DNA of 64,000 nt from the NCBI RefSeq assembly GCF_900109775.1, contig NZ_FOAX01000004.1, forward strand, positions 248,001 to 312,000, in the 5' to 3' direction. Shown here one piece after another: positions 1-64,000 of the stretch (the first letter of the stretch is position 1; each line of letters starts with the position of its first letter). The notes under the pieces are model-generated. The model had not been told where the DNA came from and did not search any database. It worked only from the letters and a program-made list of their open reading frames with translations. The position numbers and the translations under genes are program-made. This DNA is from Pseudoxanthomonas sp. GM95 (GTDB taxonomy: Bacteria > Pseudomonadota > Gammaproteobacteria > Xanthomonadales > Xanthomonadaceae).

Positions 1-2
1 GC

Positions 3-323
3 AACCAGGCGCTACTGGGCCAAAACGAGAAAGCGCTGGCGGTGCTGGACAGCCTGGCCAGCACGCGCGGCGACGGCAGCGAGTTCGCGCGCCTGCGCTG
101 GAGCGCCAGCGCCTACGCGGCCGAAGCGCGCTGCAGCAGCGGCGCGCCGGAAGCAGCGGTGCGCACGCTCAACGGCCTGCTGGAAACCCTGCAACAGGCC
201 CAGCCCGACGGCGGCGTGATCCCGCGCGAAGTGGCCGAAATCCGCACGCGCTGCGTACGCCTGGCTGGCGTCAAAGGGGCAAGGCGGCCTGCAGTGGCTG
301 CATTGCCGATTCGCCGCGGGTGA
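3..323 (+). CDS. C-terminal fragment of an unidentified protein (5' end outside window)
   Basis: An open frame runs in from the left edge and stops with TGA at 321-323. The visible 106 or so residues are mostly alpha-helix formers (Ala, Leu, Glu, Arg) with spacing that resembles TPR-like helical hairpins, for example an Ala-Leu-Ala-Val-Leu-Asp-Ser-Leu stretch followed by a second helical segment. No catalytic motif is visible, so the family is not recognised. The last 53 bp overlap the 3' end of the convergent thymidine kinase gene. The final 20 residues, rich in Arg and Ala, therefore come from sequence that also codes for Tdk on the other strand. Codon usage up to the overlap is typical of the surrounding genes. 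Confidence 0.55.
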
Positions 324-891
324 TTTTCTTGTACTCGGCGCGGCTGACCGACACATAGGACTCGTTGCCGCCGATCTCGACCTGCGGCCCGTCGTGCACC
401 ACGCGCCCGTTGGCGTCCACGCGCACGGTCATCGTGGCCTTGGCGCCGGTGTGGCAGATGGTCTTGATCTCGGTGAGCTCATCAGCCCAGGCCAGCAGCG
501 CCTGGCTGCCTTCGAACAGCTCGCCGCGGAAATCCGTCCGCAGGCCGTAGCACAGCACCGGAATGCGGCGCTCATCGACCACGTCGCTGAGCTGCCACAC
601 CTGCGAACGCGTGAGGAACTGCGCTTCGTCCACCAACACGCAATGCAGCGGTCCGTGCGCCGCGATATCCGCATCCACCGTCTGCAGCAGGTCGTCGTCG
701 CTGGTAAAAGCCGTGCCTTCGGCGCGCAGGCCAATGCGCGAGGCGACCACGCCGGTGCCGGCGCGATGGTCCAGCCGCGGCGTCAGGATCAGCACCCGCA
801 TCCCGCGCTCACGATAGTTGTGCGCCGACTGCAACAGTGTGGTGGTCTTGCCGGCGTTCATCGCCGAATAATAGAAATAGAGCTTGGCCAT
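271..891 (-). CDS. tdk: Thymidine kinase (type II)
   Basis: This enzyme phosphorylates thymidine to dTMP with ATP in the cytosol (pyrimidine salvage). The protein is 206 aa, close to E. coli Tdk (205). Starting at ATG 891 gives the family N-terminus [17 protein letters not shown], with the P-loop at residues 9-17. A VDEAQF segment carries the probable catalytic Glu, and the lasso-region motif GGNESYVSV lies near the C-terminus. The open frame extends further upstream, but only this start aligns with the family. Oddity: of the zinc-ribbon ligands of E. coli Tdk (two Cys in KTICFCG, plus Cys and His in VSVCRKHY), only the first Cys is kept here ([15 protein letters not shown]). The protein probably lacks the structural zinc. 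The 3' end overlaps the convergent upstream gene by 53 bp. Confidence 0.95.
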
Positions 892-964
892 GGCGGTAAT
901 TCTAGCGGCTGACCAAGCGCTAAAAATCCGCGCATCCCGTGCTCTAGGCGGAATGCTCGTGGGT

Positions 965-1720
965 TCAGGGATTCGCCGGCGCTGAATTTGGCGCTGAGTG
1001 ATCCTCTGGAACTTCCAGCGGGATACCCTCGACATCACCGACAGTCACGATGCCCGGATTTTCTTTTGCCCACAGTCGATCTTGCATCGACCAATACTGC
1101 GTCGGCTGCCAGAACTGTGGCGCGTAAAAGCGCTGGGCGTCGATGCCGCCTCCACGCGGGGAGTTGATGACAAGCGCGGAAGCGCCAGTGCCACCAAGCA
1201 AGCTCCCCGTGCTCCGCCGCGCTTCTCGCTTCAACACGGCTTCCCAGCGCGGCTTGGCGACTTCATCCCCGTAATCGGCGAGCATTTTCTTGTCTTGGCG
1301 AACTGCGCGCTTGCGCTCGTCTTCGGTGAGCTGACGCCAATAATCCATCTTGTGCGCGGTAAAACTCTCGTAGCCTCGCTCAGCCGCTAATGCCATGAAC
1401 AGGAAGCCCATCACCCGGTCCTGCGTACCGCCTTCCCCGTTCCAATACATCTCACCCAAGCGCGCCTGCGAGGGCTTATCGGCATATCGCGCGGCGAGTC
1501 GATATTGCTTGCGTGCCTCGCTGAAGTCGCGGTCCTTGTCCGCACGCATCCCGGCGCGGCGATAAAAAAGATCCAGATGACCCTGAAAAAAGCCATCGGT
1601 CATCACATCTGCAGGAACGTCGTAGAAGGTTGCCTTCTTCGAGGCCGCATCGGCCGTCGCCGTAAACCCCGTCGCGGCAAGTACCAGAGACAATCCAATG
1701 ATTCCTTTCTTGATGCGCAT
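965..1720 (-). CDS. Secreted Sel1-repeat-type protein
   Basis: The protein is 251 aa and starts at ATG 1720. It is preceded by a strong Shine-Dalgarno GGAGGAG, readable on the minus strand just upstream. The N-terminus ([21 protein letters not shown]) is a clear Sec signal peptide, probably cleaved after ADA near residue 28. The middle (about residues 55-110) has a Sel1/TPR-like helical repeat: [29 protein letters not shown] followed by [13 protein letters not shown]. The C-terminal part is not recognised and contains a WQPTQYW segment and an acidic/Pro tail. Sel1 proteins act as scaffolds; no enzymatic residues are visible. It is transcribed divergently from rep with about 90 bp between them. 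Function unknown, probably periplasmic. Confidence 0.8.
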
Positions 1721-1779
1721 TGCAGCTCCTCCTTGGGCTTGTGTAGCGATGATTCTAGATCGGCCCGCGCGCGCTTTTC

Positions 1780-1785
1780 TATAAA
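1780..1785 (+). promoter_or_regulatory. Probable -10 element of rep
   Basis: TATAAA lies 28 bp upstream of the rep ATG in the 93-bp divergent spacer, in an otherwise GC-rich stretch. No convincing -35 was found at the standard distance. Confidence 0.4.
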
Positions 1786-1813
1786 CTAAAGACCTACTGC
1801 AAGGCCTCCGTTC

Positions 1814-3793
1814 ATGGATTTCCTCAACCCCCCACAGCGCGCGGCGGTGCTGCACGTGCACGGTCCGCTGCTGGTGCTGGCTGGCGCCGGCAGCGGCAAG
1901 ACGCGCGTGATCATCGAAAAGATCGCGCATCTGATCGCGTCCAAACGCATGCCCGCCAAGCGCATCGCGGCGATCACCTTCACCAACAAGTCGGCCAAGG
2001 AAATGCGCGAGCGCCTGGCCAAGCGGATCAAGGGCGATGCGGCCGAAGGCCTGACCATCTGCACCTTCCACGCACTGGGGTTGAAGTTCCTGCAGATCGA
2101 GCACGCCGCGGCGGGGCTGAAGCGCAACTTTTCCATCTTCGATGCCGACGATGCAAACGCGCAGATCAAGGACCTGATGCCGGGCGCCAAGCCCGACGCG
2201 GTCGAGCTGATGAAAAGCCTGATCTCGCGCGCCAAGAATGCCGGCCTGTCGCCCGAGCAGACCGCCGAGCTGGCGCGCAGCCCGCGCGAGGTGGAAGCCG
2301 CCGCGCTGTACGCGCGCTACCAGGCGCGCCTGGCCAGCTTCAACGCGGTGGATTTCGATGACCTGATCCGCCTGCCGGTGCAGATCCTGGAGGCCAACCC
2401 GGAGATCACCGCCGGCTGGCGCGAGCGCATCGGCTATCTGCTGGTGGACGAGTGCCAGGACACCAACGACGCGCAGTACCGCCTGCTCAAAGCGATCGCC
2501 GGGCCGCGCGGCGACTTCACCTGCGTGGGCGACGACGACCAGAGCATCTACGCGTGGCGTGGTGCCAACCCGGAAAACCTGCTGCAGATGGGCCGCGACT
2601 ATCCGCAGCTGGAGATCATCAAGCTGGAGCAGAACTATCGCTGCTCCAACCGCGTGCTGCGCGCGGCCAATGCGCTGATCGCGCACAACCCGCACGAGCA
2701 TCTCAAGCAGCTGTGGTCCGACCAGGCCGACGGCGAGCGTATCCGCGTGTGGGAATGCCGCGACAACGACCACGAGGCGGAAAAGGTCGCCGCGGAAATC
2801 TCGTACCTGCAGACCGCCAAGCAGGTGCCGTGGAACGAGTTCTGCATTTTGTTCCGCGGCAATTTCCAGTCGCGCGTGATCGAAAAGGCGCTGCAGCTGC
2901 TGCGCATTCCGTATCACCTGACTGGCGGCACGGCGTTCCTGGAACGGCAGGAAGTGAAGGATTCGCTGAGCTGGCTGCGGCTGGTGGCCAATCCGGATGA
3001 CGACGCGGCCTTCCTGCGCGCGGTGCAGTCGCCCAAGCGCGAAGTCGGTGCGACCTCGCTGGCCAAGCTGGCCGAGATGGCGCAGGCGCGACACCTGCCG
3101 ATGGCGCGCACGGCCGAGATCACTGGCGCGCTGCAGGCGCTGCCGCCACGCGCCGCCAACGGCCTGGCCGCCTTCAACGACGTGCTGCACGAGCTGCGCG
3201 CGCAGGCGCCCAAGCTGCCGGCGGCCGACTTGGTGCGCCTGCTGGCCGAGCGTTCGGGCCTGCTGGCCGATTTGCGCGTGCAATCCAAGGACGAGCCGTC
3301 CTTCCAGCGCCGCAAGGCCAACCTGGAGGAACTGGCCGACTGGTTCGGTGGCGGCCCGCGCGGCGCCACGGCCGGCGACCTGGCCGCGCAGCTGGCGCTG
3401 CTGTCGCGCAACGACAAGGACGACGGCGGCAACCAGGTGCGGATGATGACCCTGCACGCGGCCAAGGGCCTGGAGTTCCGCTACGTGTTCATCGTCGGCT
3501 GCGAGGACGGCGTGCTGCCGCACGAAGCCGCACTGGAAGAAGGCTCGCTGGAGGAAGAGCGCCGGCTGATGTACGTGGGCATCACCCGCGCCAAGCAGGG
3601 CCTGTACCTCAGCCACAGCCGCACCACGCGCAAGTTCCGCGAGCTGATGCGGCTGCAGCCGAGCCGCTTCCTCGACGAACTGCCGCAGGCCGAATTGCAG
3701 CGCGATGGAGCGGATCCCGTGCTGGATGCGGCCAGCAAGCAGGAGCGCGCGAAGGCCGGCATGGCGGCGATCCAGGCGCTGTTCGACGACTGA
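1814..3793 (+). CDS. rep: ATP-dependent DNA helicase Rep (SF1A)
   Basis: A 3'-5' superfamily 1 helicase that helps replication forks pass roadblocks and restart. The protein is 659 aa (E. coli Rep 673). All helicase motifs are visible: Q-motif LNPPQRAAV; Walker A AGAGSGKT with Lys29; motif II LVDECQD; motif III GDDDQSIYAWRGA; motif IV EQNYRC; motif V TLHAAKGLEF; and motif VI RRLMYVGITRAK. The length and the lack of a UvrD-type C-terminal extension favour Rep over UvrD or PcrA. It stands alone, with a TATAAA -10-like element upstream. The following gene is convergent, about 70 bp away. Confidence 0.95.
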   Translation: MDFLNPPQRAAVLHVHGPLLVLAGAGSGKTRVIIEKIAHLIASKRMPAKRIAAITFTNKSAKEMRERLAKRIKGDAAEGLTICTFHALGLKFLQIEHAAAGLKRNFSIFDADDANAQIKDLMPGAKPDAVELMKSLISRAKNAGLSPEQTAELARSPREVEAAALYARYQARLASFNAVDFDDLIRLPVQILEANPEITAGWRERIGYLLVDECQDTNDAQYRLLKAIAGPRGDFTCVGDDDQSIYAWRGANPENLLQMGRDYPQLEIIKLEQNYRCSNRVLRAANALIAHNPHEHLKQLWSDQADGERIRVWECRDNDHEAEKVAAEISYLQTAKQVPWNEFCILFRGNFQSRVIEKALQLLRIPYHLTGGTAFLERQEVKDSLSWLRLVANPDDDAAFLRAVQSPKREVGATSLAKLAEMAQARHLPMARTAEITGALQALPPRAANGLAAFNDVLHELRAQAPKLPAADLVRLLAERSGLLADLRVQSKDEPSFQRRKANLEELADWFGGGPRGATAGDLAAQLALLSRNDKDDGGNQVRMMTLHAAKGLEFRYVFIVGCEDGVLPHEAALEEGSLEEERRLMYVGITRAKQGLYLSHSRTTRKFRELMRLQPSRFLDELPQAELQRDGADPVLDAASKQERAKAGMAAIQALFDD

Positions 3794-3862
3794 TCCGGTC
3801 CACGCATTTGCGGTAGTAGGGCGCGACGCCGAAGCGCCTCGCCTACTCCCTCGCGAAACGCG

Positions 3863-5740
3863 CTACGGCTTGGCGTCGGCCGGCACCGTCATCGCCGGCA
3901 CCTCGGCCGGAACGACCATCGGGGCGGGCGCCAAGGGCGCGCCGGACAGCACGGCGACCGGTGCTTCGGCCGCTGGCTTGGGCTGGGCCGAGGCGGACTG
4001 GACTTCCATCAGCACCTGCTGGACCAGCGCATCGGTGGCTTCGGCAGCGGTCATCTTTTTCCGGCGCGTGGGCGGCATCGCGCGGGCGGGCGCCTGTGGT
4101 GGCACCCGCACCGACGGCGGAACGGCGACCGGCGGTGGCGCCGAGGCCATCGACACGCCGGGCATCATCTGACGGATCAGCGCGGCGGTGGCTTCCGCGG
4201 CGGCGGCGTTCACCGCGGCGCGGCTGGGGGCGGGGGCTGAAGGTGCGATCACCGGTGCGGGCGCTAGCGGCTCGGCGGCGGGAACCTGCGCGACACGCGG
4301 GACTGCAGCGACCGGCGGCGCTTTCGCAATCGATGCGGTGGACGGCGTCGGTGCCGCCACGGGCGGCGGCGTGATCGACCTGGCCACGGCTGGCGTCGAT
4401 GACGCAACGGGCGTCACGGTCGGCGTTCTGGCCGAATTGGCAGGACGCGACGGCTGGGCTGATGCCGGTGGTGCCGAAACGGGTGATGGCGTGACCAGAC
4501 GGGCTTGCGTCGTCGGGGGCGGCGTGACCGCGGCGATCACGGCTGGCGACTTGGTGGGCACAGGCGTGGAAGGCGCAGGGGCCTGCGCAGCGGGCGCGAC
4601 CGGTTTGGTCGAGGCGGCAGCCACTGTCATCGACGGCGCCTTGGCAGCGCCGGACGTAGCGGTCGGCGCGGGGGGCTTCGAAGCGACAGGCGCAGCAGGG
4701 GCGGCTTGCACACTGGGCGCGCGAACCGGCTGCGGAGCCGCCGCGACGGCGGTTGGCTTAGGCGCTGATGACAACACTGCCGGCGGCGGCGCGGCGGCGA
4801 CCGCAGACGCCGTCGAACGAGATGGCGTTGGTGCAGGCACGGCCGGCGCGACGACGGGCGCCTGTGCAACGCGCGGCGGGGCGACGACCGGCGGCGTTGG
4901 CGCAGCAACAGCCGGGGCCGGCACAGCAGCAGCAACCCTTTCAGGCGCGGGCGCCGCAGTGACTTCAGTTGCAACGGGCGCTGTCGCTTCTGGCTCGGCA
5001 GCCGCCGCCACCGCCGGCGTCGCCGCTTCCAGCCAGTGCGAGGACGGCAGCACGCAGGATAGCGTGCGCCCGTACAGCTCGGCCTTCACCCGGCCCTGGT
5101 GGACGAAGATGTTCGCGCCGGTGCGCTGGTATTTGAGGCCGCCATTGGTGGGCTGCAGGAACACGATTGCCTGCTGGCGACCGAAGCCCAGCACCGCGAA
5201 CGGCGGGTCGAGCTTGCTGTAGAACGCCGCGGTCAGCGGCGTGCCGGTGCCCGTGCAGGAAAACGCCACCTGGGTGCGCGCGACGTTGCTCGGGTCCTGC
5301 AGCGCCAGTTCGGCCAGGCGGGTGCGGCTGGCCTCGGCCACGCAGTCGCGCGGGTCGGCGGCCTTGAGGCAGGTTTCGCGACTGGCTTCCCAGGCCTGTT
5401 CGGCCTTGGACAGCTGCGCGCGATCCGCACCGCTGCGCAGGCGCGTGGCGAGGTAGGCGTCGTGGGCCTGGCGATCGAGCATCGCCAACTCGGGCTCGGC
5501 GCAGATCAGCTGCTGCAGTTCGGTCAGCGGTGCATCCAGCGGCAAGGTGGGCCCGCCTTCGATCAGCGGGCCGGGACACGGAAACGAGGCCTTGATCGCG
5601 ATCTGTGGCGCCGGCCTGTCGGGCATGGCCTCCAGCGTGGAAGGCGCGGCGGCCGGTGCAGCGGCTGCGACCGGCGGCTTGCGGTCACAGCCGGCGAGCG
5701 CAACGAACAACACAACGCCTGCCGGCAGGATCATGCGCAT
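3863..5740 (-). CDS. Lipoprotein with LprI-like and MliC-like domains and a long Ala/Pro-rich tail
   Basis: The protein is 625 aa and starts at ATG 5740. It has a lipoprotein signal peptide (lipobox LAGC, Cys18). Residues about 54-145 match the LprI N-terminal pattern: Cys-Pro near 54, ICAEPELAMLDRQ near 80, the W of QAWEASRETC, then a CVAEASRTRLAEL segment. Residues about 155-230 match the MliC fold: FSCTGTGTPLTAAF, a GFGRQQAIVF strand, QRTGANIFVHQGRVKAELYG and a closing Cys. Both families are linked to inhibition of C-type lysozyme at the envelope. About 380 residues follow, almost entirely Ala, Pro, Val and Thr, and near the C-terminus two short related helices occur (AAEATAALIRQ and AAEATDALVQQ). 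Inference: an envelope-anchored lysozyme inhibitor whose tail spans periplasm or peptidoglycan. Inhibitor activity is not proven by sequence. Confidence 0.75.
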   Translation of the reverse strand: MRMILPAGVVLFVALAGCDRKPPVAAAAPAAAPSTLEAMPDRPAPQIAIKASFPCPGPLIEGGPTLPLDAPLTELQQLICAEPELAMLDRQAHDAYLATRLRSGADRAQLSKAEQAWEASRETCLKAADPRDCVAEASRTRLAELALQDPSNVARTQVAFSCTGTGTPLTAAFYSKLDPPFAVLGFGRQQAIVFLQPTNGGLKYQRTGANIFVHQGRVKAELYGRTLSCVLPSSHWLEAATPAVAAAAEPEATAPVATEVTAAPAPERVAAAVPAPAVAAPTPPVVAPPRVAQAPVVAPAVPAPTPSRSTASAVAAAPPPAVLSSAPKPTAVAAAPQPVRAPSVQAAPAAPVASKPPAPTATSGAAKAPSMTVAAASTKPVAPAAQAPAPSTPVPTKSPAVIAAVTPPPTTQARLVTPSPVSAPPASAQPSRPANSARTPTVTPVASSTPAVARSITPPPVAAPTPSTASIAKAPPVAAVPRVAQVPAAEPLAPAPVIAPSAPAPSRAAVNAAAAEATAALIRQMMPGVSMASAPPPVAVPPSVRVPPQAPARAMPPTRRKKMTAAEATDALVQQVLMEVQSASAQPKPAAEAPVAVLSGAPLAPAPMVVPAEVPAMTVPADAKP

Positions 5741-5801
5741 GAAACGGGTTCCGCTTAGGCGCTTGCGCGCGTCATTTCGTTTCACGCCGAAGGCGGCGCG
5801 C

Positions 5802-6476
5802 TCAGGACAGTTGCGGCGCTTCGGGCGCGGCGCTGTCGCCTTCGAGTCGCGCCAGGCGCGCTTCGAGTTCGGCGATGCGCGCTTCGAGTTCGGCGACGCG
5901 ATGATCCAGTTCGCTGCTGCCGCCACCGGAAGACGACGCCGCCACGCGCGCGCTGATCGCTTCCACGTCCACTACGCCGGACAGCAGGTGCATCCAGCGA
6001 TCCTCGCGCTGGCCTGGGCCGCGCGGGATCTGCACCACCAGCGCGGGCTCGCGATGGGCCATTCGCTCCAGATGGTGGCGCGCGTCTTCGGCGTCGGCGA
6101 ACTTCACCAGCCGCTCGGCGCGGGCCAGCAGTTCGTTGACCGTCTGCGGTCCACGCAGCAGCAGCAGGCCCAGCAACGCGATCTGCTGGTTGGGCAGGCT
6201 GAAGACCTTGCCGGTCAGGTGCTCGTAGCGGTCGGCGCGCGAGGAGAACTGCTGGCGCGCCAGGCCCAGCGTTTCCAGCGTGCGCAGGGCGTGCTGCACG
6301 GCGCCGGATTGCAGGTTCATTACCGGGTCGCGCGCGGTCTTCTGGTTGGCAGCCGAGACCGCGGCGTTGACCGTCAGCGGATAGACGTCGGGCGTGGTGG
6401 CCTCTTTCTCGATCAGGCAGCCCAGCAGACGCGCCTGGGCAGCGTCGAGCACGGGCAGGTCGGCGGAATCGGACAT
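5802..6476 (-). CDS. yceH: YceH family winged-helix protein (DUF480)
   Basis: The protein is 224 aa from ATG 6476, a normal family length. It shows the DUF480 signature: [35 protein letters not shown] and VQHALRTLE, followed by a second wHTH-like repeat ([20 protein letters not shown]). The last 35 or so residues form a short coiled coil with a repeating [13 protein letters not shown] pattern. The biochemical role of YceH is not established. The two winged helices suggest nucleic-acid or protein binding. It lies 61 bp upstream of the LprI/MliC lipoprotein gene on the same strand, so the two could be co-transcribed. Confidence 0.9.
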
Positions 6477-6657
6477 GGGGCGGCACCTGTTGCAGCGATC
6501 GGAGCCGGCAAGCATAGCCGCCGCTTGCGACCGGCAGGGTACGAGATCCTGCGCATCGCGCCCTAGTCCGCGGGATGGCAACCAGCAGACCCTGAAGTCC
6601 AGCCGTCACCGGCAGCCGCTAAACTAGCGCGTCCCTTCCGCGTCGATCTTTTCCCAC

Positions 6658-7572
6658 GTGACCGCAACCCGAACGCTGCTCCTGAGCTGCTGCACCGTGC
6701 TGGCCCTGGCCGCCTGCAAGCGCACCGAACCCGCCGCCCCGGCCGCCTCGGCCGAAGCCAAGCCGGCAATCCAGCCGGTGCCGACCACGCCCACCGCGGC
6801 GGCCGACGACAACCTCAACGCGGTCCTGTGGGTGCAGCGTTCGGCCGAATACAAGGCGCTGTCCGAGCAGACCTACCGCGCCGCCGCCGACCACCTGGAT
6901 GCCGCGCTCAAAGAGAAGCACTGGGACGCGCTGGTGCCCGACGAACGCGGCAACGCCACCACCGGCCTCAAGCCGGCGGTGATCCTGGACGTGGACGAGA
7001 CCGTGCTGGACAACTCGCCCTATCAGGCACGCCTGATCGCCGACCACGCCCAGTACGACGAAGTCACCTGGGACCAGTGGGTCGCCGAGAAGAAGGCCAA
7101 GGCCGTGCCGGGCGTGGTCGAGTTCGCCAAGGCCGCCAACGCCAAGGGCGTGACCCTGCTGTACATCTCCAACCGCGCCGTGCACCTGAAGGAGGCGACC
7201 CTGGCCAACCTGCGCCAGGCCGGCCTGCCGGTGGCAGATGACAGCGTGTTCCTGGGCCTGGGCACCAACGTGCCGGGCTGCGAGCAGAACGGCACCGAGA
7301 AGAACTGCCGCCGCAAGCTGGCCGGGCAGCAGTACCGCGTGCTGATGCAGTTCGGCGACCAGCTGGGCGACTTCACCCAGGTCATCGCCAACACTGAGGA
7401 CGGCCGCCAGCAGCTGCTGGACAAGTACGACGACTGGTTCGGCGAGCGCTGGTGGATGCTGGCCGGCCCGACCTACGGGTCGTGGGAGCCGGCGCTGTTC
7501 AACAACGACTGGGAACAGCCGGTCGACGCTCGTCGCGCCGCCAAGCGCGCCGCGCTGGACCTGGCCCGATGA
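6658..7572 (+). CDS. 5'-nucleotidase / class C acid phosphatase lipoprotein, e(P4) family
   Basis: The protein is 304 aa with a GTG start at 6658. The N-terminus [20 protein letters not shown] ends in lipobox LAAC, which predicts an outer-membrane-facing lipoprotein. HAD motif I of class C acid phosphatases is clear ([15 protein letters not shown], with DxD nucleophile and acid). The second part has [19 protein letters not shown] and a GDQLGDF motif IV with the metal-binding Asp residues. The family removes phosphate from nucleotides in the periplasm (in Haemophilus for NAD salvage). The stop overlaps the pyrF start (ATGA), so the two are translationally coupled. That places periplasmic nucleotide dephosphorylation next to de novo UMP synthesis. 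A TAAACT -10-like element lies about 35 bp upstream. Confidence 0.9.
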
Positions 7573-8291
7573 GCCCGCGCGCACCGTTGGCCCTGGGCCC
7601 GCGCGAGCGGCTGATCGTGGCCCTGGACGAACCCACCGGCGCGCAGGCGCTGGAATGGGTGGACCGGCTGGGCGATGCGGTGTCGTTCTACAAGATCGGC
7701 ATGGAGCTGCTGGCCTCGGGCGACTATTTCACCGTGCTCGACGCGCTGGCCAAGCGGGACAAGAAGATCTTCGTCGACCTGAAATTCTTCGACATCCCGG
7801 CCACCATCGCCGGGGTGATCGGCGGGCTGTCGCGCTGGCCGGTGACCTTCGCCACCATCCACGGCTGGCACGCCGGGATGATGGAAGCCGCCGCGCAGGC
7901 GCGCAGCGGCGACCTGCGCCTGCTGGCGGTGACCGTGCTGACCTCGATGGACCGCACCGACCTGGCCGCGATGGGCATCGATCACGAGCCGCGCGAGGTG
8001 GTCGTCCAGCGCGCGCTGGCCGCCCAGGCCGCCGGCATCGACGGGGTGATCTGCTCGGGCCAGGAAGCCGCGCCGGTGCGCGCGGCCACCGGTGCGGGCT
8101 TCGACATCGTCTGCCCGGGCATCCGCCCGGCCGGCAGTGCTGTCGGCGACCAGAAGCGCACCTTGGGCGTGGCCGAGGCCTTCGCCGCCGGCGCCAACGC
8201 CATCGTGGTCGGCCGGCCGATTCGGCAGGCGCCCGATCCGCGTGTCGCGGCCGAAGCCATGCAGGCAGAAATCGCAGAACTCGTCAAATAA
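7569..8291 (+). CDS. pyrF: Orotidine-5'-phosphate decarboxylase
   Basis: This enzyme decarboxylates OMP to UMP, the last step of de novo UMP synthesis. The protein is 240 aa. It shows LIVALDEP at the first beta strand, the catalytic charged network [13 protein letters not shown] (DxKxxDIP type), a PGIRPAGS phosphate-binding segment, and the final strand [14 protein letters not shown]. It starts at ATG 7569, which overlaps the stop of the phosphatase gene by 4 bp, so translation is coupled. A structured intergenic region and a strong terminator follow. Confidence 0.96.
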
Positions 8292-8307
8292 AACAATCAC
8301 TTGCATT

Positions 8308-8326
8308 GCAATACTTCAAGTATTGC
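8308..8326. repeat. Perfect 19-bp inverted repeat downstream of pyrF
   Basis: GCAATACTT, one base, then AAGTATTGC, 17 bp after the pyrF stop. The arms are perfect and AT-rich in a GC-rich genome. It may be a protein-binding site in the promoter region of the small-RNA candidate that follows, or a short hairpin at the end of the pyrF message. Confidence 0.55.
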
Positions 8327-8337
8327 TTCGCATACGT

Positions 8338-8454
8338 TCAGACGTTAGGCTGTGCGCGTCCGGCTCAGGCCGGAGTTGTTGCCACATCCGATGTCCTCCG
8401 GGCCCGACCCGGATTTATCAGGCCCGACGTCGTCACCGACCGGGCCTTTTTTTT
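8338..8454 (+). ncRNA. Candidate structured small RNA or pyrF 3' UTR element
   Basis: The 238 bp between pyrF and the next gene have no ORF but fold into three successive hairpins: TCCGGC/GCCGGA (8359-8374), CCGGG/CCCGG (8398-8412), and the terminator at 8420-8447 with an eight-T tail. The loops are short and C-rich. A weak promoter is possible (TTGCAA at 8306 and CATACG at 8331), giving a transcript of roughly 115 nt. Equally it could be the processed 3' end of the pyrF mRNA. No known family could be assigned by reading. Confidence 0.4.
8420..8454 (+). terminator. Rho-independent terminator after pyrF / small-RNA candidate
   Basis: AGGCCCG pairs with CGGGCCT, with an inner GTCG/CGAC helix, directly followed by eight T residues (8447-8454). 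Confidence 0.85.
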
Positions 8455-8529
8455 GCCCGTGTCACGCCAGTGCCTTGCCGATGTCCGCAGACACCGGCCA
8501 AGATGGCCTGCTCCACAGGGGGACCCCCC

Positions 8530-9501
8530 ATGCTTCTGGCCCAGCGCATCCTCGCCGCCGTTCTCGCCTGTGCCCTGTTGGCGCTGGTCGCCTGCACCCC
8601 TGGCCAGCCGCCGGCGGTGGCCGACACGCCCGACGGCCCGGCCGCCACCGTGCGCCAGCTGGCCGACCTGCTGCGCCAGCACGACCTGTCCGGCTTCGCC
8701 CGCGCCGCGGTGCCACCGCAGGACTACCGGACCTTCGCCGACGCCTGGCAGCAGGACCTGAGCCGCTGGCCGCTGAGCGAACTGCCGCTGCCGGAGAAGA
8801 TCGTGCCGATGCTAGGCGCGCTGTCGGCCAACGATGCCGAACGCCAGCTCGGCCAGGACTACGACCGCCAGCTGGCCGGGCAGGCAGCCGACCTGCGCAA
8901 CGCGGCGCAGACGCTGGGCCTGTTCGTCGGCCAGTACGTGAAGACCCAGGGCGACTTCAGCCCCAGCCAGCGCGCGCACTTCGGCCAGGTCATCCCGGTG
9001 CTGGCCACCTGGGCGCAGGGCGCACCGCTGGCCGATGCGCCGCGCGCCCATACCGCGCTGCGCACCCTGGTCGCCGCCGCGCGCGCCACCCGGATCGACA
9101 GCGACGCCGACCTCAAGGCGGCCGGCATGGAAGCCGCGCTGGCGCAGCTGGATCCTTTCCTGGCCGCCTTCACCGGCGTGCTCTCCGATTACGGCCTGGA
9201 CCTGGATGACAGCCTGGCCAAGTTGCAGACCGGCACGGTCACCACCAAGGACAACCTGGCCATGGTCGCGGTGACCTATCCACTGGCCAGCAAGCCGATC
9301 CAGCTGACCGTCACCCTGCGCCAGCAGGCCGGGCACTGGTACGTGGCCGATTACATGGACCAGGCCGCCGAACTGCGCGAAGCGCTGCAGAAAGCCACCC
9401 CGCCGGCGCCGGAACCCGAGCCGCCCGTGACCACGCCACCGCCAAGTGACGGCAAGGTCGCCCAGCGCGTGGGGACGGCCGTCAGGGGCCATTGGGCATA
9501 A
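8530..9501 (+). CDS. Lipoprotein of unknown function upstream of plsB
   Basis: The protein is 323 aa from ATG 8530. Its signal peptide has a lipobox ALVAC near residue 22. The mature part is alpha-helical and shows no catalytic motif. Helical segments such as TVRQLADLLRQHDLSGFARAA, and a C-terminal beta-rich part (MVAVTYPLASKPIQLTVTLRQQAGHWYVADYMD), resemble proteins that monitor or model small envelope changes. The last 30 residues are Pro-rich. I do not recognise a named family. The stop TAA shares its last base with the plsB ATG, so it is translationally coupled to phospholipid synthesis. Confidence 0.8.
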   Translation: MLLAQRILAAVLACALLALVACTPGQPPAVADTPDGPAATVRQLADLLRQHDLSGFARAAVPPQDYRTFADAWQQDLSRWPLSELPLPEKIVPMLGALSANDAERQLGQDYDRQLAGQAADLRNAAQTLGLFVGQYVKTQGDFSPSQRAHFGQVIPVLATWAQGAPLADAPRAHTALRTLVAAARATRIDSDADLKAAGMEAALAQLDPFLAAFTGVLSDYGLDLDDSLAKLQTGTVTTKDNLAMVAVTYPLASKPIQLTVTLRQQAGHWYVADYMDQAAELREALQKATPPAPEPEPPVTTPPPSDGKVAQRVGTAVRGHWA

Positions 9502-12176
9502 TGACGCCGATGCCTGAACAGAATCCCCTGCCTTTCCCCGCCGGCAAAGGCCCGGAAGACCCGCGACCGGACGCGGCCGACACCCCGGCCACGCCCGCGC
9601 CACCCGTCGCGCCAGAAGGCGCCGAACCGGCCCCGGCGCAGCTGCCGATCCCGGTGTCCGCGCCGATCGGCCGGCCCGGCAAGACCCCGCTGTGGGCGCG
9701 GCTTATGCACAAGCTGGTCGATCCCTGGGTCAACCTGGACATCGAGCCCGAAGCCCCCGGGGCGCTGATCGACAGCCGCCCGGTCTGCTACGTGCTGGAG
9801 GACTATGGCCTGTCCAACGCACTGATCCTGGACCGCGCCTGCCAGGCCGCCGGCCTGCCCTCGCCGCTACTGCCGCTGCCGGGCGACCCGATCCGGCGCA
9901 AGCGCGCCTACCTGGCCCTGTCGCGCCGCAACGCCAGCACGCTCATCCCTGAAGCCGGCAGCACCAAGACCCATTCGGACTCGCTGGCCAAACTGCTGCA
10001 GGCGCACCGCAACAACCTCGCACTGGACGTGCAGCTGGTGCCGGTGTCGATCTTCGTTGGCCGCGCGCCGGACAAGGCCAGCGGCTGGTTCTCGGTGCTG
10101 TTCTCGGAGAACTGGGCCATCGTCGGCCGCTTCCGCCGGCTGCTGGCGATCCTGCTCAACGGCCGCAGCACCATCGTGCGGTTCTCGCCGCCGGTCTCGA
10201 TCCGCGACTCGGTCGAGGAAGCGCTGCCGCCCGAGCGCACCGTGCGCAAGCTCTCGCGCGTGCTGCGCACGCACTTCCACCGCATCCGCGAATCGGTGAT
10301 CGGTCCCGACCTGTCCACCCGCCGCCTGCTGGTGGACCAGGTGCTGGCCGCCGAATCGGTCAAGGACGCCATCGCCGACCAGGCCCGCCGCGACAATTCC
10401 AAGCCCGAAGACGCGTGGAAGAAAGCCCACGCCGCCGCCTGGGAAATCGCTGCCGACTATTCCAATCCGGTGGTGCGCTCGGCCAGCTTCCTGCTGACCC
10501 ACGTCTGGAACCGCATCTACGCCGGCGTGCTGGTCCACCACCTGGACAAGTTCAAGGACGCCGCGCCCGGGCACGAGATCGTCTACGTGCCCAGCCACCG
10601 CAGCCACATGGACTACCTGCTGCTGTCCTACCTGCTGTACGAACGCGGCATCGTGCCGCCGCACATCGCCGCGGGCATCAACCTCAACCTGCCGGTGATC
10701 GGCACGCTGCTGCGCAAGGGCGGCGCGTTCTTCATGCGCCGTAGTTTCCGCGGCAACCCGCTGTATTCGGCGGTGTTCACCGAGTACGTGGCGCAGCTGG
10801 TGTCGGGCGGGTATTCGCTGGAGTACTTCATCGAAGGCGGGCGCTCGCGCACCGGCCGGCTGGTGCCGCCCAAGGGCGGCATGATCTCGATGACCGTGCG
10901 CGCCTACCTGCGCCAGCCGCGCAAGCCGGTGCTGTTCCAGCCGGTGTACATCGGCTACGAGAAGCTGATCGAAGGCAACAGTTACCTGGACGAGCTCTCC
11001 GGCCGGCCCAAGCAGAAGGAATCGATCTGGGTCCTGCTGTGGAACATCCCGCAGATCCTGCGCCGCAACTACGGCCAGGTGGTGGTGAACTTCGGCGAGC
11101 CCATCGCATTGAACGACGTGCTGGCCGCGCGCGCGCCGGAGTGGAACGGCGAGCCGCTCAAAGAGGATGAAAAGCCCGCGTGGCTGGGCAATGTCGTCGA
11201 TACGCTGGCCACCGACATCCACACCCGCATCAACGGCGCGGCCGACGTCAATCCGATCAACCTGCTGGCGCTGGCCCTGCTGTCCACGCCCAAGCACGCG
11301 ATGGCCGAGGCCGACCTGATTGCGCAGATCGAGCTGTCCAAGACGCTTCTGGCGCGCCTGCCGTATTCGGACCGCGTCACCGTCTCTCCGCACAGCCCCG
11401 AGCGGATCATCGCCCACGGCCTGGAGATCAACGTCCTGCGCCGCATCCGCCATCCGCTGGGCGACGTGCTGGACGTGGTCGACGAAGACACCGCGGTGCT
11501 GCTGAGCTATTACCGCAACAACGTGCTGCACCTGTTCACGGCCGCGTCGTGGATCGCCTGCTGCTTCCAGAACAACCGCCGCATGTCGCGCCAGCGCCTG
11601 GTCGGGCTGGGCGTGCAGCTGTATCCGTTCCTGCAGGCCGAACTGTTCCTGCCGTGGACGCAGGAAGAATTCGCCGAGCGCATCGCGCGCACCATCGATG
11701 TCTTCATCGAAGCCCACCTGCTGGAGCAAGTCGGCGAGGAAGACGGCGGCATCCTGGCCCGCAACGCCGGCCAGACCGACGAGGTGTTCCGCCTGCGCGC
11801 GATCGGCCACTCCTTGCAGCAGGCCTTCGAGCGCTATTACATCGCCATCAGCGTGCTGGTGAAGAACGGCCCCGGCGTGCTCGGCACCGCCGAACTGGAA
11901 AGCCTGTGCCAGCAGGCCGCCCAGCGCCTGAGCCTGCTGTACGCACCGGCCGCGCCGGAGTTCTTCGATAAGACGCTGTTCCGCGGCTTCATCCAGAAGC
12001 TGCGCGAGCTTAAGCTGGTGTGGCCGGACGAAAACAGCAAGCTGCTGTTCGACGCGCGCCTGGATGCCTGGGCGCGCGACGCCAAGATCATCCTGGGCCG
12101 CGAACTGCGCCACACCATCGAACGCGTCAGCCCCGAGGCCGCGCGCCCCGTGCCGGCTCCTGATCTTTCAGAATGA
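9501..12176 (+). CDS. plsB: Glycerol-3-phosphate 1-O-acyltransferase
   Basis: This inner-membrane enzyme acylates the sn-1 position of glycerol-3-phosphate and starts phospholipid synthesis. The protein is 891 aa, within the long PlsB class (E. coli 807). Block I is H366-x4-D371 within SHRSHMD, block II is GGAFFMRRSFRGN, block III is FIEGGRSRTGR, and block IV is VLFQPVYIGYEKL. The N-terminal 60 residues are Pro/Ala-rich and presumably disordered. ATG 9501 (MTPMPEQN) overlaps the preceding stop by one base; ATG 9510 is an alternative start. A strong terminator follows the stop within 10 bp. Confidence 0.96.
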   Translation: MTPMPEQNPLPFPAGKGPEDPRPDAADTPATPAPPVAPEGAEPAPAQLPIPVSAPIGRPGKTPLWARLMHKLVDPWVNLDIEPEAPGALIDSRPVCYVLEDYGLSNALILDRACQAAGLPSPLLPLPGDPIRRKRAYLALSRRNASTLIPEAGSTKTHSDSLAKLLQAHRNNLALDVQLVPVSIFVGRAPDKASGWFSVLFSENWAIVGRFRRLLAILLNGRSTIVRFSPPVSIRDSVEEALPPERTVRKLSRVLRTHFHRIRESVIGPDLSTRRLLVDQVLAAESVKDAIADQARRDNSKPEDAWKKAHAAAWEIAADYSNPVVRSASFLLTHVWNRIYAGVLVHHLDKFKDAAPGHEIVYVPSHRSHMDYLLLSYLLYERGIVPPHIAAGINLNLPVIGTLLRKGGAFFMRRSFRGNPLYSAVFTEYVAQLVSGGYSLEYFIEGGRSRTGRLVPPKGGMISMTVRAYLRQPRKPVLFQPVYIGYEKLIEGNSYLDELSGRPKQKESIWVLLWNIPQILRRNYGQVVVNFGEPIALNDVLAARAPEWNGEPLKEDEKPAWLGNVVDTLATDIHTRINGAADVNPINLLALALLSTPKHAMAEADLIAQIELSKTLLARLPYSDRVTVSPHSPERIIAHGLEINVLRRIRHPLGDVLDVVDEDTAVLLSYYRNNVLHLFTAASWIACCFQNNRRMSRQRLVGLGVQLYPFLQAELFLPWTQEEFAERIARTIDVFIEAHLLEQVGEEDGGILARNAGQTDEVFRLRAIGHSLQQAFERYYIAISVLVKNGPGVLGTAELESLCQQAAQRLSLLYAPAAPEFFDKTLFRGFIQKLRELKLVWPDENSKLLFDARLDAWARDAKIILGRELRHTIERVSPEAARPVPAPDLSE

Positions 12177-12184
12177 ACGACACG

Positions 12185-12212
12185 AAAAAGGCGCCTTCAA
12201 GGCGCCTTTTTT
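12185..12212. terminator. Bidirectional terminator between plsB and the convergent acyltransferase gene
   Basis: AAAAGGCGCCTT pairs with AAGGCGCCTTTT almost back to back, with A and T runs on both sides, so it can terminate in both directions. It lies 8 bp after plsB and about 20 bp from the stop of the minus-strand gene. Confidence 0.9.
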
Positions 12213-12233
12213 CCGTCCGTGGGAGGAGTGGCC

Positions 12234-12896
12234 TCAGCCCAGCATCGGGAAGGCCTGGGCGAGCCAGGCATGGGCCGACTCGCCGATCTCCGGCTGCCGC
12301 ACCAGGTCCAGCAGCGGCGACTGGCTGGCCAGCAGGTCGGCCTGGTATTCGCAGACCAGGGCCATGCGCAGGGTCGCGGTGCCACCGGGCAGGATCGCCG
12401 GCGGCAAATACTCGCGGAAGCCGTAGAAGGCGAACAACGCGTGCAGCTCCGGCGCGCAGCTGATCAGGCCGAACCGCACGCCCGAGTCGCGCACCAGCCG
12501 GTAGGTCTCGCGCATCAGCAGGTCGATGACCGGCCGGGTGCGGTAATCGGCCAGCACCGACAGGCGCGAACCGACCACGATGCTCTCCGCTGGCCAGCTG
12601 CCGGCGAAGCGCTCCAGCCGCAGCAAGGCGCCCATCTCGCGACGCAGCTGCGGGGTGTCGGCCGCGTGGATGCGCAGCGCCGCCACCAGCTCCTCGCCAT
12701 GCGAGATCGCCACGGTGGTGCCGCTCTGTTCCAGGCCGTCCTGTTCCAGCGACTCGCCATGCTCGTCGTGCAGGCGTTGGCGCAGGCCGGCCAGGGCCAG
12801 CCCAGCGTGGCCCGGACCGAAGCGGACCGGCTGGAGGACAGCCCCCTCGCGCGGAAGGGACGGGATGTAAGACGCACTGGAAGCAACGGAGTACAT
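12234..12896 (-). CDS. GNAT-like N-acyltransferase (FeeM/autoinducer-synthase-like), putative
   Basis: The protein is 220 aa from ATG 12896. A beta-strand/helix order typical of the GNAT fold is visible: TTVAISHGEELVAALRIHAAD (strands beta2-beta4), RLERFAG, SIVVGSRLSVLADYRTRPVIDLLMRETYRLVRDSGVRFGLISCAPELHALFAFYGFREY (acyl-carrier binding helix, then strand and the YGFREY end motif). The final 60 residues form helices. The pattern resembles N-acyl amino acid synthases and LuxI-type proteins more than small acetyltransferases. The substrate is unknown. It lies convergent to plsB and downstream of the YdcH-like gene on the same strand, separated by a 213-bp gap in which I see no gene. Confidence 0.55.
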   Translation of the reverse strand: MYSVASSASYIPSLPREGAVLQPVRFGPGHAGLALAGLRQRLHDEHGESLEQDGLEQSGTTVAISHGEELVAALRIHAADTPQLRREMGALLRLERFAGSWPAESIVVGSRLSVLADYRTRPVIDLLMRETYRLVRDSGVRFGLISCAPELHALFAFYGFREYLPPAILPGGTATLRMALVCEYQADLLASQSPLLDLVRQPEIGESAHAWLAQAFPMLG

Positions 12897-13109
12897 GGAG
12901 CCCGGAGCACCGCTAAAGCCCGGAAGGTCCGGGTCGAGTTCCAGGTGTCAAGCAAACATCGGGCCAAGCGACCCGGGCCGGCGCCAAGTGCCCGTCATGC
13001 AATGCAATCGACCGATCCGCCCTGGCCCGGCGCCCCCTCCTCGCGGGTGACGCCTTGTGTCACAAGCCGCCAAGCGCGGCCCGAATTGCCCCGATCGGCC
13101 GCTGCGGCC

Positions 13110-13319
13110 TTACGCCGGCTCGTCCGGGATCAGCGCGCTCTCCAGCCGGGCGATGCAGTCCTTGAGCCAGAGCTTGCGCTTCTTCAGGCGCTTGACGGTC
13201 AGCTCGTCGGCCTGCAGCTCGGCCACGCGCTCGGCGATCTCCACGTCCAGGTCGCGGTGCTCGCGCCGCAAGGCGGACAGGCGGGAAACGACCTCGGGGG
13301 TGGGAATGGCGTTGTCCAT
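13110..13319 (-). CDS. YdcH family protein (DUF465)
   Basis: The 69-residue protein starts at ATG 13319. It is almost entirely one charged helical hairpin: [21 protein letters not shown], then [19 protein letters not shown], the DUF465 signature. The family is cytoplasmic and its function is unknown. It is divergent from ttcA with 146 bp between the start codons. Confidence 0.88.
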
Positions 13320-13451
13320 CGATCCAGCATACCGCCGCACTGTGTCGGTGCGGCAGGCACCCGGATGCCGGGGCCATCGCCCCGGCGGGACGGACACATC
13401 TGCTGACAATTGCGCGCCCCCGTTCACCCGACGTGCCCGGCAGCGGCCCGC

Positions 13452-13457
13452 TAAACT
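13452..13457 (+). promoter_or_regulatory. -10 element placing the ttcA transcript start at or near its ATG
   Basis: TAAACT ends 8 bp before the ttcA ATG at 13466, so a transcript starting at the usual +7 distance would begin at about the start codon. No Shine-Dalgarno is visible. The message is therefore probably leaderless. Confidence 0.5.
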
Positions 13458-13465
13458 CACCGCCA

Positions 13466-14344
13466 ATGCCCGCCGCCCTGCCCCTGCAGCTGTTGCACGA
13501 CCCTGCGCCGCCGCGCGCGGATGCGCCGCGTGCGTCCGGCGATCAGGCACGCCTGGCCAAGGCGCTGCGCCGCCAGGTCGGCCAGGCCATCGCCGATTAC
13601 GGGATGATCGAAGCCGGCGACAAGGTGATGGTCTGCCTGTCCGGCGGCAAGGACAGCTACACCCTGCTGGACCTGCTGCTGCAGCTACAGAAGAAGGCGC
13701 CGGTGCCGTTCGAGCTGGTCGCGGTCAACCTGGACCAGAAGCAGCCGGGCTTCCCCGAGCACGTCCTGCCGGAGTACCTGCGCGCGCTAGGCGTGCCTTA
13801 CCAGATCATCGAGCAGGACACCTATTCGGTCGTGACCCGGGTCGTACCCGAGGGCAAGACGATGTGTTCGCTGTGCTCGCGGCTGCGGCGCGGCGCGCTG
13901 TATGCCCACGCAGCCAAGCACGGCTTCACCAAGATCGCGCTGGGCCACCATCGCGACGATGCGGTGGCCACGTTCTTCATGAACCTGTTCCACCACGCCA
14001 AGCTGGCCGCGATGCCGCCCAAGCTACTCTCCGACGACGGCCGCCACGTGGTGATCCGGCCGCTGATCACCGTGCGCGAGGCGGACATCGTGCAGTACGC
14101 CGAGGCGCGCCGGTTCCCGATCATTCCCTGCACCCTGTGTGGCAGCCAGGAGAATCTGCAGCGTCGCCAGGTCGGCCAGCTGCTGCAGCAATGGGACCGC
14201 GACCATCCCGGCCGCGTCGACCAGATCGCCCGCGCCCTGGCCGATGTGCGCCCGGCGCAGCTGGCCGACCCGGCCCTGTTCGATTTCGCTGCGCTGGTGG
14301 CGCAGGCCGCGCCGGCGTGTAGCGAGAAGGACGCCACCGACTGA
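13466..14344 (+). CDS. ttcA: tRNA 2-thiocytidine(32) synthetase TtcA
   Basis: This iron-sulfur-dependent PP-loop enzyme thiolates C32 of certain tRNAs. The protein is 292 aa (E. coli 311). PP-loop SGGKDS is at residues 59-64. The first Cys pair is CSLC in [14 protein letters not shown]; the third Fe-S or catalytic Cys region is [14 protein letters not shown]. The strongly conserved [16 protein letters not shown] lies between them. The start at ATG 13466 was chosen because the upstream in-frame residues are Pro/Gly-rich and overlap the -10 element. It is monocistronic, with a lipoprotein gene 80 bp downstream. Confidence 0.95.
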
Positions 14345-14424
14345 CAGGATTTCCCCCGCTCGATCCCCCGCGCTGATCCGTGCCCGCGTTGGCCGGCAGC
14401 GTCTTCAAGAAAAGGAGTTTTTGC

Positions 14425-15126
14425 GTGATCAAGCCCCTCGTTGTCCCCGCCTGCGTGTTGCTGGCCTCCACCCTGGTCCTGTCGGCCTGCAAGAAGCCCG
14501 AGCCCCCCAGCGAGACCACGCCCGCGGCCGCGCCGGCGGCAACCACGCCACCTGCCAGCGCACCGGCTGAAACGCCTCCGGCCGAACCCACCGCCGAACA
14601 GCGCGAAGCGGCCCAGAAACAGGCCAAGATCCAGCGCGCGCTGGACAACCAGAAGATCCTCGACGACCCCCAGGGCCAGTGGGCCACCGGCGCCACCGCC
14701 AGCAGCACCTACGCCACGGCGATCCCGACCAGCGAGCAGAGCTGGGCCGCGACCCAGGCCACCGGCGCGCCCGATGCGGAGAACACCAGCGGCGACAAAC
14801 AGGGCTGGTCGCCTGAAAAAGCCAACGCCGGCATCGAATGGCTGGACCTGACCTACGACAAGCCGGTTTCGGCCAGCGCCGTGCGCGTGCGCCAGACCTA
14901 CGGACCTGGCGCCATCATCAAGGTCGAGCTGGTCGACGAGGCCGGCGCGCGCCACACCGTCTGGGAAGGCGCCGACAACGACGCCTACGACGGCGGCGAG
15001 ATCAACTGGTTCCAGCGCAGCTTCGATCCCACCACCTACAAGGCCAAGGGCGTGCGCCTGACCCTGGCAACCAATGCCATCAGCAACCGGGTGTCGATCG
15101 ACGCGGTCCAGCTGGTCGGCCAGTAA
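14425..15126 (+). CDS. Lipoprotein with C-terminal discoidin-like (F5/8 type C) domain
   Basis: The protein is 233 aa with a GTG start at 14425, preceded by AAAAGGAG at a good distance. The signal peptide ends in lipobox LSAC. A linker of about 60 residues rich in Pro, Ala and Thr and a short charged helix follow. The C-terminal 140 or so residues look like a galactose-binding jelly roll: QATGAPDAENTSGDKQGWS, IEWLDLTYDKPVSASAVRVRQTY, IIKVELVDEAG and an end strand RVSIDAVQLVG. Such domains bind carbohydrate or lipid surfaces; the ligand here is unknown. An upstream in-frame ATG at 14380 would destroy the signal peptide and was not used. Confidence 0.8.
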   Translation: MIKPLVVPACVLLASTLVLSACKKPEPPSETTPAAAPAATTPPASAPAETPPAEPTAEQREAAQKQAKIQRALDNQKILDDPQGQWATGATASSTYATAIPTSEQSWAATQATGAPDAENTSGDKQGWSPEKANAGIEWLDLTYDKPVSASAVRVRQTYGPGAIIKVELVDEAGARHTVWEGADNDAYDGGEINWFQRSFDPTTYKAKGVRLTLATNAISNRVSIDAVQLVGQ

Positions 15127-15261
15127 GCGTGCAATCCGGGACCGCCGCCGGACCAGCCTGTCAAGGCTGTCCGGCACGGCCCCAACGGCGATAATCGGGG
15201 GCCATCTTCCGCGTCGGGCGCTGCTTTTCAGCCGCGCCGCGCCTCCCACACGGTCCCCCGC

Positions 15262-16164
15262 ATGTTCTTTCGCAACCTGACGCTGTTCCGCTTCCCCACT
15301 TCGCTGGATTTTTCCGAACTCGACGCTCAGGTGGCGACCGCCCCGCTCAAGCCGGTCGGCCCGCTGGAGATGAACTCGCGCGGCTTCATCAATCCCTTCA
15401 GCCGCAGCGAGGACGTGGCCACCCACCGGGTGGAAGACGCGATCTGGGTGAGCGTCGGCGGCGAGGACAAGATCCTGCCCGGTGCGGTGGTCAACGACCT
15501 GCTGACCCGCAAACTGGACGAAATCGAAGCCAAGGAAGGGCGCCGCCCCGGCGGCAAGACCCGCAAGCGGCTCAAGGACGACCTGCTGCACGAGCTGCTG
15601 CCGCGCGCCTTCGTCAAACCCTCGCGCATCGACGCGCTGCTGGACCTCAAGTGCGGCTTCATTGCCGTGGACGCCTCATCGCGCAAGAGCGCAGAGAACG
15701 TCGTGTCCGAGCTGCGCGGCGTCATGGGCAGCTTCCCCGCGATGCCGATCAACGCCGAGGTCGCGCCGCGCTCCATCCTCACCGGCTGGATCGCCGGCGA
15801 GCCCCTGCCCGAAGGCATCAGCCTGGGCGAAGAATGCGAGATGAAGGACCCCATCGACGGCGGCGCGGTGGTCAAGTGCCAGCACCAGGAACTGCGCTGC
15901 GAGGAAATCGACAAGCACCTGGAAGCCGGCAAGCAGGTCACCAAGCTGGCACTGATCCTGGACGACCACATCTCCTTCGTCCTGGGCGACGACCTGATCG
16001 TGCGCAAGCTCAAGTTCCTGGAAGGCGCCGTGGACGAACTGGAAAACAGCCAGGGCGACGACCTGCGCGCCGAACTCGACGCCCGCTTCGTCCTGATGAG
16101 CGCCGAAGTGCGCCGCCTGTTCGTGATCCTCGAAGGCGCGCTGAAGCTGAGCAAGGTCGAGTAA
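15262..16164 (+). CDS. rdgC: Recombination-associated protein RdgC
   Basis: RdgC is a ring-forming, non-specific dsDNA-binding protein that restrains RecA. The 300-aa length is typical (E. coli 303). The N-terminus MFFRNLTLFRF, the GFINPF motif, LPGAVVNDLL, KDDLLHELLPRAF and SILTGWIAGEPLPEGISLGEECEM are all family hallmarks. It is monocistronic. A GATAAT -10-like element lies at 15190-15195, giving a leader of about 60 nt. Confidence 0.95.
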   Translation: MFFRNLTLFRFPTSLDFSELDAQVATAPLKPVGPLEMNSRGFINPFSRSEDVATHRVEDAIWVSVGGEDKILPGAVVNDLLTRKLDEIEAKEGRRPGGKTRKRLKDDLLHELLPRAFVKPSRIDALLDLKCGFIAVDASSRKSAENVVSELRGVMGSFPAMPINAEVAPRSILTGWIAGEPLPEGISLGEECEMKDPIDGGAVVKCQHQELRCEEIDKHLEAGKQVTKLALILDDHISFVLGDDLIVRKLKFLEGAVDELENSQGDDLRAELDARFVLMSAEVRRLFVILEGALKLSKVE

Positions 16165-16212
16165 GCGCGCGCCGCGTGCGGGGCTGTCAAACGACAGTCC
16201 CATGCGCTTCCG

Positions 16213-16218
16213 TACAAT
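16213..16218 (+). promoter_or_regulatory. -10 element for a probable leaderless SprT-like gene
   Basis: TACAAT ends 6 bp before ATG 16225, so transcription should begin at the start codon itself. No ribosome-binding sequence is present. Confidence 0.5.
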
Positions 16219-16224
16219 GCCGGC

Positions 16225-17007
16225 ATGTTGCTGCGCCGGCTCATCGCCAAACCGACCCGCAGTGTCGAACGCGACACCGTGCTGGTGCCTGCCGAAGATG
16301 GCAGTGCGCCGATCGTGGTGCAGCGCGTACGCGATCCGCGGGCGCGTCGCATCCGCCTGAGCGTGGACGAGCGCGGCGCGCGCCTGACCCTGCCACTGCG
16401 CGCAAGCCTGATTGCCGGCGACCGCTTCCTGGAACTGCATCGCGACTGGCTGCACGAACAGCTGGCGCGCAGCGCGGTGCCCGACTCGGTGCAACCGCTG
16501 CAGCCGGGCATCACCGCGACGCTGCCCCTGCGCGGCCAGGCCGTGCCGTTGCACTGGCAGCCCGGGCGCTACACGCGCCTGCAGCTGGAAGACGATGGCC
16601 TGCACCTGCAATGGCCCGAGCGGGCGAGCGCAGCGATGCTGTCGCGTGCGCTGCGCGAGTTCTACGAAGCGCAGGGCCGCGCCGACATCGGCCGCTGGAT
16701 GCCGCGCCACCTGGCCGGCCTGCCGCGCGCGCCGGGGCGGATCCGTTTCAAGCTGATGTCTTCGCAGTGGGGCTCACTGAGCCCGGATGGCTCGATGGCG
16801 CTGGACCTGTCGCTGGTACTGGCCCGGCCGAGCGCGTTCAAATACGTGCTGGTCCACGAGCTGTGCCATCTGGCCCAGCCGAACCATTCGGCCGCGTTCT
16901 GGCATGAGGTGGAGCAGCGCTTCCCCGACTGGCGCGCCGAGCGGGCGTACTTCCACGAGGAAGGCCGCGTGCTGAAGGCACAGCTGCGGGCGCTTCTGCA
17001 AAGCTGA
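16225..17007 (+). CDS. SprT/YgjP-like zinc metallopeptidase
   Basis: The protein is 260 aa. The C-terminal half carries YVLVHELCHLAQPNHSAAFWHEVEQRFPDW, i.e. an HExxH zinc site plus a third downstream His, as in the YgjP/DUF45 (M48-like) family. Preceding strands (RRIRLSVDERGARLTLPLRA, IRFKLMSSQWGSLSPDG) fit the same family. No signal peptide or TM segment is visible, so it is cytoplasmic. The substrate is unknown; some relatives belong to restriction or DNA-repair contexts, but nothing in this neighbourhood supports that. It converges on the hydrolase gene at 17040. Confidence 0.88.
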   Translation: MLLRRLIAKPTRSVERDTVLVPAEDGSAPIVVQRVRDPRARRIRLSVDERGARLTLPLRASLIAGDRFLELHRDWLHEQLARSAVPDSVQPLQPGITATLPLRGQAVPLHWQPGRYTRLQLEDDGLHLQWPERASAAMLSRALREFYEAQGRADIGRWMPRHLAGLPRAPGRIRFKLMSSQWGSLSPDGSMALDLSLVLARPSAFKYVLVHELCHLAQPNHSAAFWHEVEQRFPDWRAERAYFHEEGRVLKAQLRALLQS

Positions 17008-17039
17008 TTGCTTTCACTCCTGCCACGAGCTGCAACGGC

Positions 17040-17894
17040 TCAGTCTTCGCCGAGGAACCCGCCGATCACGCCGGCCACCGCGGCCGCGTTGTCCATGTGC
17101 AGGTGGTGGCTGCCGGGCAGGATGAAGGTCCGCCCATTGCGCAGGCGTGCGGCGCGCTCGCTGCGCAGCGGCTCGGGGAAATACGGCTGCGCCTGTTCGG
17201 CCAGGATCACCTGCGCCGGGCAATCGATGGCGTCGACGATCGCATCGACCTGCGCATGCGTGGCGCGATACAGCGAGGGCAGCGTCAGGCGCTGATCGGT
17301 ACTCCACACCCAGCCGTTGTCCAGCCCGCGCACGCCGCGTTCGACCAGCAGGCGGGCGCTGGCTTCGGTCAGGCCGTTGACCTGCATGCGGGCGCGGATC
17401 GGCGCGGCCAACGACGGAAACACGCGCAGCCCGCGCCGCGACTTGGCGCGTGCGGCGCCCATCGCATCGCGCATGCGCTCGGGCGCCTGCGCCGGGTCTT
17501 CGCCCAAGCCGCCCAGCGCTTCGATGCACACCAATCGACGCACGCGCTGCGGGCAGGCGGCGGCGGTCAAACTCGAAATCGCCGCGCCCATCGAATGCCC
17601 GAGCAGCGCAAAACGCTCCCAGCCCAGCGCGTCGGCGGCATCCAGCACCGCGTTGATCGCCACGTACGGCGAATACTCCGCACCCGGACCCAGGTGCGCG
17701 CTGCGGCCGTGGCCGGGCAGATCCAGCGCCACGATCTCCAGCGGCTGCGGCAACAGGCCCAGCAGCGGCAGCCAGCTGGCGGCGTTGTCCAGCCAGCCGT
17801 GCAGCGCGATCACCTTGGGGCCTTGCGGATCGCCACCGCGCAGCGCGTGCAACTCGCCCAGCGCTGCGGGCAGGACGCATTCGGTCAGCTGCAT
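17040..17894 (-). CDS. Alpha/beta hydrolase (downstream of hemH)
   Basis: The protein is 284 aa from ATG 17894. It shows the alpha/beta-hydrolase core: oxyanion motif ALHGWLDNAASW, the DLPGHGRS loop, nucleophile elbow GHSMGA, and a late His in LPGSHHLHMDN. The cap domain lies between about residues 130 and 215. It is cytoplasmic. The ATG overlaps the hemH stop by one base (TGATG), so translation is coupled to ferrochelatase. The substrate is unknown; general esterase, lactonase and dehalogenase-like activities are all possible. Confidence 0.88.
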   Translation of the reverse strand: MQLTECVLPAALGELHALRGGDPQGPKVIALHGWLDNAASWLPLLGLLPQPLEIVALDLPGHGRSAHLGPGAEYSPYVAINAVLDAADALGWERFALLGHSMGAAISSLTAAACPQRVRRLVCIEALGGLGEDPAQAPERMRDAMGAARAKSRRGLRVFPSLAAPIRARMQVNGLTEASARLLVERGVRGLDNGWVWSTDQRLTLPSLYRATHAQVDAIVDAIDCPAQVILAEQAQPYFPEPLRSERAARLRNGRTFILPGSHHLHMDNAAAVAGVIGGFLGED

Positions 17895-18904
17895 CAGCGC
17901 ATCGATCCCAGCTGACGCTCCAGCATCGCGACCAGGGCGCGTGCGTGATCGGTGGTGTCGTTGAGGCAGGGGATATAGCGCAGCGTGCCGCCGTCGTGGG
18001 CGAAGCCCTCGGCGAATTGCATGCCCACTTCCTCCAGCGTTTCCAGGCAATCCACCGCGAACCCCGGACAGACCACGTCCACCATGCGCAGGCCGCGCGC
18101 GGCCATCGCCTTGAGTTCGACATCGGTGGCCGGCTCCAGCCAGCGCTCCTTGCCGAAGCGCGACTGGTAGGTAAGCGTCCAGTCGCCTTCGCCCAGGCCC
18201 AGCGCCTGCGCGATCAGCGCGGCACTGCGCTCGCAGCGCTGCGGATACGGGTCGCCGTTGTTGGCCACGCGCTGCGGCAGGCCGTGGAAGGAAAACAGCA
18301 GGTGTTCGCCGCTGCCGTTGGCCTGGCGCCACTGCGCGATCGAGGCGGCGACGGCGGCGATCCAGTCCGGGTCTTCGGCGTAATCCTCGACCGAAACCGC
18401 CTGCGGCAGTTCTGCAGTCACCACGTCCTGCACCGAGGCGGTGGTAGTGGTCGAATACTGCGGATACAGCGGCAGCACGCGCACCGGCATGCCTTCGCCC
18501 TTGAGCCGCTGCAGCAGCGCGCGCAGCGCCGGCTGGCCGTAGCGCATCGCCGGCAGCACCCGCCACTGCGGCAGCAAGGTTTGCAGCTGTGCGGCCAAAC
18601 CCGTGGTGTAGACCGCCAGCGGCGAGCCGCCGTCCAGCCAGACCTTGGCGTATTTCTCCGCCGATTTCGGGCTGCGCAGCGGCAGGATCACCCCGCGCAG
18701 CAGCGGCTTCCAAATCCAGCCGGGGATCGAGACCACGCGCGGATCGCTGAGGAATTCATCCAGGTAGCGGCGCACGGCCGGCGCGGTCGGCGCCTCGGGC
18801 GTGCCCAGGTTGACCAGCACCAGGGTGCCTGCGATGGCGGCGGAAGGCGGTTCGTGCGCGGACACATCGCGCGCAGCGGGAAGGACGGGGGGCATGTGCG
18901 TCAT
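17894..18904 (-). CDS. hemH: Ferrochelatase
   Basis: Ferrochelatase inserts Fe2+ into protoporphyrin IX, the last step of protoheme synthesis. The protein is 336 aa. Visible motifs are [30 protein letters not shown], the metal-site His in [25 protein letters not shown], and [16 protein letters not shown] with the conserved acidic residues. ATG 18904 was chosen; ATG 18895 is also possible, since neither has a strong ribosome site. It is followed by the overlapping hydrolase gene. Confidence 0.95.
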
Positions 18905-19047
18905 GATGACAGATGCCCTTGCCGCGGCGGGCCCAACTCATGGCCGATTCACCCTGCCATGACTAGGCTCGCGCCGTTGCATGGCGGGCGATGTCATCGC
19001 CGCGCACATCGGTTACAACGCCTCATTCCTCCACGGAGTCGACCTGC

Positions 19048-19947
19048 ATGTCCCTGTCCCGTTTCGCACCGCGCCGCGGTCTGGCCCGCCTGGGCATCCT
19101 GATGCTGGCCAGCCTGGCCGCCACGCAGGCCTTCGCCGGGACCGAGGAAGACGAGCGCGCCGCCAATGCCACGCGCGTGCTGGCCGATATCCAGCGCATC
19201 CCCGAGGAGTCCATCCCCGAGAAACTGCTGGACGAAGGCCGCGCGATCATCGTCATCCCCGACTCGCTCAAGGTCGGCCTGGTGTTCGGCGGCCGCAGCG
19301 GCCACGGCCTGATGTCGGTCAAGAACCCCGACGGCACCTGGTCGCAGCCGGTGTTCGTCAAGCTCACCGGCGGCAGCATCGGCTTCCAGGCCGGCGTGCA
19401 GTCCTCGGACATCATCCTGGTGTTCCGCAACGACCGCTCGCTCAACAACATCGTCAACGGCAAGTTCACCCTCGGCGCCGATGCCGGCGTGGCCGCTGGT
19501 CCGGTCGGCCGCAACGCTTCGGCCGCCACCGATGGCCAGCTGAAGGCCGAGATCTGGTCGTGGTCGCGCGCGCGCGGCCTGTTCGCGGGCATCGCGCTGG
19601 ACGGCGCGGTCCTGTCGATCGACAAGGACGCCAACGCCAACGCCTACGGCGCGACCGCCACGCCGCGCGCGATCTTCGAAAGCCGCGCCGGCCGCCCGAC
19701 CGCGCAGGTGGTCTCTTTCCGCGACGAGCTGGAAGAAGCCACCGCCAATGCCCGCGCCAACCGCGGCACCGACGCGCGCGGCACCGTCACCACCGGCACG
19801 CCCAGCGCGCCGCCGCCGGTCGAAGCCCCGCGTCCGGGCGCCGAAACCGCGCCGATCGGCGGCCAGCCGGCCACCACGCAGCCGGCGCCGCAGCAGGGTT
19901 TCCAGCCGGTGGGCGAAGGTGAAGTCCGCACCGAACAGCTGAACTGA
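19048..19947 (+). CDS. Exported SYLF (Ysc84) domain lipid-binding protein
   Basis: The protein is 299 aa. Starting at ATG 19048 (GGAG 12 bp upstream) gives a Sec signal peptide ending near TQAFAG. Residues 40-215 match the SYLF domain: RIPEESIPEKLLDEGRAIIVIPDSLKVGLVFGGRSGHGLM, KLTGGSIGFQAGVQSSDIILVF, NKFTLGADAGVAAGPVGR, and a final SRARGLFAGIALDGAVL. This domain binds phosphoinositides or lipids in eukaryotes; the bacterial role is not settled. The C-terminal 70 residues are a Pro/Ala/Gly-rich tail. It is probably periplasmic or surface-associated. Confidence 0.88.
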   Translation: MSLSRFAPRRGLARLGILMLASLAATQAFAGTEEDERAANATRVLADIQRIPEESIPEKLLDEGRAIIVIPDSLKVGLVFGGRSGHGLMSVKNPDGTWSQPVFVKLTGGSIGFQAGVQSSDIILVFRNDRSLNNIVNGKFTLGADAGVAAGPVGRNASAATDGQLKAEIWSWSRARGLFAGIALDGAVLSIDKDANANAYGATATPRAIFESRAGRPTAQVVSFRDELEEATANARANRGTDARGTVTTGTPSAPPPVEAPRPGAETAPIGGQPATTQPAPQQGFQPVGEGEVRTEQLN

Positions 19948-20049
19948 CGGCTTTGTCGTCGTGTTTCTGCGCCTGCAGCACATGATGACCGACGCCACTG
20001 CTGTGCAGCTGCGGTATCCTCAACCCTCACTTTTTCCATCGAGTCCATC

Positions 20050-20283
20050 ATGGGCGGCTTAAGCATCTGGCACTGGATCATCGTTCTGGCCATCGTTCTG
20101 CTGGTGTTCGGCACCAAGCGGCTGACCAGCGGCGCCAAGGACCTCGGCAGCGCGGTGAAGGAATTCAAGAAGGGCATGCGTGACGAAGACAAGCCGGTTG
20201 CCCGGCTGTCCGACGAAGCGCGCGGCGCCGAGGAAGCGGCCGCCAAGGAACGCGAGCGCGAACGCAGCGGCGACGCCCGCTGA
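20050..20283 (+). CDS. tatA: Twin-arginine translocase subunit TatA
   Basis: The 77-aa protein has one N-terminal TM helix ([17 protein letters not shown]), the hinge FGTKRL, an amphipathic helix [15 protein letters not shown], and a charged tail. It oligomerises to form the passage for folded Tat substrates. It is the first gene of tatABC; a TATCCT -10-like element lies about 35 bp upstream of ATG 20050. Confidence 0.95.
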
Positions 20284-20339
20284 TCGCGAGGCAGGTCGTG
20301 TCGTCGTCTTTTGCGCCCGCCTGACGGGCGCCTGCTGCC

Positions 20340-20774
20340 ATGTTTGATGTCGGCTTCCCCGAACTGATCGTCATTGCGATCGTCGCTTTGGTCGTGCTCG
20401 GTCCCGAGCGCCTGCCCAAGGCCGCACGCTTCGCAGGCCTGTGGGTGCGCCGCGCGCGCAACCAGTGGGATTCGGTCAAGAGCGAGCTGGAGCGCGAACT
20501 GGCCGCCGACGAGCTCAAGCGCAACCTGCACGACGCGCAGGAAGCGTTGCGCCGCACTGACGAAGCCATGCGCCGCAGTCACAACGAGGCCCAGCGCGAG
20601 TTCAACGAGGTGCGCGACGAAGTCCGCAGCACGAAGGCCGACGACACCGCCACCGATGTCGCCGCGGCCGCCGCGCCGGACGCGGGCGTGACGCCGCAGG
20701 CCGACGCCGCCGCATCGGCCGAAGCCGCGCCGGCCCCACGCAAAGAGCCGGGCGATGACCGACCACACGCCTGA
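20340..20774 (+). CDS. tatB: Sec-independent translocase subunit TatB
   Basis: The 144-aa protein begins MFDVGFPELIVIAIVALVVLGPERLP, the TatB N-terminus with its TM helix and conserved Glu and Pro. A long amphipathic charged helix and an Ala-rich tail follow. With TatC it forms the twin-arginine signal receptor. The 3' end overlaps tatC by 20 bp. Confidence 0.95.
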   Translation: MFDVGFPELIVIAIVALVVLGPERLPKAARFAGLWVRRARNQWDSVKSELERELAADELKRNLHDAQEALRRTDEAMRRSHNEAQREFNEVRDEVRSTKADDTATDVAAAAAPDAGVTPQADAAASAEAAPAPRKEPGDDRPHA

Positions 20775-21510
20775 CCACGAGGCCGAAAGCAGCCTGATGG
20801 AGCACCTGATCGAGCTGCGCACGCGGCTGATCCGGGGCATCGCGGGCGTGGCGATCGTGCTGGTGGTGGCGGTGCCGTTCGCCAAGCGCCTGTTCGATCA
20901 TCTCGCGATGCCGCTGCTGGCGGCGCTGCCAACGGACCAGGCGCAGAAGATGATCGCAGCCGACCCGACCTCAGGCTTCTTCGCGCCGATCAAGCTGGCC
21001 TTTTACCTGTCGCTGTTTGTGGCCTCGCCCTGGCTGATCTACCAGGCGTGGTCGTTCGTCGCACCGGGCCTGTACAAGCACGAGAAGCGCCTGGCGGTGC
21101 CGCTGCTGGTGTCCTCGATCCTGCTGTTCTTCGCCGGCTGTGCGTTCGCGTATTTTGCGGTGCTGCCGGCGGTGTTCCATGCGCTGACCGTGTTCACCCC
21201 GGACGTGGTGACGCTGGCGCCGGACCCGGCCAAGTACCTGGATTTTGTGGCCGTGATCTTCCTGGCGTTCGGAGTGAGCTTCGAGCTGCCGGTGGCGATG
21301 GTGATCGTGGTGGCGCTGGGCCTGGTGACGCCGGCGCAGCTCAAGGAATCGCGCGGCTACGCCATCGTCGGCGTGTTCGTGATCGCTGCGGTGATCACCC
21401 CGCCGGACGTGGTCTCGCAGCTGATGCTGGCCCTGCCGATGTGCTTGCTCTACGAGCTGGGCATCATTGCCTGCCGCTGGGTCATCCCGCGCAAACGCGC
21501 CGAGGCGTGA
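20755..21510 (+). CDS. tatC: Sec-independent translocase subunit TatC
   Basis: The 251-aa polytopic inner-membrane protein has six predicted TM helices. The family start SLMEHLIELRTRLIRG, the SGFFAPIKLAFYLSLFVASPWLIYQ stretch with the F-x-P/K substrate-site region, FAPGLYKHEKR, and the FGVSFELPV segment with its conserved Glu are visible. It recognises twin-arginine signal peptides. It is the last gene of the operon, and a REP-like palindrome follows at 21526. Confidence 0.96.
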   Translation: MTDHTPDHEAESSLMEHLIELRTRLIRGIAGVAIVLVVAVPFAKRLFDHLAMPLLAALPTDQAQKMIAADPTSGFFAPIKLAFYLSLFVASPWLIYQAWSFVAPGLYKHEKRLAVPLLVSSILLFFAGCAFAYFAVLPAVFHALTVFTPDVVTLAPDPAKYLDFVAVIFLAFGVSFELPVAMVIVVALGLVTPAQLKESRGYAIVGVFVIAAVITPPDVVSQLMLALPMCLLYELGIIACRWVIPRKRAEA

Positions 21511-21525
21511 GCCTCGCCTTGCTGG

Positions 21526-21598
21526 TGTGTGGGCGCCGCTTCAGCGGCGATGTGGCTTTACCGGAAGAGTAGCGTCGCCGCTGAAGCAGCTCCCGCAA
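21526..21598. repeat. REP-like palindrome, copy 1
   Basis: An imperfect inverted repeat with arms around CGCTTCAGCGGCGAT and TCGCCGCTGAAGCAG, and a central spacer containing TTACCGGAAGAG. It shares sequence and architecture with the element at 58846-58918. It lies just downstream of tatC, as is usual for REP elements. The rest of the tatC to 21753 gap holds no gene. Confidence 0.8.
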
Positions 21599-21699
21599 CA
21601 GCGCAGCAGCAAGCGCGAGTGCGTGGGATGGATGCGTCCAGCGGCATCGCAAATCTGGACGTCGGAATCAGCGCCACGGCCGATGCCAGCACCAACGAA

Positions 21700-21723
21700 A
21701 ACGGCCCGCTTGCGCGGGCCGTT
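21700..21723 (-). terminator. Terminator of the minus-strand membrane-protein gene
   Basis: AACGGCCCGC, loop of four, GCGGGCCGTT. On the minus strand it is followed by a short T run, about 30 bp after the stop of the gene at 21753. Confidence 0.7.
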
Positions 21724-21752
21724 GCTGCATTGAGCGATCAAACCTCTGCCAA

Positions 21753-22658
21753 TCAGGCGGCGAAGGTGCCCGGGCTGCTCGGCGGCGGCGGCGGGGCGGC
21801 GGATTCACCGGTCGCCGAACCCTGCGCATGGCCCAGCAGCTGGCGCCAAGCGCTGGTCACGCAGCCGCCCAGCAGCGGCAGCATCACGCCCATCAACAGC
21901 ACGTTGGTCAGCAGCACGCCCAGGCCCTGCCCGGCCACCATCGACACGGCCAGGCCCAGCAGCTGCACGATCACCATCAGCGGCACCAACACGATGAACA
22001 GCAGCAGGTAGAACACCACCACCGCCGGCAGGTTGTGCAGGCAGGCGCGCAGGCTGTTGGACATTGCTTCGCCGCCCTTGCGACCGGCAAAGGTCACGTC
22101 CGGCACCGCCACGAACACCAGCAGGCTGGCCACCAGCGCACCGACGATCAGCAGCAGCAGCCACAGCAGCAGGCGTCCGGCCGGCAGCTGGGCGACCAGC
22201 GCCGGATCGGGCTGGCCGCCGCTGGCGGCCTGTTCTTCCAGGTGGGCGATGACGGTCTGCAGCTGCTGCACGCCTTCGCTGCCCAGCAGCGCCATCAGCA
22301 GCAGGCCGGCGAACAGCGCCAGCATCACCTGCGGCAGCAGGGTCGCCACCAGGCTCGGCACGTGGCCGGTGCGGAACCCGCCGAACAGGTCGCCCAGGCG
22401 CACCGGCTGGGCGGCCGCGGCCTTGCGCACCGCGCCCAGCACACCGGCGAACAGCACCGGCGAGGCCAGCCCCAGCAGCAGCTGCAGGAACAGCCCCGGC
22501 ACGGTGGCCAGCAGCATCAGCTGGGTGGCCAGCAGCGACAGCAGCGCCCACAGCGCGCCCAGCATGCCCAGCTGCAGCGGCGCCTGGCGCAGCGTGGCCA
22601 GTCCGTCCAGCAGCCATTGCGCGCCGGCGCTGGCCGGCACCTTGTTGATCATCGACAT
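21753..22658 (-). CDS. Polytopic inner-membrane protein of unknown function (BPSS1780-like)
   Basis: The 301-aa protein starts at ATG 22658. About six hydrophobic helices are visible: a pair at residues 30-70, one near 105-125, one near 165-190, and a pair near 210-260. The C-terminus ends in a Pro-rich stretch. The N-terminal half has the ASPVLFAGVLGAVRKA pattern with a basic loop seen in BPSS1780-type membrane proteins; that family name is from memory. No transport or catalytic motif is visible. It lies 60 bp downstream of the amidotransferase gene and ends before a clear terminator. Confidence 0.7.
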   Translation of the reverse strand: MSMINKVPASAGAQWLLDGLATLRQAPLQLGMLGALWALLSLLATQLMLLATVPGLFLQLLLGLASPVLFAGVLGAVRKAAAAQPVRLGDLFGGFRTGHVPSLVATLLPQVMLALFAGLLLMALLGSEGVQQLQTVIAHLEEQAASGGQPDPALVAQLPAGRLLLWLLLLIVGALVASLLVFVAVPDVTFAGRKGGEAMSNSLRACLHNLPAVVVFYLLLFIVLVPLMVIVQLLGLAVSMVAGQGLGVLLTNVLLMGVMLPLLGGCVTSAWRQLLGHAQGSATGESAAPPPPPSSPGTFAA

Positions 22659-22718
22659 CGAAGAAATCCGGAAAAAACCTGCGGGGGAAGCTCTTGGACC
22701 AACCGCGGGGCGGTCAGT

Positions 22719-23440
22719 TCAGCGCGCACGCGCCTGGCGGGCGTGACGCACGAATCGGCGCAACAGTGTGCGCGCCTGCGGGGCGGCCGTCACCTCGCGA
22801 TTGATCTGAACCGGGCACTGGCCGGTGCTGCGCAGATGCTCGGCCCGGGCGGCCACGTAGCCGCGCATGTGGTGGGTGGCAAATTCCGGGTGGAACTGCA
22901 TCCCCCAGGCACGCTCGCCCCAGCGGAAGGCCTGGCAGTCGTCGCGCTGCGAGCGGGCCAGCACGGTCGCCCCTTCCGGCGCGCGCAGCACGGTCTGGAC
23001 GTGGCTGGTGTGGGCCACGAAATCGCCCGGCAGGTGGGCAAACAGCGGGTCCTCGAACGCCGGCGGGTGCAAATCGATCCGCACCGTGCCCGATTCGCGC
23101 CCGGCCGGGTTGTAAGCCACCTCGCCGCCCAGGGCATGGGCCAGCAGCTGGTGGCCGTAGCAGATGCCCAACAACGACTCGCCTTCGTGGGCGGCCTCGC
23201 GTAGCCAGCCGGCGGCGTGTTCGCTCCAGTCAGCGCGGTCGGTGACCATGGCCGAGGAGCCGGAGACGATGATCCCGGCAAAGCCGGCGCGCTCGGGCAG
23301 CGCATCGCCGCGCTCGACGTTGGCGACGACGGTTTCGTGGGCTTCAAGCCCGGCGGCGACGCGGATCCAGTGCGAAAAACCGCCGTGGCGCTTCAGCGAG
23401 CGCAGTGGCTGGCCGGTTTCAACGATCAAAAATGGGGCGT

Positions 23441-23444
<4 letters not shown>
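22719..23444 (-). CDS. Class I glutamine amidotransferase (GMP-synthase-like)
   Basis: The 241-aa protein is a stand-alone GATase1 domain. The nucleophile is Cys95 in LLGICYGHQLLAH, and the His/Glu pair is in MQFHPEF near residue 184. The oxyanion-loop region is IIVSGSSAMV. No synthetase domain is attached, so the ammonia acceptor or gamma-glutamyl substrate is unknown; relatives hydrolyse gamma-glutamyl compounds. Its ATG overlaps the stop of the GspE-like ATPase gene by 4 bp (ATGA), so the two are co-translated. Confidence 0.88.
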
Positions 23445-25246
<1,802 letters not shown>

Positions 25247-25339
25247 CAAAAGATCCCGGCCCCTGGCAACGGCTTGTGCGGCCAAGGTGGCCGCAGCACG
25301 CCCGTATACTAGCCCACCCCTTTTTCCGCCCTTCGCCGC

Positions 25340-26280
<941 letters not shown>

Positions 26281-26284
<4 letters not shown>

Positions 26285-26913
26285 TCCTGATCGGCATGTT
26301 CGATTCACCGTTCGTGCGCCGCGTTGCGGTGAGCATGGCGGCGCTCGGCCTGCCGTTCGACCATCGCAACTGGTCCACCGGCCGCGATGCGCAGCAGATC
26401 CGCGCCTACAACCCGCTGGGCCGCGTGCCGACCCTGGTGCTGGACGATGACGCGGTGCTGTTCGAATCGTCGGCGGTGCTCGACCACCTGGACGAAACCG
26501 TCGGTGCGCAGCGCGCGCTGCTGCCCGCCAGCGGTGCCGCGCGACGCGAGGCATTGCAACTGATCGCACTGGCCACCGGTGCGGCCGACAAGGCCGTGGC
26601 GATGGTCTACGAGCGCGTGTACCGCCCCGAAGACAAGCGCCATGGCCCATGGCTGGACCGCTGCCGCGTGCAGATCGACAGCGCGCTGACCGCGCTGGAG
26701 CTGCACTGCATCGCGCGCCAGGGCCAGGACTGGCTGCTTGGCGATCGCATGACGCAGGCCGATATCACCCTGGCCTGCTGCTGCACCTTCACCGCCGACG
26801 CGGTGCCGTTCGATCTTTCCCCCTACCCGGCGCTGGCCGCGCGCGTGGCGCGCTACGAAGCCCTGCCGGTGTTCCAGCAATTCCACGTGGCCTTCGACGC
26901 GCCCACGACCTAA
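26281..26913 (+). CDS. Glutathione S-transferase family protein
   Basis: The 210-aa protein has a GTG start that overlaps the glyQ stop by 4 bp. The N-terminal thioredoxin-like domain has [21 protein letters not shown] and [29 protein letters not shown], i.e. the cis-Pro and the ES glutathione-binding pair. The C-terminal helical domain ends with [16 protein letters not shown], the usual N-capping box. The catalytic residue would be the Ser of SPF. It sits between the two subunits of GlyRS; glyS begins 13 bp after its stop. The operon is therefore glyQ-gst-glyS. Confidence 0.9.
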
Positions 26914-26926
26914 CGCGGATTTCTTC

Positions 26927-29137
26927 ATGGATTCACAGACGCAACCCCTCCTGATCGAACTGGGCACCGAAGAGCTGCCGGTCAAGGCGCTGCCGGGCCT
27001 GGCCGATGCGCTGTTCGATGGCATCAAGGCCGGGCTGGAAAAGCGCGGCGTGGCCGTCGATGCCACTGACGCGCGGCCGCTGTTCACCCCGCGCCGCCTG
27101 GCGGTGCTGCTGCCGGGCGTGTCGACCGAGCAGCCCGAGCAGGCCAGCGAAGTGTTCGGCCCCTACGTCAACATCGCGCTCGATGCCGATGGCCAGCCGA
27201 CCAAGGCGCTGAGCGGTTTCGCCGCCAAGGCCGGCGTGGAGTGGACGCAGCTTGAACGCGCCACCGATGCCAAGGGCGAGCGCTTCGTGCTGCGCGCCAC
27301 CAAGCCAGGCGCGCGCACCGCCGACCTGCTGCCGGAGGTGATCGCCGAAGCCATCGCCGCGATGCCGATCCCCAAGCCGATGCGCTGGGGCGACCACGAC
27401 TACGCTTTCGCCCGTCCGGTGCAGTGGCTGGTGGTACTGCTGGGCGATGCGGTGATCGAGATGCCGCTGATGGGCATCACCTCCGACCGCATGAGCCGCG
27501 GCCATCGCTTCGAACACGACAAGCCGGTGTGGATCGGCACGCCGGGCGACTACATCGACGCACTGGCCGCCGCGCGCGTGCTGGTCGATCCGCAGGCGCG
27601 CCGCGCGCGCATCGTCGAACAGGTGCAGGCCGCCGCGCGCAGCGTGGACGGCGATGCCCGCGTCACCGACGACAACCTGGAACAGGTCGTCTGCCTGACC
27701 GAGTGGCCCAACGCGATCGCCTGCAGCTTCGAGGCCGACTTCCTGGCGGTGCCGCAGGAAGCGCTGATCGAGACGATGGAGATCAACCAGAAGTTCTTCC
27801 CGGTGCTGCGCGACGGCAAGCTGACCGAGCATTTCATCGGCATCGCCAATATCGAATCGCGCGATCCGGCCCAGGTGCGCGCTGGCTACGAGCGTGTGAT
27901 CCGTCCGCGCTTTGCCGATGCCAAGTTCTTCTTCGACGAGGACCTCAAGCAGGGCCTGGTGTCGATGGGCGATGGCCTCAAGACGGTCACCTACCAGGCC
28001 AAGCTGGGCAGCGTCGCCGACAAGGTCGCGCGCGTGGCGGCGCTGGCCGAGGTGATCGCGACGCAGGTCGGCGCCGATGCAGGCGCCGCGCGCCGCGCCG
28101 CGCAGCTGGCCAAGAACGACCTGCAGTCGCGCATGGTCGGCGAGTTCCCCGAACTGCAGGGCATCGCCGGTCGCCACTACGCGGTTGCCGCGGGCGAACC
28201 GTCCGAGGTTGCGCTGGCCATCGACGAGAGCTACCAGCCGCGCTTCGCTGGTGACGACATCGCGCTGTCGCCGCTGGGCAAGGTGCTGGCCATTGCCGAA
28301 CGCCTGGACACGCTGGCCGGCGGCTTTGCCGCGGGTCTGAAGCCGACCGGCAACAAGGACCCGTTTGCGCTGCGGCGTAATGCGCTGGGGCTGGCGCGGA
28401 CGATCATTGAGAGTGGGTTTGATCTGGATATCAAGTGGCTTGCTTGGCTTGCCGGAGTGCTTGCTCAGAGCGCGATGAAGACAGGTGCGTCGCAAGCGCT
28501 TCTCAGCGACATCCAGAATTTGACCGCACGCGCTGAGGCTTCTGGTGTCGCTGTCTCTCGTGATATCACCGAGCTCTTCGCAGATAAGCAAGTCAGCGCC
28601 GAAGCTGCTGAATCCGGCGACGCGCTCTACGACTTCATCCTTGACCGCCTGCGCGGCTACTACGCCGACAAGGGCGTGACCACCGTGCAGTTCAACGCCG
28701 TGGCCGAACTCAAGCCCGCGTCGCTGTACGACTTCGACCGTCGCATCGAGGCCATCGGCAACTTTGCCGCACTGCCCGAGGCCGCGACGCTGGCCGCGGC
28801 CAACAAGCGCATCGGCAACATCCTCAAGAAGGCCGAGGCCGAGGGCTTCAAGATCCCCGACCACATCAACCGTGGCCTGATCGAGCATCCGGCCGAGGCC
28901 GCGCTGGCCGAAGCGGTCGAAGCGGCCATCGGCGACACCGACACCGCCCTGCACCAGCACGATTACGTCCAGGTGCTCTCGCGCCTGGCGCTGGTGCGCG
29001 AGGCCGTGGATATGTTCTTCGACGGGGTGATGGTCAACGCCGAGGACGCGGCCGTGCGGGCCAACCGCCTGGCGCTACTGCAGCGCCTGCATGGCCGTTT
29101 CGGCGCGGTGGCCGACATCGCGCAGCTGTCGGCGTGA
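26927..29137 (+). CDS. glyS: Glycyl-tRNA synthetase beta subunit, with an unusual internal insertion
   Basis: This is the tRNA-binding and HD-like subunit of GlyRS. It is 736 aa, longer than E. coli GlyS (689). The N-terminal [46 protein letters not shown], and [13 protein letters not shown] are canonical. The C-terminal [12 protein letters not shown]-like part and anticodon-binding helices ([25 protein letters not shown]) are intact. Between FDLDI (about residue 498) and YDFILDRL (about 566) there are about 40 more residues than in E. coli. This segment (DNA about 28371-28620) has visibly lower GC and different codons (for example CTT, GCT, TCT, TTG). The reading frame is open throughout. 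Confidence 0.94.
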
Positions 29138-29214
29138 CAAAGCCGGGCGCCTGCGCGCGCCCTCGTCATGACGCCTTAACCCGATCCAGCGGGGTCGCCG
29201 GGTATGCTTCGGGC

Positions 29215-31287
29215 ATGCGCGTCCTTCCCCCGCTCGCCATCGCCGTGGTGCTGATCCTGATGCCCGCGGTATCAATGGCCGCGGCCATCGTCGACAAAGT
29301 CCAGATCAAGGGACTCAACGAAGACGACGACACCCAGCGCGCCATGGCCGAGAACATCCGCGTGGCGCTGACGCTCAACGATGCGTTGGGCACGCGCCTG
29401 GGCGAGGCGCGCCTGGAATACCTGATGGAGCAGACCAAGGACGAAGCGGCCGGCGCGCTGGAACCGTTCGGCTATTACTCGCCCACGATCGAAGTGACCT
29501 CCGAGCGGCTCAGTGCCGCCGATGCGGCCCGGATCGAGAAGGAAAAGAAGGGCGGCAAGGACAAAGCAAAAGACAAGGACGACCAGGACGACGACGACAC
29601 CGGCGATAACGCCAGTGCTCCGGCCGGCGATGTCCAGCGCGACAGCAGCGATGCAGACGGCAAGGTGACCACCTCCACTGCGCCGGCCAATGCCGCGGGC
29701 GGCGAAGGCGCCGTCGCCCAGCAGGCCACAGATGGCACGTCATCCGGCACCGCCAGCGCCACGCCGCGCCAGCGCGCGCCGGCCGACCATATGAGCGTCA
29801 CCATCACCGTGACCCCGGGCGAGCCGGTGCGCGTGCGCGATGCAGATATCCGCATCGATGGCGAAGGCGGCAGCGACCGCTATCTGGCCCAGGACCTGAA
29901 GGACTTCGCGCCGGCCAAGGGCGCGGCGTTCGACCACCAGACCTACGAAGCCAGCAAGCTCAAGATCGTGCGTCGCCTTGCCGAGCGCGGTTACCTGGAT
30001 GCGGACTTCGAGACGCGCAAGGTGGAAGTGACCCGCGCGCAGCACGCGGCCGACATCGACCTGTCCTGGGTCAGCGGCATCCGCTACGACATGGGCCCGA
30101 CCCACTTCAACCAGAGCTATTTCCGCCCTGGCCTGCTGGACCGGCTGGTGTACTGGGACGAAGGCAGCTACTACCACCAGGGCAAGCTCGATCGCCTGCG
30201 CCAGTCGCTGGTGGCGCTGGATTACTTCAGCAACATCGACATCCAGCCCGACGTGGACAACGCTGTCGATGGACGCGTGCCGATCGAGGTCAACCTCAAG
30301 CTGGCGCCGCGCACCATCTACCAGTACGGCCTGAGCTACGGCACCGAGTACGGCGCGGGCTTCCTGGCCGGCGTGGAGCGGCGCTACGTCAACTCGCGCG
30401 GGCACAAGCTCAAGACGCTGCTGGACTACGCGCAGAACCGCAAGGCGCTGACCACGACCTATCGCATCCCCGCGTTCAAGTGGCTCGACGGCTGGTACGC
30501 GGCCACCGCACAGCTCTACGACGAGCAGACCGACTACATCGACACGCGCCGGATCGAACTGATCGGCAGCCGCAGCGGCCAGCTCAACGAGAACTGGACG
30601 ATTACCGCCTCGATCCACGCATTGCGCGAGCGCTGGCTGTTCCAGCTGGCCGACGACGATAGCGACGGTGCCGAGGCCGTCGCGCCGTATCGCTACGCCA
30701 CCTACGTGTATCCGCAGCTGGAAGCCAAGTACGTCAACGTCGACGACCGCCTGTTCCCGCGCAGCGGCATCACCGCCACCGCCACGCTGCGTGGCGGCCT
30801 GGAAGGCGCCGGCTCGGACACCAACTTCGGCCAGCTGCTGATCGGCGGGCGCTGGTACAAGGGCTTCGGCCTCAACGACCGGTTGATCGTGCGCGGCGAA
30901 GTCGGCCAGACCTCGGTTGCCTCGCAGGATGCGCTGCCGCCGAGCCTGCGTTTCTACGCCGGTGGCGACAACAGCATCCGCGGCTACCAGTACCGCGAAG
31001 TCGGTCCGCGCGTGCGCACCGATGGCGGCGAGTATTCGGTCGGCGGCAACAAGCTGATCACCGGCAGCGTCGAGTACGAGCACTACTACAAGGGTGGGCC
31101 ATTCGGCGGCGCGGTGTTCGTCGATTCGGGCACGGCCTACAACGACTCGCCGGACTTCAAGACCGGCGTGGGCTTTGGCGTGCGCTACAAGTCGCCGATC
31201 GGGCCGGTGCGCGTGGACATCGCCCATGGCCTGAATGATCCCGACTCGGTCGTGCAGCTGTACCTGAGCATCGGGGCCAGCCTGTGA
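29215..31287 (+). CDS. tamA: TamA outer-membrane assembly protein (Omp85 family)
   Basis: The 690-aa protein starts at ATG 29215 with signal peptide MRVLPPLAIAVVLILMPAVSMAAA. POTRA domains cover roughly residues 25-300, and the C-terminal half is an Omp85 barrel with a GGDNSIRGYQYREVGP motif and final strand FGVRYKSPIGPVRVDIAHGL. POTRA 1 is interrupted by an insertion of about 90 residues that is low in complexity: first Lys/Asp-rich (EKEKKGGKDKAKDKDD), then Ala/Ser/Thr/Gly-rich, before the closing VTITVTPGEPV strand. It is translationally coupled to tamB (GTGA overlap). TamA/TamB support outer-membrane protein assembly and lipid homeostasis. Confidence 0.93.
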   Translation: MRVLPPLAIAVVLILMPAVSMAAAIVDKVQIKGLNEDDDTQRAMAENIRVALTLNDALGTRLGEARLEYLMEQTKDEAAGALEPFGYYSPTIEVTSERLSAADAARIEKEKKGGKDKAKDKDDQDDDDTGDNASAPAGDVQRDSSDADGKVTTSTAPANAAGGEGAVAQQATDGTSSGTASATPRQRAPADHMSVTITVTPGEPVRVRDADIRIDGEGGSDRYLAQDLKDFAPAKGAAFDHQTYEASKLKIVRRLAERGYLDADFETRKVEVTRAQHAADIDLSWVSGIRYDMGPTHFNQSYFRPGLLDRLVYWDEGSYYHQGKLDRLRQSLVALDYFSNIDIQPDVDNAVDGRVPIEVNLKLAPRTIYQYGLSYGTEYGAGFLAGVERRYVNSRGHKLKTLLDYAQNRKALTTTYRIPAFKWLDGWYAATAQLYDEQTDYIDTRRIELIGSRSGQLNENWTITASIHALRERWLFQLADDDSDGAEAVAPYRYATYVYPQLEAKYVNVDDRLFPRSGITATATLRGGLEGAGSDTNFGQLLIGGRWYKGFGLNDRLIVRGEVGQTSVASQDALPPSLRFYAGGDNSIRGYQYREVGPRVRTDGGEYSVGGNKLITGSVEYEHYYKGGPFGGAVFVDSGTAYNDSPDFKTGVGFGVRYKSPIGPVRVDIAHGLNDPDSVVQLYLSIGASL

Positions 31288-34200
31288 GCCGCATGCCGGA
31301 AGACATCACGCCGGAGGAGCGCGAAGCGCGCATCGCCGAGCTGCGCGCGCGGCGCAAGGCGCGCGTGCGCAAGCTGGCGATCCGCAGCGGCATCGGCATC
31401 GGCGTGCTGGTGGTCGGCCTGCTGGTGGCGCTCTACTGGCTGCTGCAGACCGTGGCCGGGCGCGATGTGCTGCTGGCGCAGATCACCGCGCGCCTGCCGG
31501 CCGGTTCCACCTTCACCTACAGCAGTGCCGAAGGCCCGGTCGCCGGCCCATTGACGCTGCGCGATGTGCACTTCCACCTAGACACCATCGACTTCACCGC
31601 CAAGCGCGTGACGCTGGATCCGGACCTGCGCCCGCTATTGGGTAAGCGCCTGCGCCTGGATACGCTGGAGATCGAGGACGCGGTGCTGGACATGCCGCCC
31701 AGCCCGGACGAGCCGTTCAAGCTGCCGCGCTGGCCCGACGTGATGCCGCAGATCGAACTGCCGCTCAACATCCAGGCCGACACGCTGGTGATCGATGGCT
31801 TCCGCTACACCTCGGCCGGCGAGACGGTGGTGGATGTGTCCAGCGCGCGCGGCGGCATCGACGTGGGCGACGGCTATACCGAAGTCACCGGCGTCAAGGT
31901 GCGCAGCAACCTGGGCAATTTTTCGCTGGATGGGCATTACCGCCCGGGCGACAACTACGAGACCGACCTGACCGTGTCGGCCGGCTTCCCCGCCCCGCGC
32001 GGCAAGACGCCGGCACGCCTGGGCCTGGTCGCGCGTGGCGACGTGCGCCATATGGAGGTCGCCGTCGGCGGCAACGCGCCGGCGCCGGTGAAGGTGCACC
32101 TGGACGTGCGCGGCGCGACCAAGCCGGACTGGGCGCTGCATGCGGTGAGCAAGCAGCTGGACCTGGCCCTGTTCGGCGTGGGCGCGGCCGATGCGCCGCC
32201 GCTGGCGTTCGACCTGCAGGCCAGCGGCACCGATGGCGGCGCGGCGATCAGCGGCGAAGCCAAGCAGGGCGACAACCTGGTGGTGATCGAGCCTTCGCAC
32301 GTGCGCATCGATGGCACCACGCTCACGGTGCAGCCGCTGGCGGTGCAGCTGCTGGGCGGCCGCATCACCTTGCGCGGCCACGCCGATTTCAAGGACACCG
32401 AAGATCCGACCTTCAAGTTCGCGGTCAACGCGCGCGACCTGGCCTGGGGCGAGGCCGACCAGCGCATCGACGCCAACGCCGACCTGGGCGTGGCCGGGCG
32501 CAAGGCGCGCTGGGTCGCGATCGGGAAGGCCGACCTAGCGCGCGGCAAGGACACGGCCAAGGTCGAGTTCGACGGCCGCGGCGATCTCGAAAAAGTCCTG
32601 CTGAAAACCCTGCGTGCGACCACGCCGGCCGGTGCGCTGGATGTCACCGGCCAGGTCGGCTGGGCGCCGCAGCTGGCCTGGGATGTGGAAGCCAACCTCA
32701 AGGAGTTCGACCCGGGCTACTTCGCCGCCGGCTGGGACGGCGCGGTCACCGGCAAGCTGGCCAGCAAGGGCGCGCAGCGCGATCCGGCAGCCAATGCCGG
32801 CACCGGCTTCGACGCCACGCTGGACATCCCGCAGCTCGGCGGCCGCCTGCGCGAACGCAAGCTGGCCGGCAGCGGCAACTTCAACCTGCACGGCGACAAC
32901 GGCGACGGCAAGCTCGACCTCACCCTGGGCGCCAGCCACGTACAGGCGCAGGGCAAGGTCGCCGACACGCTGGACATCGACGCGCAGCTGACGCCGCTGC
33001 AGCTGGCCGACCTGCTGCCGCAGGCCACCGGCAGCCTGTCCGGCACGGTCAAGCTGACCGGCCCGCGTGCCACGCCCACCATCGATGCGGACCTGTCCGG
33101 CAACGGCCTCAAGTACGACACCTACGGCGCCGACGCGATCAGCCTCAAGGGTCGCCTGCCGTGGACTGGTAGCGGCGGCGAACTGGCCGTGCGCGGCACT
33201 GCGGTGCAGGCCGGGCTGCTGCTGGACAAGCTCAGCGTGGACGCGCGCGGCGCCGTGCAGAACCTGCAGCTCAACGTGCAGGCCGACAACCCGATGGCCT
33301 CGCTCACCCTGGCCGGCACCGCCCAGCAGAAGGGCGACGCCTGGTCCGGCGCGCTGGAGACGCTGCGCATCGTGCCGTCCAAGGGCGATGCCTGGGCGTT
33401 GACTCAGGCCGCGCGCTTCACCCAGTCCGGCAATGCCTTCACCCTGTCCGACAGCTGCCTGGCCGGCGGCGATGGCGGCACGCTGTGCGTGTCGGCCGAC
33501 TGGCCGCGCAATGGCGTCAGCGCGCATTCGGACAAGCTGCCGCTGACGCTGATCCAGCCGTGGCTGCCGCCCGATGACGGCCGCCCGCTGACCCTGCGCG
33601 GTGACCTCACCCTGGACGCCAACCTCAAGCCGCAGGGCAACGCCTGGCAGGGCAAGGTGCACCTGGCCTCGATGGATGGCGGCCTGCGCATGGGCAAGAA
33701 CACGCGCGGCGAGATCGTCCACTACGACCACTTCAGCATCGACGTGGACATGACCCCGCAGCAGATCCAGGCGCGCCTGGGCACCGGCTTTGCGGGCAAC
33801 GGCTTCATCGATGCCAAGTTCACCACCGGCTGGGATGACTTCGCTCCGCTCAAGGGCGATGTGTATCTCTACAACGATCGCCTGTTCTGGCTGGAGCTGT
33901 TCTCGCCGGACTTGGTGCGCCCGCAGGGCAAGCTGAAGGGCCACATCGGCATCGCCGGCACGCGCGGTACGCCGCTGCTCAGCGGCGAGGCCGACCTGGC
34001 CGACTTCACCGGCGACCTGCCAGCGCTGGGCATCACCCTGATCGAGGGCAAGGCCTCGCTGACCGCATTGTCCGACGGCAGCGCCAAGATCGCCGGCAGC
34101 ATGAAGTCGCAGTCGGCCACCGGCGGTAGGGGCACCGGCGGCACGCTCAACATCGATGGCGCGCTGGGCTGGCAGGGCCAGAACGAGCCGCTGCTGTTCA

Positions 34201-35129
34201 AGGTGCGCGGCGACAACTTCCTGGCCTCGGACACCACCGAGCTGCGCGCGGTGATCGCGCCGGACATGACCATCGCCCTGCAGGGCAACGTGCTGGGCGT
34301 GGGCGGCCAGGTCACGGTGCCATCGGCCAATATCAATCTGGAAAAACTCAGCGAGGGCGTGTCCACGTCGGAGGACGTGGTGGTGCTGGACCCGGCCGAC
34401 CCGAAGAAAGGCGGCAGCTCGCTGCTCAAGCTGGACCTGGCGATCAACCTCGGCAACCAGGTCAAGCTCAACGGCTTCGGCCTGGAAGGCGGACTGCAGG
34501 GCGAGATGAGCGTGCACTCGCGCGCCGGCCGCGCGATGTCGGCCACAGGCCAGCTCGACGTGGACGGCCGCTACACCGCCTATGGACAAAAACTCACCAT
34601 CTCGCGCGGCCAGCTGAGCTGGAGCAACGACGATGTGTCCGATCCCAACATCAACATCCGCGCCGAACGCGAAGTGATCAGCGCCGGTGTGACCGCGGGC
34701 ATCGACGTCACCGGCCGCGCCAGCGCGCCGCGCGCCAGCGTCTGGTCCAACCCGGAAACCTCCGAGTCCGACGCGCTCGCGTACCTGGTGCTGGGCCGCA
34801 GCTTGAGCACGGCCAGCAGCGAGGAAACCCAGCAGGTCAGCGCGGCCTCTTCCGCGCTCTCCGCCGGCGCCGGCCTGCTCGCTTCGCAGCTGGGCGCCAA
34901 GATCGGCCTGGACGATGCCGGCGTGCTCGAATCGCGCACGATGGGCGGCTCGGTGTTCGGCGTCGGCAAGTACCTCTCGCCCAAGCTCTACGTCAGCTAC
35001 GGCGTGTCGATGATCGGCTCCGGCTCGGTGGTCACGCTCAAGTACCTCCTGCGCAAGGGCTTCAACGCCGAGGTCGAGTCGTCCACGGTGGAAACGCGCG
35101 GGTCGATTAATTGGCGGAAGGAAAAGTAG
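31284..35129 (+). CDS. tamB: TamB translocation/assembly protein
   Basis: The 1281-aa protein has a GTG start overlapping the tamA stop. A single N-terminal TM anchor (residues about 35-57, IRSGIGIGVLVVGLLVALYWLL) is followed by a long repetitive beta-rich body, as in AsmA/VPS13-like bridge proteins. The C-terminal DUF490 domain is present: QKLTISRGQLSWSNDDVSDPNINIRA, DALAYLVLGRSLST, GKYLSPKLYVSYGVSMIGSG. It is thought to span the periplasm and, with TamA, aid outer-membrane assembly and phospholipid transport. Length and architecture are normal. Confidence 0.95.
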   Translation: MSRMPEDITPEEREARIAELRARRKARVRKLAIRSGIGIGVLVVGLLVALYWLLQTVAGRDVLLAQITARLPAGSTFTYSSAEGPVAGPLTLRDVHFHLDTIDFTAKRVTLDPDLRPLLGKRLRLDTLEIEDAVLDMPPSPDEPFKLPRWPDVMPQIELPLNIQADTLVIDGFRYTSAGETVVDVSSARGGIDVGDGYTEVTGVKVRSNLGNFSLDGHYRPGDNYETDLTVSAGFPAPRGKTPARLGLVARGDVRHMEVAVGGNAPAPVKVHLDVRGATKPDWALHAVSKQLDLALFGVGAADAPPLAFDLQASGTDGGAAISGEAKQGDNLVVIEPSHVRIDGTTLTVQPLAVQLLGGRITLRGHADFKDTEDPTFKFAVNARDLAWGEADQRIDANADLGVAGRKARWVAIGKADLARGKDTAKVEFDGRGDLEKVLLKTLRATTPAGALDVTGQVGWAPQLAWDVEANLKEFDPGYFAAGWDGAVTGKLASKGAQRDPAANAGTGFDATLDIPQLGGRLRERKLAGSGNFNLHGDNGDGKLDLTLGASHVQAQGKVADTLDIDAQLTPLQLADLLPQATGSLSGTVKLTGPRATPTIDADLSGNGLKYDTYGADAISLKGRLPWTGSGGELAVRGTAVQAGLLLDKLSVDARGAVQNLQLNVQADNPMASLTLAGTAQQKGDAWSGALETLRIVPSKGDAWALTQAARFTQSGNAFTLSDSCLAGGDGGTLCVSADWPRNGVSAHSDKLPLTLIQPWLPPDDGRPLTLRGDLTLDANLKPQGNAWQGKVHLASMDGGLRMGKNTRGEIVHYDHFSIDVDMTPQQIQARLGTGFAGNGFIDAKFTTGWDDFAPLKGDVYLYNDRLFWLELFSPDLVRPQGKLKGHIGIAGTRGTPLLSGEADLADFTGDLPALGITLIEGKASLTALSDGSAKIAGSMKSQSATGGRGTGGTLNIDGALGWQGQNEPLLFKVRGDNFLASDTTELRAVIAPDMTIALQGNVLGVGGQVTVPSANINLEKLSEGVSTSEDVVVLDPADPKKGGSSLLKLDLAINLGNQVKLNGFGLEGGLQGEMSVHSRAGRAMSATGQLDVDGRYTAYGQKLTISRGQLSWSNDDVSDPNINIRAEREVISAGVTAGIDVTGRASAPRASVWSNPETSESDALAYLVLGRSLSTASSEETQQVSAASSALSAGAGLLASQLGAKIGLDDAGVLESRTMGGSVFGVGKYLSPKLYVSYGVSMIGSGSVVTLKYLLRKGFNAEVESSTVETRGSINWRKEK

Positions 35130-35181
35130 GCCAGTTCCCGGGTTGGTTGCACTCGCTAGAGTGGCATTTTAGTATCACTCC

Positions 35182-35439
35182 ATGCGCACCGAACTGGTTA
35201 CCACCCTCAAACGCCAGGCCACCGAGTTGCTCTCGGACATCGAGCGCGATCGCGAGCCGATCCTGATCACTCAGCATGGTCTGCCGAGCGCGTACCTGGT
35301 CGATGTCGAAACCTATCAGGCACTGCAGCAGCGTCTGGGGATTCTGGAAGGCATTGCGCGCGGCGAGCAGGCGCTCGCGGAAGGCCGCTCGGTCTCGCAT
35401 GCGCAAGCCAAGCAGCGCATGGGTCGATGGCTGAAATAA
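35182..35439 (+). CDS. Antitoxin, Phd/YefM family
   Basis: The 85-aa protein begins MRTELVTTLKRQATELLSDIERDREPILITQHGLPSAYLVDVETYQ, the Phd/YefM DNA-binding fold with its conserved ITxxGxPxAxLVxxxxY pattern. The C-terminal helix binds the toxin. It overlaps the toxin gene by 13 bp. A TAGTATCACT -10-like element lies just upstream of ATG 35182. Such antitoxins normally repress their own operon. Confidence 0.88.
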   Translation: MRTELVTTLKRQATELLSDIERDREPILITQHGLPSAYLVDVETYQALQQRLGILEGIARGEQALAEGRSVSHAQAKQRMGRWLK

Positions 35440-35747
35440 TCTGGTCCGAGCCTGCACTGGCCGACCTCGACGCCATCGCGGACTACATCGCGCTTGAAAG
35501 CCCAGCCGCTGCCGCCGCCCTGGTGCAGCGCGTTTTTATCCATGTCGAGCAGCTGGCAGACCATCCCAATAGCGGCAGCCGCCCCAAAGAGCTTGGCAAG
35601 TCGCGCTATCGACAGATCATCGAGCCGCCTTGCCGCGTGTTCTATCGCGTCGATGGCACGCGGGTCGTGATCCTGCATGTGATGCGGACGGAACGTCTGC
35701 TTCGCAGAAGCGCGTTGAACGCACCAGTCAAACCCGCCAAGCGGTAG
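35427..35747 (+). CDS. Toxin, RelE/ParE family
   Basis: The 106-aa protein matches ParE/RelE: IIWSEPALADLDAIADYIALESPAAAAALVQRVF, GSRPKELGKSRYRQIIEPPCRVFYRVDG, and a final VVILHVMRTERLL with conserved Arg residues. The target (gyrase for ParE, ribosome-bound mRNA for RelE) cannot be told from sequence alone; the IEPPCRVFYRVD pattern is nearer ParE. It is the second gene of an apparently intact type II module. The frame shows no damage. Confidence 0.85.
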   Translation: MAEIIWSEPALADLDAIADYIALESPAAAAALVQRVFIHVEQLADHPNSGSRPKELGKSRYRQIIEPPCRVFYRVDGTRVVILHVMRTERLLRRSALNAPVKPAKR

Positions 35748-35939
35748 CTGTCCGACATCGGCGACGATCTTTCGCCTCTTCTTCGCGACAAGCGACAAAT
35801 GCCCGGCCGAACACTGCCGATGCCGTTGAAGATCCATGTGCGACCCAACGCGCAGTAACATTTGATGCGCTTGTCTCCGAGACCACAGGCCACATGTCAT
35901 CGCTGAAGGCCATTGGACTTGGCCGCGAGGATCGCTGAC

Positions 35940-36434
35940 ATGCTGTCGTTTCTCCCTCCTCGCTGGCGACGCCACGTGCGTTGGGTCGTGGTGCTGCTGG
36001 TCATGCTGCTGTTCGCCTCGCATCCGGAGGTGCGGCTGATGGTGCCGGTGCTGGATGCCATCGGCTTGGACCTGCTGCTGATGCTGTTCGGCGCGCAGGT
36101 GCTGTCGACCTATGCCGATGTGCTGTTGCCGATGCTGCGTGGCCTGCGTTACGCCGTCCTCGCACCGTCGCTGCAATGGCTGGGCGCGGGCACAAAGCGC
36201 TGGCCGATGTGTCGCACGGCGCGTGCCTGGTGCTCGCACACCTTGCGCCGCGCGCGGCGGGGACGCGCGCTCTGGTTGCGGCTGCACGTGGCGTGGTGGA
36301 CGCTGGTGCGACGCGCGGCGCCGGTGGTCCCGCAGCTGTCGAACACGCCCATGACCGAACCGTCATGCACCCGGTATTTGCCGCCTGCGCGGCGCGGGGC
36401 TACTGTCGCCGCCACGTTTCGAATCGCATCGTAG
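35940..36434 (+). CDS. Small membrane protein, hypothetical
   Basis: The 164-aa ORF from ATG 35940 has two hydrophobic segments, VVVLLVMLLFASHPEVRLMVPVL and LDLLLMLFGAQVLSTY, followed by a basic, Arg-rich region of about 85 residues. I do not recognise a family. Codon usage in the first 75 codons is convincing, and in the Arg-rich tail less so. The stop lies 6 bp before the S46 peptidase gene. The 192 bp upstream, down to the toxin gene, show no gene. Confidence 0.5.
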   Translation: MLSFLPPRWRRHVRWVVVLLVMLLFASHPEVRLMVPVLDAIGLDLLLMLFGAQVLSTYADVLLPMLRGLRYAVLAPSLQWLGAGTKRWPMCRTARAWCSHTLRRARRGRALWLRLHVAWWTLVRRAAPVVPQLSNTPMTEPSCTRYLPPARRGATVAATFRIAS

Positions 36435-36440
36435 GCCCGC

Positions 36441-38582
36441 ATGACCCGCACCCTGCCCCTGGCCGCCTCGCTGGCGCTGCTGCTCTCTTCCACCGCCCGT
36501 GCCGACGAAGGCATGTGGATGCCGTCGCAGTTGCCGGGCCTGGCCGACCAACTGCGCGAGGCCGGCTTCCGCGGCAACCCGCAGGACCTCGCCGACGTCA
36601 CGCAGGCGCCGCTGAGCGCGGTGGTGAAGATCGGCGGTGGCACCGGCTCGTTCGTCTCGCACGATGGTCTGCTGGTTACCAATCACCACGTCGCCTACGG
36701 CGTGATCCAGTACAACACCAAGGCCGGCGCCAACCTGATCGACGATGGCTTCGTCTCGCATGCGCGCGGCGAGGAATTGCCAGCCAACCCGGACTTCCGC
36801 GTGCTGGTGACCACCGCCTTCGACAACGTCACCGAGCAGGTGCTGGCCGGCGCCAAGGGCAAGACCGGCCGCGCCTATTACGACGCGGTGGACAATGCGA
36901 CCAAGCGCCTGGTCGCGGCGTGCGAAGCGCCGGGCGGCGTGCGCTGCAGCGTGGCGACGATGAACTACGGCGCTGACTTCTACCGCATGACCCAGCTGGA
37001 ACTGCGCGACATCCGCCTGGTCTATGCACCGCCGCGCGCGATCGGCAATTACGGCGACGAGATCGACAACTTCATGTGGCCGCGCCACGCCGGCGACTTC
37101 ACGTTCCTGCGCGCCTACGTCGGCAAGGACGGCAAGCCGGCCGATTACAGCACCGACAACGTGCCTTATCAGGCGCCGGCGTTCCTCAAGGTCGCGCTCG
37201 ACGGGCCGAAGGAAGGCGACTTCGCCATGCTCGCCGGCTATCCCGGCACGACGTATCGCAACCGCACCGCGGCCGAGTTCAAGGCGCAGGTCGGCCATGT
37301 GTTGCCGGCACGCGTGACGGTGCTGGATGCGTTGATCGACACCATCGAGCAGGCCGGCAAGGCCAATGCCGAGGCGCGCACGCGCTACGCCTCGCAGCTG
37401 CAGTCGCTGAAGAACAACCGCAAGCGCGCCGCCGGCGAACTGAAAGGCCTGCTGCGCAGCGAAGCCGCGCATCTGCGCGACCAGGATGAGCAGGGCATGC
37501 TCGCCGCCACGCGCGGCACGCAGTCCCAGCGCATCACCGAGCTGCGAACGCTGCTGGCCGAAGGCCAGTCCCAGGGCGACCGCGAACTGCTGCTGGGCCT
37601 GATCGCCACCCAGACGCAGCTGATGCGTTCGGCACTGACCCTGGAGCGCCTGCGGATCGAGTCGGCCAAGCCCGACGCGCAGCGCGAGACCGGTTACCAG
37701 CAGCGCGACCAGGCGCTGATCGAAGGCGTGCTTAAGCAGGTGCAGCGGCGCTACGACCCGGCCACCGAAAAAGCCTTGCTGACCATCCTGCTGGGCCGCT
37801 ACCAGCAGCTGCCCGATGCGCAGCGCGTGCCGGCGTTCGATGCCGCGTTCGGCCGCACGCCTGCGGAACTGGCCAAGGCGCTGGATGCGCTGTATGGCGC
37901 CACCGCGCTGGGCACCGAAGACGAGCGCCTGTCGCGCTTCGCCGCTGCACGCGAAGGCAAGCCGCTGGCCGATGATGCGCTGATCGCGCTGGCGGCCAGG
38001 CTGGTGCCGGCACAGCTGCAGCTGGAGAACGCGCGCAAGACCCGCGAAGGCGACCTGCTGCGCCTGCGCCCGGCCTACATGCAGGCACTGGCCGCATGGC
38101 GCACCAAGCAGGACCGTGCCAGCTATCCCGATGCCAACAGCACGCTGCGCGTGAGCTTCGGCAAGGTGGCGCCGCTGGCGCCGCGCGATGCGGTGGCCTA
38201 CGCGCCGGTGACCACCGTGGCCGGCATCGTGGAGAAGAACACCGGCGTGGTGCCGTTCGATGCGCCGCGGCCGCTGTTGGAGGCGATCGCCAAGGGCGAT
38301 TTCGGCAGCACCGCCGATCCCGTGCTGAAGACCCAGACGGTGGATTTCCTGACCAACCTGGACACCACCGGCGGCAACTCCGGCTCGCCCGTGCTCAACG
38401 CCAAGGGCGAGCTGATGGGCCTGAACTTCGACAGCAACTGGGAAGCGGTCAGCGCCAGCTGGTGGTACGACCCGCGCTACAAGCGGGCGATCCACGTCGA
38501 CACGCGCTACATCCGCTGGCTGCTGGCCAAGGTGTATCCGGCGCCGGAACTGCTGAAGGAAATAGGCCTGCCGGCGGAGTAA
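36441..38582 (+). CDS. S46 family dipeptidyl peptidase (DPP7/DPP11-like)
   Basis: This is an exported serine exopeptidase that releases N-terminal dipeptides. The 713-aa length is typical of S46. A signal peptide ends at TARA-DEGMW, and the mature DEGMWMPSQLP start is a family hallmark. The chymotrypsin-like triad is visible: His in LVTNHHVAYG (about residue 83), Asp in NYGDEIDNFMWPRHAGDFTFLR, and Ser in TTGGNSGSPVLNAKGELMGL (about 652). A helical regulatory domain lies between. Residues defining hydrophobic (DPP7) or acidic (DPP11) preference were not resolved. It ends at a strong terminator. Confidence 0.93.
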   Translation: MTRTLPLAASLALLLSSTARADEGMWMPSQLPGLADQLREAGFRGNPQDLADVTQAPLSAVVKIGGGTGSFVSHDGLLVTNHHVAYGVIQYNTKAGANLIDDGFVSHARGEELPANPDFRVLVTTAFDNVTEQVLAGAKGKTGRAYYDAVDNATKRLVAACEAPGGVRCSVATMNYGADFYRMTQLELRDIRLVYAPPRAIGNYGDEIDNFMWPRHAGDFTFLRAYVGKDGKPADYSTDNVPYQAPAFLKVALDGPKEGDFAMLAGYPGTTYRNRTAAEFKAQVGHVLPARVTVLDALIDTIEQAGKANAEARTRYASQLQSLKNNRKRAAGELKGLLRSEAAHLRDQDEQGMLAATRGTQSQRITELRTLLAEGQSQGDRELLLGLIATQTQLMRSALTLERLRIESAKPDAQRETGYQQRDQALIEGVLKQVQRRYDPATEKALLTILLGRYQQLPDAQRVPAFDAAFGRTPAELAKALDALYGATALGTEDERLSRFAAAREGKPLADDALIALAARLVPAQLQLENARKTREGDLLRLRPAYMQALAAWRTKQDRASYPDANSTLRVSFGKVAPLAPRDAVAYAPVTTVAGIVEKNTGVVPFDAPRPLLEAIAKGDFGSTADPVLKTQTVDFLTNLDTTGGNSGSPVLNAKGELMGLNFDSNWEAVSASWWYDPRYKRAIHVDTRYIRWLLAKVYPAPELLKEIGLPAE

Positions 38583-38590
38583 AAGAAAAG

Positions 38591-38615
38591 GGCGACGTCA
38601 CCGTCGCCCTTTTTC
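38591..38615 (+). terminator. Terminator of the S46 peptidase gene
   Basis: GGGCGACG, loop TCAC, CGTCGCCC, then five T residues, 8 bp after the stop codon. Confidence 0.88.
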
Positions 38616-38637
38616 GTGCGCTTGACGCAGTAAAGCG

Positions 38638-38811
38638 TCAGGTGACCTTCTTGAAGATCGTCACGCCCAGCACCAGCAGGATCAAGGCGATGATGATGAA
38701 GGCCCAGAACAGGAACTTGGCGATGGCGAACGCGCCGCCGGCGATGCCGCCGAAGCCAAGCACGCCGGCAATCACACCGATGATGGCGAAGATCAATGCC
38801 CACTTGAGCAT
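38638..38811 (-). CDS. DUF1328 (YtjA-like) small membrane protein
   Basis: The 57-aa protein from ATG 38811 has two TM helices: [25 protein letters not shown] and [23 protein letters not shown]. The glycine-rich middle and the short basic C-terminus are typical of DUF1328. The family function is unknown; relatives are often stress-induced. It lies between convergent genes. Confidence 0.88.
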
Positions 38812-38910
38812 GGGTCGGGTCCTTTGACGTTGAGATGGCGCGCACCCTAGCCAGCGCCCGGTGCGCGCGGAGTGACGACGCCCGCACGCCGCGCTCACCC
38901 CGGCAAAAGA

Positions 38911-39723
38911 TCAGCGGAAGAACTGGCTCGGCGACTGGCCGAAGCGGCGCTTGAACATGGTCGCGAACGCGCTGGGGCTGTCGTAGCCCAGCGACAGGGC
39001 CACGTCGATCACCTTCTCGCCGACGGCCAGGCGTTCCAGCGCGCGCAGCAGGCGCGACTGCTGCCGCCACTGGCCGAAGGTCATGCCGAGGTCGCGCGCG
39101 CACAGGCGCTGGATCGTCTTGACGTCCACCTGCAGGCGCGCGGCCCAGTCCTGCAGCGTGGAGGGATCTTCCGGCGCGCGTTCCAGCTGCTGGCTGATGA
39201 TCCGCAGGCGCGGGTCGGCCGGCTCGGGCAGGTGCAGTGGAAGGACCGGCAAGGTCTGCAGTTCGTCCAGCACCAGGCGCATCAACCGGCCGTCACGCGA
39301 GTCCGCGGCGTAAGGCTGCGGCACGTCAACCGCGGCGTGGATCAGCGCAGCCAACAGCGGCGTGATCGAGACGGTCGACGGCCCGGCCGGTGGCTGGGCG
39401 ATGGCCTCGGGCAGCACGTACAGGCTGCGCATGCGCACCAGGCCGATACAGTGGACCTCGTGGCCCATGCCGGCCGGCATCCACAGCGCACGCGTGCTGG
39501 GCACCACCCAGCGCCCGCTGCCCGCGCGCACGACCAGCACGCCGCCTTCGGCATAGACCAGCTGGTGGCGATCGGGATGGTGGTGCAATGGAATCAGCGT
39601 GCCGGGCGCGTAATCGCGTGCCTTGCAGTACACCGCGGCGCCCGGGTCGGCTGGCAGGGTCAGGCCGGGACCGGCGGCGGCTTCGATGCCATGCTTTGGA
39701 ATGTCCTTTTCAGAAAGGGTCAT
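38911..39723 (-). CDS. AraC-family regulator with N-terminal cupin
   Basis: The 270-aa protein from ATG 39723 has an N-terminal cupin sensor (PLHHHPDRHQLVYAEGGVLVV) at residues 40-65. The C-terminal AraC domain has two helix-turn-helix units: LQDWAARLQVDVKTIQRLC and VIDVALSLGYDSPSAFATMFKRRFGQSPSQFFR. It is divergent from the MFS exporter gene with 85 bp between the start codons, and so probably regulates it. The effector is unknown. An alternative, longer reading upstream has no family support. Confidence 0.9.
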   Translation of the reverse strand: MTLSEKDIPKHGIEAAAGPGLTLPADPGAAVYCKARDYAPGTLIPLHHHPDRHQLVYAEGGVLVVRAGSGRWVVPSTRALWMPAGMGHEVHCIGLVRMRSLYVLPEAIAQPPAGPSTVSITPLLAALIHAAVDVPQPYAADSRDGRLMRLVLDELQTLPVLPLHLPEPADPRLRIISQQLERAPEDPSTLQDWAARLQVDVKTIQRLCARDLGMTFGQWRQQSRLLRALERLAVGEKVIDVALSLGYDSPSAFATMFKRRFGQSPSQFFR

Positions 39724-39808
39724 GACCAGATCGCGCAGGAAGGGCGGCGGCCCGCACCCTACCATGTGCCCACTCCGCGCTGCATCGCGCCTTTCCGCCC
39801 CGATCGCC

Positions 39809-41023
39809 ATGTCCACGACCGCACCGCCTTTGACCGCTTCCGCCTCGACCCGACGCCCGGTGGCCGTCGGCATCCTCGCGGCGATCACCAGCTCGCACCT
39901 GGTCAACGACATGATGCAGTCGCTGATCCTGGCGCTGTATCCGATCCTCAAGGGGCAGTTCCAGCTCAGCTTCGCCCAGGTCGGCCTGATCACGCTGACC
40001 TACCAGCTGACCGCCTCGCTGTTCCAGCCGCTGATCGGCCTGCGCACCGACCGCAAGCCGGCGCCGTACTCGCTGCCGATGGGCATGTGCTCGACGCTGT
40101 GCGGGCTGGTGCTGCTGGCGTACGCACCCAACTTCGCGATGGTGCTGGGCGCGGCGATGCTGGTCGGCATCGGCTCGGCGATCTTCCACCCCGAGTCCTC
40201 GCGCATCGCGCGGCTGGCGTCGGGCGGCCGGCATGGCTTGTCGCAGTCGGTGTTCCAGGTCGGCGGCAACACCGGTACCGCGATCGGCCCGCTGATCGCC
40301 GCGGCGGTGATCGTGCCCAACGGCCGCACCAGCGTGGCGTGGTTCGCCGGCGCGGCGCTGATCGGCATCGGCCTGCTGAGCTATGTCGGCCGCTGGTACC
40401 AGCAGCACCTGGTGCTGGCCGCGAGCGCGCCCAAGCGTGCGGCCGTGCTCGAAGTCGCGCCGCTGCCACGCCGCACCGTGGCCTGGGTGATCGCGATCCT
40501 GCTGGTGCTGATCTTCAGCAAGTATTTCTACATCGCCGGCCTGAGCAGCTACTACACCTTCTACCTGATCCAGAAGTTCCAGCTGTCGGTGCAGAGCGCG
40601 CAGCTGCATCTGTTTGGCTTCCTGCTGGCCTCGGCCGCCGGCACGCTGATCGGCGGCCCTGTCGGCGATCGCATCGGCCGCAAGCCGGTGATCTGGGCCT
40701 CGATCCTGGGCGTGGCGCCGTTCGCGCTGGTGCTGCCCTATGCCAGCCTGGGCTGGACCACGGTACTGACGATGATCATCGGCTTCGTGCTGTCCTCGGC
40801 GTTCTCGGCCATCCTGGTCTATGCGCAGGAACTGATGCCCAGCCGCATCGGCACGGTTTCGGGGTTGTTCTTCGGCTTCGCCTTCGGCATGGGCGGCTTG
40901 GGCGCAGCGGTACTCGGCGTGCTGGCCGACCACACCAGCATCTTCTGGGTGTACCAGGTGATCTCGTTCCTGCCGCTGCTGGGGATCGTGGCGGCGTTCC
41001 TGCCCAATCGCCGGCACGCCTGA
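39809..41023 (+). CDS. MFS exporter, fosmidomycin-resistance (Fsr) type
   Basis: The 404-aa protein has 12 predicted TM helices. The Fsr-type signature is visible: AITSSHLVNDMMQSLILALYPIL in TM1, LTYQLTASLFQPLIGLRTDR, and AIFHPESSRIARLASGGRHGLSQSVFQVGGNTGTAIGPL. The second half has GPVGDRIGRKPVIW. Fsr exports fosmidomycin in E. coli; the natural substrate is not known. The start ATG 39809 was chosen over the longer open frame because that frame runs into the divergent regulator gene. Confidence 0.88.
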   Translation: MSTTAPPLTASASTRRPVAVGILAAITSSHLVNDMMQSLILALYPILKGQFQLSFAQVGLITLTYQLTASLFQPLIGLRTDRKPAPYSLPMGMCSTLCGLVLLAYAPNFAMVLGAAMLVGIGSAIFHPESSRIARLASGGRHGLSQSVFQVGGNTGTAIGPLIAAAVIVPNGRTSVAWFAGAALIGIGLLSYVGRWYQQHLVLAASAPKRAAVLEVAPLPRRTVAWVIAILLVLIFSKYFYIAGLSSYYTFYLIQKFQLSVQSAQLHLFGFLLASAAGTLIGGPVGDRIGRKPVIWASILGVAPFALVLPYASLGWTTVLTMIIGFVLSSAFSAILVYAQELMPSRIGTVSGLFFGFAFGMGGLGAAVLGVLADHTSIFWVYQVISFLPLLGIVAAFLPNRRHA

Positions 41024-41125
41024 AACGCGGCGCCAACCCCGCGCGGGCGGGGATGTCAACGCCTTGGATCACCCGGGCAACGGGGCCACAATCGCCGGCC
41101 CTGTAGTCCGGTTGAACCCAACGCA

Positions 41126-43489
41126 ATGGCAGAACTCTCCGCGGCGCTTGCGCGCCAGATCGCCCAGACCATCGCCGACGAGATCGGCGCCCAGGCCGCA
41201 CAGGCCTTGGCCGCCATCGCGCTGCTGGATGAAGGCGCGACCGTGCCGTTCATCGCGCGCTACCGCAAGGAAGTCACCGGTGGCCTGGACGATACCCAGC
41301 TGCGCAACCTGGAAACGCGCCTGGTCTACCTGCGCGAACTGGAAGACCGCCGCGCCGCGATCCTGTCCAGCATCGACGAGCAGGGCAAGCTCACCGACAA
41401 ACTGCGCAGCGACATCCTGGGCGCCGACAGCAAGTCGCGGCTGGAAGACCTTTACCTGCCGTACAAGCCAAAGCGCCGCACGCGTGCGCAGATCGCGCGC
41501 GAAGCCGGCCTGGAGCCGCTGGCCGATGGCCTGCTGGAAGATCCCACGCGCGTGCCGGAAGAATTTGCCGCCGGCTTCGTCGATGCCGAAAAGGGCGTCG
41601 CCGACGCCAAGGCCGCACTGGAAGGCGCACGCGCGATCCTGATGGAGCGCTGGGGCGAAGACGCCAAGCTGCTGGGCGAGCTGCGCAGCTGGCTCGACAG
41701 CGAGGGCGTGATCCGCGCCAAGGTGATCGAAGGCAAGGAAGACGCCGGCGCCAAGTACCGCGACTACTTCGACCACAGCGAAGCGCTGGCGAAAATCCCC
41801 TCGCATCGTCTGCTGGCGCTGTTCCGCGCACGCCGCGAGGAATTCATCCAGCTCGAACTTGATCCGGGCGCCGATCTCGACGCCGGCAACGCCTATGCCG
41901 AAGGCCGCATCGCGCTGGCCGCCGGCATCCGCGTGCAAGGCCGCGCGGCCGATGCATGGTTGTCGCAGGCTTGCCGCCTCACCTGGCGCGCGAAGCTGCA
42001 CCTGCACCTGATGCTCGACCTGTTCAACCAGGCGCGCGAGAAGGCTGAAGGCGAGGCCATCGACGTGTTCGGCGACAACCTCAAGGACTTGCTGCTGGCG
42101 GCGCCGGCCGGCCCGCACGCGGTGCTGGGCCTGGACCCGGGCATCCGCACCGGCTGCAAGATCGCCGTGGTCGATGCCACCGGCAAGCTGGTCGCCACCG
42201 ACACGATCTACCCGCACGAACCCAAGCGTCAGTGGGACCAGTCGCTGCACACGATCAAGCGCCTGTGCGAACAGCACAACGTGGCGTTGATCGCGATCGG
42301 CAACGGCACCGCCAGCCGCGAGACCGACAAGCTGGCCGGCGAAGTCATCAAGGCCTGCAACAACCCGAAGCTGCAGAAGATCGTGGTCAGCGAAGCCGGT
42401 GCGTCGGTGTATTCGGCCTCGGAAACGGCGGCCAAGGAATTCCCGAACCTGGACGTCTCGATCCGCGGCGCGGTGTCGATTGCACGCCGCCTGCAGGATC
42501 CGCTGGCTGAGCTGGTGAAGATCGAGCCGAAGGCCATTGGTGTCGGCCAGTACCAGCATGACGTCGACCAGTTCCGCCTCGCACGCGCCCTGGATGCGAA
42601 GGTCGAGGACTGCGTGAATGCCGTGGGCGTAGACGTGAATACCGCCTCGGCCGCACTGCTGACGCGCGTCTCCGGCCTGTCCTCGACGGTAGCGGAAAAC
42701 ATCGTGGTGTATCGCGACCAGAACGGTCCGTTTGCTTCGCGCAAATCGCTGCTTAAGGTGCCGCGCCTTGGTGAGAAGACCTTCGAGCAGTGCGCCGGCT
42801 TCCTGCGCATCGCCGATGGCGAGCAGCCGCTGGACGCGTCCTCGGTACACCCGGAAGCCTATCCGGTGGTCGAGCGCATCCTCGCCACGGCACAGGGCAA
42901 GGGCGTCAAGCAGATCATCGGCGACACCGCGTTCCTGCGCAGCCTCAAGGCCGAAAGCCTGACCGACGAGAAGTTCGGCGTGCCCACGGTGCGCGACATC
43001 CTCAAGGAACTGGAAAAGCCGGGCCGCGACCCGCGCCCCGAGTTCAAGGCCGCGCGCTTTGCCGACGGCGTGGAAGACATCAAGGACCTGCGCGAAGGCA
43101 TGATCCTGGAAGGCGTGGTGAGCAACGTGGCTGCGTTCGGTGCGTTCGTCGACATCGGCGTGCACCAGGACGGCTTGGTCCACATCTCGGCGCTGTCGGA
43201 CACGTATGTGAAAGACCCGCGCGACGTGGTCAAGGCCGGCGACATCGTCAAGGTGAAGGTGCTGGAAGTGGACGTGGCGCGCAAACGCATCGCCCTGACC
43301 CGTCGCCTGGACGACGTGCCGGGCGCGCCTTCGGCCCGCGACGAACGCAACGCCGGCCCACGCGGCAACGGCCCGCGCAACGACCGCGGCGGTCGTCCCG
43401 GCGGCAGTAATGCCCGCCCGCCCAAGCCCACCGCGCCCCCAGCCGACAACGCCCTCGCCGCCGCCTTTGCCAAGGCCCGCGGCAACTGA
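41126..43489 (+). CDS. tex: Tex-like transcription accessory protein
   Basis: The 787-aa Tex/YhgF family protein binds nucleic acid. Domains in order: an N-terminal helical Tex region ([21 protein letters not shown] near residue 35); a YqgF/RNase H-like domain ([19 protein letters not shown]); helix-hairpin-helix motifs ([43 protein letters not shown]); and a C-terminal S1 domain ([30 protein letters not shown]). A Gly/Arg/Asn-rich tail follows the S1 domain. It is monocistronic, followed by a clear terminator. Confidence 0.96.
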
Positions 43490-43497
43490 GGACCCGA

Positions 43498-43525
43498 AGG
43501 GCCGCGCATAGCGGCCCTTTTCTTT
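43498..43525 (+). terminator. Terminator of tex
   Basis: AGGGCCGC, loop GCATA, GCGGCCCT, then TTTCTTTT, 9 bp after the tex stop. Confidence 0.85.
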
Positions 43526-43636
43526 TGCTTCGAACACGCCGACTTCTACGGGCAATGCGCCCACGAATGTCCGTGCCTCGGGGCCGGCGCCATTCGACTC
43601 ACGCCACGCGCATTGGACGAAGGTCTTAGATGTTTT

Positions 43637-43670
43637 GTCCGAATATCGCCCCTACAAGCGATATTCGAAC
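43637..43670. promoter_or_regulatory. Paired PcaR-box-like operator upstream of the qui operon
   Basis: Two inverted 15-mers, GTCCGAATATCGCCC (43637-43651) and, on the minus strand, GTTCGAATATCGCTT (43656-43670), form a CGAATATCG/CGATATTCG palindrome with a 10-bp spacer. Each matches 11 of 15 positions of the P. putida PcaR box as I recall it (GTTCGATAATCGCAC). They lie about 150 bp upstream of the beta-helix gene. The rest of the gap from tex (43526-43816) shows no gene. Confidence 0.55.
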
Positions 43671-43816
43671 TTGAATGCTGCACTGCGGAGAACCTAGCGT
43701 GTGCACCCATGCAGTGGTGCCGGCTGGAAGCCGTCTTCGCGGAAGGTCCGCGACACGTCTGCCCTACCTTCGCGCCGCCGCTGGCGGCCTGACCCTGATC
43801 GCACCCGGAGAGCTTC

Positions 43817-45331
43817 ATGCGTCGTCCCGAATTCAAGGCCAGCCCGTTGTTGTTGGTCCTGCTGGCCTGCCTGCCGGGCGCCGCAAGTGCCCATCAGGCC
43901 GAGCCCGTGCCGGCCCCGCGCGAGGTGCTCAAGGTCGACCGCTACGCCGATGACGAAGCACCGGGTTCGCTGCGCTGGGCGATCACCACCGCCAACCAGG
44001 CGCCGGGCAAGTACCGCATCGAGATTGCCGCGGTCGGCGCCGCGCCGTACGTGATCAAGCCCACCCGGGCGCTGCCGGAGATCAAGGGCCCGGTCGCCAT
44101 CGTTGGCCTGCCCTGGCAGCAGGCCGGCCAGCACGTGGCCATCGACGGCTCGGCCTATGTCACCGGCGAAGGCACCAAGGCCTGTCCCGGCGCGGTCGAA
44201 GGCCAGTACGGCACCAATGTGCGCACCACCACCCTGCCCGGCCTGGTCCTGCGCGATACGCAGGGCGTGGAACTGGCCGGGCTGGAAGTGCGCAACTTCT
44301 GCATCGGCGTGCTGGTCAACCGCACCAGCGGCAGCGAGATCCATGACAACCGCATCGTCGCCAACAAGGGCGGCGCAGGCGTGATGCTGACCGGCGACGA
44401 CGGCACCGGCCAGTCCACCGCCACCACCACGGTCCACAACCGCATCGTGCGCAACGAATTCCTGGACAACGGCGACGGCCTGGAGCTGACCCGCGGCGCG
44501 GCCTGGAACCTGGTGGCCGACAACGTGTTCCGCTCCACCGATGCCAATCCCGAGCCCTCGCAGGGCATCGAGATCCTGTGGGGCAACGACAACACGGTGG
44601 CGCGCAACCGCTTCGAGAATTACTCCGACGGTCTGCAGATCAACTGGGGCAATCGCAACTTCATCAGCGCCAACACCTTCACCGGCAACTCCATCGGCGT
44701 AAGCCTCACCGGCCGCGACAACGTGGTCGATGGCAACACCATCACCGGCAACGGGATCGGCGTGGCGGTGCGCCCGCAGCCGACCTCGCTGCCCAACCGC
44801 ATCAGCGCCAATGCCATCACCGGCAACGGCCTGAAGATCGAGCGTTGCCAGGCCGGCGGCGCCTGCGTGCCCGGCCAGCAGCGCGGTGCGATCGTGTTCG
44901 GCGTGCCGGGCCTGGAGCACGCGATCTTCGTCGGTTCGCGCGGCATCGGCGTCGATCAGGATCCTGCGAAGAAGGCAGGAATCTGCAGCGATCGCGTCAA
45001 CGACAACTGCCAGCCCGCGCCCAACGGGGGTATCGTCGCGCCCGTCATCGACAGCGCACGCCACAGCGGCAACAGCCTGTCCATCGACGGTCATTTCCGC
45101 GGTGTCGCAAACACCGTGCATCGCATCGAGGTCTTCGGCAATGCCAAGGCCCGCGATGACGAAGCGGCGCAGTACCTGGGCAGCGTCTCGGTCGCCACCG
45201 ACGCGCAAGGCCAAGGCGTTTTCCGCTTCACCACTGACGACGCGGCCGGCATCGGCGGCGTCACCAGCACCGTGACCGCCCTGGATGGTGCGACCTCGCC
45301 CCTGTCGGCCCCGCACGCCGTCGGACGCTGA
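43817..45331 (+). CDS. quiC: Exported right-handed beta-helix protein, probable 3-dehydroshikimate dehydratase
   Basis: The 504-aa protein has signal peptide SPLLLVLLACLPGAASA and a right-handed parallel beta-helix core (residues about 120-350). Pectate-lyase-like coils recur: LAGLEVRNFCIGVLVNRTSGSEIHDNRIVANKGGAGV, DGLELTRGAAWNLVADNVFRS, and NSIGVSLTGRDNVVDGNTITGNGIGVAV. Cysteines near 290-340 may form disulfides. Position supports the call: it is the first gene of an operon with an OprB-type porin and an exported 3-dehydroquinate dehydratase, matching the quiBCXA set of Acinetobacter. There QuiC is the dehydroshikimate dehydratase and is not of the AsbF TIM-barrel type. The function is inferred from context; a carbohydrate lyase is the alternative. 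ATG 43817 follows GGAGAG. Confidence 0.6.
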   Translation: MRRPEFKASPLLLVLLACLPGAASAHQAEPVPAPREVLKVDRYADDEAPGSLRWAITTANQAPGKYRIEIAAVGAAPYVIKPTRALPEIKGPVAIVGLPWQQAGQHVAIDGSAYVTGEGTKACPGAVEGQYGTNVRTTTLPGLVLRDTQGVELAGLEVRNFCIGVLVNRTSGSEIHDNRIVANKGGAGVMLTGDDGTGQSTATTTVHNRIVRNEFLDNGDGLELTRGAAWNLVADNVFRSTDANPEPSQGIEILWGNDNTVARNRFENYSDGLQINWGNRNFISANTFTGNSIGVSLTGRDNVVDGNTITGNGIGVAVRPQPTSLPNRISANAITGNGLKIERCQAGGACVPGQQRGAIVFGVPGLEHAIFVGSRGIGVDQDPAKKAGICSDRVNDNCQPAPNGGIVAPVIDSARHSGNSLSIDGHFRGVANTVHRIEVFGNAKARDDEAAQYLGSVSVATDAQGQGVFRFTTDDAAGIGGVTSTVTALDGATSPLSAPHAVGR

Positions 45332-45399
45332 CCTTCCCTGCCGCGCGCCTGTCGCGACGCGCTGCATTTCTTCGCATTCCTTCCAAGGCACCCACGCTC

Positions 45400-46701
45400 A
45401 TGTCGTACCGTCACGCTTCGTTCCGCACTCCGTTCGCCCTGGCGCCGCTGGCCGCCGCGCTGCTGGCCCTGCCGGGCCTGGCCGCCGCGGCGGACACCTA
45501 TGACACCAGCACGCTGCTGGGCGGCTTCAACGGCGGCCGCGCCTCGCTGGTGGACCAGGGCATCACCTTCCGCGGCGACTACGTCAGCGAGACGATGGGC
45601 ATCGTCGACGGCGGCCTGGACACCGGCACGCGCTACACGCAGCAGATCCGCGCAGGCTTCGACCTGGACATGGGCAAGCTGGCCGGCTGGGACGGCGGCA
45701 CCTTCCGCTTCACCCTCAACGACCGTCGCGGCCGCAGCACCTCGGCCGATCTGGTGGGCAACCGCTTCCCGATCCAGGAAGCCTACGGCGGCCAGTACAC
45801 GCGCCTGAGCGAGTTCAGCTACGACCAGAAATTCAACGAGGGCAAGTCGTACTTCAAGCTGGGCTTCTACGCGATGGGCAACCAGTTCGGTTCGCACACG
45901 CTGCTGACCAACTTCGTCAACGCCGCCTTCTGCGCGCATCCGCTGGCGATGAGCGGCAACAGCGGCTGGTACAACTATCCGACGGCGCGCTGGGGCGGTG
46001 AATTCGCCGAGCAGCTGACCAAGGAAGTGAACCTGCGCGCCGGCTGGTTCCAGGTGAACCCCAACCTGGCCGGCAACAACGTGCACAACGCGTTCCGTCC
46101 CGGCGTGTCGGGCACCACCGGCTCGCTGTTCCCGGTCGAGCTGACCTGGAAGCCGGGCGCCGGCACGTTGTATCCGGGCGTGTACAAGTTCGGCGCGTAC
46201 TACGACACCTCGCGCGTGGCCAAGAAGGGCCTGGACACCAGCCCGGTGACCGGCCGCGACGGCGCCTACGTGCTGGTCGAACAGAAGGCCTACACCCCGG
46301 GCACCAATGCCGACATCGGCCTGGTCGCCTTCGCCCAGTACATGGAATCGGACACCGATACCGCCCAGCTCAAGCGCTGGTACGCGATCGGCGGCGTGTG
46401 GCAGGGCGTGGGCCATCGCACGAAGGACCGCATCGCGCTGGGCTACGTGGGCGCGGACATCAACAACCGCCTGGTCGATGCGCGTCGCGCCACCCTGGCC
46501 AATGCCGGCGTGCCGACCGATTCGCCGCTGTATGCGCTCACCGGTGCCGAGGAGCTGTACGAGCTGTCCTACAGCTTCCAGGTCAACCCGTGGCTGATGC
46601 TGCGCCCGGACGTGCAGTACATCACCAACCCCGGCACCTTCGCCTACACCCAGACCGACAACGCGCTGGCGGTGGGTCTGCAGGCCAAGGTCACCTTCTA
46701 A
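45400..46701 (+). CDS. quiX: OprB-family porin, QuiX-like
   Basis: The 433-aa outer-membrane protein has a signal peptide cut near AAAADT. The body alternates short amphipathic strands with aromatic girdles and ends in Phe after VGLQAKVTF, the usual barrel terminus for BAM recognition. OprB-type features include FDLDMGKLAGWDGGTFRFTLNDRRG near residue 90 and PVELTWKPGAGTLYPGVYKFGAYYD. OprB proteins allow diffusion of small polar compounds; in the Acinetobacter qui cluster a porin-like gene, quiX, holds the corresponding position. It probably admits quinate and shikimate. It is the second gene of the operon. Confidence 0.8.
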   Translation: MSYRHASFRTPFALAPLAAALLALPGLAAAADTYDTSTLLGGFNGGRASLVDQGITFRGDYVSETMGIVDGGLDTGTRYTQQIRAGFDLDMGKLAGWDGGTFRFTLNDRRGRSTSADLVGNRFPIQEAYGGQYTRLSEFSYDQKFNEGKSYFKLGFYAMGNQFGSHTLLTNFVNAAFCAHPLAMSGNSGWYNYPTARWGGEFAEQLTKEVNLRAGWFQVNPNLAGNNVHNAFRPGVSGTTGSLFPVELTWKPGAGTLYPGVYKFGAYYDTSRVAKKGLDTSPVTGRDGAYVLVEQKAYTPGTNADIGLVAFAQYMESDTDTAQLKRWYAIGGVWQGVGHRTKDRIALGYVGADINNRLVDARRATLANAGVPTDSPLYALTGAEELYELSYSFQVNPWLMLRPDVQYITNPGTFAYTQTDNALAVGLQAKVTF

Positions 46702-46743
46702 GTCGCCCTTCGGCGCAACAACATCCACCTGGGAGGGATTCAG

Positions 46744-47637
46744 ATGAAGCTTCGCCGTACTACCCTAGCCGCCCGCGTGCTGCTGGCCGTCTCGATGACG
46801 GCCGGCATCACCACCGCTGCCTTTGCTGCCGACATGACCAACAACGCTGCTTCCGCCGTCGCCACCAAGACCATCGCCGTGAAAGGCGTGGTGATCGGCG
46901 AAGGCGCGCCCAAGACCATCGTGCCGATCACCGCCAAGACCGCGGCCGAGCAGCTGGTCCAGGCGCAGAAGATCGGCGCCAACGCCGATACCGACGTGGT
47001 CGAGTGGCGCATCGATTACCTGGACATCGCCAGCGATGCCAAGGCGCTGATCAAGCTGGCCCCGCAGATCGCCACCGCGGTCAACGGCAAGCCGGTGATC
47101 CTGACCTTCCGCACCAAGAACGAAGGCGGCGCCACCGCGATCAGCGATGCCGACTACGGCAAGCTCTACGCGGCGCTGATCAAGGCCAAGGCGGCGGACC
47201 TGTACGACGTGGAGATGTTCCGCGACGAGGCGGTGGTCAAGCAGATCGTGGCCAACGCACACAAGGCCGGCGCCTACATCGTGATGTCCAACCACGACTT
47301 CCATGCCACCCCGGACACGGCCGAGATCGTGTCGCGCCTGCAGAAGCAGCAGGCGTTGGGCGCGGACGTGCTGAAGATCGCGGTGATGCCGCAGAACCCG
47401 GGCGATGTGCTCAAGCTGCTGGATGCGACCTGGCAGCTGCGCCAAACCAGCGACCGGCCGCTGCTGACCATGTCGATGGGCCCGACCGGCGTGGTCTCGC
47501 GCCTGGCGGGCGAGACCTTCGGCCAGGCGTTGACCTTCGGCATGATCGGCACCGCCTCGGCGCCGGGCCAGATCGAGGTCGGCACCCTGCGCGGCATCCT
47601 GACCACGCTCGACAACGCCACCAAGAAGCCGCAGTAA
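46744..47637 (+). CDS. quiB: Exported type I 3-dehydroquinate dehydratase
   Basis: The enzyme converts 3-dehydroquinate to 3-dehydroshikimate through a Schiff base. The 297-aa protein carries a Sec signal peptide (MKLRRTTLAARVLLAVSMTAG... to AFAAD), unusual for an AroD-fold enzyme and fitting a periplasmic route. The TIM-barrel core has VVEWRIDYLD, VILTFRTKNEGG, the catalytic His184 in MSNHDF, the Schiff-base Lys211 in VLKIAVMP, and LLTMSMGPTGVVSRLAGE near the end. The His-Lys spacing of 27 equals that of E. coli AroD (143 and 170). A GGGAGG ribosome site precedes ATG 46744. Confidence 0.92.
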   Translation: MKLRRTTLAARVLLAVSMTAGITTAAFAADMTNNAASAVATKTIAVKGVVIGEGAPKTIVPITAKTAAEQLVQAQKIGANADTDVVEWRIDYLDIASDAKALIKLAPQIATAVNGKPVILTFRTKNEGGATAISDADYGKLYAALIKAKAADLYDVEMFRDEAVVKQIVANAHKAGAYIVMSNHDFHATPDTAEIVSRLQKQQALGADVLKIAVMPQNPGDVLKLLDATWQLRQTSDRPLLTMSMGPTGVVSRLAGETFGQALTFGMIGTASAPGQIEVGTLRGILTTLDNATKKPQ

Positions 47638-47784
47638 CCCGCGCGGCGCAAGCCCGCATCCGCGCCGCTGATCTTCAGCGGCGCGGTCGTCTGCAACGCG
47701 CGTGATGCGCGTTGCGCAAGGCGCATCGGTCCCACCAGCGGACCACCGGGCCTGAGCCCGTCACGCAACACCCAAGGAGACGCC

Positions 47785-49092
47785 ATGGCCCACGCCAACG
47801 CCACATCCGCCGCTGTCACGTTGAACCGCATGAGTCGCTTCCAGTGGCTGGCCATCGCCATCTGCGTGCTGCTCAACATGCTCGACGGCTTCGACGTGAT
47901 GGTCATGGCCTTCGCCGCGCCGCACGTGTCGGCCGACTGGGGCTTGAGTGGCAAGGAACTGGGCCTGATGCTCAGCGCCGGCCTGGTGGGCATGGCGCTG
48001 GGCTCGCTGGTGCTGGCGCCGCTGGCGGACAAGCATGGCCGGCGCGCGATGATCCTGTGGTGCCTGGTGATCCTGACCGTGGGCATGCTGGCCTCGGCGT
48101 TCGCCCAGAACGCCTGGCAGCTGGCCGCGCTGCGCGTGCTCACCGGCATCGGCATCGGCGGCATGCTGGCCGGCGTGGGCGTGATCACCGCCGAATACGC
48201 CAGCCCGAAGTGGCGCAGCACCGCGGTGGCGCTGCAGGCCACCGGTTATCCGATCGGCGCGACCATCGGTGGCCTGATCGCCGCGGCCATGCTGGAACAC
48301 TGGGGCTGGCACTCGGTGTTCGTGTTCGGCGCGGCGGCCTCGCTGCTGTGCATCCCGGTGGTGCTGGTGCTGCTGCCGGAGTCGCTCGACTTCCTGGTCA
48401 GCCGTCGTCCCGCAGGCGCGCTGGAGCGCCTCAACGCCCTGCTGGCGCGCATGCAGCAGCCGGCGCTTGCTGCGCTGCCCGCGCCGCCGGCCACGCCGCC
48501 CAAGGCCGGCTACGCGGCGTTGTTCACGCCGGGCCTGCGCCGCAACTCGGTGCTGATCGCGCTGGGCTTCTTCATGCACATGTTCGCGTTCTACTTCGTG
48601 CTGAGCTGGACGCCCAAGCTGCTGGTCCAGGCCGGCATGTCGGCCGAACAGGGCATCACCGGCGGCGTGCTGCTCAACCTGGGCGGCATCGTCGGCGGCG
48701 CGCTGTTCGGCTGGCTGGCGTCGCGCTTTCTGATCACGCGCCTGACCGCGGGCAGCTTTGTCATCGCCGCGGTCGGCATGGTGGTCTTCGCCGCGCTGGG
48801 CACGCAGTTGAACCTGGCCTTCCCGGTCGCATTCGTGATCGGCGCAGCATTGTTCGGCTCGATGGCCGGCCTGTATGCGGTGGCGCCGATCGTGTTCGAC
48901 GCCTCGGTGCGCACCACCGGCCTGGGTTGGGCGATCGGCATCGGCCGCATCGGCGCGATCCTCTCGCCGATGACCGTCGGCGTGCTGGTCGACGCGGGCT
49001 GGCAGCCGGCCAACCTGTATTACGTGCTGGCCCTGCCGCTGCTGGTGGCGGTGGTGGCGGTGCTGTCGATGCGCCTGCTGGCGCAGCGCTGA
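47785..49092 (+). CDS. pcaK: MFS aromatic acid:H+ symporter, PcaK-like
   Basis: The 435-aa protein has 12 TM segments. The AAHS-family signature is visible: LLNMLDGFDVMVMAFAAPHVSADWGLS in TM1 with the DGFD motif, and the cytoplasmic loop LADKHGRRAMI between TM2 and TM3. TM5 has ALQATGYPIGATIGGLIA. It imports protocatechuate or 4-hydroxybenzoate in related bacteria. Here it would bring in protocatechuate made in the periplasm by the preceding gene products; quinate itself is a possible alternative substrate. It is the last gene of the qui operon, with AAGGAGA before ATG 47785. Confidence 0.85.
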   Translation: MAHANATSAAVTLNRMSRFQWLAIAICVLLNMLDGFDVMVMAFAAPHVSADWGLSGKELGLMLSAGLVGMALGSLVLAPLADKHGRRAMILWCLVILTVGMLASAFAQNAWQLAALRVLTGIGIGGMLAGVGVITAEYASPKWRSTAVALQATGYPIGATIGGLIAAAMLEHWGWHSVFVFGAAASLLCIPVVLVLLPESLDFLVSRRPAGALERLNALLARMQQPALAALPAPPATPPKAGYAALFTPGLRRNSVLIALGFFMHMFAFYFVLSWTPKLLVQAGMSAEQGITGGVLLNLGGIVGGALFGWLASRFLITRLTAGSFVIAAVGMVVFAALGTQLNLAFPVAFVIGAALFGSMAGLYAVAPIVFDASVRTTGLGWAIGIGRIGAILSPMTVGVLVDAGWQPANLYYVLALPLLVAVVAVLSMRLLAQR

Positions 49093-49121
49093 GGCGCGGC
49101 ATTTGAAGGCAATGCGAGCGG

Positions 49122-49139
49122 ATTAGACCTTGGTCTAAT
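49122..49139. promoter_or_regulatory. 18-bp palindrome ATTAGACC-TT-GGTCTAAT upstream of the pca operon
   Basis: Perfect 8-bp arms around TT, 30 bp after pcaK. It has the T-N11-A form of LysR-type regulator sites. It does not resemble the PcaR boxes next to it, so a second regulator may act on this promoter. Confidence 0.5.
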
Positions 49140-49141
49140 TT

Positions 49142-49156
49142 GTGCGAATAACGCAC
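49142..49156. promoter_or_regulatory. PcaR-box-like site upstream of pcaI
   Basis: GTGCGAATAACGCAC is a near-palindrome (TGTGCG/CGCACA arms). It matches 11 of 15 positions of the P. putida PcaR box as I recall it. It lies 185 bp upstream of pcaI. Confidence 0.6.
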
Positions 49157-49161
49157 ATAAC

Positions 49162-49174
49162 TCCGATATTCGGA
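49162..49174. promoter_or_regulatory. Second, weaker operator-like palindrome upstream of pcaI
   Basis: TCCGATATTCGGA has perfect TCCGA/TCGGA arms and shares the CGATATTCG core with the operator pair upstream of the qui operon. A TTGACG sequence follows at 49175. Confidence 0.5.
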
Positions 49175-49259
49175 TTGACGCTGTTTTGCTCCAGGTTCAC
49201 CGTTGCCTCTCGCGCGCGCGTGGTGCGCGCTGGTTGGCCAAGCCGAGGATGTGCTTTCG

Positions 49260-49346
49260 ATGTCCCTGATCCGTTCCCCGCGCGTTGCCGCGCATCGCCC
49301 GCTCACCTTGCCGCGTCGTGATCGCGGCCAGGGCGTGGCGCCATGA
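49260..49346 (+). CDS. 28-codon upstream ORF overlapping the pcaI start
   Basis: An ATG at 49260, with GAGGA about 12 bp upstream, opens a 28-codon frame (MSLIRSPRVAAHRPL...) whose TGA at 49344-49346 overlaps the pcaI ATG (ATGA). The peptide is Arg-rich and resembles no family. It may be a leader that couples ribosomes to pcaI, which has no clear ribosome site of its own. It could also be chance. Confidence 0.35.
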   Translation: MSLIRSPRVAAHRPLTLPRRDRGQGVAP

Positions 49347-50023
49347 TCGACAAGACCCTTGCCTCCTGCGCCGCGGCCGTGGCTGATATCCGCGACGGCG
49401 CGACGGTGATGATCGGTGGCTTCGGCACCGCGGGCATGCCGGATCAGCTGATCGATGCGCTGATCGAACACGGCGCGCGCGAACTCACCATCGTCAACAA
49501 CAACGCCGGCAACGGCGAGACCGGGCTGGCCGCGCTGATCAAGCACAAGCGCGTGCGCAAGATCGTGTGCTCGTTTCCGCGCCAGAGCGACTCGCAGCAT
49601 TTCGATGCGGCCTATCGCGCTGGTGAAGTCGAGCTGGAGCTTGTCCCGCAGGGCAACCTCGCCGCGCGCATCCACGCCGCCGGCAATGGCCTGGGCGCGA
49701 TCTTCACCCCGACCGGCTACGGCACCGAACTGGCCGCCGGCAAGGAGACTCGCGAGATCGACGGCAAGCACTACGTCCTCGAATATCCGATCCACGCCGA
49801 TGTGGCGCTGATCAAGGCGCATCGCGGCGACCGCTGGGGCAACCTGGTGTATCGCAAGACCGCGCGCAACTTCGGCCCGCTGATGGCGATGGCCGCCAAG
49901 TGCACGATCGCGCAGGTGCATGAAATCGTCGAGCTCGGCGCGCTCGATCCGGAAACCGTCGTCACGCCCGGCATCTTCGTCCAGCGCGTGATTGCGGTCG
50001 GCCACAAGGAGGCACTCGCATGA
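49343..50023 (+). CDS. pcaI: 3-oxoadipate CoA-transferase subunit A
   Basis: With PcaJ this protein moves CoA from succinyl-CoA to 3-oxoadipate. The 226-aa alpha subunit has the CoA-transferase family I start, VMIGGFGTAGMPDQLIDALIEHGARELTIVNNNAGNGETGLAALI, and GTELAAGKETREIDGK near residue 135. It heads the pca operon and is coupled to pcaJ by an ATGA overlap. Relatives include the alpha subunits of succinyl-CoA:acetoacetate transferase (ScoA/AtoD), but the pca context decides the call. Confidence 0.92.
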   Translation: MIDKTLASCAAAVADIRDGATVMIGGFGTAGMPDQLIDALIEHGARELTIVNNNAGNGETGLAALIKHKRVRKIVCSFPRQSDSQHFDAAYRAGEVELELVPQGNLAARIHAAGNGLGAIFTPTGYGTELAAGKETREIDGKHYVLEYPIHADVALIKAHRGDRWGNLVYRKTARNFGPLMAMAAKCTIAQVHEIVELGALDPETVVTPGIFVQRVIAVGHKEALA

Positions 50024-50664
50024 GCGGCTACCAGCGACTGACCCGCGAGCAGATGGCCGAGCGCGTGGCGCGCGACATCCCCGAAGGCGCGTACGTGAAC
50101 CTGGGCATCGGCCTGCCCACGCAGGTGGCCAACTACTTGCCGGCGGACAAGGAAATCTTCCTGCAGAGCGAGAACGGCCTGCTCGGCATGGGGCCGGCGC
50201 CGGCGAAGGGCGAAGAAGATCCTGACCTCATCAACGCCGGCAAGCAGCCGGTGACGCTGCTCACCGGCGGCTGCTATTTCCACCACGCCGACTCCTTCGC
50301 GATGATGCGCGGTGGCCATCTGGATATCTGCGTGCTGGGCGCGTTCCAGGTCTCGCAGCATGGCGACCTGGCCAACTGGAGCACCGGCGCGCCCGACGCG
50401 ATTCCCGCCGTGGGCGGCGCGATGGACCTGGCGATCGGCGCCAAGCAGACCTACGTGATGATGGACCTGCTGACCAAGACCGGCGAGAGCAAGCTTGTGG
50501 CCGACTGCACGTATCCGCTGACCGGCTTGCGCTGCGTCAGCCGCGTGTACAGCGACTTGGGCGTGTTCGATCTCGGCACCGAGGGCGCGCGCGTGGTCGA
50601 GCTGGTCGAGGGTCTTTCGATCGACGAACTGCAGCGCCTGACCGGCCTGACGCTGGCGCACTGA
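50020..50664 (+). CDS. pcaJ: 3-oxoadipate CoA-transferase subunit B
   Basis: This is the 214-aa beta subunit. The catalytic Glu is in [14 protein letters not shown], and the preceding [16 protein letters not shown] is the family glycine motif. It ends 13 bp before pcaF. The start overlaps pcaI by 4 bp. Confidence 0.93.
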
Positions 50665-50677
50665 ACGGAGTGAAGCA

Positions 50678-51886
50678 ATGAGCGACGTTTTCATCATCGA
50701 TGGCATCCGCACGCCGGTGGGCCGCTATGGCGGCGCGCTGAGCGGCGTGCGCGCAGACGACCTGGGCGCAGTGCCGCTCAAGGCGCTGCTAGCACGCAAC
50801 CCCGACCTCGATCCGGCTCTGATCGAGGACGTGTACCTGGGCTGCGCCAACCAGGCCGGCGAAGACAACCGCAACGTCGCGCGCATGAGCCTGCTGCTGG
50901 CCGGCTTGCCGTACACGGTGCCGGGCAGCACGCTCAATCGTCTGTGTGGCTCGGGCCTGGATGCGATCGGCACGGTGGCACGCGGCATTCGTGCGGGTGA
51001 GCTGGGCCTGGCCATCGCCGGCGGCGTCGAATCGATGTCGCGCGCGCCGTGGGTGATGGGCAAGGCCGAGAGCGCCTTCGCCCGCAACCAGCAGATCGAA
51101 GACACCACGATGGGCTGGCGCTTCATCAACCCGAAGATGAAGGCCGACTACGGCGTGGACCTGATGGGCGAAACTGCCGAAAACGTGGCCGCCCGCTACG
51201 GCATCTCGCGCGAGGACCAGGACGCCTTCGCCCTGCGCAGCCAGCAGCGCGCCGCCGCCGCGCAGGCCGCCGGTTTCTTCGACGACGAGATCACCGCCGT
51301 CACCACGCCGGGCAAGAAGCGCGGCGAGACGATCGAGGTGACGCGCGATGAACATCCACGCGCCGATACCACGCTCGAGGGCCTCGCCAAGCTCAAGCCG
51401 ATCTTCCGCCAGCCCGGCACCGTCACCGCCGGCAATGCCTCGGGCATCAACGACGGCGCCGCCGCGCTGCTCCTTGCATCGGGCGAACAGGTGCAGGCCC
51501 TCGGCCTGAAGCCACGCGCCCGCGTGCTCGGCTTTGCCAGCGCCGGCGTGGAGCCGGCCTACATGGGCATTGGTCCGATCCCGGCCACGCGCAAGCTGAT
51601 GGCGCGCCTGGGCCTTGCGATCACCGACTTCGACGCGATCGAACTCAACGAAGCCTTCGCCGCGCAGGGCCTGGCCTGCATGCGCGAACTGGGCATCGCC
51701 GACGATGCCGCGCACGTGAATGCCAACGGCGGCGCCATCGCCATCGGCCATCCGCTGGGCATGAGCGGCGCGCGCATCACCTTGACGCTGTTGCGGCAAC
51801 TGGAAGCGACCGGTGGCCGGCGTGGTCTTGCGACCATGTGCATCGGCGTCGGCCAGGGCGTGGCGCTGGCGATCGAGCGCGTCTGA
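50678..51886 (+). CDS. pcaF: 3-oxoadipyl-CoA thiolase
   Basis: This enzyme cleaves 3-oxoadipyl-CoA to succinyl-CoA and acetyl-CoA, the last step of the beta-ketoadipate route. The 402-aa thiolase has the nucleophilic Cys90 in [15 protein letters not shown], the NEAFAAQ loop, the His of [16 protein letters not shown], and the second Cys in [13 protein letters not shown]. The N-terminal [20 protein letters not shown] is typical of PcaF/PaaJ. An 83-bp gap with a hairpin follows before pcaH. Confidence 0.95.
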
Positions 51887-51931
51887 TCGCCACCTCACGC
51901 TCGCCGTCCCACAGTTAACTTCAGCAAGCCC

Positions 51932-51950
51932 GCGGCGCTTAAAGCGCCGC
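51932..51950. repeat. Perfect 9-bp hairpin between pcaF and pcaH
   Basis: GCGGCGCTT, one base, AAGCGCCGC, 20 bp upstream of the pcaH start. There is no T run, so it is not a classical terminator. It could stabilise mRNA ends or attenuate the downstream half of the operon. Confidence 0.5.
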
Positions 51951-51969
51951 TTCGCCAACGGAGCCCGCC

Positions 51970-52680
51970 ATGCGCGAATCCAAGCCGCTTTCCGGTTACC
52001 GCAAGCCCTACCCCGGCTCGCAGCCGCCGTACATCCATCCCTCGTACGCCTCCACCGTGCTGCGTGGCGTCGGCAGCGAGCCGATCGCGATCCCGGTGAC
52101 GCTGTCGGAAGTCACCGGCCCCACGCTGGACCGCCTGACCCTGGGCGAACACGCCGCCGACATGACCGCCGGCTTTCCCGGCCAGCCGCTGGGCGAGCGC
52201 ATCATCGTCTCCGGTCGCGTGCTGGACGAGAACGGCAAGCCGGTGCGCAACACCGTGGTCGAGGTCTGGCAGTGCAACGCCGCCGGCCGTTACCTGCACA
52301 AGGGCGACCAGCACGATGCGCCGCTGGACCCCAACTTCAAAGGCACCGGCCAGGTGCTGACCGACGAACACGGCCGCTACCGCTTCAAGACGGTCAAGCC
52401 CGGCGCGTATCCGTGGCGCAACCACTACAACGCGTGGCGTCCGGCGCACATCCACTTCTCGCTGCACGGCGGCGGCATCGGCCAACGCCTGGTGACGCAG
52501 ATGTATTTCCCCAACGACCCGCTGCTGGCGTTCGACCCGATCTACAACTGCGTGCCCGACCCGAAGGCCGCCGAGCGCATGGTGTCTTCGTTCGACTGGG
52601 AAACCACCGAGAACGAGTACGCACTGGGCTACCGTTTCGACATCGTATTGCGCGGTCGCAAGCAGACCGTGTGGGAGTAA
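51970..52680 (+). CDS. pcaH: Protocatechuate 3,4-dioxygenase beta subunit
   Basis: The iron-carrying subunit of the intradiol dioxygenase that opens protocatechuate to 3-carboxy-cis,cis-muconate. It is 236 aa. The four non-heme Fe(III) ligands fall at Tyr108 (AAGRYLHKG), Tyr147 (PGAYPWRN), His160 and His162 (PAHIHFSL), the same positions as in the P. putida beta subunit. The N-terminal PLSGYRKPYPGSQPPYIHPSY is typical of PcaH. The stop is 4 bp before pcaG. Confidence 0.97.
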   Translation: MRESKPLSGYRKPYPGSQPPYIHPSYASTVLRGVGSEPIAIPVTLSEVTGPTLDRLTLGEHAADMTAGFPGQPLGERIIVSGRVLDENGKPVRNTVVEVWQCNAAGRYLHKGDQHDAPLDPNFKGTGQVLTDEHGRYRFKTVKPGAYPWRNHYNAWRPAHIHFSLHGGGIGQRLVTQMYFPNDPLLAFDPIYNCVPDPKAAERMVSSFDWETTENEYALGYRFDIVLRGRKQTVWE

Positions 52681-52684
52681 GCAG

Positions 52685-53248
52685 ATGAGTTTCCAGGCAA
52701 CCCCGTGGCAGACCGTGGGCCCGTACTACCGCCTCGGCCTTGAGCCGCTGTACCACACCGATATCGCCCCGGCCGACGCCAAGGGTGAGCGCATCACCAT
52801 CACCGGCACCGTGTATGACGGCATCGGCAACCCGGTCAGCGATGCCGTGCTGGAGCTGTGGCAGGCCGACGCCGATGGCATCTACGACCACGCGGAAGAC
52901 CCGCGCCACGACGCACACGACCCGACCTTCCACGGCTGGGGCCGCGTGCCCACCGACGATGCGGGCCGCTTCTCCTTCACCACAATCAAGCCGGGCCGCG
53001 TGCCGGGCCTGAAGGACTTGCCGCAGGCGCCGCATCTGGTCGCGTTGGTGTTCATGCGCGGCCTGCTCAAGGCTGCGCCGACGCGCATCTACTTCTCCGA
53101 TGAAGCCAGCAACGGCGAAGACGGCATCCTGGCGCTGGTCCCGGCCGAGCGCCGCGGCACGCTGGTCGCGCAGCAGACCGCGCCCGGCCAGTACGCCTGG
53201 AACGTGAAGATGCAGGGCGAAGGCGAAACGGTGTTCTTCAGATATTGA
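52685..53248 (+). CDS. pcaG: Protocatechuate 3,4-dioxygenase alpha subunit
   Basis: The 187-aa partner of PcaH begins with FQATPWQTVGPYYRLGL, the PcaG hallmark. The intradiol fold is kept (GTVYDGIGNPVSDAVLELWQADADG, FTTIKPGRVPG, PHLVALVFMRGLL). It lacks the full set of iron ligands, as expected for the alpha subunit. A 681-bp gap containing the repeat elements separates it from pcaB. Confidence 0.96.
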   Translation: MSFQATPWQTVGPYYRLGLEPLYHTDIAPADAKGERITITGTVYDGIGNPVSDAVLELWQADADGIYDHAEDPRHDAHDPTFHGWGRVPTDDAGRFSFTTIKPGRVPGLKDLPQAPHLVALVFMRGLLKAAPTRIYFSDEASNGEDGILALVPAERRGTLVAQQTAPGQYAWNVKMQGEGETVFFRY

Positions 53249-53255
53249 ATCAAGG

Positions 53256-53281
53256 GGCCGCCGAAAGGCGGTCTTGTTTTT
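53256..53281 (+). terminator. Possible terminator or attenuator after pcaG
   Basis: A GGCCGCC / GGCGGTC hairpin with a GAAA loop is followed by TTGTTTTT, 8 bp after the pcaG stop. It might reduce transcription into pcaBDC. Confidence 0.55.
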
Positions 53282-53313
53282 GCGGTTGCGGTTGCGGTTG
53301 CGGTTGCGGTTGC
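53282..53313 (+). repeat. GCGGTT hexanucleotide tract (5 units)
   Basis: Five perfect GCGGTT units and a partial sixth, at the left end of repeat copy A. The same tract starts repeat copy C at 57551. At the right end of copy B a degenerate CAACAG-type tract (53831-53852) is its inverted counterpart. Confidence 0.9.
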
Positions 53314-53565
53314 TCGGATTTTGATCTTGATTTTCAGCGCCTTAAAGCAAGCCGAGCACCGGAGCTGAAAGCGGCCGAAGAGGCGCCCTTGTTTGAGCGA
53401 AGCGAGTTTGGGCGCCGTGCCGTTTTCAGCGAGGAGCACAGGGAACCGGCAAGGCCGGCTTGCGTCGGCGCTGGCGGTTTTGGCTACTTTTGCCAAGACA
53501 AAAGTGGCTCGCGTCGCGAAGCGACGTGAAAGCTCTGCTTTCGCTCCTGCTTCGAAGAAGACAGA
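53314..53565 (+). repeat. Structured repeat, copy A (forward)
   Basis: A non-coding unit with five successive hairpins. H1 is 53364-53375/53419-53430 (12 bp, one G-T). H2, nested in H1, is 53382-53388/53410-53416 with inner loop TTGAGCGAAGCGAG. H3 is 53446-53450/53454-53458. H4 is 53483-53492/53499-53508, arms GCTACTTTTG/CAAAAGTGGC with loop CCAAGA. H5 is 53512-53517/53521-53526 with loop GAA. The single-stranded motifs GAGCCGAGCACC (one mismatch here), CCGAAGAGGCG and GAGGAGCACAGGG recur in copies B and C. ORFs across the element change frame between copies, and I treat them as spurious. Confidence 0.75.
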
Positions 53566-53566
53566 A

Positions 53567-53852
53567 GGCAAGATCAAGTGCAGAGCTTTCGCGCCGCTTC
53601 GCGGCACGCCTTCCTTTTGTCGCGGCAAAAGGAAGCAAAACCGCCTTCGCCGGACACTCGCCGCCGCGTTGCGGCGGTTCCCTGTGCTCCTCAGCCGAAA
53701 TGGCACGGCGCGGGAACTCGCTACGCTCAAACACCCGCGCCTCTTCGGCCATTTCAGCTTGCGGTGCTCGGCTCGCTTTACGGCTCGACAAGATCAAAAG
53801 CAGAAACAGAGCAAAAGAAGAGCTAAGCGACAGCAACAGCAACAGCAACAAC
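53567..53852 (-). repeat. Structured repeat, copy B (inverted relative to A)
   Basis: The same five-hairpin unit on the minus strand, tail-to-tail with copy A. H1 is 53748-53759/53693-53704. H2 is 53734-53741/53707-53714 (8 bp, GGCGCGGG/CCCGCGCC). H3 is 53661-53667/53671-53677 (CCGCCGC/GCGGCGG). H4 is 53610-53619/53626-53635 (perfect 10 bp). H5 is 53593-53597/53601-53605. Stem sequences differ from copy A but remain paired. A/B together make an inverted repeat of about 570 bp between pcaG and pcaB. The 77 bp from 53853 to pcaB hold no other gene. Confidence 0.75.
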
Positions 53853-53929
53853 GGAATGCTGACACCACCCTTGCACCAACCGGCGCAGCATAATCCCCAC
53901 CTCCAACGTCGCCTTCGAGATCCGGATCG

Positions 53930-55267
53930 ATGACCTCCTCCCTGCTTGCCCCGCTGTTCGGCGATCCCGACGTGGATGTCCTGTTCGACGACACCGCGCG
54001 CCTGCAAGGGATGCTGGATTTCGAAGCCGCGCTGGCACGTGCCGAAGCTGCCACCGGGGTGATTCCAGATACAGCGATCGCGACCATCATTGCCGCCTGC
54101 GACGCCACGCAGTTCGACATCGCTGCGCTGGGTGCAGCCACTGCACTGTCCGGCAATCCGGCGATCCCGCTGGTCAAGGCGCTGACCGCCAAGGTCAAGG
54201 CGCACGACGAAGACGCCTCGCGCTGGGTGCACTGGGGCGCGACCAGCCAGGACGTGATCGACACCGGCACCGTGCTGCAACTGCGCAACGCACTGGATGC
54301 GATCGAACCGAAGCTGGCGCATGTGTGCACGACACTACGCGCACTCGCCGATGCAGAGCGCGACACCGGGCTACCGGGCCGCACGCTGCTGCAGCAGGCC
54401 GTGCCCGTCACCTTCGGGCTGAAGGCGGCCGGCTGGCTGGATGCCTTGCAGCGCGCGCAGCGTCGCCTGCATGCGCTGCGCGAAGATGCACTCGTGCTGC
54501 AGTTCGGCGGTGCCGCCGGCACGCTGGCGTCGCTGCAGGATCGCGGGCTCGATGTTGCGCAGGCACTCGCCGACGAGCTCAAGCTGCCGCTGCCTGCCGT
54601 GCCGTGGCACACCTCACGCGACCGCATCGTCGAAGTCGGCACCGCATTCGCGCTGCTCGCCGGCTCGCTCGGCAAGATCGCCAGCGACATCGTGCTGCTG
54701 ATGCAGTCGGAAGTGGCCGAAGCGTTCGAGCCGTCCGGCGCCGGCAAGGGCGGCTCCTCGGCGATGCCGCACAAGCGCAATCCGGTCGGCTGCGTCGGCA
54801 CGATCGCGGCGGCCACACGCGTGCCTGGGTTGGTGTCCACGCTGTTCGCGGCGATGAACCAGCCGCACGAACGCGCGCCCGGCCAGTGGCATGCCGAATG
54901 GGAAACGCTGCCCGAGATCATCCGCCTCACCGGCGGCAGCCTGGCGCAGATGACCATCGTGCTCGATGGCCTGCAGCTCGACCGTGCGCGCATGGCCGCG
55001 CACCTGGACAGCTTCGGCGGGCTGCTCTACGCCGAGGCCGTGTCGGTCACGCTCGCCGGCACGCTGGGCAAGGCCGCCGCGCACGCGCTGGTCGAAGCCG
55101 CGGCCACGCGCGCGGTCAACGAAGGCCGCCACCTGCGTGAGGTGTTGAGTGAGGACCCGCAGGTCGGCGCGGTGCTCGGCAGCCAGCAACTCGATGCCTT
55201 GTTCGCCGCGGACAGCTGGCGCGGCATGAGCGATACCTGGATCGACCGCGTACTCGCGGCCGACTGA
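53930..55267 (+). CDS. pcaB: 3-carboxy-cis,cis-muconate cycloisomerase
   Basis: This enzyme lactonises carboxymuconate to 4-carboxymuconolactone. The 445-aa member of the fumarase/aspartase superfamily shows the signature GKGGSSAMPHKRNPVGC at about residues 277-292, the conserved WVHWGATSQDVIDTG, and TLLQQAVPVTFGLKAAGW. The N-terminus LLAPLFGDPDVDVLFDD is typical of PcaB. The start ATG 53930 lies just after the repeat pair, so expression depends on read-through from pcaG or an unseen promoter. Confidence 0.95.
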   Translation: MTSSLLAPLFGDPDVDVLFDDTARLQGMLDFEAALARAEAATGVIPDTAIATIIAACDATQFDIAALGAATALSGNPAIPLVKALTAKVKAHDEDASRWVHWGATSQDVIDTGTVLQLRNALDAIEPKLAHVCTTLRALADAERDTGLPGRTLLQQAVPVTFGLKAAGWLDALQRAQRRLHALREDALVLQFGGAAGTLASLQDRGLDVAQALADELKLPLPAVPWHTSRDRIVEVGTAFALLAGSLGKIASDIVLLMQSEVAEAFEPSGAGKGGSSAMPHKRNPVGCVGTIAAATRVPGLVSTLFAAMNQPHERAPGQWHAEWETLPEIIRLTGGSLAQMTIVLDGLQLDRARMAAHLDSFGGLLYAEAVSVTLAGTLGKAAAHALVEAAATRAVNEGRHLREVLSEDPQVGAVLGSQQLDALFAADSWRGMSDTWIDRVLAAD

Positions 55268-55297
55268 TCTTTCAAGAAAGCAACGGAGCCACGCACC

Positions 55298-56077
55298 ATG
55301 CCTTTCCTCGACCTGCCCACCCATCGCCTGCACTACCGCATCGACGGCGCCGAAGGCGCGCCCTGGCTGACCTTCTGCAATTCGTTGGGCACCGACCTGA
55401 CCATGTGGGATCTGCAGGTAGCCGAACTGGCCAAGGACTTCCGCATCCTGCGTTATGACCGGCGCGGCCACGGCCAGTCCACTGCCGCCGATGGCCTGTA
55501 CACCGTCGACCAGCTCGGTGGCGATGTCGTCGCGCTGTGGGACGCGCTGCAGATCGACCGCACGCATTTCTGCGGCCTGTCGATCGGCGGCCTCACCGGC
55601 CAGTGGCTCGGGCTCAACGCTGCTGAACGCCTGGACAAGCTCATCGTGTGCGCCACCGCCGCCAAGATCGGCACCGCCGAAAGCTGGGCCCAGCGCATCG
55701 CCGGCGTGCAGGAAAGCGGCATGAAGCCGTTGGCCGAAGGCACGGTGACGCGCTGGTTCACCGAGCACTTCACCGACACGCACGAGGAACAGGTCAAGGA
55801 CATCATCGACGTGTTCCTGGCGACCACGCCGGAAGGCTATGCCGGCTGCTGCAGCGCGGTGGCGCAGGCGGATTTCCGCGATGCACTGGCGAAGATCACC
55901 GTGCCGCTGCTGGCCATCGCCGGTGACGATGATCCGGTGTGCCCGCCCGCAGACCTGCAGCACATCGCCGACAGCGTGGCCGATGGCCGCTTCGTACAGG
56001 TAGCCGGCCGCCATATCTGCAACGTGGAATCGCCGGCCGCGCTCACCACGGCGCTGCGCGATTTCCTCACCGCCTGA
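55298..56077 (+). CDS. pcaD: 3-oxoadipate enol-lactonase
   Basis: This alpha/beta hydrolase of 259 aa hydrolyses 3-oxoadipate enol-lactone to 3-oxoadipate. Motifs: TFCNSLGTDLTMWD (oxyanion), RYDRRGHGQS, nucleophile elbow CGLSIGGLTG, acid in AGDDDPVCPP, and His in VAGRHICNVE. PcaD is separate from PcaC here, not fused as PcaL. It lies 30 bp after pcaB with GGAG before the ATG. Confidence 0.95.
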   Translation: MPFLDLPTHRLHYRIDGAEGAPWLTFCNSLGTDLTMWDLQVAELAKDFRILRYDRRGHGQSTAADGLYTVDQLGGDVVALWDALQIDRTHFCGLSIGGLTGQWLGLNAAERLDKLIVCATAAKIGTAESWAQRIAGVQESGMKPLAEGTVTRWFTEHFTDTHEEQVKDIIDVFLATTPEGYAGCCSAVAQADFRDALAKITVPLLAIAGDDDPVCPPADLQHIADSVADGRFVQVAGRHICNVESPAALTTALRDFLTA

Positions 56078-56101
56078 CCTTCACTGACGAGAGATCCCAC
56101 A

Positions 56102-56488
56102 ATGGACGAACAAGCCCGTTACGAGGCCGGCCTGACCGTGCGCAAGGCCGTGCTGGGCGAGCCGCATGTGCAGCGCTCGCTCGATGCCCGCACCGACTTC
56201 ACCACTGAGTTCCAGCACTTCATCACCCGCGCCGCCTGGGGCGAGGTGTGGACGCGCGATGGTCTGCCGCGCCACACGCGCTCGCTGCTGACGATTTCGA
56301 TGATGGTCGCGCTGGGCCATGACGAAGAGTTCAAGCTGCACATCCGCGCCGCGCGCAACAACGGCGTGACCGCGGACGAGATCAAGGAAGTGCTGTTGCA
56401 GACCGCGATCTACTGCGGCGTGCCGGCGGCCAACCACGCGTTCGCCCTGGCCAAGCCGATCCTGGAAGAACAGGCCGCCGAAGGCTGA
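56102..56488 (+). CDS. pcaC: 4-carboxymuconolactone decarboxylase
   Basis: This enzyme decarboxylates carboxymuconolactone to 3-oxoadipate enol-lactone. It is 128 aa, the normal length. CMD-family motifs are visible: TEFQHFITRAAWGEVWTRDGLP, SLLTISMMVALGHDEEFKLHIRAARNNGVTADEIKEVLLQTAIYCGVPAANHAF, with the conserved Glu, Cys and His. It lies 24 bp after pcaD. It is the last recognisable pathway gene of the operon. Confidence 0.96.
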   Translation: MDEQARYEAGLTVRKAVLGEPHVQRSLDARTDFTTEFQHFITRAAWGEVWTRDGLPRHTRSLLTISMMVALGHDEEFKLHIRAARNNGVTADEIKEVLLQTAIYCGVPAANHAFALAKPILEEQAAEG

Positions 56489-56566
56489 TCGCCGCGCCAT
56501 GCGCCGCCGGCATGAAGGCATCATCGCAGGTCATGAAAACCGTCCGGCGAATCAGGCGATGATGAA

Positions 56567-56588
56567 GCCCGGCCGATGCCGGGCCTTT
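56567..56588 (+). terminator. Weak terminator after pcaC
   Basis: GCCCGGC, loop CGAT, GCCGGGC, followed only by CTTTCC, about 80 bp after the pcaC stop and just before the secreted hydrolase gene. Confidence 0.5.
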
Positions 56589-56611
56589 CCTCACTGACGA
56601 GACGCTGCGCG

Positions 56612-57544
56612 ATGAAGCTTCGAAACGCCTGTCTGGCCCTGTTGCTGTTGTTGCCCGCCTTCGCACTGCAGGCGCGTCCGCTGCCCGGGCCTGGCACCAA
56701 GCAGGAGCAGGTCAAGGCGGATGACGGCCTGAAGCTCGCGGTATGGTCGCGCGTGCCGGCGCAGCCGCGCGGCACGATCCTGCTGGTGCATGGGCGCACT
56801 TGGAGTTCGCTGCCGAACTTCGACCTGCAGGTGCCGGGCGAAGCGGCCGATTCGCGCTCGGTGCTGGCGGCGCTGGCCAAGGCCGGCTACGCGGCCTACG
56901 CGCTCGACCTGCGCGGCTACGGCGCCACGCCGCGCGATCGCGACGGTTGGAACACGCCCACGCGCGCGGTTGCCGATGTGCAGCAGATCCTGGCCTGGAT
57001 TGCCGCACGCCATCCGCAACTGCCGCCGCCGGCCTTGCTCGGCTATTCCAACGGCGCGCGCGTCGCCCTGCTGGTCGCGCAGGCACAACCCGAGGCGCTG
57101 TCGGGCCTGGTGCTATACGGCTTCCCCAACGATGTCGATGCGCCCGAACCCGCGGCTCCCGAGCCGACCGGCAAGCCACCACGCGAACGCACCACTGCCG
57201 AAGGCGCGGCTTCGGACTTCATCACCGCTGGCGCGATGCCCGACGCCGTGCGCGACGCCTACGTTGCCCTGGCCCTCGCTGCCGATCCCGTCCGCACCGA
57301 CTGGCGCGCAAACGCGCAATTCGATTTCCGCCCCGAGCAAGTCACCGGCGTGCCCGTCCTGCTGCTACGCGGCGTCAACGACCCGCTGGCCACGCAGACC
57401 GAAAACGCCCACCTCTACGCGCGTTTGGGCAGCGAAGACCGCAGCTGGATCACCCTTCCGCACGCCGACCACGTCGCCCACGTGGAAGACACCCACGCCG
57501 CCTGGGTCAGCGCCGTCGTCGACTTCCTCCAGCGCCCGCGCTGA
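56612..57544 (+). CDS. Exported alpha/beta hydrolase at the end of the pca operon
   Basis: The 310-aa protein from ATG 56612 has a signal peptide (LALLLLLPAFALQA-RP). The hydrolase core shows ILLVHGRTWSSLPNFD (oxyanion), LDLRGYGATPRD, nucleophile Ser146 in LLGYSNGAR, an Asp in LRGVNDPLAT, and a His in LPHADHVAHVED. It is exported, unlike PcaD, so it is not the enol-lactonase. Inference: in a quinate/protocatechuate island an exported esterase could release quinate or aromatic acids from esters such as chlorogenate. The sequence alone does not show the substrate. Confidence 0.82.
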   Translation: MKLRNACLALLLLLPAFALQARPLPGPGTKQEQVKADDGLKLAVWSRVPAQPRGTILLVHGRTWSSLPNFDLQVPGEAADSRSVLAALAKAGYAAYALDLRGYGATPRDRDGWNTPTRAVADVQQILAWIAARHPQLPPPALLGYSNGARVALLVAQAQPEALSGLVLYGFPNDVDAPEPAAPEPTGKPPRERTTAEGAASDFITAGAMPDAVRDAYVALALAADPVRTDWRANAQFDFRPEQVTGVPVLLLRGVNDPLATQTENAHLYARLGSEDRSWITLPHADHVAHVEDTHAAWVSAVVDFLQRPR

Positions 57545-57550
57545 GCGCTG

Positions 57551-57602
57551 TTGCGGTTGCGGTTGCGGTTGCGGTTGCGGTTGCGGTTGCGGTTGCGGTT
57601 GC
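57551..57602 (+). repeat. TTGCGG hexanucleotide tract (8 units)
   Basis: Eight perfect TTGCGG units followed by TTGC, starting 6 bp after the hydrolase stop. It is the same hexamer, in another phase, as the GCGGTT tract at 53282. It marks the left end of structured repeat copy C. Confidence 0.92.
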
Positions 57603-57868
57603 TCAGCTTTTGATCTTCAGCGCCTTCAAAGCGAGCCGAGCACCGCAGGCTGATCGGGCCGAAGAGGCGCCCTGTTTGAGCGAAGCGAGTTTGGGCGCCG
57701 TGCCCGATCAGACGAGGAGCACAGGGCACCGATGCGCAGCATCGGCGAGTGTTTTCAATCCCCTCTTGGGGACAGGCGCTGGCGGTTTTGCTTCCTTTTG
57801 CCAAGACAAAAGGAAGACGCGCCGCGTAGCGGGGCGGAAGCTCTGCTTCAAACTGCTTGCTTCAACCC
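57603..57868 (+). repeat. Structured repeat, copy C
   Basis: The third copy of the five-hairpin unit. H1 is 57650-57659/57702-57711 (CTGATCGGGC/GCCCGATCAG). H2 is 57666-57672/57693-57699 with the same inner loop as copy A. H3 is 57729-57735/57739-57745 (CCGATGC/GCATCGG). H4 is 57791-57800/57807-57816 (CTTCCTTTTG/CAAAAGGAAG, loop CCAAGA). H5 is 57822-57825/57829-57832. It carries about 20 extra bases between H3 and H4. It fills the gap between the secreted hydrolase and pcaR; no gene is seen there. Confidence 0.78.
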
Positions 57869-57906
57869 AAACGCAACGGTGCGTAAAAAAGCAGCAGCAA
57901 GAAAGC

Positions 57907-58770
57907 TCAACTCAACACCGCCCCCAACCGCAACGCCGCCTCCCGCAGTGGCGGCAACAGCTGCGTATGCATCGTCTGCAAACTGATGCGCCCGGCCTGC
58001 GTGCCGATGTTCAACGCCGCCACGGTCTCGCCCGTGCGGTTGCGCACCGGCACCGCGATCGAACGCAGGCCGATCTCCAGCTCCTGGTCGGTCAGCGACA
58101 TGTCATCACGGCGCACCTTGGCCAGCAGCTCCAGCAGATCGGTCGCACTGGTGACCGTGCGCTCGGTGCGCGGGCGCAGCGGATTGCGCTCCAGGTAGCC
58201 TTCCAGCGTGTCCTCGGGCAAGGCGGCCAGCAGCACGCGGCCCATCGAGGTGCAGTACGCCGGCAGGCGGCTGCCCGAGCGCAGGCCGATCGACATGATC
58301 CGTACGGTTTCGGCACGCGCGATGTAGAGCAGGTCGTCGCCATCGAGCACGCCCAGCGAGCACGACTCGTGCACCGCATCGCGCAGCGCATCCAGCACCG
58401 GCTGGGCCGCCACCGCCATCGAGGCCGAAGCCACGTACGCGCCGCCAATGCCCAGCACGCGCGGCAGCAGCACATAGCCGCGGCCGTGTTCGCCCACGTA
58501 GCCCAGCTTGGCCAGCGTATACAGCGCGCGCCGCACGGCCGCGCGCGGGATGCCGGTATCGGCGCTGATCTGCGACATGGTTACCTCGCGCCCGTGCTGG
58601 GCGAACACGCTCAGCACCGCCATGCCGCGCGCCAGCGAGGTCATAAAGTCTGGATCGCCCTGGGCACTGTCGATCTGGCGCATGATCTCGCGCGCCAGGC
58701 CACGCTCGCTGGGGGCGGATGCCGCTGCCGCGGGGCGCCGGGCGCGGGGAACCTTGGGGGATTCGGTCAT
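57907..58770 (-). CDS. pcaR: IclR-family regulator, PcaR/PobR-like
   Basis: The 287-aa protein from ATG 58770 has a basic, Ala/Pro-rich N-terminal extension of about 50 residues. The IclR winged helix follows: SLARGMAVLSVFAQHGREVTMSQISADTGIPRAAVRRALYTLAKLGYVGEHGRGYVLLP. The effector domain has ESCSLGVLDGDDLLYIARAE, LPAYCTSMGRVLLAALPEDTLEGYLERNPL and QELEIGLRSIAVPVRNRTGETVAALNIG, all PcaR/PcaU/PobR traits. It should respond to protocatechuate or beta-ketoadipate. It faces the pca operon tail to tail. Box-like palindromes upstream of qui, pca and quiA suggest it controls all three. Confidence 0.88.
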   Translation of the reverse strand: MTESPKVPRARRPAAAASAPSERGLAREIMRQIDSAQGDPDFMTSLARGMAVLSVFAQHGREVTMSQISADTGIPRAAVRRALYTLAKLGYVGEHGRGYVLLPRVLGIGGAYVASASMAVAAQPVLDALRDAVHESCSLGVLDGDDLLYIARAETVRIMSIGLRSGSRLPAYCTSMGRVLLAALPEDTLEGYLERNPLRPRTERTVTSATDLLELLAKVRRDDMSLTDQELEIGLRSIAVPVRNRTGETVAALNIGTQAGRISLQTMHTQLLPPLREAALRLGAVLS

Positions 58771-58845
58771 TGCGGGGCGGGCGTGCTGGACGAAGCGGGC
58801 GGGCCGCCATGGTAAGCGCATGCCGCCGATCATGTGGCGGGCGCT

Positions 58846-58918
58846 CTTGTGAGAGCTGCTTCAGCGGCGATGGGGCCTTATCGGAAAGCCGCATCGCCGC
58901 TGAAGCGGCTCCCACAAG
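58846..58918. repeat. REP-like palindrome, copy 2
   Basis: An inverted repeat whose 27-bp arms match at 25 positions (core GCTTCAGCGGCGATG and CATCGCCGCTGAAGC), around a spacer with CTTATCGGAAAG. It belongs to the same family as 21526-21598. It lies between pcaR and quiA. Confidence 0.85.
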
Positions 58919-58924
58919 ATCACC

Positions 58925-58962
58925 AAAAAGAAAACGGGCGGACCGCAGTGCGGTCCGCCCGT
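58925..58962 (-). terminator. Terminator of quiA
   Basis: A perfect 14-bp stem (58934-58947 with 58949-58962), followed on the minus strand by TTTTCTTTTT, 25 bp after the quiA stop. Confidence 0.9.
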
Positions 58963-58986
58963 CGTCAGGCGCGATGACGCTGGCGC

Positions 58987-61410
58987 TTACTTCTGGTCGG
59001 GCAGCGCGTAAGCGATCACGTCGTCGCCGCGGTCGGGCGACTGGCGCGCGCCGCTGGCGGTGATGACGATGTACTGCTTGCCGTTGGCCGTATAGGTCAT
59101 CGGGCCACCCTGGCTGCCCACGGGCAGGCGACCCTTCCAGATCTCCTTGCCGTTGGCGGTGTCGAAGGCGCGCAGGTAGTAGTCCTGGGTGCCGGCGATG
59201 AACAGCAGGCCGCCCTGCGTGACCAGCGTGCCGCCCAGGGTCGGCATGCCGATCGGCATGGCCATGTGCATCTTGATGCCCATCGGGCCGGTGTCTTCCA
59301 CCGTGCCGACCGGCACCTGCCAGGCGATCTGCTGGGTCTTGAGGTTGATCGCGGTCAGGGTGCCGTACGGCGGCTCCTGGCAGGGGATGCCCAGCGCCGA
59401 CAGGAAGCGGTTCTTGTTGACCGCATACGGCGTGCCCTTCAGCGGGACCGCGCCCATGCCGGTGTTGACCGCTTCACCGCCGTTGGAGGCTGCCCCGGTG
59501 TCGGCCTTCTGCGGGATCATCTGCACCCACAGGCCCAGGCGCATGTCGTTGGCGAAGATGTAGCCGTTGACCGGGTCGGTCGACAGGCCGCCCCAGTTCA
59601 TGCCACCCAGCGAACCGGGGAAGCTCAGCGACTTGTCGGTGCCCGGCGCGGTGTACAGGCCTTCATAACGCATGGACTTGAAGGCGATGCGGCACAGCAT
59701 CTGGTCGATCGGGGTGGCGCCCCACATGCTCGACTCGGTCAGTTTCTGGTTGCCGATCTGCGGCATGCCCACCGAGCGCGGCTGGGTGAACGAATACTGC
59801 TCGCCGGAGATATCCGAGCCCTTGACCGGCACGTCCTTCACTTCGGTCAGCGGCTTGCCGGTGGCGCGATCCAGCACGTAGATCTGGCCGGCCTTGGTGC
59901 CGATCACCACGGCCGGGGTGCTGCTGCCATCCTTGTTCGGGAAGTCGATCAGGCTCGGCTGCATCGGCAGGTCGAAGTCCCACAGGTCGTTGTGGACGGT
60001 CTGGTAGACCCACTTCTCGTTACCGGTGCTGGCATCCAGCGCCAGGACCGACGCGCCGTACTTGTGATCCAGCGCGTTGCGCTTGGCGCCGTACAGGTCG
60101 GTCGACGGGCTGCCCATCGGCAGGAACACGGTGTTCATCGACGCGTCGTAGGACATCGGCGCCCACGAGTTGGGCGTGCTGCGCACGTAGGTCTTGCCGT
60201 CGGCCGGGGCCTGCTTGTCTTCCGGGTTGCCCGGGTCGAAGGCCCAACGCTGCGCGCCGGTGACCACGTCGAAGCCGCGGATCACGCCGCCGGGCATGTC
60301 GGCCTGCACGTTGTCGGCCACGCGGCCGCCCACCACCACGGTGGTGCCGGCCAGCAGCGGCGGCGAGGTCAGCTGGTAGAACGGGTCCGGCGCATCGCCC
60401 AGGCCCGGCAGCAGGTTGACCTGGCCGTTGTCGCCGAAGCCCTGGCAGAACTCGCCCGTGTCGGCGTCGACCGCGATCAGGCGGGCATCGATCGTATTGG
60501 TGATGATGCGGCGCTGGCAGTTGGCGCCATCGGCCAGCGCGACCGGGGCGACCGGCACGGCGCCAGCGGCAGTCGGCTGGACCAGCGGCTTGGTTGCATC
60601 GAAATAGGCCAGGCCGCGGCAACGCTGCCACACCGAGGACTTGGCGTTGATCTCGCGCTTCCACAGCTGCTTGCCGGTGGCCGCTTCCAGCGCGATCAGG
60701 TTGTTGTGCGGCGTGCAGATGAAGACCTTGTCGCCCACCTGCAGCGGGGTCAGCTGGTCTTCGGCACCGTTACCGGTGCTCTCGGCGATCTCGCCGGTGT
60801 GGTAGGTCCAGGCGACCTGCAGGTTCTTCACGTTGCTGCGGTTGATCTGGTCCAGCGCGGCGAAGCGGCTGCCGCCATCGGTGTTGCCGTAGGCCGACCA
60901 GTCCTTCTGTGCATGGGCCGGATCCACCGGCGTCACACCCGGACCGTCCGCCGTCGCGGCCACCGTCGGGTGCGGGGCGAACATCCCGGCAAAGCCAGCG
61001 ATGAAGGCCACGGCCACCAGGCCAGCCAACGCGTAGGCGCCACGGCCACCGGTCTTGCCGGCCAGGCGCTTCAGGGTCGGGTAGGCCAGCGCCACCAGCA
61101 CGGCGAAACCGGCCGGCATCATCAGGCGCGAGATCAGCGGCCAGAACGCCAGGCCCACGTCCACCAGCGACCACACGATGGTCAGTGCGAACGCAGCCAG
61201 GTACAGCAGCGCACCGGCCGGCTTGCGCGCGATCACCAGCACGCCGGCAACCAGCGTGGCCGCACCCATCAATCCGAAATACAGGCTGCCACCCAGGGTG
61301 GCCAGCTTCACGCCGCCGGCCAGCAGCACGCCGCCCAGCAGGACCAGGAACACGCCCAGCAACACCAACGCGCCTCGGCATAGCACCGAAACACCAGTTT
61401 GAGTCTTCAC
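58987..61410 (-). CDS. quiA: Membrane-bound PQQ-dependent quinate/shikimate dehydrogenase
   Basis: This enzyme oxidises quinate to 3-dehydroquinate, or shikimate to 3-dehydroshikimate, on the periplasmic face and passes electrons to ubiquinone. It is 807 aa with a GTG start at 61410. The first 145 residues hold five TM helices, as in Gcd and QuiA. The PQQ beta-propeller follows: DWSAYGNTDGGSRFAALDQINRSNVKNLQVAWTYHTGEI, a tryptophan-docking motif region FDPGNPEDKQ, DLWDFDLPMQPSLIDFP, and the C-terminal YLRAFDTANGKEIWKGRLPVGSQGGPMTY. Glucose dehydrogenase is the main alternative; the qui/pca context strongly favours quinate. PQQ synthesis genes are not in the window. Confidence 0.88.
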   Translation of the reverse strand: MKTQTGVSVLCRGALVLLGVFLVLLGGVLLAGGVKLATLGGSLYFGLMGAATLVAGVLVIARKPAGALLYLAAFALTIVWSLVDVGLAFWPLISRLMMPAGFAVLVALAYPTLKRLAGKTGGRGAYALAGLVAVAFIAGFAGMFAPHPTVAATADGPGVTPVDPAHAQKDWSAYGNTDGGSRFAALDQINRSNVKNLQVAWTYHTGEIAESTGNGAEDQLTPLQVGDKVFICTPHNNLIALEAATGKQLWKREINAKSSVWQRCRGLAYFDATKPLVQPTAAGAVPVAPVALADGANCQRRIITNTIDARLIAVDADTGEFCQGFGDNGQVNLLPGLGDAPDPFYQLTSPPLLAGTTVVVGGRVADNVQADMPGGVIRGFDVVTGAQRWAFDPGNPEDKQAPADGKTYVRSTPNSWAPMSYDASMNTVFLPMGSPSTDLYGAKRNALDHKYGASVLALDASTGNEKWVYQTVHNDLWDFDLPMQPSLIDFPNKDGSSTPAVVIGTKAGQIYVLDRATGKPLTEVKDVPVKGSDISGEQYSFTQPRSVGMPQIGNQKLTESSMWGATPIDQMLCRIAFKSMRYEGLYTAPGTDKSLSFPGSLGGMNWGGLSTDPVNGYIFANDMRLGLWVQMIPQKADTGAASNGGEAVNTGMGAVPLKGTPYAVNKNRFLSALGIPCQEPPYGTLTAINLKTQQIAWQVPVGTVEDTGPMGIKMHMAMPIGMPTLGGTLVTQGGLLFIAGTQDYYLRAFDTANGKEIWKGRLPVGSQGGPMTYTANGKQYIVITASGARQSPDRGDDVIAYALPDQK

Positions 61411-61636
61411 GACATCGTCCTTCGTTATTCAAGGCCATGGGAGGGCCGCACGGGCCATCCCGTCATCCCGCACGCGCGGGCGCTTGATGAAGGGCGCGGG
61501 CGCATCGCAGGTCCAATCGGTCCGAAGAACGCGCAAAGGGGGGCGGCCTCCTGCCGCTGCGCATCCGGGACGTCCGCTCGGCCCACCGGCGACCAACACA
61601 CACCGGCAAACGGGACGTCCGCTATTCGAACGATGG

Positions 61637-61651
61637 GCGCGATTATCGCGC
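61637..61651. promoter_or_regulatory. PcaR-box-like palindrome upstream of quiA
   Basis: Read on the minus strand, GCGCGATAATCGCGC matches 12 of 15 positions of the P. putida PcaR box as I recall it. It lies 227 bp upstream of the quiA GTG start. The remaining quiA-mnmG gap (61411-61794) holds no gene that I can support; its short ORFs have no coding character. Confidence 0.6.
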
Positions 61652-61795
61652 CGCGCGTGCGCGCTCCGCACACCGCGTCGGACAAACGGCAGCCGGACTG
61701 AACGGACCGCTCAAAGCCGTCAAATCGATGAAGAGATCTCTTCAGATTCCATGCCGCGACGCAGCAACCACGGCACCCGGCGCGCGCCGAGTGCG

Positions 61796-61823
61796 CAAAA
61801 ACAAGGGCGCCTTGCGGCGCCCT
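61796..61823 (-). terminator. Terminator of mnmG
   Basis: GGGCGCC, loop TTGC, GGCGCCC, followed on the minus strand by TTGTTTTT, about 26 bp after the mnmG stop. Confidence 0.85.
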
Positions 61824-61848
61824 CAGGGTCGATCCGATGACGGAGACG

Positions 61849-63738
61849 TCAGGCCACGGCCGCGCGGCGCGCGCGCTCCAGGTGGACCAGCAGCAGCGAG
61901 ATCGCCGCCGGGGTCATGCCGGGGATGCGCTGGGCCTGGCCGATGGTCTGCGGCTGGACGCGTTCGAGCTTCTGCGCCACTTCCAGCGACAGGCCGCGCA
62001 CGCCGGCGTAGTCGAAGCCAGCCGGGATCGGCGTGCCTTCGTTGCGCTGCTGGCGTTCGATCTCGGTGCGCTGGCGATCCAGGTAGCCGGCGTACTTGAC
62101 GCTGATCTCCACCTGCTCGGCGACCTGCGCATCGTCCACGCCCGGCCCTAGCGCCGGCACCTGCATCAGCTTGGCGTAGTCCAGCTCGGGGCGCTTGATC
62201 AGGTCCAGCGCATTGGTCTCGCGGGTCAGCGCCACGCCGAGCGTGGCGTCCAGTTCGCGGCCCACGTGGTTGCCGGGCGAGGCCCACAGTGCACGCAGGC
62301 GCGTGACCTCCTGTTCGACCGCCTCGCGCTTGGTCTCGAAGCGCGACCAGCGCGCGTCACCGACCAGGCCCAGCTCGCGCCCGACCGGCGTCAGGCGCGC
62401 GTCGGCGTTGTCTTCGCGCAGCTGCAGGCGGTACTCGGCGCGGCTGGTGAACATGCGGTACGGCTCGGTGGTGCCGTGGGTGATCAGGTCGTCGACCAGC
62501 ACGCCCAGGTAGGCCTCGTCGCGTCGCGGCGACCAGGCGTCCTTTTCCTGGGTAAAGCGCGCGGCGTTGACGCCGGCCAGCAGGCCCTGCGCGGCCGCCT
62601 CCTCGTAGCCGGTGGTGCCGTTGATCTGACCGGCGAAAAACAACCCGGCGACCTGCTTGGTCTCCAGCGAGGTCTTCAGCCCGCGCGGATCGAAGAAGTC
62701 GTATTCGATCGCATACCCAGGACGGGTGATGTGCGCGTTTTCAAACCCACGGATCGAACGCACCAGGTCCAGCTGCACGTCGAACGGCAGCGAGGTGGAA
62801 ATCCCGTTCGGGTAGATCTCGATGACATCCAGGCCTTCGGGTTCGACGAAGATCTGGTGGCTGGCCTTCTCGGCAAAGCGCACCACCTTGTCCTCGATCG
62901 ACGGGCAGTAGCGCGGGCCGATGCCCTCGATCTGGCCGCTGTACAGCGGCGAGCGGTGCAGCGCGGCGCGGATGATCTCGTGGGTGCGCTCGGTGGTGTG
63001 GGTGATCCAGCAGCTGACCTGGGCCGGGTGCTCGGCCACGTGGCCCATGAACGACATCACCGGCAGCGGATCGTCGCCCGGCTGCTCGTCCATGACGCCG
63101 TAGTCCAGGGTGCGGCCGTCGATGCGCGGCGGCGTGCCGGTCTTCAGTCGGTCGATGGCGAAGGGCCGCTCGCGCAGGCGCGCAGCCAGCGTGGTCGCCG
63201 GCGGGTCGCCCATGCGCCCGGCGGCGTACTGGGTTTCGCCCACGTGGATCTTGCCGGCCAGGAAGGTCCCGGCGGTCAGGACCACGGCCGGGGCGTCGAA
63301 ACGCAGGCCGGTCTGTGTCACAACCCCGCGCACCGCGTCACCTTCGATCACAAGATCGTCCACGGCGGCCTGGAACAGGGTCAGGTTGGGCTGGGATTCG
63401 ACGATCCGGCGGATCGCGCTGCGGTACAGCGCGCGGTCGGCCTGGCAGCGGGTGGCGCGCACGGCCGGGCCCTTGGAGGCATTGAGCGTGCGCCACTGGA
63501 TGCCGGCCAGGTCGGCGGCATGGGCCATCGCCCCGCCCAGTGCGTCGATTTCCTTGACCAGATGGCCCTTGCCGATCCCGCCGATGGCCGGGTTGCAGCT
63601 CATTGCGCCCACGGTTTCGATGTTGTGGGTCAACAGCAGCGTGCGCGCGCCGGCACGGGCGGCCGCCAGCGCGGCCTCGGTGCCGGCGTGGCCGCCGCCG
63701 ATCACGATGACGTCGTAGGAATGGAAGGAAGCGCTCAT
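61849..63738 (-). CDS. mnmG: tRNA uridine-5-carboxymethylaminomethyl modification enzyme MnmG (GidA)
   Basis: This FAD enzyme works with MnmE to install cmnm5 at U34 of several tRNAs. The 629-aa length matches E. coli (629). ATG 63738 gives the family start [23 protein letters not shown] (FAD Rossmann motif). Other hallmarks are [22 protein letters not shown], the Cys of [36 protein letters not shown], and a C-terminal helical MnmE-binding domain. The longer open frame to 63807 lacks conservation and overlaps the sigma-54-type promoter region. Confidence 0.97.
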
Positions 63739-63800
63739 GACGCGGATTTTCTCATGCGGTGGCGCGGCCGTGGCGGCGAGGGCGCGCGGCTGCGTAAAAG

Positions 63801-63818
63801 TTGGCACGGCTTCTGCTT
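63801..63818 (+). promoter_or_regulatory. Sigma-54-type (-24/-12) promoter
   Basis: TTGGCACGGCTTCTGCTT contains GG at 63803-63804 and GC at 63815-63816 with exactly 10 bp between, and the TGGCAC consensus of the -24 box. It points away from mnmG. Transcription would start near 63828. Confidence 0.65.
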
Positions 63819-63827
63819 AGTACTTCT

Positions 63828-63949
63828 CGCACCCATCGTGGCAAGCGACTTCGGGCGCCTAAGGCTGGTATTGGAACAGGGGCCAGCCGCTAGCGCACGT
63901 TGGGGACGCCGGGGCCGGCAGTCGGGGGACTGTCGGCCCCACTTTTTTC
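63828..63949 (+). ncRNA. Candidate sigma-54-dependent small RNA
   Basis: The interval between the -24/-12 promoter and a strong terminator is about 120 nt with no ORF or ribosome site. The sequence is rich in G runs and holds several GGA-containing segments (for example TTGGAACAGG and GTTGGGGAC). I cannot assign it to a known RNA family by reading. A leader for a gene beyond 64000 is less likely because the terminator intervenes. Confidence 0.5.
63911..63949 (+). terminator. Strong rho-independent terminator near the right edge
   Basis: A 12-bp stem (63911-63922 with 63929-63940, one G-T pair) closed by a six-base loop and followed by AC and six T residues (63943-63948). The last 50 bp of the window show no feature. 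Confidence 0.88.
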
Positions 63950-64000
63950 TTCGGGACGATCCGGTGGGATCCCCTGTCGAAATCCATGACGCAAACAACA

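Follow-up and report, generated by a model that had tools for sequence, protein, structure and literature searches.

Type I repeat units in Pseudoxanthomonas sp. GM95 as putative members of a class-wide intergenic family folding as RNA

The three repeat copies A, B and C in the window, the whole 64-kb stretch of Pseudoxanthomonas sp. GM95 DNA analysed here, are best explained as type I units of a class-wide, slowly turning-over intergenic repeat family selected to fold as RNA. With transcription and the binding of a sister unit (type II) by RsmA/CsrA taken in, we give this reading close to an even chance. We propose the following mechanism. Most transcription of the units would come either as read-through out of flanking genes or from the spacer that separates head-to-head units. 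Dimeric RsmA/CsrA may bind the RNAs of type II, making them dispersed decoys or binding sites in 3' regions; type I may be the same scaffold offering another receptor, its apex, to some further protein. Over species time, copies would swap hairpins and orientation and be gained or lost at sites.

Copies A, B and C in the window

The initial annotation reported a three-copy repeat, and all three copies were recovered both by sequence and by the R1 (type I) covariance model. No further R1 copy was found in the window, where the next match reached just 17.6 bits, inside C and on the opposite strand. The window holds type I units only, with 0 type II matches. The features are as follows (window coordinates).

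53280..53313, +, (TTGCGG)n hexamer tract on the 5' side of A (sequence)
53334..53537, +, copy A, type I unit (R1 210.4 bits, E 5.5e-60)
53335..53341, +, P1 5' strand of A, CAGCGCC; partner GGCGCTG at 53467-53473 (sequence)
53354..53364, +, P2 5' strand of A, GAGCACCGGAG; partner GAGGAGCACAGGG at 53431-53443; purine-mismatch helix
53365..53374, +, P3 5' strand of A, CTGAAAGCGG; partner CCGTTTTCAG at 53420-53429; 10-bp helix of free sequence, earlier H1
53382..53416, +, P4 hairpin of A, GGCGCCC...GGGCGCC, with conserved apex TGTTTGAGCGAAGCGAGTTT; earlier H2 and inner loop
53446..53458, +, H3 hairpin of A, CCGGCAAGGCCGG (sequence, own-copy alignment)
53483..53508, +, H4 hairpin of A, GCTACTTTTG-CCAAGA-CAAAAGTGGC (sequence, own-copy alignment)
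53510..53528, +, H5 hairpin of A, CGCGTCGC-GAA-GCGACGTG, then the shared end AAAGCTCTGC (sequence, own-copy alignment)
53581..53789, -, copy B, type I unit, inverted, 3' end toward A (R1 232.1 bits, E 2.6e-66)
53830..53852, -, (TTGCTG)n-like hexamer tract on the 5' side of B (sequence)
57551..57602, +, (TTGCGG)n hexamer tract on the 5' side of C (sequence)
57618..57845, +, copy C, type I unit (R1 230.7 bits, E 7.1e-66)

Copy A lies between pcaG-like and pcaB-like genes, both on the same strand, with B as its tail-to-tail partner, and C lies between two convergent genes. A search of genome contigs with the pcaD-like protein returned only distant relatives of the pcaD-like gene. Copy C carries an additional insert of ~20 nt preceding the P1 3' strand; as we read the alignment, 6 further copies of the own genome share it, a divergent one among them. 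By eye, many other copies are likewise preceded by degenerate hexamers.

The stem differences described at first hold: H2 is GGCGCCC in A and C and GGCGCGGG in B; H3 is CCGGC in A, CCGCCGC in B and CCGATGC in C; and H4 is GCTACTTTTG in A and CTTCCTTTTG in B and C. The layout needs revision. H1 and H2, taken for separate hairpins, form one long arm in which P3 encloses P4, and P2 arises from pairing between GAGCACCG and GAGGAGCACAGGG, the supposed linkers. The stems do stay paired as claimed, but with a G.T wobble each in H1 and H4 of A and in H1 of B. Open frames traverse the copies, and a protein-coding origin or an assembly artefact would account for them; we consider this next to impossible, as the five ORFs over A, B and C have no Pfam match over the cut-off, in agreement with the non-coding nature first assigned to them, indels are of varied length, copies occur on both strands and loci are shared with an independent genome.

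Fold and covariation of the type I unit

The type I unit is a multi-helix element of ~209 nt (209 positions) whose architecture is constant: it combines P2, whose purine mismatches are conserved, a P3 of 10 bp and P4 with its conserved apex, and then continues into H3-H5. The P4 apex may be read as an inner GC-GAA-GC stem upon a tandem G.A. Dispersed copies had been anticipated from the window. Indeed, BLAST gave 47 own-genome matches, two of which are fragments of a single copy, and at least 47 own-genome R1 matches with 171 bits or more are present among the matches listed; the covariance model search also established the class-wide spread. Matches below 80 bits were dropped from the own-genome set, as was L040, a duplicate locus. 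When the proposed covariation test was run on the 46 aligned own copies, the 4 strongest covarying column pairs were predicted base pairs, as were 11 of the top 20.

The class alignment (A5) comprises 38 cores, one per genome, aligned by sequence only: 37 of the 49 class cores plus one own-genome copy, with 12 cores that carry large inserts or a type II cap left out (L186, L202, L214, L221, L227, L229, L230, L233, L234, L236, L237, L238). Paired cells make up 89.0% of 979, versus 62.0% when shuffled. The covariation score is 0.643 versus 0.152 shuffled, and it falls to at most 0.153 in slid registers. None of 500 shuffles reached the class-wide value, and the earlier interpretation, selection on the fold, is thus supported.

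The individual helices bear on the strand that folds. In 86 helices across the class, both variable P2 pairs are Watson-Crick throughout (172 of 172), with four pair types, and P3 (86 distinct helices) shows 841 Watson-Crick, 48 G.T, 3 A.C and 54 other pairs; loci from the own genus, from viruses and from the protein scan were excluded from this count, as were helices under 7 of 11 Watson-Crick pairs. Because G.T pairs (48) far exceed A.C pairs (3), the fold belongs to one strand, and RNA is the simplest form for it. By column state, the own genome gives 18 G.T to 11 A.C, which is not significant (one-sided p 0.13), and P1, the weakly supported outer stem, shows the reverse trend there (255 Watson-Crick, 5 G.T and 21 A.C cells). 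Single-stranded DNA also tolerates G.T better than other mispairs; therefore, RNA is favoured but not proved. The initial choice between an RNA and a single-stranded DNA fold is hence narrowed rather than closed: one strand folds, with RNA as the favoured candidate or, failing that, a particular single strand.

Quasi-palindrome correction together with gene conversion could mimic compensation with no selection, and exchange between copies is common, as described below. We hold this mutational explanation to be very improbable. Correction is expected to be strand-symmetric and would not yield 48 G.T versus 3 A.C, nor would it keep unpaired motifs (the P2 mismatches, the apex and the GGA loops) class-wide.

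Distribution, placement and turnover

R1 matches were found in 57 of 369 sampled genomes of the class, representing 49 of 272 genera, and in 57 of 250 genomes sampled in the order. Sampling of the phylum gave matches in 12 of 299 genomes, all 12 belonging to the class. No named family had been recognised at first, which stands for Rfam: the scan of the window returned asX1 alone, away from the copies, and the A/B region plus 10 copy loci gave nothing above the gathering cut-off at relaxed E. Literature searches by the core string GAGCATCGCAG, by other core strings and by concept returned no description of the repeat, with most subscription papers and all supplements beyond reach. The apex signature is present in 85 IMG/VR stretches.

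The placement of the units relative to genes is biased. Flanking genes are convergent at 22, tandem at 14 and divergent at 0 of 36 own sites (3 of the 39 own loci have no called gene on one side). Type I units stand head-to-head with type II at 25 of 39 own loci, and type I pairs are tail-to-tail in 6 cases and head-to-head in 1. At order and class loci with two opposite R1 matches, 19 of 20 pairs are head-to-head and 1 is tail-to-tail, a count that left out 5 of 54 loci (L192, L193, L194, L196, L199). Head-to-head composites end in AGAGCTTTCG...CGAAAGCTCT. The repeats could be 3'-end elements, either bidirectional terminators or mRNA-stabilising hairpins, kept since they lie downstream of genes. 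The absence of divergent sites fits this, and so does the inverted type I pair downstream of pcaG in all 5 genus genomes that have pcaG, among the 38 searched. We regard it as rather improbable: a terminator or stabiliser requires no fixed purine mismatches in P2, no conserved apex and no class-wide fixed P3 length, A/B sits between two same-strand genes, and the available text of PMC2718517 reports a tail-repeat-tail bias for other Pseudomonas repeats too.

Copies turn over within the genus. In the relative G007, compared through 20 fetched stretches that are a part of its loci, 18 of the 20 share sites with this genome, and unit orientation and hairpin sequence at these sites are often different. 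Among the 24 G007 copies at the 18 shared loci, 7 have no type I counterpart on the same strand, and for just 2 is the counterpart also the closest copy. Exchange between copies, of hairpins and of orientation, is common within the genus. The claim of compensatory change among A, B and C is accordingly split: the covariation holds class-wide, and part of the differences among these three may be whole-hairpin swaps. Given such swapping, the class-wide set is the decisive evidence for selection on the fold.

An alternative is selfish DNA, in which the fold is needed as single-stranded DNA for mobilisation by a transposase acting in trans, as REP/REPIN are mobilised by RAYT, with no gain to the host. 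We consider this somewhat unlikely. The copies are dispersed, non-coding and arranged in inverted pairs; the number of type I matches per genome ranges from 0 to 62 within one genus; one site, L017, is empty of units in the relatives G009 and G024; and a strand-specific fold would also suit a single-strand transposition intermediate. The Y1/RAYT transposase was rejected as the mover, as its distribution does not fit: it is present in 35 of 38 genus genomes whatever the copy number, G017 has 19 R1 matches but no Y1_Tnp, and the best R1 match near 12 Y1 loci has E 0.058. No mobilising enzyme was found within the Y1 family, to which the transposase search was limited, and as to MITE features no parent element was found. 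Inspection of the single empty site by eye showed no target duplication. Cargo was likewise rejected; judged by their ORFs, the genes between distant inverted copies (G369, G314, G360) resemble common host genes, hemE and waaA for example. Carriage by plasmids or phages was set aside too, since blastn with copy C as the query gave no match among 72,556 plasmids or 50,697 phages. Finally, the conserved GGA loops of type II are not predicted by a selfish origin.

Type II units and comparison with known systems

Type II is found in 36 of 38 genus genomes and in 35 of 369 class genomes. In distant genomes it keeps P2 and P3, and P4 is replaced by two A(N)GGA-loop hairpins; the R2 (type II) alignment left out L268 and L261. 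Counting strict loops (C[ANGGAN]G or C[AGGAN]G on at least 4 bp), 19 of 25 own copies have two and 6 have one; of 36 class matches, 19 have two, 12 one and 5 none, where the count ignored the outer 30 nt and so removed most of the short matches L408, L410 and L414. A looser count (GGA in any 4-7-nt loop) gives two in 29, one in 6 and none in 1 of the 36. At least one A(N)GGAN hairpin is present in 25 of 25 own copies and 31 of 36 class matches, and full ANGGAN hexaloops occupy both positions in 11 of the 25 and 13 of the 36, respectively. ANGGAN hairpins on at least 6 bp number 26 within the 25 own type II copies, all on the sense strand, and the remainder of 127 kb of own loci has 1 more.

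According to the accessible part of PMC4005645, the CsrA/RsmA ligand is an ANGGAX hexaloop directly upon a stem, and a loop without N lowers affinity 10 to 1000-fold, yet some pentaloops bind well; some type II copies have AGGAT, without N, as the second loop. The accessible part of PMC7652899 gives the CsrA SELEX consensus RUACARGGAUGU, a two-site spacing of 10-63 nt that is best above 18, and short stems as the rule; type II stems are long. Judged by sequence, type II offers GGA hairpin loops with two sites within 10-63 nt, the loop-to-loop spacing being 22 nt in 15 of 15 measurable copies (of 32). Its loops resemble the site at which a global regulator protein docks, a tentative sign that it forms a dispersed set of putative regulator-binding RNAs. 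The window contains no C[ANGGAN]G hairpin of 5 bp or more; because its type I copies are without GGA hexaloop hairpins, RsmA is not a direct explanation of A, B and C.

Several known systems share part of these features. REP, BIME and REPIN elements are single short hairpins of ~20-40 nt with a GTAG-type 5' motif. The type I family is like them in being intergenic, palindromic and multi-copy, with inverted pairs and a gene-tail bias; unlike them, it is a ~209-nt multi-helix unit with conserved unpaired motifs, no GTAG lead motif was seen by eye in the aligned own copies, and, unlike in REPIN/RAYT, the presence of a Y1 transposase does not track the repeat. In size class (~100-350 bp), intergenic position and foldability, it resembles the sometimes MITE-like repeats ERIC, YPAL and, in P. 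fluorescens, R6 (177 bp), R26 (352 bp) and R200 (320 bp); the last three, compared by description only, could conceivably be a Pseudomonas form of the family. R6, R26 and R200 are strain- or species-level families in the available text of PMC2718517, and ERIC is known from enterobacteria and Vibrio, with no Xanthomonas entry found, in that of PMC2267715. Unlike these, type I occurs in 49 of 272 class genera and the scaffold carries two caps. A repeat so strongly covarying and widespread in a well-studied class is yet without an Rfam match or a description in the literature searched. Its copies should break draft assemblies and spawn spurious ORFs.

Among RNAs, the Rfam asX1 sRNA of Xanthomonadaceae (63830-63946) lies in the same window and is unrelated to the copies. 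Type II is like the sequestering RNAs CsrB, RsmX/Y/Z and RsmU in its one or two A(N)GGA hairpins, its two-site spacing and its location near gene ends. In the accessible part of PMC7694677, the X. campestris RNA RsmU (sRX061) derives from an mRNA and has no Rfam homologue; its likeness to type II rests on description, not sequence. Unlike CsrB-type RNAs, in which one RNA carries many sites, type II has few sites per scaffold and is repeated at tens of loci. The accessible part of PMC3937308 states that no rsmB homologues were identified in genomes of Xanthomonas. Should type II bind RsmA/CsrA, it would be a candidate for the RsmA-titrating RNA that Xanthomonadaceae seem to lack, and it would also illustrate how a repeat can rewire post-transcriptional control when it carries regulator sites to positions downstream of genes. 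A bolder version, which we find doubtful, holds that these are class-wide mobile RNA elements with two interchangeable forms: type II would seed putative RsmA/CsrA ligands downstream of dozens of genes, as a dispersed sponge possibly replacing the missing CsrB/RsmB in Xanthomonadaceae, and type I would present a second protein receptor.

Copies in GM95 and the type I fold

The three copies A, B and C described in the initial annotation are present in the window, both in the sequence and by R1, a covariance model of the type I unit built from 46 copies in the GM95 genome; R1 gives no further strong match in the window.

Features of the window and of the type II sister unit
53334-53537, plus strand: copy A, type I (R1 placement)
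53581-53789, minus strand: copy B, type I (R1 placement)
57618-57845, plus strand: copy C, type I (R1 placement)
53280-53313, 57551-57602 and 53830-53852: hexamer tracts (TTGCGG/TTGCTG)n, 5' side of the copies
63830-63946, plus strand: asX1, an Rfam sRNA of Xanthomonadaceae (87.6 bits), which points to a Xanthomonadaceae-like group
L003, L006, L014 and 22 other GM95 loci, 5' side of type I: type II unit, absent from the window

With copy C as query, BLAST returns 47 matches in the 4.69-Mb genome, of which two are fragments of a single copy, while R1 returns 62 at E<=1e-3 (at least 47 at >=171 bits among the matches listed), of which weak ones can represent type II rather than type I. In the 46 aligned copies the stems vary and the loops are near-fixed, and each of the four column pairs that covary most strongly is a base pair, as are 11 of the top 20. 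The supposed linkers GAGCACCG and GAGGAGCACAGGG do occur, but they are the paired strands of one helix. The hexamer tracts are longer in some relatives (L148, L444), and the TTGCTG tract, read on the opposite strand, is consistent with the A-R-N triplet pattern that Hfq favours.

The architecture was derived from one core per genome. Helix P2 pairs GAGxAyCGC with GAGx'Ay'CGC, x with y' and y with x', and is nearly dyad-symmetric, with mismatches A.G, A.A and G.A; across 86 distinct helices, all outside the genus, its variable pairs are Watson-Crick in 172 of 172 cases (74 C-G, 56 U-A, 27 G-C and 15 A-U). Next come P3, a helix of about 10 bp whose sequence is free except for a GG:CC end, P4, and the apex UGUYUGA-[stem-GNA-stem]-GAGUU; by our reading of the cores, the inner stem of the apex has 2 bp in most copies and extends further in some. 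Over 38 sequences, 89.0% of 979 cells are paired (62.0 shuffled), two-sided changes occupy 274 cells (89.0 shuffled), and covariation is 0.643 against 0.152 shuffled, the observed value being reached by 0 of 500 shuffles and by no slid register (<=0.153); the score for further pair types is matched by 2 of 500. Covariation of H3, H4 and H5 is seen within the genus; support for P1, the outer stem, is weak.

The fold could act as single-stranded DNA instead of RNA, and here the mismatches are informative. P3 cells of the 86 class-wide helices comprise 841 Watson-Crick, 48 G.T, 3 A.C and 54 others; these rows were picked at >=7/11 Watson-Crick pairs, a criterion with no bias to G.T over A.C. The 38-sequence set has 25 G.T against 5 A.C. 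The excess is weaker in GM95 (66 against 28 cells; 18 against 11 column states, p 0.13), where P1 goes in the opposite direction. G.T excess over A.C means that the fold is specific to the strand as drawn, and the folded molecule is most simply RNA.

Spread, placement and turnover

Type I is not confined to GM95: R1 matches 15 of 38 genus genomes (several weakly) and 57 of the 250 genomes from the order. In the class, 57 of 369 genomes match, representing 49 of 272 genera, and the 12 matching genomes among 299 from the phylum all belong to that class. E-values are only approximate owing to short calibration. R2, the type II model, was built on 30 sequences from the genus and 4 from the class; it has matches in 35 of 369 class genomes and in 31 of 272 genera. 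The first impression that no named family applied holds against Rfam, none of whose families matches the type I copies in the window or at 10 copy loci. Viral contigs of IMG/VR also carry the apex signature TGTYTGAGCGHAGCGAGTT, in 85 stretches (L307-L386) that may be host sequence next to proviruses.

Genes called by codon composition stand on both sides of 36 of 39 GM95 loci, 22 convergent, 14 tandem and none divergent. All five genus genomes that carry pcaG (38 searched) have an inverted type I pair downstream of it, and pcaB is on the far side in all three genomes examined. In the window, 47785-58833 reads as an aromatic degradation cluster of pca-like genes with an IclR-like regulator at its end, names being read from ORFs.

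Type I pairs among GM95 loci are six tail-to-tail and one head-to-head. In the order and class, 20 loci have two R1 matches in opposite orientation, and 19 of these are head-to-head. Single GM95 type I copies tend to have the 3' end near a gene, and on the 5' side an unexplained stretch of several hundred bases; type II lies in this space, head-to-head with type I, in 25 of 39 loci. Type II has 34 matches in GM95 and is present in 36 of 38 genus genomes; in distant genomes its P2 and P3 are like those of type I, and P4 is replaced by a two-hairpin junction.

In the relative G007, 18 of 20 fetched loci share flanks with GM95 copy loci. Of 24 type I copies there, 7 are without a same-strand counterpart, and of the remaining 17 just 2 have that counterpart as their closest copy; units therefore flip, and copies exchange hairpins. 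The L017 site carries a type I/type II pair in GM95, the swapped order in G010 and type I only in G004 and G017; in G009 and G024 its 47 or 201 nt match neither model. A different hairpin, CCTGGATTCCCGCGTTCGCGGGAATGACG, stands on the type I 5' side at this site in G004 and G017 (L444, L445), where G000 has its partner unit. Synteny between GM95 and G007 breaks at copy C (window 57545-57610; L276, L271), which suggests recombination between dispersed copies.

A selfish single-strand DNA element would explain the inverted pairs and the turnover equally well; however, it leaves the type II loops unexplained, and Y1 (RAYT-type) transposases, considered as its mover, do not track the repeat. The genus's top-scoring Y1 transposases belong to five genomes whose type I copies are clear (G007, G009, G010, G015, G035), a pattern broken by G000, G004 and G017.

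Type II loops and a possible link to the Csr/Rsm system

Under a strict definition of the loop, C[ANGGAN]G or C[AGGAN]G on a stem of >=4 bp, 19 of the 25 GM95 type II copies have two and 6 have one; among 36 class matches, whose stems are unrelated, 19 have two, 12 have one and 5 have none. Full ANGGAN hexaloops number two, one and none in 11, 13 and 1 GM95 copies and in 13, 15 and 8 class matches; if GGA in any loop of 4-7 nt is accepted, the 36 class matches divide into 29, 6 and 1. ANGGAN hairpins on >=6 bp at GM95 loci fall 26 times within type II, all sense, and once elsewhere in 127 kb; the window has none. Loop spacing is 22 nt in all 15 copies measured. The published high-affinity Csr/Rsm ligand is an ANGGAX hexaloop seated immediately on its stem, loss of N reducing affinity (PMC4005645); SELEX yielded RUACARGGAUGU, and two-site binding is functional at 10-63 nt, optimum above 18 (PMC7652899).

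Fold, spread, pairing, placement and loops are established. We propose that both units are transcribed, that type II may be an RNA bound by RsmA/CsrA, and that type I would present a site for a putative protein receptor. The Rsm reading has limits: the window's copies have no such loops, and the second full hexaloop is missing in 14 of 25 GM95 type II copies. Types I and II are best called a real, class-wide structured repeat family, among interspersed structured repeats, and a link to the Csr/Rsm system via putative type II ligands is credible. For Xanthomonas, one report gives rsmB homologues as not identified (PMC3937308), and another describes X. campestris RsmU (sRX061) as an sRNA that sequesters RsmA and is without an Rfam homologue (PMC7694677).
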